The translations under genes were made by a program, and so were the position numbers. From assembly GCA_030922375.1 (NCBI GenBank), contig JAVEPB010000163.1, positions 1-45,739 of the forward strand: a DNA stretch of 45,739 nt. Reading direction: 5' to 3'. Below are positions 1-45,739 of the stretch, in pieces. The notes beneath the pieces were generated by a model, which saw nothing but the letters and a program-made list of their open reading frames with translations, was not told where the DNA came from and did no database searches. This DNA is from a bacterium (GTDB lineage Bacteria; UBA8248). Position 1 is the stretch's first letter; every line of letters begins with the position of its first letter.

Positions 1-1
1 T

Positions 2-481
2 CTCTATGTGGGAATGACCCGGGCGAAAGAGATTTTAATGCTCTCATGGGCAATGGAGCGTCGGCCCGATAGCGGCTCTGGAAGCTGGGAAGCCCGGCCC
101 AGCCGATTTTTATCCTCCTTGGATGATGACCTGATTCCCCTCGACGCGCCCCGGCCACCGGATTCGTCGGGCGAGCGCAGATTTGGGAGCAGAAGAGGGC
201 AGGGCCGGGGCTTGGCTCGTTCCCTTAAAAAAGAACAAGGTGAATCGAAAGTGCCCTCGATAGCATTGGGACCATTTGCGCCTGGGGCCCAGGTGGTTCA
301 TTCAAAATTCGGCGAAGGCCGAATTAAATCACGGAGCGGCACCGGGGATCGGGCAATTGTAACCATTGAGTTCAAGCAGGTGGGAACAAAGAAACTTGTT
401 CTCAAGCATGCTCACTTGTCCCCATTGAGCAGTGGACCCGTGCGAGATGGCGTTGACTGCGGAGAAACCCCAAAGGTATAA
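2..481 (+). CDS. PcrA/UvrD-type ATP-dependent DNA helicase, C-terminal part
   Basis: This is the 3' end of a superfamily 1 helicase; its start lies before the window. The first visible residues read LYVGMTRAK, which is helicase motif VI (usual form YVGxTRA), where the Arg contacts ATP. About 60 low-complexity, charged residues follow. The last 65 residues (FAPGAQVVHSKFGEGRI onward) match the small Tudor-like tail found on PcrA and UvrD, which in other bacteria touches RNA polymerase. The frame is open from the window edge to TAA at 479-481. The protein would unwind DNA in repair and at stalled transcription complexes. gatC follows after 21 bases, so the genes may be cotranscribed. PcrA, UvrD and Rep cannot be told apart from this fragment. 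Confidence 0.85.
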   Translation, partial: LYVGMTRAKEILMLSWAMERRPDSGSGSWEARPSRFLSSLDDDLIPLDAPRPPDSSGERRFGSRRGQGRGLARSLKKEQGESKVPSIALGPFAPGAQVVHSKFGEGRIKSRSGTGDRAIVTIEFKQVGTKKLVLKHAHLSPLSSGPVRDGVDCGETPKV

Positions 482-502
482 CCGCTTTGGGAGGTAAACA
501 GG

Positions 503-787
503 ATGGCGATTTCACGCGCTGATGTGCTCCATGTATCACGGCTTGCCCGGCTGCAGCTCAACGAGAGCGAAATCGAGAAGTTCACTTCGCAGCTTGGAAG
601 TATTCTCGAATACATCTCGATCCTGAATGAACTCGATACAGAGGATGTCCCTCCCACGGCGCATGTCCTCGAAATTACAAACGTATTCAGGGACGATGTT
701 GTAAGCGCCTCTCCCATTGAAGGGATGGAGCAGATGGCTCCCGACTTTTCCGCGGGTCATTTCCGCGTCCCGAAAGTTATTGAATAG
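503..787 (+). CDS. gatC: Asp-tRNA(Asn)/Glu-tRNA(Gln) amidotransferase subunit C
   Basis: GatC is the small stabilising subunit of the GatCAB amidotransferase, which converts misacylated Glu-tRNA(Gln) or Asp-tRNA(Asn) to the amide form in the cytoplasm. The 94-residue length is normal. The N-terminal half shows the family pattern (VLHVSRLARLQLNESEIEKF, then a short helix ending in ILNELDTEDVPPTAHV), and the C-terminal part has the conserved FRDD element. A ribosome site (GGGAGGT) precedes the ATG. gatA and gatB are not next to it, which is unusual since gatC often leads gatCA or gatCAB; a UbiD-family gene follows 20 bases later. Confidence 0.93.
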   Translation: MAISRADVLHVSRLARLQLNESEIEKFTSQLGSILEYISILNELDTEDVPPTAHVLEITNVFRDDVVSASPIEGMEQMAPDFSAGHFRVPKVIE

Positions 788-807
788 CGCCGTATTTCGA
801 GCGGGCT

Positions 808-2271
808 ATGGCCTACAACTCACTCCAACAATTTGTTTCCGATTTGGACCGCGCCGGGGAACTGCGCCGGATAACGGCTCCAGTAAACATTGAACTGGAA
901 ATTACCGAAATCGCCGACCGTTGCGTAAAGGCGGGTGGGCCCGCCCTTCTTTTTGAAAATCCTGTCGCCCCCGGAGGTGAGCGGTACGATATTCCGGTTT
1001 TGATTAACGCCTATGCGTCCGATATGCGGATTTCCATGGCCCTTGGCATAGAGAGCCTCGAGGCGGTCGCGGGAGAGGTTGTCGAACTTCTCGAAATTAA
1101 GCCTCCCGAGGGTATTGTCGAAAAAGTGAAGATGCTGCCCAAGTTGGCTCGCCTTGCCTCGTTTTCTCCCAAATCTGTAACCTCGGCTCCCTGTCAGGAA
1201 ATCGTCGAGACGAATAATCCCGATTTATTTACTCTCCCTGCGATTAAGTGTTGGCCCGAGGACGGAGGCCGTTACATCACACTGCCCCATGTGTACTCGC
1301 GAAACCCACGGACGGGCCGGCGTAATGTCGGGATGTACCGTGTGCAAATTTTCGATTCGGTGACGGCGGGGATGCATATGCACCTCCACCATGACGGTGC
1401 GCAAAATTTTCGGGAAAGCACGGGAAGGGGGCAGCGAATGGAAATGGCCGTAGCCCTCGGTGGAGATCCAGTTTATGCCTATGCGGCGAGCGCCCCTCTG
1501 CCGCCGGGGATTGACGAGTTGACGCTGGCGGGTTTTCTCAGAAAAAAAAGCGTCAATTTAACAAAGTGCAAGTCGGTTGATGTAGAGGTTCCTGCGGACT
1601 CGGATATCGTAATTGAAGGTTATCTTGAGCCGGGGGAACTGCGCGAGGAGGGACCTTTCGGCGATCACACAGGCTGGTATTCCCTGGCGGACGATTATCC
1701 GGTTTTTCATGTGACGGCGATTACTCGTCGGAGGGAGGCCATCTATCCGACCACCATCGTTGGAAAGCCGCCCATGGAGGATTATTGGCTGGGCGGGGCG
1801 ACGGGGCGGATTTTTCTGCCGTTGATGAAGATGCAACTGCCTGAAATCGTGGACGTGCATATGCCCGCCGAAGGCGTATTTCACAACATGGTAATCGTCT
1901 CGATTCGAAAAGCGTATCCGTATCATGCCCGGAAGGTGATGTTCGCGTTGTGGGGAATGGGCCAGATGTCGCTCGCCAAATGCATTGTGATCGTCGACGA
2001 GGATGTGAACGTTCATGATACCAGCGAGGTCGCCTGGAAAGTATTAGGCAGCATTGACCCTCAGCGGGATTTTGTTTTCGTGGACGGCCCCGTGGACGCT
2101 CTGGAACATGCCTCGGCGCGTCCTCATATCGGCTCCAAGGTAGGGATTGACGGAACGAAAAAATGGTCGAGTGAGGGCTATGAACGTGAGTGGCCGGACG
2201 AAATTGTGATGAGTGACGATATTCGGGAAATGGTGACGCGGCGCTGGAAGGAATATGGCCTTGACGTCTGA
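808..2271 (+). CDS. mqnL: UbiD-family decarboxylase, probable menaquinone MqnL
   Basis: UbiD enzymes remove a carboxyl group from aromatic or unsaturated acids using prenylated FMN. At 487 residues this is a full-length member. Visible signatures are N-x-G-x-x-R at 173-178 (matching the Asn/Arg pair near the cofactor of Fdc1) and EGPFGDHTGW at 281-290, which holds the catalytic Glu. The Asp in this motif is the form seen in E. coli UbiD. The next two genes are a UbiA-type prenyltransferase and UbiE, and the UbiA is of the MqnP subtype. I therefore infer the futalosine pathway decarboxylase MqnL acting on the dihydroxynaphthoate skeleton, rather than a ubiquinone or xenobiotic enzyme. The partner flavin prenyltransferase UbiX/MqnM is not in the window. 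The next gene starts inside its last 17 bases, indicating translational coupling. Confidence 0.85.
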   Translation: MAYNSLQQFVSDLDRAGELRRITAPVNIELEITEIADRCVKAGGPALLFENPVAPGGERYDIPVLINAYASDMRISMALGIESLEAVAGEVVELLEIKPPEGIVEKVKMLPKLARLASFSPKSVTSAPCQEIVETNNPDLFTLPAIKCWPEDGGRYITLPHVYSRNPRTGRRNVGMYRVQIFDSVTAGMHMHLHHDGAQNFRESTGRGQRMEMAVALGGDPVYAYAASAPLPPGIDELTLAGFLRKKSVNLTKCKSVDVEVPADSDIVIEGYLEPGELREEGPFGDHTGWYSLADDYPVFHVTAITRRREAIYPTTIVGKPPMEDYWLGGATGRIFLPLMKMQLPEIVDVHMPAEGVFHNMVIVSIRKAYPYHARKVMFALWGMGQMSLAKCIVIVDEDVNVHDTSEVAWKVLGSIDPQRDFVFVDGPVDALEHASARPHIGSKVGIDGTKKWSSEGYEREWPDEIVMSDDIREMVTRRWKEYGLDV

Positions 2272-3154
2272 GACGGCGAACCGGGAAAGCGGCCTCGGGG
2301 CGAGTTTGCGTCAATTTATGCGGATGGTGAAATTCGAGCACACTATTTTCGGATTGCCGTTCGTGTTCATGGGAGGCGTTCTCGCCGCAAAAGGGTTGCC
2401 GTCGGCTCATGCGTTTTTCTGGATGATCGTCGCGGCGACCGGAGCGCGTAATTTCGCGATGTCCCTAAATCGTTTCGCCGACCGCCATTTCGACCCGGAA
2501 AATCCCCGAACCCGGGACCGGATTGAATTTCAGGGACTGCTCGGCTCGATGAAGATCTGGGTGTTGATGTTCGCTTTCGCGGGGGTTTTTATCCTTTCCT
2601 CGTGGATGTTGAATCCGCTGGCTTTTTATTTGTCGTTTGTTGTTGTCGGTGTAATTATCATTTACAGCTATTCGAAGCGGTTCACCTCGTTTTCCCATCT
2701 TTTCCTCGGGTTTGTTCTAGGCGCTGCCCCGGCGGGCGCCTGGGTCGCGGTGCGCGGCGAGTTGGGGTGGGTGCCGATTCATCTTTTCGCGGGGGGCATG
2801 CTCTGGGTGGCGGGCTTTGATGTGATTTACTCTTGTCTCGATGTGGATTTCGATAAATCCAGAGGTCTTTATTCATTCCCCCGTCTTTTAGGCGTTCGCG
2901 GAGCTCTTGTTGCATCCGCTGTTGCTCATGCCGGAACCGTTTTGTTTTTATTCCTTGCCGGAAGAGGGGCGGACCTCGGGACATTGTATTGGCTGGGCTT
3001 GGTTACCGCGTCGGCGCTCCTGGTGTGGGAGCATTGGGTGGTCCGTCCAGACGACCTGAGCCGGGTCGATCTTTCTTTTTTCAATATCAATGCCTGGGTG
3101 TCAGTGATAATTTCGGCGGGTGCGATAGCAGACGTTTTCCTCGCAAGCCGGTGA
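2255..3154 (+). CDS. mqnP: UbiA-family prenyltransferase, probable MqnP
   Basis: An integral membrane aromatic prenyltransferase of 299 residues with about eight hydrophobic segments. The first Asp-rich motif is present as NRFADRHFDPENPRTRDR (about residues 72-89), binding the Mg-diphosphate of the polyprenyl donor; the second is around YSCLDVDFDKSRG (near 190). The N-terminal KFEHTIFGLPF and the C-terminal FFNINAW are typical of the futalosine-pathway branch that prenylates 1,4-dihydroxy-6-naphthoate, not of ubiquinone UbiA. The ATG lies within the end of the UbiD gene (17-base overlap), and ubiE starts three bases after the stop, so the three are one operon. It should attach the isoprenoid tail at the inner membrane. 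Confidence 0.87.
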   Translation: MALTSETANRESGLGASLRQFMRMVKFEHTIFGLPFVFMGGVLAAKGLPSAHAFFWMIVAATGARNFAMSLNRFADRHFDPENPRTRDRIEFQGLLGSMKIWVLMFAFAGVFILSSWMLNPLAFYLSFVVVGVIIIYSYSKRFTSFSHLFLGFVLGAAPAGAWVAVRGELGWVPIHLFAGGMLWVAGFDVIYSCLDVDFDKSRGLYSFPRLLGVRGALVASAVAHAGTVLFLFLAGRGADLGTLYWLGLVTASALLVWEHWVVRPDDLSRVDLSFFNINAWVSVIISAGAIADVFLASR

Positions 3155-3157
3155 GGG

Positions 3158-3895
3158 ATGGTTGTGCCCGTCAAAATCGAACGCGATGATGTGCGGGAGA
3201 TGTTCTCGGAAATCGCACCCACCTACGACTTGTTAAACCAACTCCTCAGTTTTGGAATTGACCGCTTCTGGAGGAGAATGGCCATTCGTTCCCTTCTGGA
3301 TAGGTTTTCCTTTGGTCAGCCCGCGCGGCTTCTAGATCTCGCTACCGGAACCGGCGATGTCGCTCTCGCTGTGCGGCGCCGCTTGCTTGGCTCCACGGAC
3401 CTGCGAATTGTAGGGGCCGACCTCGCGTTCCAGATGCTTGTCCTTGGCCGGAGGAAGGCGGACCGGCGCGGTTTGGGCGTTGATTTTTTGCAAGCCGACG
3501 CCCTTTCGCTTCCATTTTCCGAGGGTACTTTCGATGGGACGGTCATTGCCTTCGGAATTCGAAATCTGGAGGACCGGCTAGCAGGCTTGCGTGAGGTGGT
3601 TCGGGTCCTACGGCCGGGGGGAAGGCTCGTTATCCTCGAATTCGGATCGCCGGGGGGGTTATTTGGCTGGATATATCACTTCTATTTCCGATGGATTTTG
3701 CCGGTTGCGGGGCGTCTGGTTTCGGGCCATTCCACCGCCTATAACTACCTTCCCTCCACGGTCTCTTCGTTTCCCTCTCCTGCCGTCATGCGCGGCATGC
3801 TTCAGGAGGCGGGCTTTACCAACGTGCGAAACCGCCCTCTGACAGGTGGGATTGTGCAGCTTTATGTGGGAGAGCGTCCCGGGGCCGGTTTGTAG
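3158..3895 (+). CDS. ubiE: Demethylmenaquinone C-methyltransferase UbiE/MenG
   Basis: This enzyme transfers a methyl group from S-adenosylmethionine to the quinone ring, the last step of menaquinone synthesis. The 245-residue protein has the family entrance motif (PTYDLLNQLLSFGIDRFWRR), the SAM glycine loop LDLATGTGDVA (about 62-72), the post-motif VLRPGGRLVILEF, and the C-terminal block NYLPSTVSSFPSP with GGIVQLYVGER. The ATG is three bases after the mqnP stop. With the two genes before it this completes decarboxylation, prenylation and methylation of a naphthoquinone. A menaquinone role is inferred from the neighbours, since UbiE can also serve ubiquinone. Confidence 0.93.
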   Translation: MVVPVKIERDDVREMFSEIAPTYDLLNQLLSFGIDRFWRRMAIRSLLDRFSFGQPARLLDLATGTGDVALAVRRRLLGSTDLRIVGADLAFQMLVLGRRKADRRGLGVDFLQADALSLPFSEGTFDGTVIAFGIRNLEDRLAGLREVVRVLRPGGRLVILEFGSPGGLFGWIYHFYFRWILPVAGRLVSGHSTAYNYLPSTVSSFPSPAVMRGMLQEAGFTNVRNRPLTGGIVQLYVGERPGAGL

Positions 3896-3898
3896 TTC

Positions 3899-4480
3899 TC
3901 AGTAAGAGGGTTCTGACTTTTTGCATTTCCCGGTGTGGAAAACGGGAGTTAGCCTCTCCCGGGCAAGGAGCGGCATTGCCTCCGCGTGACGAATTATTTT
4001 TTCATCATCGGGAAGACCTGCGACTCCGGTATGGACCGAGACGGCGAGGTCCGTCGGCTCGTCGCTGGGAGCGGTCCTTGCCTTGTCCGAGATGATTTCG
4101 GTGAGCGTGTGCAAGCCCTCGGGCGCCGTGTTTGAGGCTACGAGGAGAAGCTCATCCGCCGCCCAGCGTCCGAGTATATCCCCGGTGCGAATATTCGAGG
4201 AAAGAAATCCCCCTAGCGCCCTAACGGCCGAAGGGGAGAGCGCCTCGCTTTTGGAATCCTCCTCGTTCACGTGCAATGGTTTTGCTTGAATCACTAGGCA
4301 CGAAAGTGGCGCGTTGTACCGGCGGGCGCGGGCGAAGGACTCGGTGAGGTGGTGAATCAGGTAGAGGCGGTTGTAGAGGCCGCTCTCCTCGTCGACGAGC
4401 TTGAGCCAGTGGTTGGAGCGATCCGATAACATTACGCAAATATCTCCGTTGACGGCCGGTGAGGCGGGTGTGGATACCAC
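3899..4480 (-). CDS. Degenerate GGDEF-domain protein
   Basis: The 193-residue protein begins with GTG, since no other start is open upstream. Residues from about 30 (DEESGLYNRLYLIHHLTESFARARRY) match the start of a GGDEF domain, including the usual D-x-x-(T/S)GLYN turn and the RRY helix. Where an active diguanylate cyclase has GG(D/E)EF, this one reads AADEL (in GRWAADELLLV). The loss of both glycines and the Phe argues against c-di-GMP synthesis. It may bind a nucleotide, act as a scaffold or be decaying. There is no signal peptide or membrane segment. It converges on ubiE with three bases between the stops. Confidence 0.65.
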   Translation of the reverse strand: MVSTPASPAVNGDICVMLSDRSNHWLKLVDEESGLYNRLYLIHHLTESFARARRYNAPLSCLVIQAKPLHVNEEDSKSEALSPSAVRALGGFLSSNIRTGDILGRWAADELLLVASNTAPEGLHTLTEIISDKARTAPSDEPTDLAVSVHTGVAGLPDDEKIIRHAEAMPLLARERLTPVFHTGKCKKSEPSY

Positions 4481-4914
4481 CTGTTCCGGGGTAAATCCCG
4501 TTTCTAGCGGTGGAGCGCTCCGACATGGCCCAAATCTCCCCCGAAGTCGGACGTTCCCGCCTATAGATATTGCAATCTTTATGCCCGCGAATTCCTCCCT
4601 CCGATCCGCTAAATTCCGGGTATTTCCGCCTATAAAGACTCGGTTTAGCCGGAATTTTCATCCCTCTTGCTGGGAAATTGACGCCACCCCCCCAGGTGAG
4701 AGGCTTACTCCCGGGTGAGGGGCTCACTCCCGGGTATTAAGGTTCCATGCCCCAGGGGAGTTGTTCCTAAAATCTCAGAGGCAGTGGTCCCCCGGTCCCG
4801 GTTGCTCCTCTCACCCGGAGCGAGAGTGTGGAGCCTGAGGGTGTGGAGCCCGAGGGGCCATGCTGGTAACCTGCCGGTAAGGGGAGCCGTTTCACTTCAA
4901 GGGAGATCAGCCGG
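4481..4914. other. Noncoding stretch with tandem palindromic repeats
   Basis: This gap lies between two divergent genes. It holds the tandem palindromes at 4695-4732 and a second tandem pair at 4826-4840 and 4841-4855 (unit GTGTGGAGCCTGAGG, one mismatch). No convincing gene or RNA was seen. It should contain the promoters of the GGDEF-like gene and of the DapA-family gene, but no clear -35/-10 pair stands out. Confidence 0.5.
4695..4732 (+). repeat. Two tandem 19-bp units, each an inverted repeat
   Basis: Unit 1 is 4695-4713 and unit 2 is 4714-4732, 17 of 19 bases identical. Unit 2 contains the perfect inverted repeat GTGAG-GGG-CTCAC; unit 1 has GTGAG-AGG-CTTAC with one mismatch. Two dyads side by side about 185 bases before a start codon look like a regulator binding array, though no regulator is identified. 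Confidence 0.5.
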
Positions 4915-5895
4915 ATGAAATACGCCAAGGGCGAGGTCAGGGAGTACGCGAAGGAAGCCCTCCGGGGAATCTGGACATCTCTTCCCTATCACTTCACCGA
5001 GAACGATACCCTCGACGAGGCGGCCATCCGCCGCAACGTCGATATCGTCATCGACGATCTCCAGGTGGACGGCCACTACAGCGACGGCAACGTCGCCGAG
5101 TTCTGGTCCATGCCCCTCGAGGAGCGAAAACGTGCCCAAGAGGTCATGCTCGAGGCCACGGCGGGCCGCACCCCCCTTATGGCTGGCACCCACCACCAGT
5201 CGGCAAAAGAAGCCCTTGCCCTCACCCGCCACGCCCAGGACATCGGCTGCGACTTCGCCATCCTCCTCACTCCTTATATCGCCTCGAACAACGACCGATC
5301 CGTCCTCGCGTATTTCCGCTACATCGCCGAGCGGGTCGATATCGGCCTCGTCCTGTTCAACTCCCCGGGCGCGACCTATCCGATCAGCCCCGAGCTTGCC
5401 GGCGAGCTGGTTAAGATTTCGAACGTCTGCGCGATGAAGCAGGCCGACCACAACCCCTACACCACCCTCCGCCTTCAGGAAGAGGTGGGCGACATCATCC
5501 AAATCAGCGTCGCTGACGAAAACGTCTGGTTCCACAACATGACCCAGCTCGGCCACCGCTGGCTGCTCACCTACACCCCGCACATGTACCAGGTGCCCGG
5601 CTGGCTCCCGATCAAGGAATACACCGATCTCGTCATCGCCGGAGAGATCGCCCGCGCAGCCGAGGTCTCGGCCGGCCTCACCCCGATCCGCATGGCCAAC
5701 GCCAAATGGATCATGGAGCCCTGGCGCAAGGGGAACATGTCCCAGAGCGCGATGAAGACCTGGATGGAGCTCATCGGGATGGCGGGTGGCCCCGTACGGC
5801 CCCCGGTGATACCGATCTCGGACGCCGAGCGCGAGGCCCTCAAGGCCGACCTCGAGCGGGTGGGGCTCCTCCAAAAGGCGAGGTCCAGCGTCTAG
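4915..5895 (+). CDS. Divergent dihydrodipicolinate synthase (DapA) family protein
   Basis: A 326-residue TIM-barrel aldolase/lyase of the DapA/N-acetylneuraminate lyase superfamily. The Schiff-base lysine is clear (K175 in VCAMKQADHNP). Other catalytic parts differ: the usual YNxP motif reads LFNSPGA, so the conserved Tyr is Phe148, and the usual GTTGE loop reads GHYSDGN (53-59), losing the Thr pair. This makes dihydrodipicolinate synthesis unlikely; a hydrolyase or retro-aldol activity on another keto acid is possible. A ribosome site (AAGGGAG) precedes the ATG. It stands alone between noncoding stretches. A second, more regular DapA-family gene lies at 19360. The substrate is unknown. Confidence 0.75.
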   Translation: MKYAKGEVREYAKEALRGIWTSLPYHFTENDTLDEAAIRRNVDIVIDDLQVDGHYSDGNVAEFWSMPLEERKRAQEVMLEATAGRTPLMAGTHHQSAKEALALTRHAQDIGCDFAILLTPYIASNNDRSVLAYFRYIAERVDIGLVLFNSPGATYPISPELAGELVKISNVCAMKQADHNPYTTLRLQEEVGDIIQISVADENVWFHNMTQLGHRWLLTYTPHMYQVPGWLPIKEYTDLVIAGEIARAAEVSAGLTPIRMANAKWIMEPWRKGNMSQSAMKTWMELIGMAGGPVRPPVIPISDAEREALKADLERVGLLQKARSSV

Positions 5896-6127
5896 CGGGT
5901 CTAACCCCGGATAACCCGATAATTTCTCGGGTTCCCCCCCGATCCAAACCGCAAGTGCCGCGAAATGCGGGCTTCTCGCTCCTCACTCGGTGTCACCTCG
6001 CTCCTCACTCGGTGTCATGCGCACAAGATTCGTTTTTTCCCCGAAAATCCACCGCCCGGAAATGCGCCCACTTGAGTATCTATTCATTCCACAAAGAATT
6101 CCGAATTCGGTGGGCATTTCACGGACA

Positions 6128-6262
6128 GGGCAGGGCCGTCGGCCGAAAATAAAGGGCTTCAAGTGGACCGTTGTCTTCCCGAGGCAAGGGTAGGGGCACG
6201 TCGGTAGGGCCGTTGGGTCTCCGGTTCGATAGTCGTTGTTTCGAGTCCTGCCCTGCCCACCA
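6128..6262 (+). other. tRNA-like 3' end with matching 5' strand (fossil tRNA or tRNA-like RNA)
   Basis: Bases 6240-6262 read like the last part of a tRNA: T-loop TTCGAGT, then CCTGC, an acceptor strand CCTGCCC, and ACCA. A perfect 9-base complement (GGGCAGGGC, 6128-6136 with GCCCTGCCC, 6250-6258) lies upstream, and a terminator follows five bases after ACCA. The interior is about 110 bases, too long for a tRNA, and the 5' half of the T stem pairs poorly, so no functional tRNA can be folded. Possible readings are a disrupted tRNA gene, an attachment-site remnant or a tRNA-like structured RNA. Confidence 0.35.
6143..6223 (+). repeat. Structured dispersed repeat, copy 1
   Basis: About 80 bases from CCGAAAAT to GGTCTCCG that recur at 8178-8255 and, as a 3' fragment, at 9233-9275. 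Shared blocks include TTCAAGTGGA, CTTCCC-AGGCAAG, AGGGCCGT and GGGTCTCCG. It does not code for a protein in any frame that the copies share. Here it sits within the tRNA-like element at 6128-6262. Confidence 0.55.
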
Positions 6263-6266
6263 AATC

Positions 6267-6302
6267 AAAACACCCCCCGGGTTTCGGTCCGGGGGGTGTT
6301 TT
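6267..6302. terminator. Strong bidirectional terminator
   Basis: A perfect 14-bp stem (6267-6280 with 6289-6302, AAAACACCCCCCGG and its complement) has an 8-base loop and A/T tracts on both sides. It can stop transcription from the left and from the OsmC gene coming from the right. Confidence 0.85.
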
Positions 6303-6317
6303 GTGTCTGAGGGATTC

Positions 6318-6890
6318 TTAATAAGTCTCGATCGTCACGTCTACGGGGACAGAGCCCGAGACCACATCATAGACGGGCGAGAACATCGCCAGCTCACGAA
6401 GTGTTTCCGTGTCGGCGTCTGATTTCACCCGCATCTGAACCCGGATGCCCTGGTATCCCTTCCGGCCCTCGTCCGAAATCCCGAGGAAGCCGCGGAGGTC
6501 CAGATTACCCTCAAGAGACGAGTCGATGGCTTTGATGGCGATGCCCCGCGCGGCCGCGTGATAGACCATCGAGGTGGTGAGGCACGACGCGAGACCATGC
6601 AGGATGAATTCGACGGGGTTCGGCCCGGCATCCTGGCCGAGGAGGACCGGGGGTTCATCCGCATCGAGGACGAAGGGGGCGGTCCGGGTTGCATCCTCCA
6701 AGCGGCATCCGTAGAACCCCTTGATCTGGGACTGGTTGTGCCCACCGTCAATCCACTTGTTATTGGCCCGGAACTGGAATTTGGCTAGCCCCGTGTCTCC
6801 CTGAATGGCTTTGATGGTGTCGATTACCCCGGTGACGTTGACACCGTTCATCATGACGGGGGCTTCCTGGACAGCTTTCTGATTAGTCAT
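6318..6890 (-). CDS. OsmC-family protein (cysteine form)
   Basis: OsmC proteins are small dimeric thiol peroxidases of the cytoplasm that reduce organic hydroperoxides. This 190-residue member has the peroxidatic cysteine C103 in LHGLASCLTTSM. The usual second-cysteine region reads LAMFSPVYDVVS, so the partner cysteine is missing, as in the longer OsmC subgroup. Another cysteine (C62) occurs in GFYGCRLE. The ATG follows a good ribosome site (AAAGGGAG on the minus strand). The gene is divergent from a GlxA-type regulator across about 140 bases, and it ends at the strong terminator at 6267-6302. A selenocysteine OsmC paralogue lies at 15472. Confidence 0.85.
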   Translation of the reverse strand: MTNQKAVQEAPVMMNGVNVTGVIDTIKAIQGDTGLAKFQFRANNKWIDGGHNQSQIKGFYGCRLEDATRTAPFVLDADEPPVLLGQDAGPNPVEFILHGLASCLTTSMVYHAAARGIAIKAIDSSLEGNLDLRGFLGISDEGRKGYQGIRVQMRVKSDADTETLRELAMFSPVYDVVSGSVPVDVTIETY

Positions 6891-6918
6891 TGTTTTTTCT
6901 CCCTTTAAGTCAGTTTCG

Positions 6919-6928
6919 TTTCATGAAA
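6919..6928. promoter_or_regulatory. Palindrome in the OsmC/GlxA divergent control region
   Basis: A perfect 10-bp palindrome (TTTCATGAAA) lies 29 bases upstream of the OsmC ATG, between two divergent genes. A TATAAT sequence is at 6964-6969. It could be an operator shared by the two genes, but a 10-bp palindrome in AT-rich DNA is only weak evidence. Confidence 0.3.
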
Positions 6929-7032
6929 TGAGCGTATATTCTCCATGTGTTGCAACGCGCTCGTATAATGGGAGTTGACAGCCGCCCTATCTAGGTGGAT
7001 TTTTACTAAAAAGAGTCCTTTTGTGCCAAATT

Positions 7033-8097
7033 ATGAGATTGCGGATGGAAAATGACAGCCCTGCCCCGGTCGAAGCCCTGATTGTCGCCGTTCCGGAGAC
7101 GGCGGGTTCTGCGCTCTACGGGATGATCGATGTGCTCGCGGCGACGGGAAATCTCTGGCAGCTTCTTGTCGGAGAAGAGCTCGGACGAAGGCTGATTCGG
7201 CCCCGCATTGTATCGCCATCGACCGAGAGTTTTTTGTGCGGAAATGAAATTCCGGTGGTACCGCATATCGGGGTCGAAGCGGACCCGGCCGGCGAGATCG
7301 TCATCCTCCCGGAACTTTGGCTGGCACCCGATGAAGACATGAAGGGACGCTATCCCGAATTGATGGATTGGATCCGCCGGCGCTACAAGGCGGGCGCGAT
7401 GCTCTACTCTGCCTGCTCCGGTTCGATCATGCTGGCGGAGACGGGACTGCTCAATGGCTTGCCGGCGTCCTCCCATTGGGGTTATGCGGACTTGTTCCGC
7501 AAAAGCTACCCGGAGGTCGCGTTCCGCCCCGAAGCGGTTATGACGTTCGCCGATACGGAGGGGCGCATCGTCACCGCCGGGGGGACCACCTCATGGCATG
7601 ACCTTGCCATCCACATTATTTCGCGGCACTGCAGCCCCGGCGAGGCGGTGCGTATTGCCAAGGTGTATCTCCTCAAGATGCATGGCGAGGGACAGCTTCC
7701 CTATGAAAGCTTGGTACGCCGCAATCCGCATGCGGATGCGGTCGTGCGGAAGTGCGAGGAGTGGCTGGCCCAGCACTTTCGGGAGCAGAACCCGGTCGGT
7801 GGCACGGTTGCCGCCTCCGCCTTGAAAGAGCGGACGCTGAAGCGCCGCTTCAAGACGGCGACCGGACTGTCGCTGATGGACTATGTGCAGAATCTCCGAG
7901 TGGAGGAGGCGAAGCGCCTGCTAGAGACGAGCCGGACTGCCATCGACGCGATCAGTTTTGAGGTGGGCTATGAAAATCCTGGTTTTTTCCGGCGCCTGTT
8001 CAAGCGCCAAACCGGGCTCACCCCGGGCCAGTACCGCCGGATGTTTCAATCACTCACCCTCGGCGGTGAATTTCAAACGGACGCTGAAAAACTCTGA
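7033..8097 (+). CDS. GlxA-family transcriptional regulator (DJ-1/PfpI domain plus AraC helix-turn-helix)
   Basis: The protein has an N-terminal DJ-1/PfpI-like domain (about residues 10-200) with the nucleophile-elbow type motif YSACSGSIMLAE. The C-terminal AraC/XylS DNA-binding domain spans about residues 255-345, with two helix-turn-helix parts (ALKERTLKRRFKTATGLSL and FEVGYENPGFFRRLFKRQTG). In this family the first domain senses a small molecule and the second binds DNA. ATG 7033 is chosen; a TTG at 7021 and an ATG at 7045 are also in frame. It is divergent from the OsmC gene, which is its most likely target. Confidence 0.9.
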   Translation: MRLRMENDSPAPVEALIVAVPETAGSALYGMIDVLAATGNLWQLLVGEELGRRLIRPRIVSPSTESFLCGNEIPVVPHIGVEADPAGEIVILPELWLAPDEDMKGRYPELMDWIRRRYKAGAMLYSACSGSIMLAETGLLNGLPASSHWGYADLFRKSYPEVAFRPEAVMTFADTEGRIVTAGGTTSWHDLAIHIISRHCSPGEAVRIAKVYLLKMHGEGQLPYESLVRRNPHADAVVRKCEEWLAQHFREQNPVGGTVAASALKERTLKRRFKTATGLSLMDYVQNLRVEEAKRLLETSRTAIDAISFEVGYENPGFFRRLFKRQTGLTPGQYRRMFQSLTLGGEFQTDAEKL

Positions 8098-8177
8098 TCC
8101 ACCCAACTCACTTGGGAATGATGTCCCTGTCGAGAGTTGGAGACGGGGGTAGAATCCATAACTCCTGGGCGATGAGA

Positions 8178-8255
8178 CCGAAAAAAAGGGTTTCAAGTGG
8201 AAGGTTGCCTTCCCAAGGCAAGAGAAGGAGCGTCAGCAGGGCCGTCGGGTCTCCG
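8178..8255 (+). repeat. Structured dispersed repeat, copy 2
   Basis: The second copy of the element at 6143-6223, about 80% identical by eye. With its flanks it can close a long stem: GGGCG-AT-GAGACC (8168-8180 region) pairs with GGTCTC-CGCCC (8248-8258), a two-base bulge included. Inside, TTGCCTT-CCC-AAGGCAA forms a 7-bp hairpin. It sits just upstream of the promoter of the first binding-protein gene, so it could be a leader or terminator of the gene before. Confidence 0.55.
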
Positions 8256-8267
8256 CCCTGAATATTT

Positions 8268-8295
8268 TTGGAGTTATTTCATCTTGGGTTATAAT
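8268..8295 (+). promoter_or_regulatory. Predicted sigma-70-type promoter of the binding-protein pseudogene
   Basis: TTGGAG (8268-8273), a 16-base spacer and a consensus TATAAT (8290-8295). The same block recurs about 1 kb downstream before the second binding-protein gene, so the whole promoter region has been duplicated. Confidence 0.5.
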
Positions 8296-8371
8296 GGATT
8301 TGTCCAACGCCTTAAATAATGAATGAGCTTTTTCTCTGGCAAGATGAGAATCAAGGCAAAAAGGAGAGCAC

Positions 8372-8419
8372 ATGGAATTTGGTGACACATGCGGCACACG
8401 AATCGTGGCTATTTCATGA
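8372..8419 (+). CDS. Possible 15-codon leader ORF overlapping the next start
   Basis: ATG 8372 has a good ribosome site (AAAAAGGAGAGCAC) and reads MEFGDTCGTRIVAIS, ending at TGA 8417-8419. That stop overlaps ATG 8416 of the binding-protein gene as ATGA. The equivalent ATG at 9388 in the duplicated downstream gene reads nearly the same peptide but runs on in frame into the protein. It may be a coupling leader or the remains of the original start. Confidence 0.35.
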   Translation: MEFGDTCGTRIVAIS

Positions 8420-9198
8420 AAAAACATATCCTGGCAGCCTGGGTGGTCGTTCTGGCCTTTTTAGCATCGTCTGGCTCCGTCCACGGCGGTAATGGTCTGA
8501 CGATCATTACGGAGGACTACCCACCCCTCAACTTTGTCGAGAACAATGTGCTCAAGGGGCCAGCGGTCGATATTGTCAGGGCCATCAAGGACAGACTGAA
8601 AGATGTGAGCAAGATTAAAGTCTATCCTTGGGCGCGCGGCTACCACATCCTCGAAAACCGTAGAAACACGGCCCTGTTCTAGACCACACGCTCCAAGGTG
8701 AGAGAAGGGAAATTCAAATGGGTCGGCCCTCTCGCTGAAAAAAAGATCGGCCTTTACGCGAAGGCGGACTCAACAATCAAGCTGGAAAAAATCGAGGAAG
8801 CGAGAAAATTCCTGATCGGCGTTCAACGCTCAGGCCACGGGATGCAATACCTCAAAGCCAGGGGCTTTAAGAATTTTGACCCATCGACGAAACCTATCGC
8901 CAATCTCAGAAAGTTGCTCCGAGGCAACAACGACCTTTGGTTCTCGAGCAACGCAACCATCGCGGGGAACTGCAGGAGGGTGAATGTCAAAAATTGTCAG
9001 GCGAAAATCAAGCTGGTCCTCCTCGTCGAGAACACGTTCATGTCCATCGCCTTCAACAAACAAACCCCAGACTCCGTCATCGATCTTTGGCAGGGAACCT
9101 ACGACGCGCTCTACCGCGGAGGAATCATCAAAAAGATTTTAAAGGCGCACGGCCTGTTAAGTCTCTACCCGTCCAATCTTCGGGATAGTCCTCGATAG
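8416..9198 (+). pseudogene. Family 3 periplasmic binding protein, interrupted by an amber codon
   Basis: The frame encodes a signal peptide (MKKHILAAWVVVLAFLASSGSVHG) and then a SBP_bac_3-like binding domain (ITEDYPPLNF, then WARGYHILE). TAG at 8680-8682 (codon 89) splits it at NTALF-stop-TTRSKVREGKFKWVGPL. Relatives normally read a Ser before TTR, so TCG to TAG is the simplest origin. The remaining 172 codons are open and keep the family pattern. Proteins of this type bind amino acids or act as sensor domains; no transport genes are adjacent. A sequencing error or readthrough cannot be excluded. An alternative in-frame start is ATG 8389. Confidence 0.7.
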
Positions 9199-9232
9199 GG
9201 CCAGTAATTCCGTACTGATCATCCGTCTCCAT

Positions 9233-9275
9233 GCAAGAGTGCGGGCAAAGGTAGGGCCGTTTGGTCACCGCCCCA
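9233..9275 (+). repeat. Structured dispersed repeat, partial copy 3
   Basis: Only the 3' portion is recognisable (GCAAGAGTGCGG, AGGGCCGTTTGGTCACCGCCC), 35 bases after the first binding-protein pseudogene. As with copy 2, it is followed by an AT-rich promoter-like segment and a binding-protein gene. The repeat is therefore part of the duplicated unit. Confidence 0.45.
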
Positions 9276-9281
9276 AATATT

Positions 9282-9311
9282 TTATGGGATTATTATTTTT
9301 TGGGTTATAGT
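9282..9311 (+). promoter_or_regulatory. Predicted promoter of the second binding-protein gene
   Basis: TTATGG (9282-9287), an 18-base spacer and TATAGT (9306-9311). It is weaker than the paralogous promoter at 8268-8295, with which it shares the TTGGGTTATA block and the following GAGCTTTTTCTCT segment. Confidence 0.35.
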
Positions 9312-9387
9312 GAATTCGTCCAGCGAATTGAATAATATGCGAGCTTTTTCTCTGTAAAGATGAAAATCGAAGCAGAAGGAATAGCAC

Positions 9388-10185
9388 ATGTATTTTGGGG
9401 ACAAATGCGGCACCCGAATCATGGCTATTTTGTTTTTCATGGCCTTTTTAATTCTTTACTCCCCTCCTTCTTACCCGGCGGCCCGGTTAACGCTTGTGAC
9501 ACCTAAAAATACCATCGACACCGTGATAAGCGAGGTGATCGTCCGGAAGGCTTACCGGCGGATAGGTATTGACGTCACCATCGAAAAATATCCGGCGGAA
9601 AGGGCGATTCGCCTCGCCAACCGCGGCGTGGTCGATGGAGAAGTCCAGCGAATTGACGGCATTTCAAAAAAGTACCCGGATCTAATTCAGGTTTATCCGC
9701 CGATTAATTATATCGATGCTTCGGTGTTTTCCCGGTATGAGAGTTTCGAAGTGCGGGGATGGGAGAGTCTTCGGTCCTATCGAATTGGAATAATTCGAGG
9801 GATTAAGTTTGCCGAGCGAAACACCAAAGGCATGAACGTGGCGAAGGTGGGGGGCTATCAAAGATTGTTCAGAATGCTGAATGGAAATCGTATAGATGTG
9901 GCCGCGTCTCCGCGGGTCAACGGTTGGTTCCACATCAAGCGGTTGAAATTAACCGGGATTAAGGAAATTAAACCACACATTATGCGTTTTGATTTATTTC
10001 ACTACCTCCACAAGAAAAACGCAAAAATCGTCCCCATGATTTCGAACGTATTTTAAAGGATGAAAGAATCGGGAGAGCTGGCCGGGTTGAGGTCGCATGT
10101 CATATCGGTTCTCTTAAAGCGGGCGGGAAAAGGTCTTGGGGTTTGTGATGAGGATTATTTATGTTTCGGAAATGCCGGAAAATAG
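9388..10185 (+). pseudogene. Family 3 periplasmic binding protein with a premature ochre codon near its end
   Basis: The open frame encodes 222 residues to TAA 10054-10056. It has a signal peptide (MAILFFMAFLILYSPPSYPAA, with ATG 9421 as the likely true start; 9388 is also possible) and a SBP_bac_3-like domain (EKYPAERAIRLANRGVVDGEV). After the TAA the same frame continues RMKESGELAGL, the usual final helix of these proteins (compare the common LKxMKxSGELxxI ending), to TAG 10183-10185. It appears to lack only its last helix, so it may still fold. It is the tandem paralogue of the gene at 8416; upstream sequence and start region are clearly duplicated. The long C-terminal extension after the helix is not recognised. 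Confidence 0.6.
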
Positions 10186-10214
10186 AAGGGATGCGGCTCG
10201 CTACTTATTTATGA

Positions 10215-13200
10215 GTGAATAGGATGGTGCCCGGGATGTTTCGATTTAATTCGATTCGCGGAAAACTTCTGGCGATTTACGTGCCCGTCACCTGCCTGAG
10301 TATATTAATTCTTTTTTCCATCCTCGAATTCCGGTTTTACCAAAACCAGCGGGCCGACCTTTTGATCCGGTTCGATCGGTTGGTGGCCCTCCAAAGCCTC
10401 CCTGTTGCGGAAGCGATGTGGGAGTACGACACAGACAAAGTTCAAAGCCTGCTCGACGACATGAAGTCTCTTCCGTATGTGCGTGGCGCCGCGGCCTACG
10501 ACAATTGGGGAGAGATACAGGGGAAGGTGGGCCAATATGATTCCGTGCCGGAATCGCCTGAATTCAGAAAAGACCGAAAACTATTGATAAAAAGAAATCC
10601 CCAATTCCGGCAATTCACGGGGAGGTTGGTCGTTGTTATTCACGGCGACGATATTTGGAAGGAGGTCAAAGTCCATATCAAAGCCACCGCGCTGAATCTT
10701 TTCGTTTTGGCGGCTATGCTGGTCGGGGTGACAATGTTTGTTACCCGCGAAGTAATCGGGAAGCCGATTGAACGCCTGAAAACCTCCATCGATCGAATGA
10801 GAACCGAAAACGTCCGCGAAAGCGTGGAATGGGAAAGTTCCGATGAACTCGGAGAGGTCGTCCGCGCTTACAATGAAATGCAGAATAAACAAGTTGCCGC
10901 GGAAAGTGAGCTGAAAAAACACCAAGAAGACCTCGAGGATATTGTCAGGGTAAGGACACAAGAATTAGCGGAAAGCGAACAGCGTCTTCTGTCTATTCTT
11001 GAGTTTAGTCCTATCGGAACCCAAATTGTCCTGAATCAGGATTTGAAAGTTGTGTATGCCAATGATCGTTTGCTCGAAATGAGGGGAGTCACCAGAGACG
11101 AGTATGTTGGTAGACCTGCGTCTTCGAAGTATTTTGCTGATTCCGGTCAACAAAAAAAGATAATTGAGCAAATGAAATCGGGAAAAGATATTATTGATCA
11201 GGAATTTCAATTGAAGCGGGAAGACGAAAGCACTTACTGGGCGCTCATGACGGTATTTAATACCCAATACGGCGGTGAGCCGGCCCGCATATCCTAGTAT
11301 TACGACATTACCGATCGCAAGCGCATTCAGCAATCGCTGGAATTCGTGCAGTATGCCGTCGATCATGCGGTTGACATGGCCTTTTGGCTTACCCTCGAAG
11401 ATGCCCGGCTATTCTACGTCAACTCTACCGGTGCCAAACGAATGGGCTATACGCAGGAAGAGATGGTCGGTATGCAGATCTCGCAGATCGACCCGGAGTT
11501 TCCGGCAGAACGGTGGCCGGAGTTTGCCGACCGGCTCAGGTCCGGCGAACCCTTGGTATTCGAGTCGACACACAAAACCAGGGATGGCCAACGCTATCCT
11601 GTGGAGATCACGGCGCAATATGTTGAGTTTGGTGATGAAAAGCAGGTTATCGCCTTTGCCCGTGATATTACTGATCGCAAGCGCGATCAGGAGGAATTGG
11701 CCAACATGTCGATGGAGGCAAGCCTCCTTTACCGGTCCACCCGGATAGCGGAGGAGGCGAGCACTTTCAATGATACCTTGCAGGGCGTGGTGAAAATCTT
11801 CTGCGAAATAATTGGCTGGCCGGTGGGCCATGTCTACCTCATTTCCGACGATGACGAAACCTTGCTCGAGCCGACGGATATCTGGCATCTGGATGATCCG
11901 GAATCCTATACCAAGTTTCATGAAGTGACTCAAAGAACCACTTTCAAGATTGGCGAAGGGCTTCCTGGGCGGATTCTGGAATCTACAAAACCTGCCTGGA
12001 TAGTCAACGTTCAGACCGATCCCAATTTCCCCCGTAACCAAAAAGCCACCAGCATTGAGGTCAAAGGTGCTTTCGGCTTTCCGATCAAAGTCCAGGGCAA
12101 AGTCTTCGCGGTATGTGAATTTTTTGCTTTGGAAGAAATGGAATCCAATCCGCATTTCCTCAGTCTTGCGGGGCCGGTTGGCGATCAAATCGGACGGATT
12201 TTCGAGCGAAAACTGGCCCAGCAGGAGGTGGCCAGTCAGAATGCAATCATCAAAACCATCATGGAAAATATGAATCAGGGAATTTTGATGGTTGACCGCG
12301 ATATGAACATTGTTACTTCAAACCCCGGTTTTGATGAAATTTTGGGTATTGACGCTGACTGGCGCGATCGTTTCTCCACTTATCGGGAAATAGTGACCTA
12401 CTTTTACGAAGAGATTGTCGGCGCGGAAAACGCGGCGGAAATTATTGAGCGGGCTGTGGACATAGTCCGTTCCGGAAACACGATGGTGCACGAGCAAGAA
12501 ATTCAAGACGGGCGCTTTATGGAAATGAGGCAAACCAAACTGGATGACGGTGGTGTCGTCCGCACCTACACGGACACGACCGATCGCAAGCAGGCTGAGG
12601 AAATATTACGTGAGAGCGAAGAGCGTCTTCTTGCCATGCTGGACGGCAGTCCCGTTGGCGTACGAATCGTGCGAGATAGCGACTCGATAATCATCTTTGC
12701 CAATGCCCGCATGGAAGAACTCTTTCACCTCAGTAAAGAGGATTTTCTCGGAACCAAAACCGGGGATTACCATGTTGATCTGAATAATCAAGAGGCCATT
12801 GTTGCGCGTTTCAGAAAAGAAGGCTTTGTAAGGGATGCCGAGGTTCAAATGAAGCGCCCTGACGGGGGCACTTTTTGGGCGTTGTTGTCGATCGCTCCGT
12901 TCGAATACGAGGGCGAGCCGGCGCGGTTGGTCTGGTTCTACGAGATCACAAAACTCAAGGAGACCGAGGAAAAACTCCTTGAAGCGCGTAGCGAGTTGGA
13001 GAGTCGCGTCGAGGAGCGAACGCAAGAGCTTCGCCGGGAAATCGTCGAGCGGCAAAACGCCGAGGAGAAACTGAGGAATGCGGAAAAAATGCAGGCGCTG
13101 GGGACCTTGGCCGGGGGCATCGCCCACAATTTCAACAACGCGCTGGTTCCCATAATTGCCTTAAGCGGAATAGTGCAGCGGAAAATTCCGAAGGAGAATC

Positions 13201-13829
13201 CCAACCACGAAATGCTCGGCAAAATCGCCGAGGGCGCCGAGCGCGCACAAGACTTGGTGGCACAGATCATGTCTTTCAGCCGTCAGGATGAGAGCAAGCT
13301 GGAAAATGTTGATGCCACTGCGTTGGTGTAAGGTTCCATCGGCCTCCTCCGTTCCATCGCACCCTCGACCGTTAAAATTATCGAGCGCTTTGAAAGGGAT
13401 ATGGGGGAGGTTTGCGCGGACAAAGCCCAGATTGAGAGTGTGATTATGAACTTGGTTTCCAACGCGTTCGACGCGATGGAGGGGAAGCCGGGCAGGTTGG
13501 AAATATTGCTTTCGCAGGTCGAGCTGGACAAGAACGACACCGATTCCGACGCCGACCTCGAAGAGGGGCGATACGCGAAAATCCGGATTGCCGACACCGG
13601 ATCCGGCATGGACGAGGATTGCATGAAGCGAATATTCGAACCTTTTTATACAACCAAGAAGGTGGGAACCGGAACGGGGCTGGGCCTTTCGACTGTCTAT
13701 GGAATCGTGACCAATCACGGTGGGACCATCAAAGTATCGAGCGAGTTAGGCGTTGGCACGACTTTCGACGTTTACCTTCCGCTCGTTGCCACCGAGGTTG
13801 AACATGAAGTATCCGCGAGGGGAGATTGA
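10215..13829 (+). pseudogene. Large sensor histidine kinase broken by two in-frame stop codons
   Basis: One reading frame of 1,204 codons before the final TGA carries TAG at 11295-11297 and TAA at 13329-13331. In order it encodes a membrane helix, an extracytoplasmic sensor (about 35-155), a second helix (about 156-176), HAMP (KPIERLKTSIDRM, then DELGEVVRAYNEM), PAS, PAS, GAF, PAS, PAS, the phospho-acceptor domain (GGIAHNFNNAL) and the ATPase domain (NLVSNAFDAM, DTGSGMDED, GTGLGLSTVYG). The TAG replaces the Trp of the common PAS ending: the last PAS keeps PARLVWFYEIT, while this one reads PARIS-stop-YYDIT, so TGG to TAG. The TAA separates the His domain from the ATPase domain. No frameshift is visible. 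GTG 10215 or ATG 10224 may be the start. It would have phosphorylated the receiver protein encoded next. Confidence 0.8.
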
Positions 13830-13832
13830 AAC

Positions 13833-14201
13833 ATGGCACGAATTCTTGTCATCGACGACGATGAATTGGTCCGCTTTACATTGAAGACAATTTTGGAAGA
13901 GGACAATCACGAGGTGGCAGTTGCAAAAGATGGTGTCGAAGGGACTGCGCTGTTTACGTCACAACCGTACCCACTGGTCATTACCGACCTTATTATGCCG
14001 GAAAAAGAAGGCATGGAGACAATCATCGAATTGAGGAAGAATTACCCGGACACCAAGATCATCGCGATTTCGGGCGGAGGGCAAATGGGGGTTTCAAATC
14101 TTCTGAAAGTCGCCCAGAGAATTGGCGCCGATCAAGCGATCGCAAAACCATTCGGGAGGGACGAGGTTTTGGATTGCGTGAAAGAATGTTTGGAGAGCTA
14201 G
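13833..14201 (+). CDS. Single-domain response regulator (receiver only)
   Basis: The 122-residue protein is a CheY-like receiver without an output domain. It has the acidic pair (IDDDELVR), the phospho-acceptor Asp in VITDLIMPEKEG, the Thr/Ser position in AISGGGQ, and the Lys in AKPFGRDE. It starts four bases after the kinase frame ends, so it is its cognate partner by position. It is intact while the kinase is broken, so it may now take phosphate from another kinase or be on the way to loss. Confidence 0.9.
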   Translation: MARILVIDDDELVRFTLKTILEEDNHEVAVAKDGVEGTALFTSQPYPLVITDLIMPEKEGMETIIELRKNYPDTKIIAISGGGQMGVSNLLKVAQRIGADQAIAKPFGRDEVLDCVKECLES

Positions 14202-14266
14202 ACCCGCTTTGGCTTTGCGAGCCGCCGTCGCCGCCTTGATGGCGGTTCTCGCACCCCGAGCCGCTG

Positions 14267-15145
14267 TCAGCCTCTGAGGCTCTTGGGGATTCCGCTCTCG
14301 CAGGGCGTGCCGGTCTGGCAAAGCCCGCAGCCGTAGCCCTCGAAGCCGTAGGCCTCTTTCACGTGGGGGCCGCAGATATCCCTGACGTGTGGCTGGCAAA
14401 GCAACTTATCGTGTCCCTCCGCGTTCACCGCGGCAACCGGGCAGCGCTTCGCGCACGACATGCAATCGAAGCCGTTGAAGTGGAGGCAATAGGCGCGGTG
14501 GTGGTCGTAGGGACGCGGGGTGGGCGGAACGCCGACCCTGGCGACCACCGATCCGAGGCGGTGGGCCTTGCCCACCGGGGTGATCAGGCCGTCGCACAGG
14601 CCGAAAGTGCCCAGGCCCGAGGCGTAGGCGGCGTGGCGCTCCGACCAGCGCGAGGCGAAGCCGTACTTCGGCGACTCCTCCGTCGACCAATGGGGCGAGA
14701 GCGGGGGGGAGACCGCCTGTATTCCCGCCCGGCCCAGCTCCTCCACCACGTGCTTCCTCAAGAGGACGATGAACGCCTCGCCCATGATGCGCGCCCTCGC
14801 CCAGCGCTCCGAGGGGTAGATTCTCTCCCGCCTGTTGTCCAGCTTGGTCGCCCTCAGATGGGGGAGGACCCAGGAGACGACCGTGAGGTCCCCGGCGGCG
14901 GCCGGCTCTTCCGGGAAGGTGAGGTTGAAGATCTCCTCGGGTGTGTAGTGAAAGGGCCCGACGTGATCCTTGTACTCCTCGTACAGGGAGTCGGCCCCGC
15001 TGGAAAAACCCACCAGGGGGGTCTCCCATGCCTTGTCGCCCGAGGGGTTGCGCATGGAATTCTCGGGCGAGTTCTCGACGAAATCCTTGATCAGGGACTC
15101 GATCCGGGCCGCCGCTTCTATCGAAGTGGTATAGGTGGTGGACAT
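14267..15145 (-). CDS. QueG-like 4Fe-4S protein
   Basis: The 292-residue protein ends in a ferredoxin-like region with cysteine clusters: FDCMSCAKRCPVAAVN gives CxxC-x3-CP and CGLCQTGTPCESGIP gives the second set. The middle SGLGTFGLCDGLITPVGKAHRLGSV matches the epoxyqueuosine reductase (QueG) superfamily, whose members reduce substrates with cobalamin and two 4Fe-4S clusters. It is shorter than E. coli QueG (379 residues) and the N-terminal part does not match well, so true queuosine synthesis is doubtful; a dehalogenase-like or unknown reductase is possible. A ribosome site (GGGAGA) precedes the ATG. It lies downstream of the OsmC-like selenoprotein on the same strand. Cobalt import genes are at 25.2-26.1 kb. 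Confidence 0.65.
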   Translation of the reverse strand: MSTTYTTSIEAAARIESLIKDFVENSPENSMRNPSGDKAWETPLVGFSSGADSLYEEYKDHVGPFHYTPEEIFNLTFPEEPAAAGDLTVVSWVLPHLRATKLDNRRERIYPSERWARARIMGEAFIVLLRKHVVEELGRAGIQAVSPPLSPHWSTEESPKYGFASRWSERHAAYASGLGTFGLCDGLITPVGKAHRLGSVVARVGVPPTPRPYDHHRAYCLHFNGFDCMSCAKRCPVAAVNAEGHDKLLCQPHVRDICGPHVKEAYGFEGYGCGLCQTGTPCESGIPKSLRG

Positions 15146-15471
15146 GGGCGTTCTCCCGTCCCGGGAAGGTTTTTTGCTCTAACGATCTCGCGTCAGCGCG
15201 TCGAATACCCTGGAATTATGCGGCAACGCTCATAATTTATCAAATTTCGACCTTATTTTCCTTTTTTGGCGGCGCCTCATCCATCCTGCCCGTTTTTCTG
15301 TCATTCCGGGCCCATGGGCCGCGCTCGGGACAGGCATCGTGAGGGGTAAGGGGAGGGGGGTGCGGAAAACCCCCCGTTCCTCGCGGAACGACCAGCAAAA
15401 CCATCAATCAGCAAAACCCTTCGTTCCTGTCGGAGGGCGCTCGCCGGCCCCCCACCTCGCCGGAACGACCC
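15146..15471. other. Noncoding gap with G-rich hairpins
   Basis: There is no gene here. The stretch holds hairpin CGTTCC-TCGC-GGAACG (15375-15390) next to a run of C, which read on the minus strand gives a stem followed by GGGGGGTTTTCC, a weak terminator candidate for the selenoprotein gene. A short direct repeat CAGCAAAACC occurs around 15392 and 15409. Nothing else was recognised. Confidence 0.4.
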
Positions 15472-16032
15472 TCAATCCTTCGTGACGCCCTCGATGGGGA
15501 AGGGGGCGCCGTTCACTTCGACGGTGGAGTTGAGCGGTACGGGCTGGACGATCAGGCCCTCGGCGAAGCAGCCGTTCTTGGCGTTGCGGATGAGATGGGC
15601 CAGTTTTTCGGGCGGGGCGTCGGACTCCACCGAGAGATGGGTGTCCACCCCGTCCCACTTGTTGAACACCGTTCCCTTGAGCACGGAGCCCCCGAGCAGC
15701 TTCCGGAAACGGACCTTCACGCTCGCCCGCTTTACATCGATTTTCATCATGTGCGCGTACCGCGCCACCTGGGTGAGCAGTCAGAAACCGGTCCCCATCG
15801 CCATGTAGGTCATCGGGGTGGGGTACTTGCCCTCTCCGCCGATGCGGGAGCCCTCGTCGCAGAATACTTCGAAGTCGTCCGTCAGCCCGCGCTTGAGCTG
15901 CACCGAGCCCTCGACCACCTCGGTGTGGACCTCGGAGTCGGTGTAGAGGCCCTGCGGGGGGAGCTCGGGTTTGTCGATCGTGCGCTCGCCCGGGACGTTG
16001 CTCGTGGCGTGGCCGTCGATGGGACCTTCCAT
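15472..16032 (-). CDS. OsmC-like selenoprotein (in-frame UGA read as selenocysteine)
   Basis: The frame encodes 186 residues if TGA at 15781-15783 is read through; conventional gene calling gives two fragments. The upstream part ends GEGKYPTPMTYMAMGTGF, and the downstream part continues LLTQVARYAHMMKI, the normal OsmC core helix. The UGA falls exactly where OsmC has its peroxidatic cysteine (Cys60 in E. coli), and the second cysteine is kept (C155 in NGCFAEG; compare Cys125). A SECIS-like hairpin follows the UGA. The ATG has a textbook ribosome site (GGAGG, 6 bases). The role would be reduction of hydroperoxides or related electrophiles in the cytoplasm. OsmC-like selenoproteins have been reported from marine metagenomes. 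A nonsense mutation is the alternative, but UGA placement and the hairpin argue against it. Confidence 0.8.
15751..15768 (-). promoter_or_regulatory. Candidate bacterial SECIS element for the OsmC-like selenoprotein
   Basis: Counting from the base after UGA, nt 13-30 fold as GUG, bulged G, CGCG, loop GUA, CGCG, CAC. The E. coli fdhF element places a 3-bp stem, one bulged base, a second 3-bp stem and a GGU-containing loop at nearly the same distance (nt 12-28). The bulged base is G here instead of U. This would recruit SelB with Sec-tRNA. Confidence 0.65.
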
Positions 16033-16200
16033 ATCGTTCCTCCATGCGCGGAAGCAGGGCGGAAGCCGCTGCTCCGGCGCCCAGGTGAAGTTGACGGTCG
16101 CGGCCCCGCCGTCTTGGAATCCGGCCCCTCCCCGAGGCCCAACCAGCCCGAACGGGACGCCCCGCCCGGGCTGGTCTTCTAACCGAATCGCGATTATTTT

Positions 16201-17397
16201 TTAATTCTTGCTGAGCACAAACACGCTCGAGATCGAGCCCGGCCCGCCGAGGGTGTGGCCGAGGGCGCGCTTGGCGCCGGGGACCTGCCGCTCGCCGCAG
16301 CGGCCGAGGAGCTGTTCGGTCAGGTTGGCGATGACCCGCGCCCCGGTCGCGCCGATCGGGTGGCCGCAGCTCTTGAGCCCGCCCGAGGTGTTCACCGGAA
16401 GCGCGCCGCCCAGACGGCTCGCGCCGCTCTTGACGAATTCGGGTCCCTCGCCTTTTTTCACGAAGCCCAGGTCCTCGTAGTTGAGGATCTCGGTGATCGT
16501 GAAGCAGTCGTGGACCTCGGCGACATCGATCTCCTCGAGGGGGTTCGTCACCCCCGCCTGCTCATAGGCCTGGCGGGAGGCCTCGGTGGTGGCATCGAAG
16601 CCCAGGAAATCGAACCGGGGGTTGAACTGGGTGTTGATGTAGCCGTTCGCGCACGAAAGGCCCATTCCGTCGATCAGGACGTAATCCTTTTTACCGAAAC
16701 GCTTTTCGGCCAGATCCGCCCGGCAGAGGATGACCGCCGCGGCGCCGTCCGTGGTCGGGCAACAGTCGTAGAGCCCGAGCGGCTCGGTCACCGGCGGGGC
16801 CTTCAGGACCTGCTCCTTGGTGATCTCTTTTCTGAAATGGGCCTTGGGGTTCAGGCTGCCGTGGTAGTGGTTCTTCACCGCCACCTCGGCGAGGTCTTCC
16901 TTGCCCGCGCCGTATTCCTCGAAATACCGGGTCGCCAGGATGGCGAAGCTCCCCGGCGCGGTCCGGCCCTTCCCGAAGAGGGGGTGGAGTTTTTCGACGT
17001 GCTGGGCGACGAGGCTCCCCCTCGGGGGCACCTCGCGCATTTTCTCGGCCCCGACCGCGAGCACGCAGTCGTAGAGCCCGCTCGCCACCGCCAGCGCGGC
17101 GTTCCGGACGGCCTCCATCCCGGTCGTGCAGTAGTTCGAGACCCGGGACATGGGCTTGGGGTAGAGGTTCAGCGCCTCGGCGAGCGCCGGGCCGCCGGTG
17201 CCGTCGTAGCCCCAGCCGAGCGGGAGGTAGCAGCCCAGCCAGGCGGCCTCGATGTCGTCTCCGGTGATGCCCGCGTCGTCGTAGGCCTCGAAGGTGGATT
17301 CGACGACGAGGTCGTTGTAGGTCTGCTCGAAGAGCTCTCCGAACTTCGTCGTTCCCACCCCGATGATGGCGACTTTTCCGGCGATGCTTTGGCTCAT
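16201..17397 (-). CDS. Thiolase-family protein (SCP-x/acetyl-CoA acetyltransferase type)
   Basis: The 398-residue protein has the thiolase nucleophile motif (SNYCTTGMEAVRNAA, Cys near residue 90), the HDCFTITE block and the C-terminal GHPIGATGARV with the catalytic His. The last thiolase cysteine region reads LGHTLGGPGSISSVFVL, as in the lipid-transfer (SCP-x) thiolase branch, where the second Cys is often absent. Such proteins usually work with a separate OB-fold/DUF35 protein, and the next gene upstream supplies that domain as a fusion. Together they suggest beta-keto-thiolysis or condensation of a branched or steroid-like acyl-CoA. AGGAG precedes the ATG. The gap to the upstream gene is only 43 bases. 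Confidence 0.88.
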   Translation of the reverse strand: MSQSIAGKVAIIGVGTTKFGELFEQTYNDLVVESTFEAYDDAGITGDDIEAAWLGCYLPLGWGYDGTGGPALAEALNLYPKPMSRVSNYCTTGMEAVRNAALAVASGLYDCVLAVGAEKMREVPPRGSLVAQHVEKLHPLFGKGRTAPGSFAILATRYFEEYGAGKEDLAEVAVKNHYHGSLNPKAHFRKEITKEQVLKAPPVTEPLGLYDCCPTTDGAAAVILCRADLAEKRFGKKDYVLIDGMGLSCANGYINTQFNPRFDFLGFDATTEASRQAYEQAGVTNPLEEIDVAEVHDCFTITEILNYEDLGFVKKGEGPEFVKSGASRLGGALPVNTSGGLKSCGHPIGATGARVIANLTEQLLGRCGERQVPGAKRALGHTLGGPGSISSVFVLSKN

Positions 17398-17440
17398 GAT
17401 GATCTCCTCGTGTTAAATTTCGCGGCCGCTGATTCCGGGG

Positions 17441-18844
17441 TCATTCGGCCGGCCGGAACTTCCAGTAGTAATTATAGTATCCCTCGCCCTTGTGGAGAAG
17501 GCGAAAGGTCATCTCGACCGGGGCGCCCACGCTGACCGCCTCCTTGTCGCAGTCGGTCATCTGCCCGTATAGCCGCCCGCCGCCCTCGATGTCCACCGAG
17601 GCCATCGTCACGTAGCCATCGGGCGAGGGGGGGAGGTGATCGTGGACGAAGGTGTAGATATTTCCCAGTCGCCCGAGTTTCACTTCGTCCCAATCGTCGC
17701 GCGCGTTGCAGTTCGTGCAGAGCCGCTGGCGGGGGAACTGGACCTCCCCGCAGCCCCGGCATTTGCCCGCCATGAGCCGCATCGTCTGGCGGCTTTCCTT
17801 CCATAGGATGCTGGGCGAGCTGAAGATGTTCAGCTCCTCGCCCGCGACGAGCTCGCGCGAGCGGAGGAGCTTTCCGTAATTCGAGATCGGCCGCGCCCGC
17901 CCGGCGCACCAGGCCACCCCGCGCCGCTCCTTGAGTTCGGCTACGCGGTCCGTCGCCCGGAGGAGGAAGGCGTCGCCCCCGCTGCCGTGCCCGGCGATGA
18001 GGATGTGCTCGCCCGGCTCGGCGCTCTGAAGGGCCTCGGAGAGAACGAGCAGCGGGGCCGCCGCCCCGGCGTCCCCCATCCGCGCCACGAGCGGGAGTTT
18101 GGGGTAGGCCTCGGCGGGAAAGCCCAGCTTCCGGCAGATCGCCGCGTGCGTCCGCGCGTCTGGCGCGTAGATGAGCACCCGGCCCACGTCCTCCCGCGTC
18201 GCGCCCGCCCCCGCTAGCAGCCCCTCCACCGTCGCCGCCGTCTGGCGGACGTAGCCGTAATCCTGGATGAACTTGGCGTCCCCGGCCGAGACCTGGTCCT
18301 CGCCCGGAAGGCGCCAGCGATCGATGAAATCCTCGGTCCACGAATAAACCGCCTCGACCTCGGCGGCCACCTCGCCGCCCTCGCCGACGATCAGCGCCGC
18401 CGCACCGTCGCAGAGGGCGAGCTCGTCCGGCCCCCCGGCGCGCGCGGGGCGCATCTCCGAGGCCACCACCGCCGCCCGCTTCGCCGAGCCGGCCTTCACC
18501 GCGTCGAGCGCCACGCGCAGCGCCGCCGTCCCCGCGCGGAGGGAGCCCCCCATGTCCGCCGTGAAGGCGCTCTCGGGAACGTCCGCCGCCGCGGCCACCA
18601 CCGCCGCGCTCGATTTTTCGGCGTAGGGGGCGCTCGTCGAGGCGAAGTAGAGGGCGTCCACCCCGATTCCGCCCCAGCCGCCCGCGTTGATGAGCGCCTC
18701 CGCACCCATCGTGATCGGGTCCTCGTCGAAGCCCGCCAGCGGGCGCGACGCCTTGGGGTTTCCGGCCCCCCAGACCCCCCGGACGGCGGCGCCCTCCAGG
18801 CGTTGGAAGGGGACGTAGGCTCCCACGCTGATGATTCCGGCCAT
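17441..18844 (-). CDS. HMG-CoA-synthase-like domain fused to a zinc OB-fold (DUF35) domain
   Basis: The start is ATG 18844 with GGAG five bases before it. Residues 1 to about 310 resemble archaeal-type HMG-CoA synthase/KAS III (MAGIISVGAYVPFQRL at the start). Residues from about 335 onward form a rubredoxin-like zinc knuckle (CRGCGEVQFPRQRLCTNC) plus an OB fold (LGNIYTFVHDHLPPSPDGYVTMASVDI). In HMG-CoA synthases the nucleophilic cysteine lies in a CKAGT-type motif; here the equivalent text is GGSLRAGTAAL, so the Cys is replaced. The synthase half may be structural or use a different chemistry, in partnership with the thiolase gene after it. Archaeal thiolase, synthase and DUF35 proteins form one complex, so a single-chain version is plausible. 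Confidence 0.75.
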   Translation of the reverse strand: MAGIISVGAYVPFQRLEGAAVRGVWGAGNPKASRPLAGFDEDPITMGAEALINAGGWGGIGVDALYFASTSAPYAEKSSAAVVAAAADVPESAFTADMGGSLRAGTAALRVALDAVKAGSAKRAAVVASEMRPARAGGPDELALCDGAAALIVGEGGEVAAEVEAVYSWTEDFIDRWRLPGEDQVSAGDAKFIQDYGYVRQTAATVEGLLAGAGATREDVGRVLIYAPDARTHAAICRKLGFPAEAYPKLPLVARMGDAGAAAPLLVLSEALQSAEPGEHILIAGHGSGGDAFLLRATDRVAELKERRGVAWCAGRARPISNYGKLLRSRELVAGEELNIFSSPSILWKESRQTMRLMAGKCRGCGEVQFPRQRLCTNCNARDDWDEVKLGRLGNIYTFVHDHLPPSPDGYVTMASVDIEGGGRLYGQMTDCDKEAVSVGAPVEMTFRLLHKGEGYYNYYWKFRPAE

Positions 18845-18950
18845 GATTGCTCCAGCTGAAAATGAAGAGGAAAAGAACGATACGAACGGGGGCATCATTT
18901 CCCCCGCCCGCCCCCGAAGTCAAGGGTGATCGGGGGCCTGCGGCCCACTG

Positions 18951-18988
18951 TGAGCGCCCGCGGCCGGCTTTTGAGCGCCCGCGGCCGG
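18951..18988 (+). repeat. Tandem 17-bp direct repeat
   Basis: TGAGCGCCCGCGGCCGG occurs at 18951-18967 and again at 18972-18988 (period 21), in the divergent control region between the HMG-CoA-synthase-like gene and the SelW-like gene. Its role is unknown. Confidence 0.45.
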
Positions 18989-19008
18989 GCTTCCATTACG
19001 CCACCGGG

Positions 19009-19029
19009 CACCGGGGAATTTCCCCGGTG
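19009..19029. promoter_or_regulatory. Long palindrome upstream of the selW-like gene
   Basis: CACCGGGGAA, one T, then TTCCCCGGTG form perfect 10-bp arms. There is no T-run after it, so it fits an operator dyad better than a terminator. It lies about 90 bases before the SelW-like ATG. Confidence 0.4.
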
Positions 19030-19118
19030 GACACACTCGGGTATGATTCCCCCCTGGCCGGGGAAGGCCGCGTCAGAGCTCGCAACTGGAGAGCCCGAAT
19101 CGGGAGAGCGACACCGCG

Positions 19119-19355
19119 ATGAAAATGCACGTCGAATACTGCGAGAGGTGAAACTACCGCCCCCAGTTTGAGCAGTTGGCTCAAGCCGTGAAAGCGGAGT
19201 TTCCCGACATCGAGATCGCCGGAAACGAGGGCGGCAAGTACCGCACCGGCGCCTTCGAGGTCACCCTCGACGGCAAGATGCTCTTCTCCCACTTCAAGCA
19301 GGGCCGGTTCCCCGACAACGCGGATATCGTCCGGATGGTGCGGGAGAATTCCTGA
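19119..19355 (+). CDS. SelW-like selenoprotein with a CxxU redox motif
   Basis: This gene of 78 residues is hidden by an in-frame TGA at 19149-19151. Read as selenocysteine it gives [17 protein letters not shown], i.e. the CxxU motif at residues 8-11 of the SelW/Rdx family after the first beta strand. The rest keeps the family pattern: ALxAEFP-like helix, [18 protein letters not shown], then a C-terminal helix after [13 protein letters not shown]. Length is normal for SelW. A hairpin with an AGUUG loop lies 17-33 bases after the UGA. A GGGAGAG ribosome site precedes the ATG; ATG 19125 is an alternative. The family is a small thioredoxin-fold thiol oxidoreductase. The DapA-family gene starts five bases after the stop, and PhzF follows, so the three are probably cotranscribed. 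A Cys-to-stop mutation is the alternative reading. Confidence 0.85.
19166..19186 (+). promoter_or_regulatory. Candidate bacterial SECIS element for the SelW-like gene
   Basis: Starting 15 bases after the UGA, GUUUGAGC pairs with GCUCAAGC (one G-U pair) around a 5-base loop AGUUG. The G-U in the loop sits at nt 24-25 after UGA, close to the loop GU of the E. coli fdhF element. It lies inside the coding sequence, as expected for bacteria. Confidence 0.65.
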
Positions 19356-19359
19356 CCAG

Positions 19360-20247
19360 ATGCCCCCTCACGGTTTCCGCGGCGTGTTTCCCTATCTCGT
19401 CTCCCCGGTCGACGCCGGGGGCCGGGTGAGGGCGGGCGTCCTCAGGCGCCTCGTGGGCCGACTCGTCAAGGCGGGCGTTCACGGCCTCACCCCCCTGGGG
19501 AGCACGGGCGAGTTCGCCTACCTCACCGAGGGGCAGCGCAGAAAGATCGTGGAGGTCACGGTCGACGCCTGCGCGGGACGCGTCCCCGTCGTGGCCGGGG
19601 TGGCCTCGGCCTCGACCCAGGACGCCGTCCGCCAGGCGAAGGAATACGAGCGGATGGGCGCGGACGGCATCCTCGCCATCATGGAGACCTACTTCCCCGT
19701 CCCGCCCGAGGGGGTGGAAAGCTACTTCCGGGGGGTAGCCCGCGCCGTCTCCTGCCCGGTCGTCCTCTACACGAACCCGAACTTCTCGCGCGGCGACCTC
19801 ACCCCCGGCGTGATCGAACGCCTCGCCCGCGTGCCCAACGTCCGCTACCTCAAGGACGCCTCGAGCGACACCGGGCGGCTCCTCTCGGTCATGAACCGGG
19901 TGGGCGGGCGGCTGAAGATCTTCAGCGCCTCGGCCCACATCCCACTCTGCGTCATGCTCATCGGCGGCGTCGGGTGGATGGCGGGCCCGGCCTGCCTCGT
20001 CCCGGAGCAGAGCGTCCGGCTCTACGAGCTGGCGGCCGAAAAAAAGTGGGAGGAGGCCCTGCCCCTCCAGCGCGAGATGTGGCGGCTCAACCAGGCCTTC
20101 GCGAAGTACAACCTCGCCGCCTGCATCAAGGCCGGCCTCGAGATGCAGGGCCTTGACGTCGGTCCGCCCCTGGCGCCCCAGGCGCCCCTCCCGAGGGAGG
20201 GAAGGGCCGAGGTGAGGAAAGTTCTGAAGGCGCTCGGCGCGCTTTAA
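19360..20247 (+). CDS. Dihydrodipicolinate synthase/N-acetylneuraminate lyase family protein
   Basis: A 295-residue TIM-barrel Schiff-base enzyme. The GSTGEF loop (47-52), the Tyr of VVLYTNP (Y137, equivalent to the catalytic Tyr) and the Schiff-base Lys (K165 in [10 protein letters not shown]) are all present, unlike in the gene at 4915. The length fits DapA, but the lack of lysine or peptidoglycan neighbours suggests a keto-acid aldolase or dehydratase on another substrate. It begins five bases after the selW-like stop and is followed 13 bases later by the PhzF gene. Confidence 0.85.
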
Positions 20248-20259
20248 GGAGACCCCCCC

Positions 20260-21054
20260 ATGCCCCCCCTGATTCAGGTCGATGCGTTCACCTCCAAACC
20301 CTTCGCCGGAAACCCGGCGGCGATCTGCCTGCTTGACGGCCCGGCCGACGAGGCGTGGATGCAGGACCTCGCCCAGGAGATGAATCTATCCGAGACCGCC
20401 TACGTCTATCCGCTGGAGGAAGGATTTAATCTACGCTGGTTCACCCCCGCCGCCGAGGTGGACCTTTGCGGCCACGCCACCCTCGCCGCCGCCCATGTCC
20501 TGTGGGAGACGAATCGCCTCCCCGAAACCTCGCCCGCGCGGTTTCATACGAAAAGCGGGCTGCTCACCTGCACGAAATCGGGCGCCTGGATCGAGATGGA
20601 CTTTCCGGCCTCCCCGGTTACCGGCGCGAGCCCGCCCGGCGAGCTCATCGATGCGCTCGGGCTTTCTCCGCGCTTCGCCGGGCGGACCCCCTTTGACTGG
20701 TTCATCGAGGCGGACTCCGAGGCCGCCCTCCGCGCGCTCGCCCCCGATTTTCCGCTTTTGGCCACCGTCGAGACCCGGGGCGTCATCGTCACCGCCCGGG
20801 CCGAAGATACCACTCTTGATTTCGTCTCCCGCTTTTTCGCCCCCGTCCTCGGCGTCGACGAGGACCCGGTCACCGGCTCCGCCCACTGCGCCCTCGCCCC
20901 CTTTTGGGCCAAGCGGCTTCATAAAAACGAGCTCAGTGCTCGACAAGTTTCCGCGCGGGGGGGAGAGGTCCGGTGCCGCGTTGAGGGGGAAAGGGTCGTG
21001 CTGGCCGGGCAAGCGGTTACCGTGATGAGGGGTGAGGTGGGGCAATTTTCCTAA
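20260..21054 (+). CDS. PhzF-family epimerase/isomerase
   Basis: The 264-residue protein has the diaminopimelate-epimerase-like double fold of PhzF. Diagnostic parts are VDAFTSKPFAGNPAA at the start, the catalytic Glu in MNLSETAYV (about residue 46), FTPAAEVDLCGHATLA, and DEDPVTGSAHCALAPFW near the end. Family members isomerise small acids such as dihydrohydroxyanthranilate; most genomic copies, including this one, have no known substrate. AGGAG precedes the ATG, 13 bases after the DapA-family gene. Linkage to that gene suggests a short catabolic or biosynthetic route, but no phenazine genes are near. Confidence 0.9.
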   Translation: MPPLIQVDAFTSKPFAGNPAAICLLDGPADEAWMQDLAQEMNLSETAYVYPLEEGFNLRWFTPAAEVDLCGHATLAAAHVLWETNRLPETSPARFHTKSGLLTCTKSGAWIEMDFPASPVTGASPPGELIDALGLSPRFAGRTPFDWFIEADSEAALRALAPDFPLLATVETRGVIVTARAEDTTLDFVSRFFAPVLGVDEDPVTGSAHCALAPFWAKRLHKNELSARQVSARGGEVRCRVEGERVVLAGQAVTVMRGEVGQFS

Positions 21055-21132
21055 GTTATAAATCAGCTATATGCCCACTCCTCCGGTTAGCCGGGTAGAT
21101 GGTTAGTTGTAAAAGTCTGGATTGTGCCGGGT

Positions 21133-22047
21133 CTATTTCGGTGGAGGCTGAATATATTTGCACCTATTTTCAGGAGGTTTGTATTTTGGATTGCCCTGCG
21201 CATCCTTCGGAAATTTAGGGCGAAATTTTCCATCATCACAAGCTTCATCGATTTTGGTCTGACCTACATTATCCATGTTGCCTGCATTCTCGAAGTTGGT
21301 GGTGGTAATATTTGTTCCCTTAAAAGAAAAAGAAGGTTTTCCCATTCTTGTATTAATGAACACAGTCCCGTCGAGATTAGCATGGTCAAATTTTATATTC
21401 TCCAAAAATACATCTTTAAATTTTGCATCCCGAAAATTCACGCTGCACAGATTGGCATCTACGTCATTGGGATCAAAGTCCTCAAGGTCAATGTCATTAA
21501 TAACCACTCTGTAGAGGTTGGGTTGGAATTTCATCGGCAGATTCCACTTGCATGGGTCCTTATCGAGTTTATATTTTGAACGCAGATTTTTTCTCTCAAG
21601 GGCAATAAAGGCGAGCAATGCATCCTTGCAAAGACGGTTTCTTGGTATATTTGACAAGTCTTTGGGGCAGCGTGATTCGTAAAGATTTTCGAGTAGTTTG
21701 AAACGAAAAGAACTTTCAAATATTTCACGCTGGAGAGCCAGTTGGTCGGAAAATTGCTTTCCTTGTTTGGTATTCTGCGACTTGGACTCTGTTAAACTAT
21801 CGCGCTGGAGAACCAGTTGTTTGATATTTTGCGTCCTGGACTCTCTTAAATCGAAATAAGCAAAAACTGCACCACTAATCAATACAGCCAATGTCACATA
21901 TTCCAGGAGCGGGGACCATTTCATCGCCGAGGGCAATATTATTCCTTGCGTCCTAAAAACAATATATAAAGCCACAGCCAAAACAACAGCAAATACCAAA
22001 TATACCCACAGGGGCAAGTTGATCAGCGGTGACAAAATATTTTCCAT
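21133..22047 (-). CDS. Membrane-anchored pentapeptide-repeat protein
   Basis: The 304-residue protein has two N-terminal membrane helices (about 12-31 and 47-66), a coiled or basic linker (residues 70-115), and a C-terminal part with pentapeptide-like repeats (ANLCSVNFRDAKFKDVFLEN, DHANLDGTVF). Such repeats form a right-handed quadrilateral beta helix. The function is not recognised. The gene and its flanks are strikingly AT-rich against GC-rich neighbours, and codon usage differs (many TTT, AAA, ATA), so acquisition by transfer is likely. No mobile element or integrase is next to it. Confidence 0.7.
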   Translation of the reverse strand: MENILSPLINLPLWVYLVFAVVLAVALYIVFRTQGIILPSAMKWSPLLEYVTLAVLISGAVFAYFDLRESRTQNIKQLVLQRDSLTESKSQNTKQGKQFSDQLALQREIFESSFRFKLLENLYESRCPKDLSNIPRNRLCKDALLAFIALERKNLRSKYKLDKDPCKWNLPMKFQPNLYRVVINDIDLEDFDPNDVDANLCSVNFRDAKFKDVFLENIKFDHANLDGTVFINTRMGKPSFSFKGTNITTTNFENAGNMDNVGQTKIDEACDDGKFRPKFPKDAQGNPKYKPPENRCKYIQPPPK

Positions 22048-22365
22048 TCGCTAGTTACCTTCATTTAATTCAATGAATATTATTAGTATACACATACGTA
22101 TTTATGCTGAACAATGTAAATTAAAGTGAATATTGCAAATGATTATATTCTCCTCTCCCCCTCATCAACGAACCTCTTGCCCATTTTCCTGCTACCCCGC
22201 CCGGTGCCTTGGTATTGTCTCCCCCAGCCCTCCCTGCCGTCGCCCCACCCCCTTGCACCGCCACCCCCCTCCCGCTATAAATCCCTGTTTGCAATCAGAT
22301 AGAGTTGGCCGGGGGGAGGGAACGGCCCGGCCCAAGTCATTGTTTTTAAATACCGGAGGAGTTTC
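22048..22365. other. AT-rich to C-rich noncoding stretch
   Basis: The first 90 bases are AT-rich and form the promoter side of the pentapeptide gene. The rest is C-rich with no ORF of interest. A ribosome site (GGAGGAG) for the aminotransferase is at its end. No terminator or RNA was recognised. Confidence 0.4.
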
Positions 22366-23571
22366 ATGGCGAGTTTCGACACGGACGCCGTAGCGGCGAG
22401 CCGGATTTTCGAGGTGCCCTTTTCGGGTATCCGCAAGGTCTTCGACAAGGTGAACGCCCTCGTGAGCGAGGGGCGGGACGTGATTCACTGGCAGATCGGG
22501 CGCTCCGATTTCGACACCCCGGCCAACATCAAGGCGGCGGCCTCGGCCTCGCTCGACCGGGGGGACGTTCACTACGCGCCCTCGATGGGGGTCCCCCCGC
22601 TCCGGAAGGCCATCGCCGCGCGCACCGAGGTGGACACCGGGGTCGAGGTCGCCTGGGACACCCAGACGATCGTCATGTCGGGGGCGAACGAGGGGATATT
22701 GTGCGCCATCCTGGCCTTCGTGAATCCGGGCGACGAGGTGATCATCCCGGACCCGAACTGGCACCACTATAAATCCATCGTCTCGCTCGCGGGCGGGGTG
22801 TCGGTCGAGGTGCCCACGAAGGAGGCCAGCGATTTCGCCCTCCTCGCCGAGGACGTCGAGAAGGCGATCACGCCCAGGACGAAGATCATCTGCGTCACCT
22901 CGCCGAGCAATCCCACCGGGACGACGGTGCCCGAGAGCGAACTGGCGAAGCTCGCCGATCTGGCGAAGAAGCACAATCTCCTCGTCCTCTCGGACGAGAT
23001 TTATTCGCGCATCTACCACGAGGGCGACTGCGCCCCGAGCATTTACTCCCAGCCCGACATGCCCGAGCGGACCATCGTCATCAACGGCTTCTCGAAGGTT
23101 TTCAGCATGGACGGCTGGCGGCTGGGCTGGACGGTGGCGAGCCCGGAGCTGACGCGCCACATGCTTCGCGTGCGCCAGTACACGACGGTGTGCGTGAACA
23201 CCTTCATACAGCACGGCGCGGCGGCGGGCCTCGCCGACGATCAGGGCCCGGTCGAGGAGATGCTGAACGCCTTCACCGAGCGCTCGAAGGTCATCTACGA
23301 GGGCCTTCGCTCGATCGAGGGGATGACGGTGGCCAAGCCCACCGGCGCGTTCTACGCCTTCCCGAACGTGAAGAATTTCGGGGAGTCCTCAGAAGAAGTG
23401 GCCGCCTACCTGCTCGAGGAGCACGCCATCGCCACCATCGCGGGAAGCGTCTTCGGCCCGGCGGGCGAGGGTTATATCCGGATCGCCTATTCGTGCTCGA
23501 AAGAAGACTGCGAGCGCGGGGTCGAGCGGCTCGCCTCGGCGCTCGATGCCAGGATGAAGGCTGGCGGCTGA
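22366..23571 (+). CDS. Class I/II pyridoxal-phosphate aminotransferase
   Basis: The 401-residue protein has the fold-type I pattern: IGRSDFDTP near the start, SGANEGILCAIL, a substrate or cofactor Asn in SPSNPTGT, the Asp of LVLSDEIYS, the PLP lysine in NGFSKVFSMDGWRLGW, and the C-terminal Arg region (YIRIAYSCS). These are the features of aspartate/aromatic-type aminotransferases. The substrate cannot be set from sequence. GGAGGAG lies just upstream of the ATG, and a strong terminator follows the gene, so it is probably a single transcription unit. Confidence 0.9.
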   Translation: MASFDTDAVAASRIFEVPFSGIRKVFDKVNALVSEGRDVIHWQIGRSDFDTPANIKAAASASLDRGDVHYAPSMGVPPLRKAIAARTEVDTGVEVAWDTQTIVMSGANEGILCAILAFVNPGDEVIIPDPNWHHYKSIVSLAGGVSVEVPTKEASDFALLAEDVEKAITPRTKIICVTSPSNPTGTTVPESELAKLADLAKKHNLLVLSDEIYSRIYHEGDCAPSIYSQPDMPERTIVINGFSKVFSMDGWRLGWTVASPELTRHMLRVRQYTTVCVNTFIQHGAAAGLADDQGPVEEMLNAFTERSKVIYEGLRSIEGMTVAKPTGAFYAFPNVKNFGESSEEVAAYLLEEHAIATIAGSVFGPAGEGYIRIAYSCSKEDCERGVERLASALDARMKAGG

Positions 23572-23614
23572 TCTAGCCGGCGCATGAATTTTTAAGCATT
23601 AACGCGAATACCGA

Positions 23615-23648
23615 AACGCCCCGTCATCCGCCGGCGGGGCGTTTTTTT
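23615..23648 (+). terminator. Rho-independent terminator after the aminotransferase gene
   Basis: An 8-bp stem (AACGCCCC, 23615-23622, with GGGGCGTT, 23636-23643) is followed by a run of T to 23648. Confidence 0.85.
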
Positions 23649-23737
23649 GCGTTGGGAGCTTAATTGTTTATCGGGCGCCCCGCGAATGCCGTACAATGGC
23701 TTGGGGGTTGTCCGCTGAGATAAAGGGGAGAGGACTC

Positions 23738-24748
23738 ATGAGCGATTCGAGCCCGACAAAAGCCGCGCCGCGGTCGAGCACCATCGCCGCGCCAGTCACC
23801 ATCATCCGCTTCGCCGAGATCGTGCCGAGCTGGAGCGAGTACCACGAGTCAGGCAGAGAGGGGAACCACCGGGCGCTTTACCGGTATATCGGGAGCGTCC
23901 CCGGAACCCCGAGCCGCTCGCCGCTGCCGGGCTGGGAGTTTTCAAACGGCGTCGCGATGACGCCCCCCGGAAACGGCGCGCCGCTTCACGACCACCGGGA
24001 CGAGGAATATTTCATGGTCTGGGACGGCGAGTTCGAGATCTACTGGGAGGACCCCGACTCGAAGGCGAGAAAAAGCGTTGTTCTGGGCCGCTACGATGCG
24101 ATTCGCTTCCATCCGGGGATCATGCGGGGGTTCAAGAACGTCGGGAAAGAGGACGGCTACCTTTATTTCCTTCACGGGCAGGGGAATTACGAATACCCCG
24201 TCTACCACGAAAGCAACCGGGAAGGCCTGCCCGAGGGGGCGCGGACCGAGCCCCATGCCGCCCCGCCTCATGTCGCCGGCTCCCTCATCGACCCCGCCAC
24301 CCAGGTCGTCCGCTACGAGGAGTGCGAGATGAATTTTCGGGTCTATCGCGAGGCGGACCTGGCCGAGGGGGTGCGGGGTATCCGCCGCTACATCGGGGAG
24401 GTGGGCGGAGATAACGAGGGGGCGGGGCCGCCGCCCTCCCTCGAGGGGGGCGAGGTGGCCTTCGTCATCAACGAGAACCGGAACGGAACGGGCGCGCCGC
24501 TCCACGATCACCCCTTCGAGGAGATGTTCATCCCGCTCGAGGGGAGGTGGGCGGTGTTCTGGCTCGACGCGGCGGGCGATTACCACCAGGAGATTCTCGA
24601 CCCCTGGGACGCCTGCTGGGTGCCGCCGGGGGTTCAGCGCGGGTTCCGGAACGCGGGGCGCGAGTGGGGCAAGCTCCACGTCATCCAGGGCCAGCCCGAC
24701 GCCCCGCCGCCGGATTATCACCGGGACTATTCCGATTTAAAGGGGTAG
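23738..24748 (+). CDS. Two-domain cupin protein
   Basis: The start ATG 23738 has GGGGAGAGG upstream; an earlier in-frame ATG is less likely. The 336-residue protein has two cupin domains. The first has PPGNGAPLHDHRDEEYFMVWDGEFE (the His-x-His-x3-Glu metal motif) around residues 70-95 with IRFHPGIMRGF later. The second has GTGAPLHDHPFEEMFIPLEG around 250-270 and WVPPGVQRGF. Double cupins bind Fe or Mn and include dioxygenases and storage-protein-like enzymes. The substrate is unknown. A terminator follows and it converges on the small cupin gene. Confidence 0.85.
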   Translation: MSDSSPTKAAPRSSTIAAPVTIIRFAEIVPSWSEYHESGREGNHRALYRYIGSVPGTPSRSPLPGWEFSNGVAMTPPGNGAPLHDHRDEEYFMVWDGEFEIYWEDPDSKARKSVVLGRYDAIRFHPGIMRGFKNVGKEDGYLYFLHGQGNYEYPVYHESNREGLPEGARTEPHAAPPHVAGSLIDPATQVVRYEECEMNFRVYREADLAEGVRGIRRYIGEVGGDNEGAGPPPSLEGGEVAFVINENRNGTGAPLHDHPFEEMFIPLEGRWAVFWLDAAGDYHQEILDPWDACWVPPGVQRGFRNAGREWGKLHVIQGQPDAPPPDYHRDYSDLKG

Positions 24749-24787
24749 CCCGAAGGAATTGAGTTTTAATGGAATTGAAGCTTGAAC

Positions 24788-24821
24788 CGCCTCGTGGGCC
24801 GCGCCACGGGGCGTTTTTTTT
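24788..24821 (+). terminator. Rho-independent terminator between convergent cupin genes
   Basis: CGCCTCGTGG (24788-24797) pairs with CCACGGGGCG (24804-24813, one G-T pair), with a 6-base loop and eight T to 24821. It stops the rightward double-cupin transcript just before the stop of the leftward gene. Confidence 0.8.
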
Positions 24822-25172
24822 CTAAACCCTGCCGTAGTCGTCTTCCTTGCGCTCGATGTCGTCCTCGCCGAAGTAGGAGCCCCCCTGGACCACGAAGAAG
24901 ACAAAAGGCTCTGCGCCATCGTTCCTGACGCGGTGCCAGCAGCCCTGGGGCAGGTCCACCGCCTGGCCGGGGGAGAAGTGAATTTCCTCATCGTCCCACG
25001 TGACGACGCCCTCGCCCGAGACGGCGAACCAGTGCTCGGAGCGGTGGGCATGGCGCTGGAGGGAGAGGCGCTGGCCGGGCTCGACGGTGATGCGCTTGAC
25101 CTTGTGATCGGGTTCATCGGCGAGGACGGTGTAGCGCCCCCAGGGCCGGTGGTCGGTTTCGCCGGCTGGCAT
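24822..25172 (-). CDS. Small cupin (mannose-6-phosphate-isomerase type)
   Basis: The 116-residue protein begins MPAGETDHRPWGRYTVL and has RPWGRYTVL, HAHRSEHW (metal-binding His pair with Glu) and QAVDLPQGCWHRV. This is the pattern of the type II phosphomannose isomerase cupin, found fused to GDP-mannose pyrophosphorylase or alone. The free form probably isomerises or binds a sugar phosphate. The upstream CbtA gene stops five bases before it, so cotranscription with the cobalt transporter genes is likely, although no functional link is known. Confidence 0.75.
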   Translation of the reverse strand: MPAGETDHRPWGRYTVLADEPDHKVKRITVEPGQRLSLQRHAHRSEHWFAVSGEGVVTWDDEEIHFSPGQAVDLPQGCWHRVRNDGAEPFVFFVVQGGSYFGEDDIERKEDDYGRV

Positions 25173-25177
25173 GGCCG

Positions 25178-25855
25178 CTATGCGCTTTCGAAGCGGTTGA
25201 AGAAGTAGCCCGAGAGGCCGCCGAGCGCGATCCAGAAAAGGCCCGAGGCGAGGAGAGCGGCGGCGGCGAATTCGCGGGCCAGCGCCTCGGGGGCCAGCCC
25301 TCCGTGCTGTGCGGGCTGGGGCGCGCCGATGAGATGGGGGAGCGCGATGAGCGCCGCGCCGAGGATCTTCCAGCCGCGGCCCGGAGCAAAGGCGGCCATG
25401 GCGAGGCCCGCCGCCGTCAGCGCCACCGTGAGCGCCCACCAGAGCTGCCGATCGGGGACCGGCGCGGCGAACGCGCCCGGCAGCTCCGGGGGGAGCCCCA
25501 GCGAGGGGGCGAGGCTGAAGGCCGCGAAGCCGCCCAGCCCCCAGAGGACCCCTTTTCGCCAGGTCACCCCGCCGCGCAGGGCGAAACCCGCGATGAGCAG
25601 CAAGGCGAACGCGATGGCGGCGACGATGTTCGATACGGCGGTGAGGGCGGTGCGCGAGAGATCGGCCGAAGCCCCTCCGCCCGGCCCATGCGTGTGTGCG
25701 GCGGCCGCGCCCGGTGCGCGTGGATGCGCCGGAGCGGTCTCGTAGGTCTCGGCCTGGAGAATGAGCGGAACGGCCCTCATCGACTGGACGGCGGACAGCA
25801 GCAATCCGGCGAGAAGACCCGAGATCGCCGCCGCGAAGATGATGCGCCGGAACAT
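25178..25855 (-). CDS. cbtA: Cobalt transporter subunit CbtA
   Basis: CbtA is an integral membrane protein linked to cobalt uptake in bacteria that make or use cobalamin. The 225-residue protein has five hydrophobic segments, a start MFRRIIFAAAISGLLAG and a hydrophilic His-rich loop (HPRAPGAAAAHTHGPGG). The ending YFFNRFESA and the overall layout fit the family. cbtB lies 14 bases upstream on the same strand. Confidence 0.85.
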   Translation of the reverse strand: MFRRIIFAAAISGLLAGLLLSAVQSMRAVPLILQAETYETAPAHPRAPGAAAAHTHGPGGGASADLSRTALTAVSNIVAAIAFALLLIAGFALRGGVTWRKGVLWGLGGFAAFSLAPSLGLPPELPGAFAAPVPDRQLWWALTVALTAAGLAMAAFAPGRGWKILGAALIALPHLIGAPQPAQHGGLAPEALAREFAAAALLASGLFWIALGGLSGYFFNRFESA

Positions 25856-25869
25856 GGCTCCCTCTGCGG

Positions 25870-26058
25870 CTAGTGGCAGGGGAATGCGAGGGTGTGGCGA
25901 ACGTCGTGCGCGGCGTTGTGGAGCAGTTCGGGCTGGGCGAAGGCCACGCCGTAGAGCAGCCCGAGGCCCAGCAGGCCGGCGGCGAGCGCGGGCGCGACCC
26001 GGTGGACGGCGGCGTCCGATAAAACGAGATGTTTCAGGGAAGAAAATGCGTGCGTCAT
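25870..26058 (-). CDS. cbtB: Cobalt transporter subunit CbtB
   Basis: The 62-residue protein from ATG 26058 has one membrane helix and the CbtB signature end HNAAHDVRHTLAFPCH, in which the His/Cys residues probably bind cobalt. AGGAG lies seven bases before the ATG. An upstream in-frame ATG at 26091 is less likely. Together with cbtA it would supply cobalt, perhaps for cobalamin enzymes such as the QueG-like protein. No cobalamin riboswitch was recognised upstream. Confidence 0.88.
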   Translation of the reverse strand: MTHAFSSLKHLVLSDAAVHRVAPALAAGLLGLGLLYGVAFAQPELLHNAAHDVRHTLAFPCH

Positions 26059-26351
26059 GTCAACGCTCCTGTAATGCAGATCCATGGGCAAATTCCAAGA
26101 TAAGATACCCCAAACCTAACACAAATGGGCGTGGCTCAAAACCTTTTTGGTGGGGGAGCGGAGAAGCAGGCCTCAAGGGGAGAGGGATGAAGCCTAAATT
26201 AAGATAAAACAATCTTTTAGTGTAGACCGGGGTGGCATCTCCCGGTAGATTCCCTGTTTTCTTTCACTTATAGTATTCATTTCAAGAATTTTCATGGCGA
26301 ACCGAGAGGAAAATTTTCCTTTGCCGGCTTGGTGAAAGGGAGGAAGTGTGG
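26059..26351. other. Divergent control region, cbtB and cytochrome gene
   Basis: It holds both start regions. No cobalamin riboswitch consensus (GCCACTG box) was found on either strand. A TATAGT sequence near 26270 may serve the cytochrome gene, and GGGAGG lies just before its ATG. Nothing else was recognised. Confidence 0.4.
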
Positions 26352-27044
26352 ATGAAAAGGGTCTTGTCCGTGGCGTTATTCTTCGGTTTTGTAGGTTCCA
26401 TGATTCTCGTTTTGGGTTTCACCCGGGCGGAGGCCGAAAAGGGCGCCGCCGGCCACAGCCACGGGAAGGTCAAGGACGCGCACGGCATGAAAATGAAAGA
26501 TGATCGCGGCAATAAAAAGATGGACCACGGAAAGAAAGAGAAGGCGCGGGCCGCGGACAAGACCGACGCGCCCATCTATACGACGATGGAGGCCTTGCAC
26601 GCTAACGGGGGGACTCCTCCCGGCTGGCGTTTCCGGATTCCGGCGGGAGATCCCCAGGAGGGGCGCAAGGTTTTCGCCAAGATGGAGTGCTACTCGTGCC
26701 ACAACATCGACGGCGAGAAATTTCCCAAACGAGATGACGACCCCGCGAAAGTGGGTCCCGACCTCACCGGGATGGGCGCGATGCACGGAGATGAGGCATA
26801 TTTCTTCGAGTCCATCGTGAATCCCAACCGGGTCATCCTGAAAGGGCCCGGCTATATCAAGGACGGCAAATCCATCATGCCCAGCTACAACGATGTCATT
26901 GGGCTTCAGGAGGCCGTCGATCTCGTCGCCTACATCAAGGGCCTCAAGGGCGGCCATAAGATGGAAGGGACGAAGGGACACAGCAACATGAAGGGCGTGA
27001 AAAAGGACACCGGCCACGGGTCGATGAAGAAGATGAAACACTGA
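26352..27044 (+). CDS. Exported monoheme cytochrome c with His/Lys/Met-rich flanks
   Basis: Residues 1 to about 28 form a signal peptide (MKRVLSVALFFGFVGSMILV). The class I cytochrome c domain has heme motif C113-Y-S-C-H117 and the axial Met in SIMPSYNDV (M176). Segments on both sides are rich in His, Met, Lys and Gly (GHSHGKVKDAHGMKMKD; GHKMEGTKGHSNMKG), which suggests metal binding. The gene stands alone between a divergent and a convergent partner, and GGGAGG precedes the ATG. It likely carries electrons in the periplasm. The donor and acceptor are not known. Confidence 0.85.
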   Translation: MKRVLSVALFFGFVGSMILVLGFTRAEAEKGAAGHSHGKVKDAHGMKMKDDRGNKKMDHGKKEKARAADKTDAPIYTTMEALHANGGTPPGWRFRIPAGDPQEGRKVFAKMECYSCHNIDGEKFPKRDDDPAKVGPDLTGMGAMHGDEAYFFESIVNPNRVILKGPGYIKDGKSIMPSYNDVIGLQEAVDLVAYIKGLKGGHKMEGTKGHSNMKGVKKDTGHGSMKKMKH

Positions 27045-27068
27045 TTCCGGAAACCGGCGAGAATTCAA

Positions 27069-27105
27069 AACGGCCCCCGCGATATCGCGTATCGCGGGGG
27101 CCGTT
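27069..27105. terminator. Strong bidirectional terminator between convergent genes
   Basis: The arms at 27069-27084 and 27090-27105 are perfectly complementary over 16 bp with a 5-base loop. It separates the cytochrome gene from the cyclase-family gene. Confidence 0.85.
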
Positions 27106-27126
27106 GTTCCTTGGAAATTGTCCGGT

Positions 27127-27906
27127 CTATTCCCCGACGATACCCACCGCGCGGATCCAGCCGCCACTCGCCCGCTCGAGCCTGATCGGGAACATCGAGA
27201 CCGTGAAGCCGAACTCGGGGAGCTGGTCGAGGTTTGTGAGCTTTTCGGCGTGGATGTATTCCTTGCCGCGGCCGTAGTAGTGGCTCCCGAAGAAGTCCTT
27301 GGTATTACCCTCGAGGCGCAGCTTGGCCATCTGGCTGGTGGGGATGTCGAAGCCCCAGGCGTCGATTCCCATCACCTTGATCCCGCACTCCTCGCAGAGC
27401 CAGGCCGTGGCGTCCACGCTCACGCCGGGGTGGGTCTGCTCGAAATCGGGGGTGTAGAGGTATTTCGTTGTGTGATCCGTGCGGATGAGGACGATATCCA
27501 TCGGCTTGAGCTTGTAGCCCTTTGCCTCGAGGGAGGCGACCTTCGCCTTCACCTCGTCCAGGGTGATGTTGTGGCCGCGCTCGGCGTCGTGAAAGTCGAG
27601 CACCACGCCGTCCCCGAAGCACCATTCCAGCGGAACGAGGTCGATCGTCTTCGAGGGAGATCCCTCGCACTCGGGCCCGTAGTGATAGGGCGAGTCGAGG
27701 TGGGTGCCGCTGTGGGTGCTGATGGCCGAAATGTTTTCGGTGGCGCAGTGCATGTGGTCGGGGAAATAGCTCGTGTCCGGAAATTTGTAGGCCTTGGTCC
27801 GCGAGCGGCCAAGCTCGGTATGCGAGATGTACTGGATGACGGTGGGATTGTTCTCCATGGGAGCGTTCTGAAGCGGGATGCTGAGATCGACGAACTTTCG
27901 GGCCAT
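27127..27906 (-). CDS. Cyclase-family hydrolase (kynurenine-formamidase-like)
   Basis: From ATG 27906 (AAGGAG upstream) the protein has 259 residues. The metal-binding motif HSGTHLDSPYHY (about residues 66-77) defines the cyclase/kynurenine formamidase family, and MDIVLIRTDH plus WGFDIPTSQ fit its core. Such enzymes hydrolyse formamides, lactones or isatin. The substrate is not known. The upstream in-frame extension to 28035 has no start of merit. Confidence 0.85.
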   Translation of the reverse strand: MARKFVDLSIPLQNAPMENNPTVIQYISHTELGRSRTKAYKFPDTSYFPDHMHCATENISAISTHSGTHLDSPYHYGPECEGSPSKTIDLVPLEWCFGDGVVLDFHDAERGHNITLDEVKAKVASLEAKGYKLKPMDIVLIRTDHTTKYLYTPDFEQTHPGVSVDATAWLCEECGIKVMGIDAWGFDIPTSQMAKLRLEGNTKDFFGSHYYGRGKEYIHAEKLTNLDQLPEFGFTVSMFPIRLERASGGWIRAVGIVGE

Positions 27907-28832
27907 CTTTTTCTCCTTGCATTCGGAACAGCGCACGGCCGCCGATGCGGCGTGTCGGTGCGTTGAAGGGCGCGGGGGCTTCCCCTCCCAACGCCGGAAA
28001 GATAATGCCTGCGCAAAACGGCCCTTTGCTAGCACGGCGCCCGGGGGGTGTCAATCGAAAGGTGGGAGGTTTTGTTTTCTGTAGTTCAGACCCGGTCCGG
28101 GTTGCCGGAAATATTCATTCGAGCTGTTTGCGAGACGGCTGACAGATGATTTCCAGGCCCGCCATTGTCGGCGAATCCTGTGTTGGTTGTTGAGTATATT
28201 TATTGAGCGCCTTGAATGATAGAAAGACGATTATATTAATTCTAAAAATATATGAAATGTTTCTTATTTTTTCGCATCGCTTCCGAGACGGCTGGCAGGT
28301 GATTTTCAAGCCCTCTATTGACGACGAATCCTGCTTTAAATTCCTGGAAAAATTCATCAAGCGCCTTAATTTCGGAAAAAAATAAAATTTTAATGGGTTT
28401 CTTACAGAGACCTATTAGTAACCTAACAATAATCAATTTGAGAATGATTAGGATTCGTTCCGGACATTGAGGGGGTTGTTGGCTTTTTCCATTTGAATTT
28501 CTTCTCATATTCGAAGGCCCGTTTCTAATTCAGGAAAAGAAATGCGGAAGCAGGAGGAAAAAAACGTTTCGGTCAATATTTCATAATGCAAGACCTATTC
28601 ATTTGAAAATAATGGGATTTGGGCAATCTGGCAACCGCTGGTTCGCGAAACGAGGAAAGATATTTAATTTCGAACCCAAGAGGTGATGTAAGCATCTGAC
28701 AGCGGATTTAAATGTCCTCCTCACAGGGTTTTGCAAAGAACTTTTCTCAATAAAAAGAGGAATCGGGAACTCAAAATTGATTGCTTCAATCCTCTCAGGA
28801 CGTTCCTGAACTGGAGACAAAGGAGTAATGAA
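27907..28832. other. Long noncoding, AT-rich stretch with an imperfect repeat
   Basis: About 925 bases between divergent genes with no convincing gene. The first 130 bases are GC-rich leader of the cyclase gene. The rest is AT-rich and holds the imperfect direct repeat described separately. Short ORFs here lack ribosome sites. The final part is the leader of the chemoreceptor gene, with GGAG before its ATG. Confidence 0.5.
28131..28377. repeat. Imperfect direct repeat, about 95 bp, period 153
   Basis: Copy A starts at 28131 and copy B at 28284, both with CGAGACGGCT followed by a CAG-TGATTT block, CGAATCCTG and GCGCCTT. Read on the minus strand one frame gives QDS-x4-GLxIxCQPSRK in both copies, and 153 is a multiple of three. 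There is no ribosome site and the ORFs are short, so decayed coding sequence or a noncoding repeat are both possible. Confidence 0.45.
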
Positions 28833-30545
28833 ATGAAAGGAAAGTCAATCGGCATCACGACCAAAATGGTGGGAATTGTCAGTGTGACATTTTTGGTTCT
28901 AATTGTGGCTCTTCTTTTCTATGTTTCCTGGGCATCGAAAAATAACGCTATCGATGCGAGTGCCTTGAACGCAAAAGACGCCATCAATCAGTATAAGCTT
29001 CTGCGCGGGTACTACACCAAAAACATCGTTTCGAAAGCCAAGAAGAACGGACTGACCATCCACTTCAAGCATAAAGACGATCCGAAAGCCATCCCCCTTC
29101 CTGCGACGTTCATCCAGGATCTGAGCATTCTGCTGAAGGAAAATCGAAGCGGGATTCAGCTGAAACTGTACAGCGCATTTCCTTTCCCGAACCGGAAAAA
29201 TCGGATTGTCGACCAATTTGGAAAAGACGCGCTGAATTTTTTCAAGGAAAATCCCGACAAGACGTTTAGCCGGACGGAAGTGCTGGACGGAAAAGACGTT
29301 GTCCGGGTCGCGATCGCCGATAAATTGGTGGCGAAAGGCTGTGTCAGTTGTCATAACGGTCATCCCGATACCCCCAAGCGGGACTGGAAGCTGAATGACG
29401 TTCGCGGCGTGCTCGAAGTGGTGTCTCCGCTCGAGAAGCAACTTGCGAACAACAGCTCCATGGTGAACCTGATCATCTTGATTTCTCTCGCCTTGCTTGT
29501 GGCCGCCGCCTCCATCGTCGGCTGGTTGTTGATCCGGTGGGTATCCTCTCCCATGAAGAGATTCATTGCGGACCTGTCCCAGATGTCCAACCAGGTGGCC
29601 TCCGCCTCCGATCAGCTCTCCTCCTCGAGCACTTCGCTCTCAGAGGGCGCGACCGAGCAGGCGAGCAGCCTGGAGGAAACCTCGGCGAGCCTCGAGGAGA
29701 TGTCCTCGATGACGCGTCAGAACGCCGAGAACGCCGATCAGGCCAACACCCTGGCGTCCGAGTCGAATCACGACGCCGAGGTGGGCAGCAATTCCATCGG
29801 CGAGATGGTTACGGCAATGGCCGAGATCAACGCCTCGTCCGAGAAGATCGCGGGCATCATCAAGGTGATCGACGAGATCGCCTTCCAGACGAACCTCCTG
29901 GCGCTTAACGCCGCCGTCGAAGCGGCCCGGGCCGGCGAGCACGGCAAGGGGTTCGCCGTCGTGGCCGAGGAAGTCAGGAACCTCGCCCAGCGGAGCGCCG
30001 AGGCGGCCAAGGACACGGCCACGCTGATCGAAGAAAGCGTGGGCAAGAGCAAGCACGGCACCGAGCTCGCGGACAAGTGCGGCGAGGCGCTGGCCAAGAT
30101 CGTCGATGGTTCGAAGAAGGTAGCCGCGCTCCTGTCCGAAATCACGGCGGCTTCGAAGGAGCAGGCCGAGGGCGTCGAGCAGGTGAACACGGCGGTGAGC
30201 CAGATGGACCAGATCACCCAGCGCAACGCTGCGACCTCGGAGGAGGGTGCGGCGGCCAGCGAGGAACTCTCCGCCCAGGCAGAGGTCCTGAGAAATACCG
30301 TCGGAGAGATCGCCATCCTCATTAGCGGTAGCGGGAAAAATGCCGAACAGGGAGCGCCCGATCCTCATGCCAGTCAAACTGAAAAAGCGTCACCGTCAAA
30401 CAGGACCGGGATCCTGAAGCGAATTGGTCCGGGTTCCAGCCGAACCAAGGCGCCTCATCCTGGCAACGGCAACGGTAATGGAAGTGAGCTTGTTTCCTCC
30501 GCCTCCGATGCGTCGGAGGACGAAAAATTCTTTAAGGATTTCTAG
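28833..30545 (+). CDS. Methyl-accepting chemotaxis protein with a heme-c sensor domain
   Basis: From ATG 28833 (AAAGGAG upstream) the protein has 570 residues. A first membrane helix (about 11-33) is followed by a periplasmic domain with C170-V-S-C-H174 and the pattern of the Tll0287-like/DUF3365 family, a heme-c-binding sensor. A second helix (about 211-235) follows, then a coiled-coil signalling domain with the conserved tip region ([44 protein letters not shown]). The tail from about 505 is low-complexity and the last residues (EDEKFFKDF) do not match the usual NWETF-type tether. It probably senses redox state or a gas ligand and signals to CheA. No other chemotaxis gene is in the window. 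Confidence 0.85.
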
Positions 30546-30921
30546 CGCCGCAGCGAACGCGCCGTTTATTCCCGGCCGCGGGGCGGTATTATCCCGTCCC
30601 GCGGCCGGGCAACGGCTGTCTTGTCCCGCCCCGTGGATTGATTCAGTTTGCGGTCGTCTTTAAGGCCCGGCTAAATCCATGTCCTTGTCCCGGTAGCCCC
30701 TCATCCGCTTTTCCACCGGTTCTCATTTTACAACCCTGAAATTTACCCGAAACCGGGCAGAAACATTCCGATCCTATCATCTCCCCTTAACCAAGTAGCT
30801 GAAAGGGTCGCCGGACGGCGCTTCCTCCGGTTTTTCTGGGGTATGATGTGACCGTCGCTCTCTTCATTTATTTTTCGAATTCGAATATTCAGAAATTCGA
30901 ATATTCAGGAGGATTAACCGC
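30546..30921. other. Noncoding stretch with a hairpin and repeats before the porin gene
   Basis: A 12-bp perfect stem (30571-30582 with 30598-30609, CCCGGCCGCGGG) lies just after the chemoreceptor stop and may end its transcript, although no T-run follows. The tandem repeat 30879-30908 lies just before the porin start. Nothing else was recognised. Confidence 0.45.
30879..30908 (+). repeat. Tandem 14-bp repeat directly before the porin ribosome site
   Basis: ATTCGAATATTCAG occurs at 30879-30892 and 30895-30908, two bases apart (period 16). The unit begins with the palindrome ATTCGAAT, and the second copy runs straight into AGGAGG, the ribosome site. It could be an operator or a structured 5' leader. 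Confidence 0.45.
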
Positions 30922-32229
30922 GTGAGATCGAATGGACTCCGTAGGTCGGCAACGGTTTTTTCCGTGGCGGCTCTGGCCGCCTTGGGGCTGATTTTCGCTC
31001 CGGTCCCGGCAAGGGGGCAGAGGGTGGAAGCGCTTCAAAAGCAAATCGAGGCGCTTCAGAGGGCACTCGACGCCGTGAAGAGCCAGCTCGATAAGGTCCA
31101 GGCCGAGCAAAAGGCGCAAAAATCCAAGATGGCCAGACAGGAGGCCGAGGTCGCCCCCCTCAAGAAGGCCGTCGAAGGGCTCTCCAAGGTCTCCATCTCG
31201 GGCGGGGCGACGGGAATCCTCCAGGGAACGCAGGGCGTTTCGTCCAAGACCGAGGGCGGAGATGACAGTTTCTCGGGCGGCTCGTTCGACCTTATTTTCG
31301 AGTATGAGCCGATGAAGGATTGGAAGGTCGTCCTCGATCTCGAGGGCATCGGGGGCAACGGGCCGGACAATATCACCACCCTGCACGGTGTGAATGGCGA
31401 CCTCGGGACCACCAACGACACGGTGACGATTCTCGAGGCCTACCTGGAGGGTGTGCTCTGGAACGAGCGGCTCACTCTCACGGCGGGTAAAATCGACGCG
31501 ACCAACTACATCGACGGGAACGCTTACGCCGGGGACGAGACGGCCCAGTTCCTGAGCGGCGGCCTGGTGAACAACGGCGTCCTCACGGCGCCCGGCAACG
31601 GTCCCGGCGTCCGGCTTGGCGTCAGCCTCGTTCCGGATCTGGTTTATCTCGAGGCGGTGGCGATGAGCCAGGACCCGGACGGCGATACGAACACAACGAA
31701 CCGTTCATTCGAGCACGCCTATGGGGCGCTCGAGGTGGGCTTCACGCCGAAGCTCCTGGGCCGCCCGGGCGCCTACCGCTTCTGGGGCACCTTCGACGGC
31801 GACGGCAGCCGGATAAGGAAACGCTTCGGCGCGGCGGAGGATTACACCGCGATGGGGGCGGGCATGAGCTTCGATCAAGAGGTGGCCAAGGGCCTTGGCC
31901 TGTTCTTCCGCCTCGGCTACCGGGACACCGACAACACGGCCTACACCACGCGCACTTCCTGGAGCCTCGGAGGCCAGCTCGGAGTCGGGAATTTCTGGTC
32001 CGCCCGCCCGGACGATGTCATCGGCGTCGCCTACAGCCAGATTACGCCGACCAAGCGCGACTTCGGCGCCCGCGCGACCGATGAAAAATTCGTCGAGGCC
32101 TACTACTACTGGTTTTTCAACGACAACTTCCAGCTCAGCGGCATCGTGCAGTATGTCGATGGCCGAAACGGCAGCAAAACCCTCGACGACGTAACGCTCC
32201 TCGGCGCGAGGGTGCAGGCGAACTTTTAG
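30922..32229 (+). CDS. OprB-like carbohydrate/outer-membrane porin
   Basis: The start is GTG 30922 with AGGAGG about nine bases upstream. The 435-residue protein has a signal peptide (MRSNGLRRSATVFSVAALAALGLIFAPVPARG), a coiled coil of about 55 residues (RVEALQKQIEALQRALDAVK), and then a beta-barrel domain with alternating hydrophobic strands and aromatic-rich ends. The final strand ends in VQANF with the terminal Phe that marks outer-membrane barrels. The LTLTAGKIDATNYID block fits the OprB family. It would allow passage of small solutes across the outer membrane. A terminator follows. Confidence 0.8.
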   Translation: MRSNGLRRSATVFSVAALAALGLIFAPVPARGQRVEALQKQIEALQRALDAVKSQLDKVQAEQKAQKSKMARQEAEVAPLKKAVEGLSKVSISGGATGILQGTQGVSSKTEGGDDSFSGGSFDLIFEYEPMKDWKVVLDLEGIGGNGPDNITTLHGVNGDLGTTNDTVTILEAYLEGVLWNERLTLTAGKIDATNYIDGNAYAGDETAQFLSGGLVNNGVLTAPGNGPGVRLGVSLVPDLVYLEAVAMSQDPDGDTNTTNRSFEHAYGALEVGFTPKLLGRPGAYRFWGTFDGDGSRIRKRFGAAEDYTAMGAGMSFDQEVAKGLGLFFRLGYRDTDNTAYTTRTSWSLGGQLGVGNFWSARPDDVIGVAYSQITPTKRDFGARATDEKFVEAYYYWFFNDNFQLSGIVQYVDGRNGSKTLDDVTLLGARVQANF

Positions 32230-32267
32230 CCTATTCGTAGAAACTCCCCCGCCTCCCCGGGGGACGG

Positions 32268-32304
32268 AGCCGGTTCCGCCTTCACCGCGGAGCCGGCTTT
32301 TTTT
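32268..32304 (+). terminator. Rho-independent terminator after the porin gene
   Basis: A 12-bp stem (AGCCGGTTCCGC, 32268-32279, with GCGGAGCCGGCT, 32287-32298, one G-T pair) with a 7-base loop is followed by T7. Confidence 0.85.
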
Positions 32305-32350
32305 CGGGACCCGTCCGATATCCGGCCCGGCGGGATGGTATAACGCCGGT

Positions 32351-34042
32351 ATGGAAACCCTGATTCAACTCATCGACTGGGCCGCCGCCCGTTTCCCCGA
32401 GGGCGCGGCGCTCGAGGGCGAGGCGTTCGAGGGCGAGGCCGGGGGCCCGGTCTCTCTCTCGCGGGGAGGCCTTCTCCGCCGCGCGGCCGCGCTGGCCGCC
32501 CGTCTCATCGAGGCGGGCATCGGCCCCGACGATCCGGTTGCCCTTCTCGCGCCCAACCGCCCGGAGTGGGCGGTGGGCTACTTCGGCGCCCTCCTGGCGG
32601 GGGGGGTGCTCGTCCCCCTCGACGTGAATCTCAAAACCGGAGAGCTGACGAATATCATCGAGCGCTCGGGAGCGGCCGCCCTGCTGACCGATGCCTCCCG
32701 GCTCGAGGATGCGCGGGCGCTCGCGGTGGCGCTTGCCGAGCCCGTCCAGCTATTCCGGATCGACGAAGCCGAGGAGGCGGAGGCTCACCCGCTTTCCCGG
32801 TGGCCGGGCGCGGCGCGGGAGCCCGGCGACCTGGCGCTTATCTCGTTTTCCTCGGGCACGACCGGGGCGCCCAAGGGGGTCATGCTCACCCACGCGAACA
32901 TCGCCTCGAACGCCCGGGCCTCTTCCGGCACCCTGCCTTGCGGGGAGGATGACGTATTCCTCTCCATCCTTCCGCTTCACCACATGTTCGAGAGCACCGG
33001 CGGCCTCCTGGTTCCGCTCATCACGGGCGCCAAGGTTTATTATCTCTCCTCCCTGAATCCGCGCCTGATGGCCGATGCGATGCGGCTCCAGGGAATCACG
33101 GTGTGCCTGATGGTGCCGGCCCTGGCCCGGCTGATGCACCGGCGCATCATGACCGCCGCCACCGAGGCGGGCGGCCTGAAAGCCGCTGTTTTCGGGGCGC
33201 TTCTGGTGGTATCAAGGACGTTCCTCGGGGCCGGGCTGCGCCTGGGCGGGGTATTTTTCCCCCAGGTGAAACGCCGCCTCGGCCCCCGGCTGAGATACTT
33301 CATCAGCGGCGGCGCCGCGCTCGATCCCGTGGTGGGCCGGGATCTCCTCGCCCTCGGCATCGAGGTGATCCAGGGCTACGGGCTGACCGAAACCTCGCCC
33401 GTCACCCACGGGAACCGGCCGGGGCGGGGGAACCGCATCGGGACGGTGGGACCCCCCATCGACGGCGTCGAGGTGAGGATCGAGCCGGTGGAGGGAGCCG
33501 CCGGGGGGGAGGGCGAAATCCTCATCCGCGGGCCCGGTGTGATGAAGGGGTATTTCGGAAATCCGGAACTGACCGGAGAGGTCCTGCGCGGGGGGTGGTT
33601 CCACACGGGAGACGTGGGCCGCGTGGACCGGGACGGCTACCTGACGATTTGCGGACGCTCGAAGAACGTCATTGTCACCGAGGCCGGAAAGAACATCTAC
33701 CCCGAGGAAGTGGAGGAGGAACTCGCACGGAGCGACCTGTTCTCGGCGGTGTGCGTCATCGGAAAAAAAGCCCCCCGCGGGGGAGAGGAGGTATTCGCCG
33801 TCATCGTCCTCGACGCCGAAGTGCTCGACCCCGGCAGCGGTCTCGCCGAGGAGGATCGCCCCCGGGCGGTGCGCGCGGAGATCGACCACCTCTCGACCGG
33901 TTTGTCCGACTACAAGCGAGTCTCGGACTTCGTCATCTGGCCGGGCGAGGCGCTTCCCCGGACGACAACGCTCAAGTTCAAGCGCGAGGAGATCAAGGCC
34001 GCTCTCCGGCGAATGGCCGGGTTCGGGCCCGGAGATTTTTAG
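32351..34042 (+). CDS. Long-chain acyl-CoA synthetase-like AMP-forming ligase
   Basis: The 563-residue adenylate-forming enzyme activates a carboxylic acid with ATP and joins it to CoA. Motifs in order are the P-loop SSGTTGAPKG (167-176), GYGLTETSP (mid), GWFHTGDVG with the conserved Asp, and the hinge/C-terminal Lys region (GRSKNVIVTEAGKNIYPEEVE, then TTTLKFKREEI near the end). The size and order fit fatty-acyl-CoA ligases. The substrate chain length cannot be set. No thioesterase or dehydrogenase is adjacent. Thiolase-related genes at 16-19 kb could be on the same route. Confidence 0.9.
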   Translation: METLIQLIDWAAARFPEGAALEGEAFEGEAGGPVSLSRGGLLRRAAALAARLIEAGIGPDDPVALLAPNRPEWAVGYFGALLAGGVLVPLDVNLKTGELTNIIERSGAAALLTDASRLEDARALAVALAEPVQLFRIDEAEEAEAHPLSRWPGAAREPGDLALISFSSGTTGAPKGVMLTHANIASNARASSGTLPCGEDDVFLSILPLHHMFESTGGLLVPLITGAKVYYLSSLNPRLMADAMRLQGITVCLMVPALARLMHRRIMTAATEAGGLKAAVFGALLVVSRTFLGAGLRLGGVFFPQVKRRLGPRLRYFISGGAALDPVVGRDLLALGIEVIQGYGLTETSPVTHGNRPGRGNRIGTVGPPIDGVEVRIEPVEGAAGGEGEILIRGPGVMKGYFGNPELTGEVLRGGWFHTGDVGRVDRDGYLTICGRSKNVIVTEAGKNIYPEEVEEELARSDLFSAVCVIGKKAPRGGEEVFAVIVLDAEVLDPGSGLAEEDRPRAVRAEIDHLSTGLSDYKRVSDFVIWPGEALPRTTTLKFKREEIKAALRRMAGFGPGDF

Positions 34043-34105
34043 GGCCGGTGAATTTTCCGCCAGCCTGCATACCCGGAGCGCGTTTCCGTTTATACTCCGG
34101 CGATT

Positions 34106-34137
34106 GATCGGATCGGCGGCCGATCGGATCGGCGACC
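34106..34137 (+). repeat. Tandem 16-bp repeat
   Basis: GATCGGATCGGCGGCC (34106-34121) is followed at once by GATCGGATCGGCGACC (34122-34137) and a partial third copy. It lies between the acyl-CoA synthetase and the M20 gene, some 50 bases before the latter start. Confidence 0.45.
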
Positions 34138-34188
34138 GATCGAAATCGGCGCGCGGCGAATAGCTTGTGACGAATAAAAGGAGGATTC

Positions 34189-35394
34189 ATGGCGAGCCCT
34201 GTCCTGGCGGCGGCGGAGAAGATTCATCCCTGGCTGGTGGAGACCCGCCGAAGAATTCACATGAATCCCGAGACGGCCTTCGAGGAGCATGAAACCTCCC
34301 GCCTCGTCGCGGAATCGCTCGCCGAGTGGGGCCTCGGCGTGAAGCCGGGGGTCGCGCGGACGGGCGTTATCGGAATTTTCGATACCGGCCGGCCCGGCCC
34401 GACGATCGGAATCCGGGCCGACATGGACGCCCTGCCGGTCCAGGAGGAAAACGAGGTCCCCTACAAGAGCAAAATCGACGGGAAAATGCACGCCTGCGGC
34501 CACGATGCGCACACGACGATGCTGCTCGGTGTGGCCCGGGTGCTCGCCGAGAATCCGGCGCTTCTCGACGGCGCGGGGGGCAGGGTCAAGTTTCTGTTTC
34601 AGCCCGGAGAAGAGGGCCACGCGGGCGGGCGGCTGATGGTCGAGGAGGGCGCGCTCGACGATCCCCGCGTCGATCTCGTTATCGCCACCCACGTCTATCC
34701 CGCGATGCCGCTGGGGACAATCGGCACCCACGTCGGCCCGACGATGGGCTCGGGAGACAAATTCTTCGTCACCCTTCGCGGGGTGAGCTCTCACGCCGCA
34801 TACCCACAGAACGGGAGGGACCCGATTCTCGCCGCCGGTCACGTTATCACCGCGCTCCAGAGCGTCGTGAGCCGGAACGTGGACCCGTTTGAGTCGGCCG
34901 TCGTCTCCGTGACCCAGATGGAGGCGGGCGTGGCAATCAACATCCTACCTGAGGAGGTCCGTTTGAGCGGAACGATCCGCTCGATCGACCCGGATGTGCG
35001 CGAGATGGTGAAGGAGCGGGTCCGGGAAACGGTCCGGGGGGTCGCTTCGGGCTTCGGGGTCGAGGCCGAGGTGGACATTCAGACGGGCTATCCCTCGCTA
35101 TCGAACCACGCGGGCGCGACGGCGCTCATCGAAAAAGCCGGAGGGGAAATCCTGGGCGCGGAGAACGTCCTTCCCGCGCCGCTCAGCCTGGGTTCCGAGG
35201 ATTTCGCCTTTATGGCGCAGGAGCGCCCGGCGGCCATATTCCGGCTGGGTATCCGCAACGAGGAGCGGGGCATCGTTCACGGCCTCCACAACAACCGTTT
35301 CGATGTGGATGAGGATGTCCTGCCCAAGGGGGTGTCGATTTTCGTCCAGGCGGTCCGGGAGTTCCTCGCCGATCCGGAAAGCTTTACAAGTTGA
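34189..35394 (+). CDS. M20-family amidohydrolase (hippurate/N-acyl-amino-acid hydrolase type)
   Basis: The 401-residue metalloenzyme has the M20D motifs: GIRADMDALPV (about 74-84), the metal-binding MHACGHDAHTTM (100-111, Cys103 and His105), FQPGEEGHAGG with the catalytic Glu (about 137-147), ATHVYP (His168), GSEDFAFM and VHGLHNN at the end. It cuts amide bonds of N-acylated amino acids or hippurate-like compounds. AGGAG precedes the ATG. The downstream gene overlaps its stop by four bases, which implies coupled translation. Confidence 0.92.
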   Translation: MASPVLAAAEKIHPWLVETRRRIHMNPETAFEEHETSRLVAESLAEWGLGVKPGVARTGVIGIFDTGRPGPTIGIRADMDALPVQEENEVPYKSKIDGKMHACGHDAHTTMLLGVARVLAENPALLDGAGGRVKFLFQPGEEGHAGGRLMVEEGALDDPRVDLVIATHVYPAMPLGTIGTHVGPTMGSGDKFFVTLRGVSSHAAYPQNGRDPILAAGHVITALQSVVSRNVDPFESAVVSVTQMEAGVAINILPEEVRLSGTIRSIDPDVREMVKERVRETVRGVASGFGVEAEVDIQTGYPSLSNHAGATALIEKAGGEILGAENVLPAPLSLGSEDFAFMAQERPAAIFRLGIRNEERGIVHGLHNNRFDVDEDVLPKGVSIFVQAVREFLADPESFTS

Positions 35395-36176
35395 CCGGTG
35401 CTCCACGGGATGGCCGGCTCGAGGGGATCGAGCGGGCACTGGCCTATCCTTATAGTATCCCATCCGGCTCCTATGTCTTTGACGGTGAGGACGCAATTCC
35501 GCTGGATGACTATTTCAGCGAACGCGGCATCTCTTTTTCAGAGTTGATCTCCGGACGCACGCCGGTTTTGGCCGCAGGCTCAAACGCCTCTCCCTATCAG
35601 CTCAGGACAAAACGTGAACGCTTCGGCCTTGCCGGAGAGATTCCCGTTATCAAGGCGAGGCTCTCCGGTTTCGATGTGGTCTACTCGGCCCGAATCACCT
35701 CATACGGCTCGGTTCCGGCGACCCTTCGCCCTTCGCCGGGAACGGCGGTGGATTTGTTCGTGACGTTTTTAAATGAAGAACAGCTTTTTCCCATGGACAA
35801 GTCGGAGGATGCACATATAAAAAATGGGAACTACCGCCGCGAGCTGTTCACCGGGGGCGGTCTTGAGATGGAAGAGGAGATTGATCCCGGGGAGGTATGG
35901 GTCTACCAATCCAACCGCGGCTGCCTGCTCCTCGGAGGCGAATGCGCTGCTCTTTCCGCGATCAGTGTTCAGGGGCGAAGGTTGCCCGCACTGAGTCAGA
36001 AGGAGGTGCAGGAATGGGTCAGGGACCATCTCGTGCCCGGCGCGCCGCTCGATGAGTTCATCCGTGAAAATATCGGGGACAAGGCCATTCGTGATGCGAG
36101 GAACGAGCGGCTCAAGGAATGGGCCGGGGAAGGTGACTGGGCTGTTGAGGGTGGCCAGGTTGTTGATGCGCCGTAG
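35391..36176 (+). CDS. Protein of unknown function
   Basis: This 261-residue cytoplasmic protein begins at TTG 35391, the only start that covers the N-terminal matches, and overlaps the M20 stop by four bases. The block VLAAGSNASPYQLRTKRERF resembles the YGSN-type motif of gamma-glutamylcyclotransferase-like proteins, but I cannot confirm that fold. The rest (YNRRELFTGG-like region, NRGCLLLGGE) is not recognised. It probably shares a transcript with the M20 gene and, with an 18-base gap, the EamA transporter. Confidence 0.7.
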   Translation: MTGAPRDGRLEGIERALAYPYSIPSGSYVFDGEDAIPLDDYFSERGISFSELISGRTPVLAAGSNASPYQLRTKRERFGLAGEIPVIKARLSGFDVVYSARITSYGSVPATLRPSPGTAVDLFVTFLNEEQLFPMDKSEDAHIKNGNYRRELFTGGGLEMEEEIDPGEVWVYQSNRGCLLLGGECAALSAISVQGRRLPALSQKEVQEWVRDHLVPGAPLDEFIRENIGDKAIRDARNERLKEWAGEGDWAVEGGQVVDAP

Positions 36177-36194
36177 CCGGATGGAGACGAAGCC

Positions 36195-37064
36195 ATGGTG
36201 ATCGATGCGGCGATGCTTTTTGCCCTCGGGGCGGCGTTTTCGTACGCCTGCGCCGATATGTCGCTCCGCTACGGGCTCCTGCACACCACCCCCTTCGTCG
36301 GTTCGACGGTCGGGCGCACGTTTTCGGTCCTGATTCTGGCCACCGTCGTCCTGATCTCGGGGGCCACCTTCCCGCTTCCGGGTGTTCATTACCTTTGGGT
36401 GCTTCTGGGCGGGGTGTTAAATCCCGGCTTGTTCGCCGTTTTCTTCATGTTCGGGATTTCGAAGATCGGCGTCTCCCGGGCCGCTCCCATCAAGGGGTCC
36501 TCTCCCCTCATCGCCGCTTTTTTGGCCATCGTGTTTCTCGGCGAGCGGCCCGGCCTGGTGCAGTTGGCGGGCGTTGTCCTGGTCGTCTCGGGAGTCGGCC
36601 TGATCTCATCGGGCAGGACCGAGGGCCGGTGGCGGCGCATCCATGCCCTCTGGCCCATCGCCGCCGCCGTGGTCGCCGGAACGGGCGCGATATTCTGGCG
36701 CAAGGGTCTATCCGCGTTCCCCGATCCCGTGGCGGGATCGTTGGTCGGCATGTCGGCGGCGCTGACCACGGTGACCCTTTATTCCGTCTTGTTTGAGCGC
36801 GATCAGATCGTGGATGGCTTCAGGACGGCCTGGAGGCCATTTTTGCTGGGCGGGATCGCGGGAGCCGCGGGGAATTTTTCCTACGCGAGCGCCCTTAAGG
36901 GGGGGGAGGTGTTCCGGATGGTTTCGCTCATCCAGACCTCCCCGCTCATTACGGTCGTGTTTGCGTTTGTTTTGCTCCGGAAGGTGGAGAAAATTACCTG
37001 GCGGGTTCCCGCCGGAGCGGTTCTCACCGTTTCCGGGGCCGTTCTGGTCAACTTCCGCCTTTAA
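36195..37064 (+). CDS. EamA/DMT-family transporter
   Basis: The 289-residue membrane protein has about ten hydrophobic segments in two repeats of the EamA type (first near ALGAAFSYACADM, second near ALWPIAAAVVAGTGAIFWRKG). Repeat boundaries show the usual AFLAIVFLGERPG and LLRKVEKITW turns. Such proteins export or import metabolites, often amino acids or their derivatives. Cotranscription with the M20 gene hints at export of a product of amide cleavage, but this is inference. Confidence 0.88.
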   Translation: MVIDAAMLFALGAAFSYACADMSLRYGLLHTTPFVGSTVGRTFSVLILATVVLISGATFPLPGVHYLWVLLGGVLNPGLFAVFFMFGISKIGVSRAAPIKGSSPLIAAFLAIVFLGERPGLVQLAGVVLVVSGVGLISSGRTEGRWRRIHALWPIAAAVVAGTGAIFWRKGLSAFPDPVAGSLVGMSAALTTVTLYSVLFERDQIVDGFRTAWRPFLLGGIAGAAGNFSYASALKGGEVFRMVSLIQTSPLITVVFAFVLLRKVEKITWRVPAGAVLTVSGAVLVNFRL

Positions 37065-37195
37065 GGGGGGCCCGGAGGGGGGGTGGCTTCGAGGTGGACG
37101 GCCCTGCTAAAAAGCGGTATAGGAACGGGGTTTCGAGGCTTCGGCCCCTGGGGGATTCGGTCCCCGGCCGAGGGCCGGAGCATGAACTGATGTTT

Positions 37196-37273
37196 GACCC
37201 CATCGTCCAGTCTGGCCCAGGACACCGGCCTTTCAAGCCGGCAACGCGGGTTCAAATCCCGCTGGGGTCACCA
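37196..37273 (+). tRNA. tRNA-Glu (anticodon UUC)
   Basis: The 78-base gene folds as a standard cloverleaf. The acceptor GACCCCA (37196-37202) pairs with TGGGGTC (37263-37269), followed by A and encoded CCA (37271-37273). The anticodon stem CCGGC/GCCGG encloses loop CTTTCAA with anticodon TTC at 37232-37234. The T-arm has GTTCAAATC. The sequence is close to bacterial tRNA-Glu. No integrase or second copy of its 3' end lies nearby. Confidence 0.95.
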
Positions 37274-37409
37274 TTAGTTTTCTCGGGCCTGATTTCCCGA
37301 AGCGGTCCATAGTGACCCTCCTCCCCCGAATCGGGCGGTCATTTCGCGGCGCGCGCGCAATTTTACTGCTCATCCATCCCGCGAAGTATTTCGATATTTT
37401 TTGTATTGA

Positions 37410-37697
37410 TTATTGAATTTTGAGGAAAATTCCGTATTTCGGACCGGCGGCCGAGGGTTTGGCGCCGGTGGCGGGAAAGATGGCGCTGGTTTCCGAATTC
37501 CCCGGCCGGTGAATGGGGGCCTTGGCTTCAAGGGTGACCAGGGGTATGGACGCCCGGGCCGGTTGCGTCTCGGCGGGGTAGTTATAAAGAGTGGTCAGAC
37601 ACCGATCGACCGCGGTCTTCGTCTCCGCCGCCGAAGAAGCGGCGCAAAGGGTCGAGAGCGCGCCGGCAATGATTAAAAGTCTCCAGGTTTTTTTCAC
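37410..37697 (-). CDS. Small exported protein of unknown function
   Basis: The 95-residue product begins at GTG 37697 with GGGAG seven bases upstream. Its first 25 residues (MKKTWRLLIIAGALSTLCAASS) form a good signal peptide. The mature part is rich in Pro, Ala, Thr and has a single Cys; no family is recognised. It is divergent from the ABC importer operon. Confidence 0.45.
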   Translation of the reverse strand: MKKTWRLLIIAGALSTLCAASSAAETKTAVDRCLTTLYNYPAETQPARASIPLVTLEAKAPIHRPGNSETSAIFPATGAKPSAAGPKYGIFLKIQ

Positions 37698-37792
37698 AAG
37701 CGATCTCCCGGGCCGGTATCGCCGCTCATTCCGAATCGTATCTTACGAGCGGACTGGCCGGCGGTTTGCGGCGGCCGGGCCCAAGAATATTA

Positions 37793-37821
37793 TTGACGTT
37801 TCGGGGCCTTCCGATTAGACT
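37793..37821 (+). promoter_or_regulatory. Predicted sigma-70-type promoter of the sugar ABC operon
   Basis: TTGACG (37793-37798), a 17-base spacer and TAGACT (37816-37821). It precedes a leader of about 150 bases before the ATPase ATG at 37976. This leader is AT-rich and may hold further control sites, but none was identified. Confidence 0.55.
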
Positions 37822-37975
37822 GCCCGAAAATAATACAAAATACAATTATTTTTTCAGGTGATTGATCGGGGCGTTCCCCGATTCCGATGCAAGCGAGCGC
37901 CCGATCCGATTATTTATTTGCGCACCGAAATAGGCGTATTTTATTTGAAATTCACGGGTTATCCTCGGGGGAGTA

Positions 37976-39982
37976 ATGGAGAATAAAGCAAACCTCCTAG
38001 AAATGAGAAAAATCGACAAGTCTTTTCCCGGCGTCCATGCCCTCAAGGAAGTGGATTTTGTCCTGGAGGCGGGACAGGTTCACATACTCCTCGGAGAGAA
38101 CGGCGCCGGAAAATCCACGCTCATCAAAATCCTGGCCGGAATCTACCAATCCGACAGCGGCGAGATACTCCTGGAGGGGAGCCCCACCGTTATCCCCGAC
38201 GCACGGACGGGCCGTGACCTGGGCATCAGCGTCATTTATCAGGAGTTGAACCTGGTCCCCGATCTCAGCGTAGCGAAGAATATTTATCTGGGCCGGGAGC
38301 CGGTCCTCCCCGGGATTTTAAAGAAAGTGGATTGGGATCATGTCGAGAGAGAGTCGCGCGAGGTGATGAAGCGGCTGGACGTCGATATCGACGTCCTTGC
38401 TCCGGTGAGATCGCTGAGCGTCGCGGATCAGCAGATGGTCGAAATCGCTCGGGCGCTTGCCTTCGACTGCAAGATACTCGTCATGGACGAGCCGACCTCA
38501 TCGCTCAGCGGGCATGAAATTCATGAGCTTTTCAACGCCGTGGCCCGCCTCCGGGAGCAGGGGGTGGGAATCATCTATATCTCTCACCGCCTGGATGAGG
38601 TGCATCAAATCGGCGACCAGGTAACCGTTCTCCGCGACGGCGATTACATCGGCTCCTGGGATGTGAACGAGGTTGATCTCGAATTTCTCATCACCCAGAT
38701 GGTCGGCCGGACGCTGGACGAGAAATTTCCCTGGACGCCCCGCGAGCGGGGCGAAGTGGCGCTCAAGGTCAATGGCCTCACCCGCGAGGGTGTTTTCGAG
38801 GATATCAGCTTCGACCTTCACTACGGTGAAATCGTCGGCATGTCGGGGCTCGTGGGCGCCGGCCGGACCGAGGTGGCCCGGGCCGTCATGGGCGCCGACG
38901 AGGTGGACTCGGGAACCGTCGAGATGACCCGCGCGACCCGTGAAAAAGAGGAGATCCGGCGCCTGCCGCACTACCCGGCTTGGAAGGCGGTGGTGGACAT
39001 CGTGTTGTTCGTTCTCGCTCTTCCCGTCTTCACGGTGTTCTTTCAGGGAATCTACGACCCGGTGACGCTCAACATGAATACCCCGCCCCCGCTCTTCAGC
39101 GCGACGTGGTTTTATGAGTGGATCATCGGAGGGCCGCTCTACAACATTCCGAACGGGCCGACGCCCTATCTCGCCGCGGCGGCCATCGCAATTCTCCGCC
39201 AGGCGGGGCTTTGGTTCCTGGTGCCCCAGCATGCCTGGCGGACCATGTGGCAGGACCTGGGAAGCTGGTACACGTTCGCCCTGTTCTCGATGGTCATCAC
39301 GAGCATGTTCACCCAGAATTTCTCCACCGAATGGGTCATGGTGACCGGCGGGGTGGCGATGGTGCTGGTGCGCCTCGCGTTTATCCTCACCCACGAGCGT
39401 AAATGGACCCCGACGCTGGCCATCCGCCAAGGGCTGGGACTTCTTCCCGAGGATCGTAAAGTGCAGGGGCTCACCCAGGTGCTTTCGGTGGCATTCAACA
39501 CGACAAGCGCCAATCTCGGGCGCCTCATCAACCGTTTTTTTCTCAATCTGGTGATGGAAAAAAGCCTGGTCGAAGAGCACATCGATCAGCTCAAGATTGC
39601 TACCCCCACGCAGGACACCCTGATCCGCTTCCTTTCGGGCGGCAATCAGCAGAAGGTCGTCCTCGCCAAGTGGCTCTTCCGAAGGGCGAATGTCCTTGTT
39701 TTCGACGAGCCCACGCGCGGGATCGACGTGGGCGCCAAGTTCGAGGTTCACACCCAGATGCTCAACCTCGCCAAGGAGGGAGCCGCTGTCCTGATGATAT
39801 CGAGTGAAATGCCCGAAATCCTCGGGATGAGCGACCGGGTGTTGGTGATGAGGGAGGGGCGCCTCACCGCGGACATTCCGCGGGATGAGGCGACGCAGGA
39901 GAACATACTTCGCTACGCGATGGTGGCGGATGAAAACGCGGCTGGCGCTTCGCCCGCCGGCGGCAACGGAGGAAGTCGATGA
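37976..39982 (+). CDS. Ribose-type ABC importer double ATPase with a membrane insert in its second ATPase domain
   Basis: The 668-residue protein is longer than the usual RbsA/MglA ATPase (about 500). The first nucleotide-binding domain is normal: Walker A GENGAGKST (40-48), signature near SLSVADQQM (147-155), Walker B ILVMDEP (167-173). The second has the degenerate Walker A GLVGAGRTE (291-299), then about 160 extra residues (about 318-480) with hydrophobic stretches near 338-357, 398-416, 430-447 and 453-471. It then resumes at GLGLLPEDRK (486-495) with LSGGNQQK (553-560) and Walker B VLVFDEPTRG (573-582). Four helices would return the chain to the cytoplasm. The remaining domain is intact by motif. 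It is the first gene of the ATPase-permease-permease-binding protein operon; the permease starts in its last four bases. The start is preceded by GGGGGAG. The substrate is unknown; sugar is the family default. Confidence 0.88.
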   Translation: MENKANLLEMRKIDKSFPGVHALKEVDFVLEAGQVHILLGENGAGKSTLIKILAGIYQSDSGEILLEGSPTVIPDARTGRDLGISVIYQELNLVPDLSVAKNIYLGREPVLPGILKKVDWDHVERESREVMKRLDVDIDVLAPVRSLSVADQQMVEIARALAFDCKILVMDEPTSSLSGHEIHELFNAVARLREQGVGIIYISHRLDEVHQIGDQVTVLRDGDYIGSWDVNEVDLEFLITQMVGRTLDEKFPWTPRERGEVALKVNGLTREGVFEDISFDLHYGEIVGMSGLVGAGRTEVARAVMGADEVDSGTVEMTRATREKEEIRRLPHYPAWKAVVDIVLFVLALPVFTVFFQGIYDPVTLNMNTPPPLFSATWFYEWIIGGPLYNIPNGPTPYLAAAAIAILRQAGLWFLVPQHAWRTMWQDLGSWYTFALFSMVITSMFTQNFSTEWVMVTGGVAMVLVRLAFILTHERKWTPTLAIRQGLGLLPEDRKVQGLTQVLSVAFNTTSANLGRLINRFFLNLVMEKSLVEEHIDQLKIATPTQDTLIRFLSGGNQQKVVLAKWLFRRANVLVFDEPTRGIDVGAKFEVHTQMLNLAKEGAAVLMISSEMPEILGMSDRVLVMREGRLTADIPRDEATQENILRYAMVADENAAGASPAGGNGGSR

Positions 39983-40992
39983 GCGCGGTATCGACAGTAA
40001 ACGGCGAGAAGCTGATCTTCGGGTATCCCGCCAAGGACATCCCCTGGGAGCGCGTAATTCTGATCGGCGCCTTCGCCGCGCTGATGGTTTTTTATTCTTT
40101 CGCGACGGAAAATTTCTTCACGCTGGATAATTTCACCAACGTCGTCCGGCGCGACGCCTGGCTGTTCTTTCTGGCCTATGCACAGACGATCGTGATCATC
40201 TCGGGCGGGTTCGATCTCTCCCAGGGCTCGATTATGAGTATCGTGAGCGTGATGGCCTGGAGCGCAATGCTCCACTTCGGCTTCGTCGGCGGTCTATTAA
40301 TCGGTCTTTCCGTGGGAACGCTTTGCGGGCTCGTCAACGGTTATTTCATCGGTGTTGTCAGGGTCTATCCCTTTATCGCCACCCTGGGAATGCTTTTCGT
40401 GGGAAGCGGGGTGGCCCAGCTCTGGACCGGTGGCCTCCAGATGGGAGGCTCCCGCGAGGGCGCGACGCTGCCCACCCACGTTGAAAACGCTTATGTGGCT
40501 CTCTCGAAAGGGAGCCTCGGTCCCATCCCGCTTCCGGTGATTTGGATTCTCGTCGCCCTGGGGCTGACCTGGTATCTCCTCAAATTCACCCGCTTCGGAA
40601 CCTACGTCTATGCCCTCGGGGGCAGCGAGGAAACGGCTGTTTCGGCGGGCATCAGTTTTTCGCGGATGAAAATCGGCATTTTCGCGCTGAGCGGGCTCTT
40701 TTGCGCAATCGCGGGTCTTCTCCTCTCGGCGAACGTGAGCGCGGCGGGCGAACCCCGGCTCGGCGGCGGCGACCAGCTCCTCCAGTCGATCGGCGCCACC
40801 ATCATCGGCGGAACCCACATTTTCGGCGGACGCGGAGGGGTTCTGGGCACGACGCTGGGCGCGCTTCTCATTATCTTTTTGGTGAACGGGCTGAACGTCA
40901 TGAGCATCGACACCTACCGCCAGCAGATTATCGTCGGGCTGGTCATTCTCGTCTCCATTTGGGTTAGCACCCTTCAAGAACAGAAGAAATAA
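39979..40992 (+). CDS. ABC importer permease (RbsC type), first copy
   Basis: The 337-residue membrane protein has about eight to ten helices and the BPD_transp_2 pattern (AQTIVIISGGFDLSQGSIMSI near the start; GGTHIFGGRGGVLGTTLGALL at the end). It starts inside the ATPase stop (ATGA overlap). Together with the next gene it should form a heterodimeric channel for the ATPase. The EAA-like loop region after LGGSEETAVSAGI is present. Confidence 0.9.
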   Translation: MSAVSTVNGEKLIFGYPAKDIPWERVILIGAFAALMVFYSFATENFFTLDNFTNVVRRDAWLFFLAYAQTIVIISGGFDLSQGSIMSIVSVMAWSAMLHFGFVGGLLIGLSVGTLCGLVNGYFIGVVRVYPFIATLGMLFVGSGVAQLWTGGLQMGGSREGATLPTHVENAYVALSKGSLGPIPLPVIWILVALGLTWYLLKFTRFGTYVYALGGSEETAVSAGISFSRMKIGIFALSGLFCAIAGLLLSANVSAAGEPRLGGGDQLLQSIGATIIGGTHIFGGRGGVLGTTLGALLIIFLVNGLNVMSIDTYRQQIIVGLVILVSIWVSTLQEQKK

Positions 40993-41006
40993 GGAGAAAT
41001 CTCAAA

Positions 41007-42005
41007 ATGGCAAATGTTGCCATGCCATACGAAAGCAAGCCGCTCGATATCGTCCGCTCCTGGTTATCGTTGGAGAAGTACGGCCTCCTGGTGGCGTTTG
41101 TCCTGATGATGCTGGGGTTCTCCATCCTTCAGCTTTTGGGCTACGTGAACAATTTCATCGAGGTTCACAACCTGACGAATCAGATGCGAAATGCATCTCT
41201 CCTGTTTTTCATCGTCGCGGGTCAGAGCATGGTGCTTCTTGTCTCGGGAATCGATTTGAGCCAGGGCTCCCTGCTCAGCCTTTCGAGCGTCATCATGGCT
41301 CAGGGAATTCTCGACTTCGGCATCGCCGTGGGCGTGCTCATGGGGTTCGGCGTCGCCGTCATGTTCGGATTCATCAACGGATTCTTGGTCGGCAGGGTGA
41401 AAATCCAGCCGTTTATCGTCACCCTGAGCATGCTTTTCATCTGCGCGGGGATCGCCCTCGTCTTTACGGGCGGACGCACCATTCACCAGTTCACCAGCGC
41501 GCAGAAGGACATCCTTCAGACAATCGGGCTTACCGATTTTTTCCATATACCGGGGACCATGTTTATCGCAATCGCCTTCTTTGTTGTCCTTCATATCCTC
41601 CTGACGCGCACCGCCCTGGGGCGGGCGATTTACCTGACGGGCGGAAACGAAGAGGCCGCCCGCCTCTCGGGGATCGACACCGGCAAGGTGAAGCTCATCT
41701 GCTACCTCATCAGCGGTTTCACCGTGGCCTTTACGTCGTTTCTTTATCTGGCCCGGCTACCCGCGACAAACGGGCTCGCCGGTTTTCAGCTTGAATTTCA
41801 GTCCCTGGCGGCCACCGTCGTCGGAGGCACGACGTTCCACGGCGGCGAGGGCGGCGTCATCCAGGCGATGCTGGGAACTTTTTTCATCGTATTTTTGCTG
41901 AACGGCCTGATATTGCTGGGAGTGGGCACCTTCGCCCGGGAAGTCGCCTTGGGGGTGATGCTCATCGCCGCAGTCACTATCAGCGCCCGCCGGCGACGGG
42001 AATAG
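41007..42005 (+). CDS. ABC importer permease (RbsC type), second copy
   Basis: The 332-residue membrane protein is related to its neighbour and has the same marks (MVLLVSGIDLSQGSLLSL, YLTGGNEEAARLSGID, GGTTFHGGEGGVIQAMLGTFF). GGAG lies 12 bases before the ATG, 14 bases after the first permease. The two different permeases replace the usual single homodimeric RbsC-type permease, as in some other sugar importers. Confidence 0.9.
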   Translation: MANVAMPYESKPLDIVRSWLSLEKYGLLVAFVLMMLGFSILQLLGYVNNFIEVHNLTNQMRNASLLFFIVAGQSMVLLVSGIDLSQGSLLSLSSVIMAQGILDFGIAVGVLMGFGVAVMFGFINGFLVGRVKIQPFIVTLSMLFICAGIALVFTGGRTIHQFTSAQKDILQTIGLTDFFHIPGTMFIAIAFFVVLHILLTRTALGRAIYLTGGNEEAARLSGIDTGKVKLICYLISGFTVAFTSFLYLARLPATNGLAGFQLEFQSLAATVVGGTTFHGGEGGVIQAMLGTFFIVFLLNGLILLGVGTFAREVALGVMLIAAVTISARRRRE

Positions 42006-42154
42006 TTTGCCGGAGGAAATTTTCGATATCGATTTTCCGAGAAGAGGAGGAGATCAATATCCAGGAAATCTGCGGTGTTCTGAATCTATGCTGAATCGTG
42101 GAACCACTGGAGTCCATGTTTGTGTGTTTTTCCTTTAAGGAAAAGGAGGAAGCG

Positions 42155-43225
42155 ATGAGAACGAAACTGTTTCGCTCACTGACACTTCTTGCCGTGATGG
42201 CGGCTTTCCTGTTCACCGCCACCTTCGCGGCGCCGAAGGCCGAGGCGGCCAAGGCGAAGAAGCCCTACAGGATCGCCGTCGTCGTGCCGAACGGCGTTGA
42301 CCCCTACTTCTTCTCGAAGTGGTTCGGCAGCGTCCGTGAAGCAAAACGGCTGGGCGTCTCCGTCACCATGTTCGACGCGGGCGGGTATGAATTTTTGCCC
42401 AAGCAGGTGGCCCACGTCGAGGACATCATCGCCGCCAAGTACGACGGCATGATCATCTGCCCGATCAGCACAAAGGGCATGGTCAACGCCGTCCACAAGG
42501 CGATTGACGCGGGAATGCCGGTCGTCGTGGACAACATCGACCTCGACAGCGACCGCGTAAAAAACCGCGTCATGAAGAACAGCTACGAACTCGGTCTGTT
42601 TATCGGCGCCGCGATGGCCGAGGCCGTCGGACACGAGGGCAAGGTCTTCATGCTGCCCGGCCCGAGCGGCATCGAGATGGTCACTTCCATGGCCAAGGGT
42701 TTTGAGGACTATCTGAGCCACTATCCCAAGATCAAGATCGTGGCCAAGGAGTTCACGAAATCGAACGTGCAGGCGGCCTATCAGACGGCCGAGGACCTTC
42801 TGAAAAAGCACCCCGACGTCGCCGGCATCTATCCCTGGGCGACCCTTATCGCGCGCGGTACGACCGACGCCGTCAAGGCCTTCTCCAAGGCCAACGGCTT
42901 CAAACCCGGCAAGATCAAGATCGTGACGCACAACATCGCCGTCGGCGTCGAGACGGATATCCGGGACGGCTGGACGTATGGCGCGGTGCTGGCCGAGCAG
43001 ATCGGCATGGCGAGTCAGGCCGTGAGTAACGTGGTGGACCTCATCGAGGGGCGTCAGCCTCCGGGAGCGCCTCACCGGGGCGGCACGCTTTCCTACATCA
43101 AGAACTTCATGGTGTACAAAAGCAGCCTCGACAAGATCGACCGGAGCGGGATGCAGGCTCCCAAGGAGTGGATGATCAAGCGGGCGAAGCGGGCGAAAAA
43201 CATCGTCGGCGGAAAACGCCGCTAG
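42155..43225 (+). CDS. Periplasmic sugar-type binding protein of the ABC importer
   Basis: From ATG 42155 (AGGAGG seven bases upstream) the protein has 356 residues with a signal peptide (MRTKLFRSLTLLAVMAAFLFTATFAAPKAEA). The rest has the LacI-like two-lobe binding fold (RIAVVVPNGVDPYFFSKWFGSV, then YDGMIICPISTKGMVNAVHKA). These are features of the family 4 (ribose/TorT type) binding proteins. It is last in the operon, 149 bases after the second permease, and a strong terminator follows. The binding residues do not settle the substrate. Confidence 0.9.
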   Translation: MRTKLFRSLTLLAVMAAFLFTATFAAPKAEAAKAKKPYRIAVVVPNGVDPYFFSKWFGSVREAKRLGVSVTMFDAGGYEFLPKQVAHVEDIIAAKYDGMIICPISTKGMVNAVHKAIDAGMPVVVDNIDLDSDRVKNRVMKNSYELGLFIGAAMAEAVGHEGKVFMLPGPSGIEMVTSMAKGFEDYLSHYPKIKIVAKEFTKSNVQAAYQTAEDLLKKHPDVAGIYPWATLIARGTTDAVKAFSKANGFKPGKIKIVTHNIAVGVETDIRDGWTYGAVLAEQIGMASQAVSNVVDLIEGRQPPGAPHRGGTLSYIKNFMVYKSSLDKIDRSGMQAPKEWMIKRAKRAKNIVGGKRR

Positions 43226-43250
43226 AGGGTTTTGCCTCAAGCGAATCAAG

Positions 43251-43279
43251 CCCCGCCGGGTCCGCCCGGCGGGGTTTTT
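43251..43279 (+). terminator. Rho-independent terminator of the ABC operon
   Basis: A perfect 10-bp GC stem (CCCCGCCGGG, 43251-43260, with its complement, 43265-43274) and a 4-base loop are followed by TTTTT (43275-43279). Confidence 0.92.
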
Positions 43280-43400
43280 CGTCCGGCCGCATGTAAGAAA
43301 AGGCGTTGGCGAGGCAAATTGATCCTGGTTGTTCGCGCGGCTCGCGGTATCGGGAGCGGTCCCCGGCCGAGTCTTGACGCGTCACTCCCTGAGGGCCCCT

Positions 43401-43667
43401 ATGCTGAAAGTCTCTGAATCGGCCTGTGCTAATCTGTCCAAGTTGCTCTCCGATTCGGGCGCTCCCGAAGGCGCCTGCGTCCGGTTCATCCTCGAAGGAG
43501 AGGAGCTGTCGCTCACGCTCGACGGCGAAAAGCCGGGAGACGCGACATTCTTCCACGAGGGCAAAACGGTTCTTGTCATGGACGAGGATGTTTCGCAGAG
43601 CCTCTCCAACAAGACGCTCGATGTGGAAGATTCGGAAGATGGGCTTCAGCTCACAATAAAGGACTGA
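43401..43667 (+). CDS. HesB/IscA-like protein without cluster-binding cysteines
   Basis: The 88-residue protein from ATG 43401 has the start of the A-type iron-sulfur carrier fold (MLKVSESACANLSKLL, then VRFILEGEELSLTLDGEKPGD). The usual three cysteines that bind the cluster (GCxG...CGCG positions) are absent; the C-terminal part reads TLDVEDSEDGLQLTIKD. It therefore cannot act as a normal IscA. It may bind another partner, or the family match may be only by fold. It converges on the molybdoenzyme gene with nine bases between the stops. Confidence 0.6.
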   Translation: MLKVSESACANLSKLLSDSGAPEGACVRFILEGEELSLTLDGEKPGDATFFHEGKTVLVMDEDVSQSLSNKTLDVEDSEDGLQLTIKD

Positions 43668-43676
43668 GGCGGGGCG

Positions 43677-44765
43677 TCACCTCGCGGGAAGCCCCGAGGC
43701 GTAAAGATTCAGTTCCATCAGGCCGGTCGCCCCGCCGGGCTTGGGGTCCGATATTTTATCCGTCTGCGATTGACCCGCCCCATCCACCGCGCGGACGGTC
43801 GCGGGGTAAAATCCATCCTCCGGAAATTCCATCCGGAAGGCCCAGGGGGTCCATGCGAGGGGGCCGAGCGGTTTCTTGAGGAGGGCGGGCGCCCAGGGGC
43901 GTCTTTTCGGGCCCAGGCCGTAGGCCACCTCGACGCGGCTGATTCCCCTGTCGCCGGCGAAGGCCGAACCCACGAGCCAGGCCGACGGCGCCCCAACCGT
44001 CACCCGCCGGCGCGGCGCTTCGAACCGGCTCAATGTCTCGACGCGCGCCGCGTCCGACCATCCCCTGCTTTGCCAATAGCCCGCGTGGCCGCCGGTCGCC
44101 ACCTCGATGGACCGAATCCACTTCACGTTCTTGAGTCCATAGACACCCGGCGCAAGCAGCCGCAGGGGAGCGCCGTGATCGGGGGGCAGAGGGGCGCCGT
44201 TCATGCGGTGGCAGAGGAGGGTGCGCTCGTCCAGCGCCGCCTCGAGCGGAATCGAATCGTGATACCCGTCCGCCGCCCGGAACACCGCGCGCCCCGCCGG
44301 CGATCTCAGCGCGCTCTCGCGGGGAGCCGCCCGCTCGAGCAGCGTGCGGAGGGGTACCCCGCTCCAGAGGGCATTGCCGATTTGCCCGCCGCCCACGGGG
44401 TTCCCGATGCAGGTGATCGCCGCCCAGGCCTCGCGCTGGGGCAGGGCGGTGAAATCCGAAGCGCTCAACTCAAATGGGGAGTTCACCGCTCCTCCCACGG
44501 AGATTTTCCAGTCCCCCCGCGCCCCTCCGGCGGGTGTACGCCCGATGCTCTGTACATAGAATTTATCGGTGGGCGTGATTTCGGGGAGCACCCGCGAGGC
44601 GAAATCGAGAATGCCCTCGCCCGGCAGGGGAGACTCCACCGGGCGGCTGTTCAACCAATCGAAGATGCGCCCGAGCATGGCCTCCGCCCGGCCGGCGGGG
44701 CCGATGAGCGCGAGCGCGGCTGTGGTTGCCCCGCCTCCGATCAGGTTCCGCCTGGAAATTCCCAC
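43677..44765 (-). CDS. Tat-exported sulfite-oxidase-family molybdoenzyme
   Basis: The start is GTG 44765 with GGAGGA five bases upstream. The twin-arginine signal (SRRNLIGGGATTAALALIG) sends the folded, cofactor-loaded enzyme across the inner membrane. The catalytic domain carries the Mo-ligand Cys in AAITCIGNPVGG (near residue 118) and the cofactor-binding loop around DHGAPLRLLAPGVYGLKNVKW. The C-terminal dimerisation domain follows (APSAWLVGSAFAG...). No heme domain is present, so electrons would go to a separate carrier. Substrate (sulfite or methionine sulfoxide, for example) cannot be told. The gene is 362 codons long. Confidence 0.85.
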   Translation of the reverse strand: MGISRRNLIGGGATTAALALIGPAGRAEAMLGRIFDWLNSRPVESPLPGEGILDFASRVLPEITPTDKFYVQSIGRTPAGGARGDWKISVGGAVNSPFELSASDFTALPQREAWAAITCIGNPVGGGQIGNALWSGVPLRTLLERAAPRESALRSPAGRAVFRAADGYHDSIPLEAALDERTLLCHRMNGAPLPPDHGAPLRLLAPGVYGLKNVKWIRSIEVATGGHAGYWQSRGWSDAARVETLSRFEAPRRRVTVGAPSAWLVGSAFAGDRGISRVEVAYGLGPKRRPWAPALLKKPLGPLAWTPWAFRMEFPEDGFYPATVRAVDGAGQSQTDKISDPKPGGATGLMELNLYASGLPAR

Positions 44766-44970
44766 GGGTCTCCTCCGTGCTCATCGGTTAACGGCGGCTT
44801 CCGGCCATTATCTTCCGGAGATGGTGATAGTTTGGTATAAGTCCGTATCTTTATCCATTCAATTTTTGGGGTGGTAATGCGGGGCGAAATGACAGGCCTT
44901 CGGGCGCTACCCGCCCCGGGCGGCCTCGGCCGGACGGGCTAATCCGATCAAGCTGGAAGATGAGACGAGC

Positions 44971-45022
44971 CAGACGATGAATCAAGGAAAATTCACCAGA
45001 CGATGAACCAGGGAAAATTCGA
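44971..45022 (+). repeat. 26-bp tandem duplication of the SDR start region
   Basis: CAGACGATGAAyCArGGAAA (y and r differ between copies) occurs at 44971-44996 and 44997-45022. Each copy carries an ATG. The first (44977) reads MNQGKFTRR and stops at TGA 45004-45006, overlapping the ATG of the second (45003) as ATGA. Because 26 is not a multiple of three, the duplicate start is out of frame with the gene. Confidence 0.6.
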
Positions 45023-45739
45023 GGGCCAAAGCGCTTTCGTCACCGGAGCGGCCACGGGCATCGGCGAGTCCTGCGCCCGAAAACTCGCGGTCGGGGGCGC
45101 CTCGGTCGCCGTTTGCGATATTGACGAGGAAGGCGGAGCCCGGGTCGCCGAGTCGATTCGGAACGAGGGGGGGCGGACGGTTTTCATCCGCGCGGATCTC
45201 ACGGATTGGGAGCAGGTGCGCACCGCCGTCGAGGGCTTTCAGCGCGAGCAGGGCCGCCTCGATATCGCCATTCACAGCGCCGGGGGGTTTCCCCGGTATG
45301 TGAGCCTTCTCGATTGCCCGGTCGAGGCGTGGGACCTTGTGGTCGATTCGAATCTGAAGACCATGTTCTATCTGCTCAAGGCCGCGGCGCCTCTCATGAT
45401 CGAAGGCGGCTACGGCCGGTTCGTGTCCCTGTCGAGCATGGCCGCCCGGAGCGGGGTGAACCCGAATCCCCCTCATTACACGGCGGCGAAGGCGGGGGTT
45501 CTCGGCCTGACGCGGCAGGCCGCGCGGGAGCTAGGGCCCCACGGCATCACCGTGAACGCCGTCGCGCCCGCGAACGTGCGCACCCCAAGAACGGTGAAAA
45601 TCCGCACCGAGGAGCGCATCCGCCATATCGAGCGGACCACCCCAGTGGGCCGCCTCTCGGAGCCGGACGAAATCGCCGAGGCCGTGCTCTTTTTGTGCAG
45701 CCCCGAGGCGAGCTACATCACCGGCGTCACCCTCGACGC
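45003..45739 (+). CDS. Short-chain dehydrogenase/reductase, cut by the window end
   Basis: The frame is open from ATG 45003 to the window end (245 codons) with no stop. The NAD(P)-binding glycine motif TGAATGIGE is at about residues 14-22, the active site is S(SMAARSGVNPNPPH)YTAAK with the Ser-Tyr-Lys triad (Tyr about 159, Lys about 163), and the late motif is NAVAPANVRTP. The usual NNAG reads HSAGG. The final residues (PEASYITGVTLD) fit the normal C-terminus, so only a few codons are missing. It is a classical SDR of FabG-like length. The substrate is unknown. The start region is duplicated (see 44971-45022). Confidence 0.92.
   Translation, partial: MNQGKFEGQSAFVTGAATGIGESCARKLAVGGASVAVCDIDEEGGARVAESIRNEGGRTVFIRADLTDWEQVRTAVEGFQREQGRLDIAIHSAGGFPRYVSLLDCPVEAWDLVVDSNLKTMFYLLKAAAPLMIEGGYGRFVSLSSMAARSGVNPNPPHYTAAKAGVLGLTRQAARELGPHGITVNAVAPANVRTPRTVKIRTEERIRHIERTTPVGRLSEPDEIAEAVLFLCSPEASYITGVTLD

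Follow-up and report, generated by a model that had tools for sequence, protein, structure and literature searches.

A basic rule of bacterial ABC importers is the split between a permease in the membrane and a soluble ATPase, and the known ATPases of the RbsA/AraG/MglA type are soluble. The window analyzed here, a stretch of 45,739 nucleotides (positions 1 to 45,739 of contig JAVEPB010000163.1, assembly GCA_030922375.1) from a bacterium of the GTDB phylum UBA8248, carries a gene that may not follow this rule. Its initial annotation described an ATPase of the ribose type with hydrophobic helices lodged inside the second nucleotide-binding domain (NBD). The locus thus raises the question of whether the extra segment is a genuine part of the protein, whether it spans the membrane, and what it might do there.

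An RbsA/AraG-type ATPase gene in a regular importer operon

The reading frame, initially described as unbroken, is open throughout from 37976 to 39982 on the forward strand and yields a product of 668 amino acids. Its parts are as follows.

37976..39982, + strand: RbsA/AraG-type double ATP-binding protein with nested insert, 668 aa (open reading frame; best NCBIfam match AraG)
37976..38710, + strand: first NBD, residues 1-245, with the canonical Walker A GENGAGKST and the degenerate signature LSVAD (PF00005 at residues 23-175; motifs in 20 of 22 A1 rows)
38756..38926, + strand: second NBD, first part, residues 261-317, with the degenerate Walker A GLVGAGRTE (22 of 22 A1 rows; strands and helix in the AlphaFold2 model)
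38927..39409, + strand: insert, residues 318-478, net gain of 152 residues, a conserved lineage-specific domain (homologue matches, alignments, tree)
39410..39922, + strand: second NBD, resumed part, residues 479-649, with the Q-loop region PEDRK, the signature LSGGNQQK and the Walker B FDEPTRGID (21 of 22 A1 rows)

PF00005 matched the protein in three stretches, which amount to two ABC domains on one chain, and both domains keep the motifs of a ribose-type double ATPase that had been attributed to them. GENGAGKST is present in 20 of the 22 rows of alignment A1 and GLVGAGRTE, degenerate and without the lysine, in all 22; every row that is not truncated at a motif site retains the motif (P0004 and P0019, which are without the first-half motifs, and P0022, which is without the later second-half ones, are truncated there). 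The two ABC domains, the canonical first and degenerate second Walker A and the second-half LSGGNQQK are all shared with the RbsA, AraG and MglA ATPases of CUT2 importers. Such motifs leave ATPases of this family with a single canonical composite ATP site.

The ten best NCBIfam models were all full-length double ATPases of CUT2-like importers, with scores of 347 to 550 bits (AraG 550, xylose 516, RbsA 514 and, lowest of the ten, a putative B6 transporter 347); each aligned in two stretches, the best of which stopped at residues 307 to 325. The protein stayed below the curated NCBIfam cut-offs for RbsA, AraG, XylG, MglA, GguA, YtfR, AlsA and LsrA (for AraG, 550 bits against an equivalog cut-off of 689), and we therefore assigned no substrate. 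Three genes follow that of the ATPase.

39979..40992, + strand: permease 1, 337 aa, BPD_transp_2 (PF02653 at residues 59-325)
41007..42005, + strand: permease 2, 332 aa, BPD_transp_2 (PF02653 at residues 57-322)
42098..43225, + strand: periplasmic substrate-binding protein, Peripla_BP_4, nearest TorT (PF13407; TorT models)

Two PF02653 permeases with a PF13407 binding protein are likewise what RbsA/AraG/MglA CUT2 importers have. The regular operon with overlapping genes that was first described is borne out by a 4-base overlap (ATGA, 39979-39982) between the ATPase stop and the permease 1 start, and by the order ATPase-permease-permease-binding protein, which is kept in all eight loci with full flanks. 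By the family features tested, the window protein is a CUT2/RbsA-type ATPase subunit of an ABC importer. A lack of membrane segments is usual in such subunits but, in our view, does not define them.

The insert occupies the site just before the Q-loop

The second Walker A and PEDRK are separated by 196 residues in 20 of the 21 carriers in alignment A3 (the motif search missed the remaining one, the fragment P0019), whereas the separation is 43 to 44 residues in insert-free homologues. This spacing, together with the missed equivalog cut-offs, sets the protein apart from RbsA/AraG/MglA-type ATPases. The shorter distance was measured in 61 of the 98 insert-free homologues; among the matches listed, these 98 are 487 to 530 aa long, including the 37 that the motif search missed, and at most 59% identical. 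The measured net gain of 152 residues is in line with the roughly 160 extra residues claimed at first, while the figure of about 30 given for standard proteins gives way to 43 to 44, a number that varies with where the count starts. The length of the insert is identical in 21 of the 22 A1 rows, and the remaining row is truncated.

At the corresponding site, the insert-free relative P0034 (within loci L018 and L038) reads GNIVLRGERLRPRTPRDTIRRGLGL, and the window protein reads GTVEM, then the insert, then WTPTLAIRQGLGL. From this comparison, the insert takes the place of the turn after a beta strand, just before the Q-loop. The base composition of the insert is close to that of the remaining gene.

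A segment of this kind could in principle be an artefact, namely, a chimeric assembly, a frameshift or a spliced-out element such as an intein or intron. The host genome is a metagenome-assembled genome (MAG) with 7.47% contamination, and it contains a second, broken copy of the 5' part of the ATPase gene. Against this stand the occurrence of the in-frame insert across many assemblies and the purifying selection that acts on it. A chimeric assembly is excluded, since the insert recurs at one position in many assemblies. Pfam gave 18 matches for the complete ATPase, and no intein family was one of them. An intron or other RNA element was rejected as well: the sole Rfam family found in 37000-43000 was tRNA, a tRNA-Glu (ttc) at 37196-37273 (+), upstream of the operon and outside the ATPase gene. 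We therefore give an artefactual origin a negligible probability.

Two assembly irregularities were seen along the way. The broken copy (locus L002, G000:C91:2800-5853) is 97% identical to ATPase residues 1-201 over locus positions 1501-2103 and then continues in nonmatching sequence; it likely represents a second strain in the bin, given the 7.47% contamination, or a chimeric contig. In genome G001 (L020, G001:C539), the ATPase gene has a frameshift near residue 532 (near locus position 4543) on a contig with a coverage of 5.9, and this break is probably an assembly error.

Homologues, distribution and origin of the insert

The initial annotation had proposed a search for relatives of the insert, and such relatives were found in related proteins and genomes and in the same operon context. 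With the insert alone as the query, 21 proteins matched (E values of 6.7e-102 to 3.4e-58, identities of 61 to 95%). The full-length query, for which the 7998 candidates sharing most words were scored and the best 120 listed, added the insert-bearing P0024. At least 22 other database proteins thus bear the insert, three of them fragments, and the contigs on which it occurs are up to 2.9 Mb long. An absence of homologues, an assembly chimera and a lack of membrane helices had been named beforehand as outcomes that would overturn the description; none of the three was encountered, as there are at least 22 homologues from many assemblies and the helices are predicted.

Family-level and phylum-level searches of the host lineage gave the identical 18 genomes. 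Scanned with two peptide patterns only, 10 of them, the host counted, carry the insert, once per genome. Among the good-quality genomes (at least 90% complete, at most 5% contaminated), a set to which the host does not belong, the insert was found in 7 of 11; three of the eight genomes without it are only 67 to 79% complete. The eight contig loci with the insert come from the same genomes as eight of the nine other carriers, and the two counts are not independent. Passages in two papers touch on this phylum, one mentioning UBA8248 alongside Tectomicrobia (PMC10839748) and the other recording it from sponges (PMC9531527).

A search for the insert in 386 genomes returned the 10 known carriers and one match in genome G094, which we took as chance (E value of 0.00345, 18.2 bits, model positions 75-123). 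A profile search for a free-standing version, with candidates of 0.55 to 1.75 times the 159-aa query, gave a single match at an E value of ≤10, P0023, which was discarded as a 230-aa fragment that itself has an ABC domain. Judged by the searches made, which found no relative in another setting, the insert appears to be an orphan domain.

A tree of the NBDs only, with the insert columns left out, drew on 77 rows of the 119-row alignment, 21 with the insert and 56 without it. It placed all 21 carriers on one side of one branch with a long stem (length of 0.57; SH-aLRT of 100, by a quick method). On this tree, the insert arose once, by a single change.

A predicted four-helix membrane domain

The AlphaFold2 model calculated with 119 sequences (mean pLDDT of 80.6, pTM of 0.52) superseded one made from the 22 close sequences only (pLDDT of 48.4). 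It shows four long helices inside an otherwise normal ABC domain: the helices of the insert run over residues 322-328, 335-346/348-356, 376-384, 396-415, 421-445 and 451-473, and the second NBD restarts with a strand at 487-490. The placement of the insert relative to the NBDs and the structure of the loops are unsure because of the pTM of 0.52 and the pLDDT of about 47 to 67 in outer loop 1. The predicted features are listed below.

38978..39043, + strand: TM1 (predicted), residues 335-356, D341 invariant (AlphaFold2, hydropathy)
39044..39160, + strand: outer (periplasmic) loop 1 (predicted), residues 357-395, QGIYDP..LNM..PP...S..WFYEW..G.P, 21 of 39 columns invariant (alignment)
39161..39220, + strand: TM2 (predicted), residues 396-415, R408 and Q409 invariant, hydropathy borderline (AlphaFold2, hydropathy)
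39236..39310, + strand: TM3 (predicted), residues 421-445, D427 invariant (AlphaFold2, hydropathy)
39311..39325, + strand: outer (periplasmic) loop 2 (predicted), residues 446-450, TQNF., 4 of 5 columns invariant (alignment)
39326..39394, + strand: TM4 (predicted), residues 451-473, E452 (outer end) and R466 invariant (AlphaFold2, hydropathy)

Hydropathy was scored on the octanol and Kyte-Doolittle scales, and the best 19-mer of each of the 98 insert-free ATPases served as the control. On the octanol scale, TM1 went beyond the best 19-mer of all 98 controls in 21 of 21 proteins, TM3 in 12, TM4 in 9 and TM2 in 1. The medians were -12.2, -10.0, -8.5 and -4.6, respectively, compared with a best value of -8.6 and a median of -2.6 in the insert-free ATPases; the best stretches in the carriers' own NBDs reached -3.8, and segments of the operon's own permeases ranged from -14.5 to -3.0. 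By Kyte-Doolittle, only TM1 (2.32 to 2.83) lay throughout above 2.1, the highest insert-free value; the range of the insert-free ATPases takes in TM2, TM3 and most of TM4 (medians of 1.29, 1.67 and 2.02, with an insert-free median of 1.35). By hydropathy, then, TM1 is unmistakable as a membrane segment, TM3 and TM4 are likely ones and TM2 is borderline. The four hydrophobic helices claimed initially are all present as long helices in the AlphaFold2 model, and hydropathy endorses them to these different degrees.

Positive charges are concentrated in the two linkers and, to a degree, in the short inner loop, and the outer loops have almost none. Mean K+R counts were 3.7 in the 17-residue N-terminal linker and 1.8 in the 7-residue C-terminal linker, compared with outer-loop values of 0.43 (loop 1, 39 residues) and 0.1 (loop 2). 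Four crossings with the ends inside fit because the ABC domain must close on either side of the insert. We thus predict that the insert is a four-helix transmembrane domain with both ends in the cytoplasm; the even number of helices and the positive-inside pattern, both predicted, agree with the return of the chain to the cytoplasm proposed at the outset.

Some of the helices might instead lie flat on the membrane or dock onto the permeases as amphipathic hairpins, with, e.g., only TM1 and TM4 crossing. The borderline TM2, with R408 and Q409 in mid-helix, would suit such an arrangement, as would the Kyte-Doolittle values of TM3, which stay within the range of insert-free ATPases. On the octanol scale, however, TM3 exceeds the best control stretch in 12 of 21 proteins, and the loop charges alternate as four crossings predict; we consider this arrangement highly unlikely.

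Domain, structure and literature searches

Pfam scans of 17 inserts gave scattered weak matches only and no known domain. PDR_CDR (PF06422), a region of fungal PDR-type ABC transporters, matched 10 of the 17 at an E value of ≤10, the window's own insert not among them. Its best match, to the insert of P0006 (21.5 bits, E value of 2.2e-4), covered 34 of 92 positions, and its gathering cut-off of 20.5 bits was reached by one of the five homologues scanned. This short match, missing from the window's own insert, is most likely due to chance, and PDR_CDR was rejected as the family of the insert. RseC_MucC matched 7 of the 17 inserts with a best E value of only 0.03, and a search of solved structures by sequence gave a best E value of 0.82. 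With the whole model as the query, the best 50 rows of Foldseek and of VIA-align were ABC proteins matched via their ATPase domains, which leaves these searches silent on the fold of the insert.

The initial annotation held that such a protein had not been described for RbsA/MglA. This agrees with the literature matches listed on ABC ATPases, titles and abstract openings from a selection with few subscription journals, among which there was no membrane domain nested in an ABC ATPase.

Conservation peaks in the predicted outer loops

Selection was estimated from 9 genes (36 pairs), from which saturated pairs were excluded (13 of 36 for the insert and 18 of 36 for each NBD). The median dN/dS was 0.126 for the insert (23 of 36 pairs usable at dS<2); the NBDs had 0.041 and 0.025, each from 18 of the 36 pairs. 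The insert is therefore constrained, though less than the ATPase. Within it, TM1 plus outer loop 1 gave 0.064 (24 pairs), and TM2-TM4, the fastest part, gave 0.178 (31 pairs). These ratios show purifying selection on the insert that is weaker than that on the ATPase domains.

Mean entropy was 0.43 and 0.40 bits in the outer loops, 0.78 to 1.03 in the helices and 0.41 to 0.47 in the NBDs; the contrast between loops and helices was matched by 4 of 139 circular shifts (a count that includes the unshifted profile). Within the insert, the predicted outer loops are conserved best, on a par with the ATPase domains, and invariant letters in these loops and where TM4 begins include QGIYDP, LNM, WFYEW and TQNF..EW. 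This pattern bears on the explanation by a plain anchor, in which the helices only hold the ATPase at the membrane. Although hydropathy and the charge pattern would be accounted for, a plain anchor should keep its hydrophobicity and not 21 of 39 periplasmic columns exactly. With loops on the predicted periplasmic side far more conserved than the helices, an anchor and nothing more is a poor fit, and we regard it as quite unlikely.

Charged residues are also conserved within the helices. All 21 proteins share D341, R408, D427 and R466, which are set 6, 7, 6 and 7 residues, respectively, into TM1 to TM4 as counted from the cytoplasmic side. The chance of such a layer is about 0.001 under uniform placement, a value computed post hoc and given the helix ends of the model.

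The insert replaces no part of the permeases

Both permeases are full-length PF02653 proteins, with nine hydrophobic peaks each (10 and 9 in those of an insert-free relative), and permease 1 aligns end to end with the permease of the insert-free relative. The insert therefore replaces no lost part, and the idea that it stands in for a missing permease helix was dropped, as no helix was seen to be lost. Of the two roles first suggested, a membrane anchor or an accessory channel piece, the latter finds no support, the permeases being full-length; the former is supported by hydropathy, the positive-inside pattern, the even helix number and the charge layer, all of them predictions.

An insert-free relative in the same family (G009; 56% and 65% identical over the two parts) shares the gene order and has a TorT-like binding protein. 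With the same operon and without the insert, it indicates that the insert is dispensable for this type of transporter. A TorT-like binding protein as the reason for the insert was rejected likewise, the insert-free relative having one too.

Proposed role of the insert

We lean, with some reserve, towards a reading in which the insert tethers the ATPase beside the two permeases and touches either the binding protein or the permeases on the periplasmic side. The four-helix module would sit next to the permease pair and hold the ATPase there, and the two Asp and two Arg residues (D341, R408, D427 and R466) would form an intramembrane layer that keeps the helix bundle together. The conserved aromatic, proline-rich periplasmic loop could then meet the binding protein or the permease loops, and a periplasmic state, such as that of a docked, loaded binding protein, might be passed to the interface of the Q-loop and the coupling helix. 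The single canonical ATP site would be left undisturbed, because the NBD that holds the insert is the one with a degenerate Walker A.

A different function, sensing or regulation, would have the periplasmic loop bind a small ligand and shut down or license the ATPase, with tethering as a by-product. The predicted outer loops, best conserved and rich in invariant aromatics with some acidic residues, would suit a binding site, and the attachment directly before the Q-loop would suit control of the ATPase. On the other hand, no ligand-binding domain was recognized in the Pfam scans or in the search of solved structures, loop 1 has only about 39 residues, and no regulatory gene was noticed alongside the insert; ligand sensing as the main function seems doubtful to us. 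It is similarly improbable, in our estimate, that the insert makes the degenerate NBD a transmembrane relay, by which the periplasmic side (the binding protein or a ligand at the aromatic loop) would act on the Q-loop and bypass the coupling helices of the permeases. If that relay were real, the protein would give the first case of an ATPase subunit acting as a membrane receptor in its own right, and the importer would have a new architecture.

Tethering with periplasmic contact, the reading preferred here, can be set beside known cases. Insertions elsewhere in ABC domains, i.e., the regulatory insertion in NBD1 of CFTR, the arm of ABC-F proteins and the helix-loop-helix of ABCE1, are soluble segments; the window protein resembles them in having an extra segment inside an ABC domain but differs in that the segment is a predicted four-helix membrane domain. 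In ABC exporters whose membrane and ATPase domains are fused, and with accessory membrane domains such as TMD0, the parts are joined end to end. They too have membrane and ATPase parts on one chain, whereas in the window ATPase the predicted membrane part is nested in the NBD and two separate permeases are retained.

If the prediction is true, a conserved membrane domain within an ATPase domain would break the split between permease and ATPase, and it would mean that four membrane helices can be accommodated in an ABC domain next to its Q-loop. It would also provide a natural handle on the old question of how a signal from the loaded binding protein outside reaches the ATPase across the membrane.

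Other features of the locus

The binding protein resembles TorT, the periplasmic protein of the TMAO reductase system, yet adjoins ABC permeases. It scored 100.3 and 73.7 bits against TorT models, both under the cut-off, and its start, judged by eye, is likely at 42155, before a signal-peptide-like stretch. The insert-free locus L038 likewise has a TorT-like binding protein.

Between the binding-protein and oxidoreductase genes lies a 112-aa open frame (43329-43664, +), with no Pfam or NCBIfam match at an E value of 1e-5; tblastn against 11 loci gave no match either. The oxidoreductase neighborhood is conserved, and a functional link to the importer is not evident: a sulfite-dehydrogenase/MsrP-like molybdopterin oxidoreductase (PF00174; 43680-44765, -, in the window) faces the operon downstream in all eight full-flank loci (in the range L020-L027).
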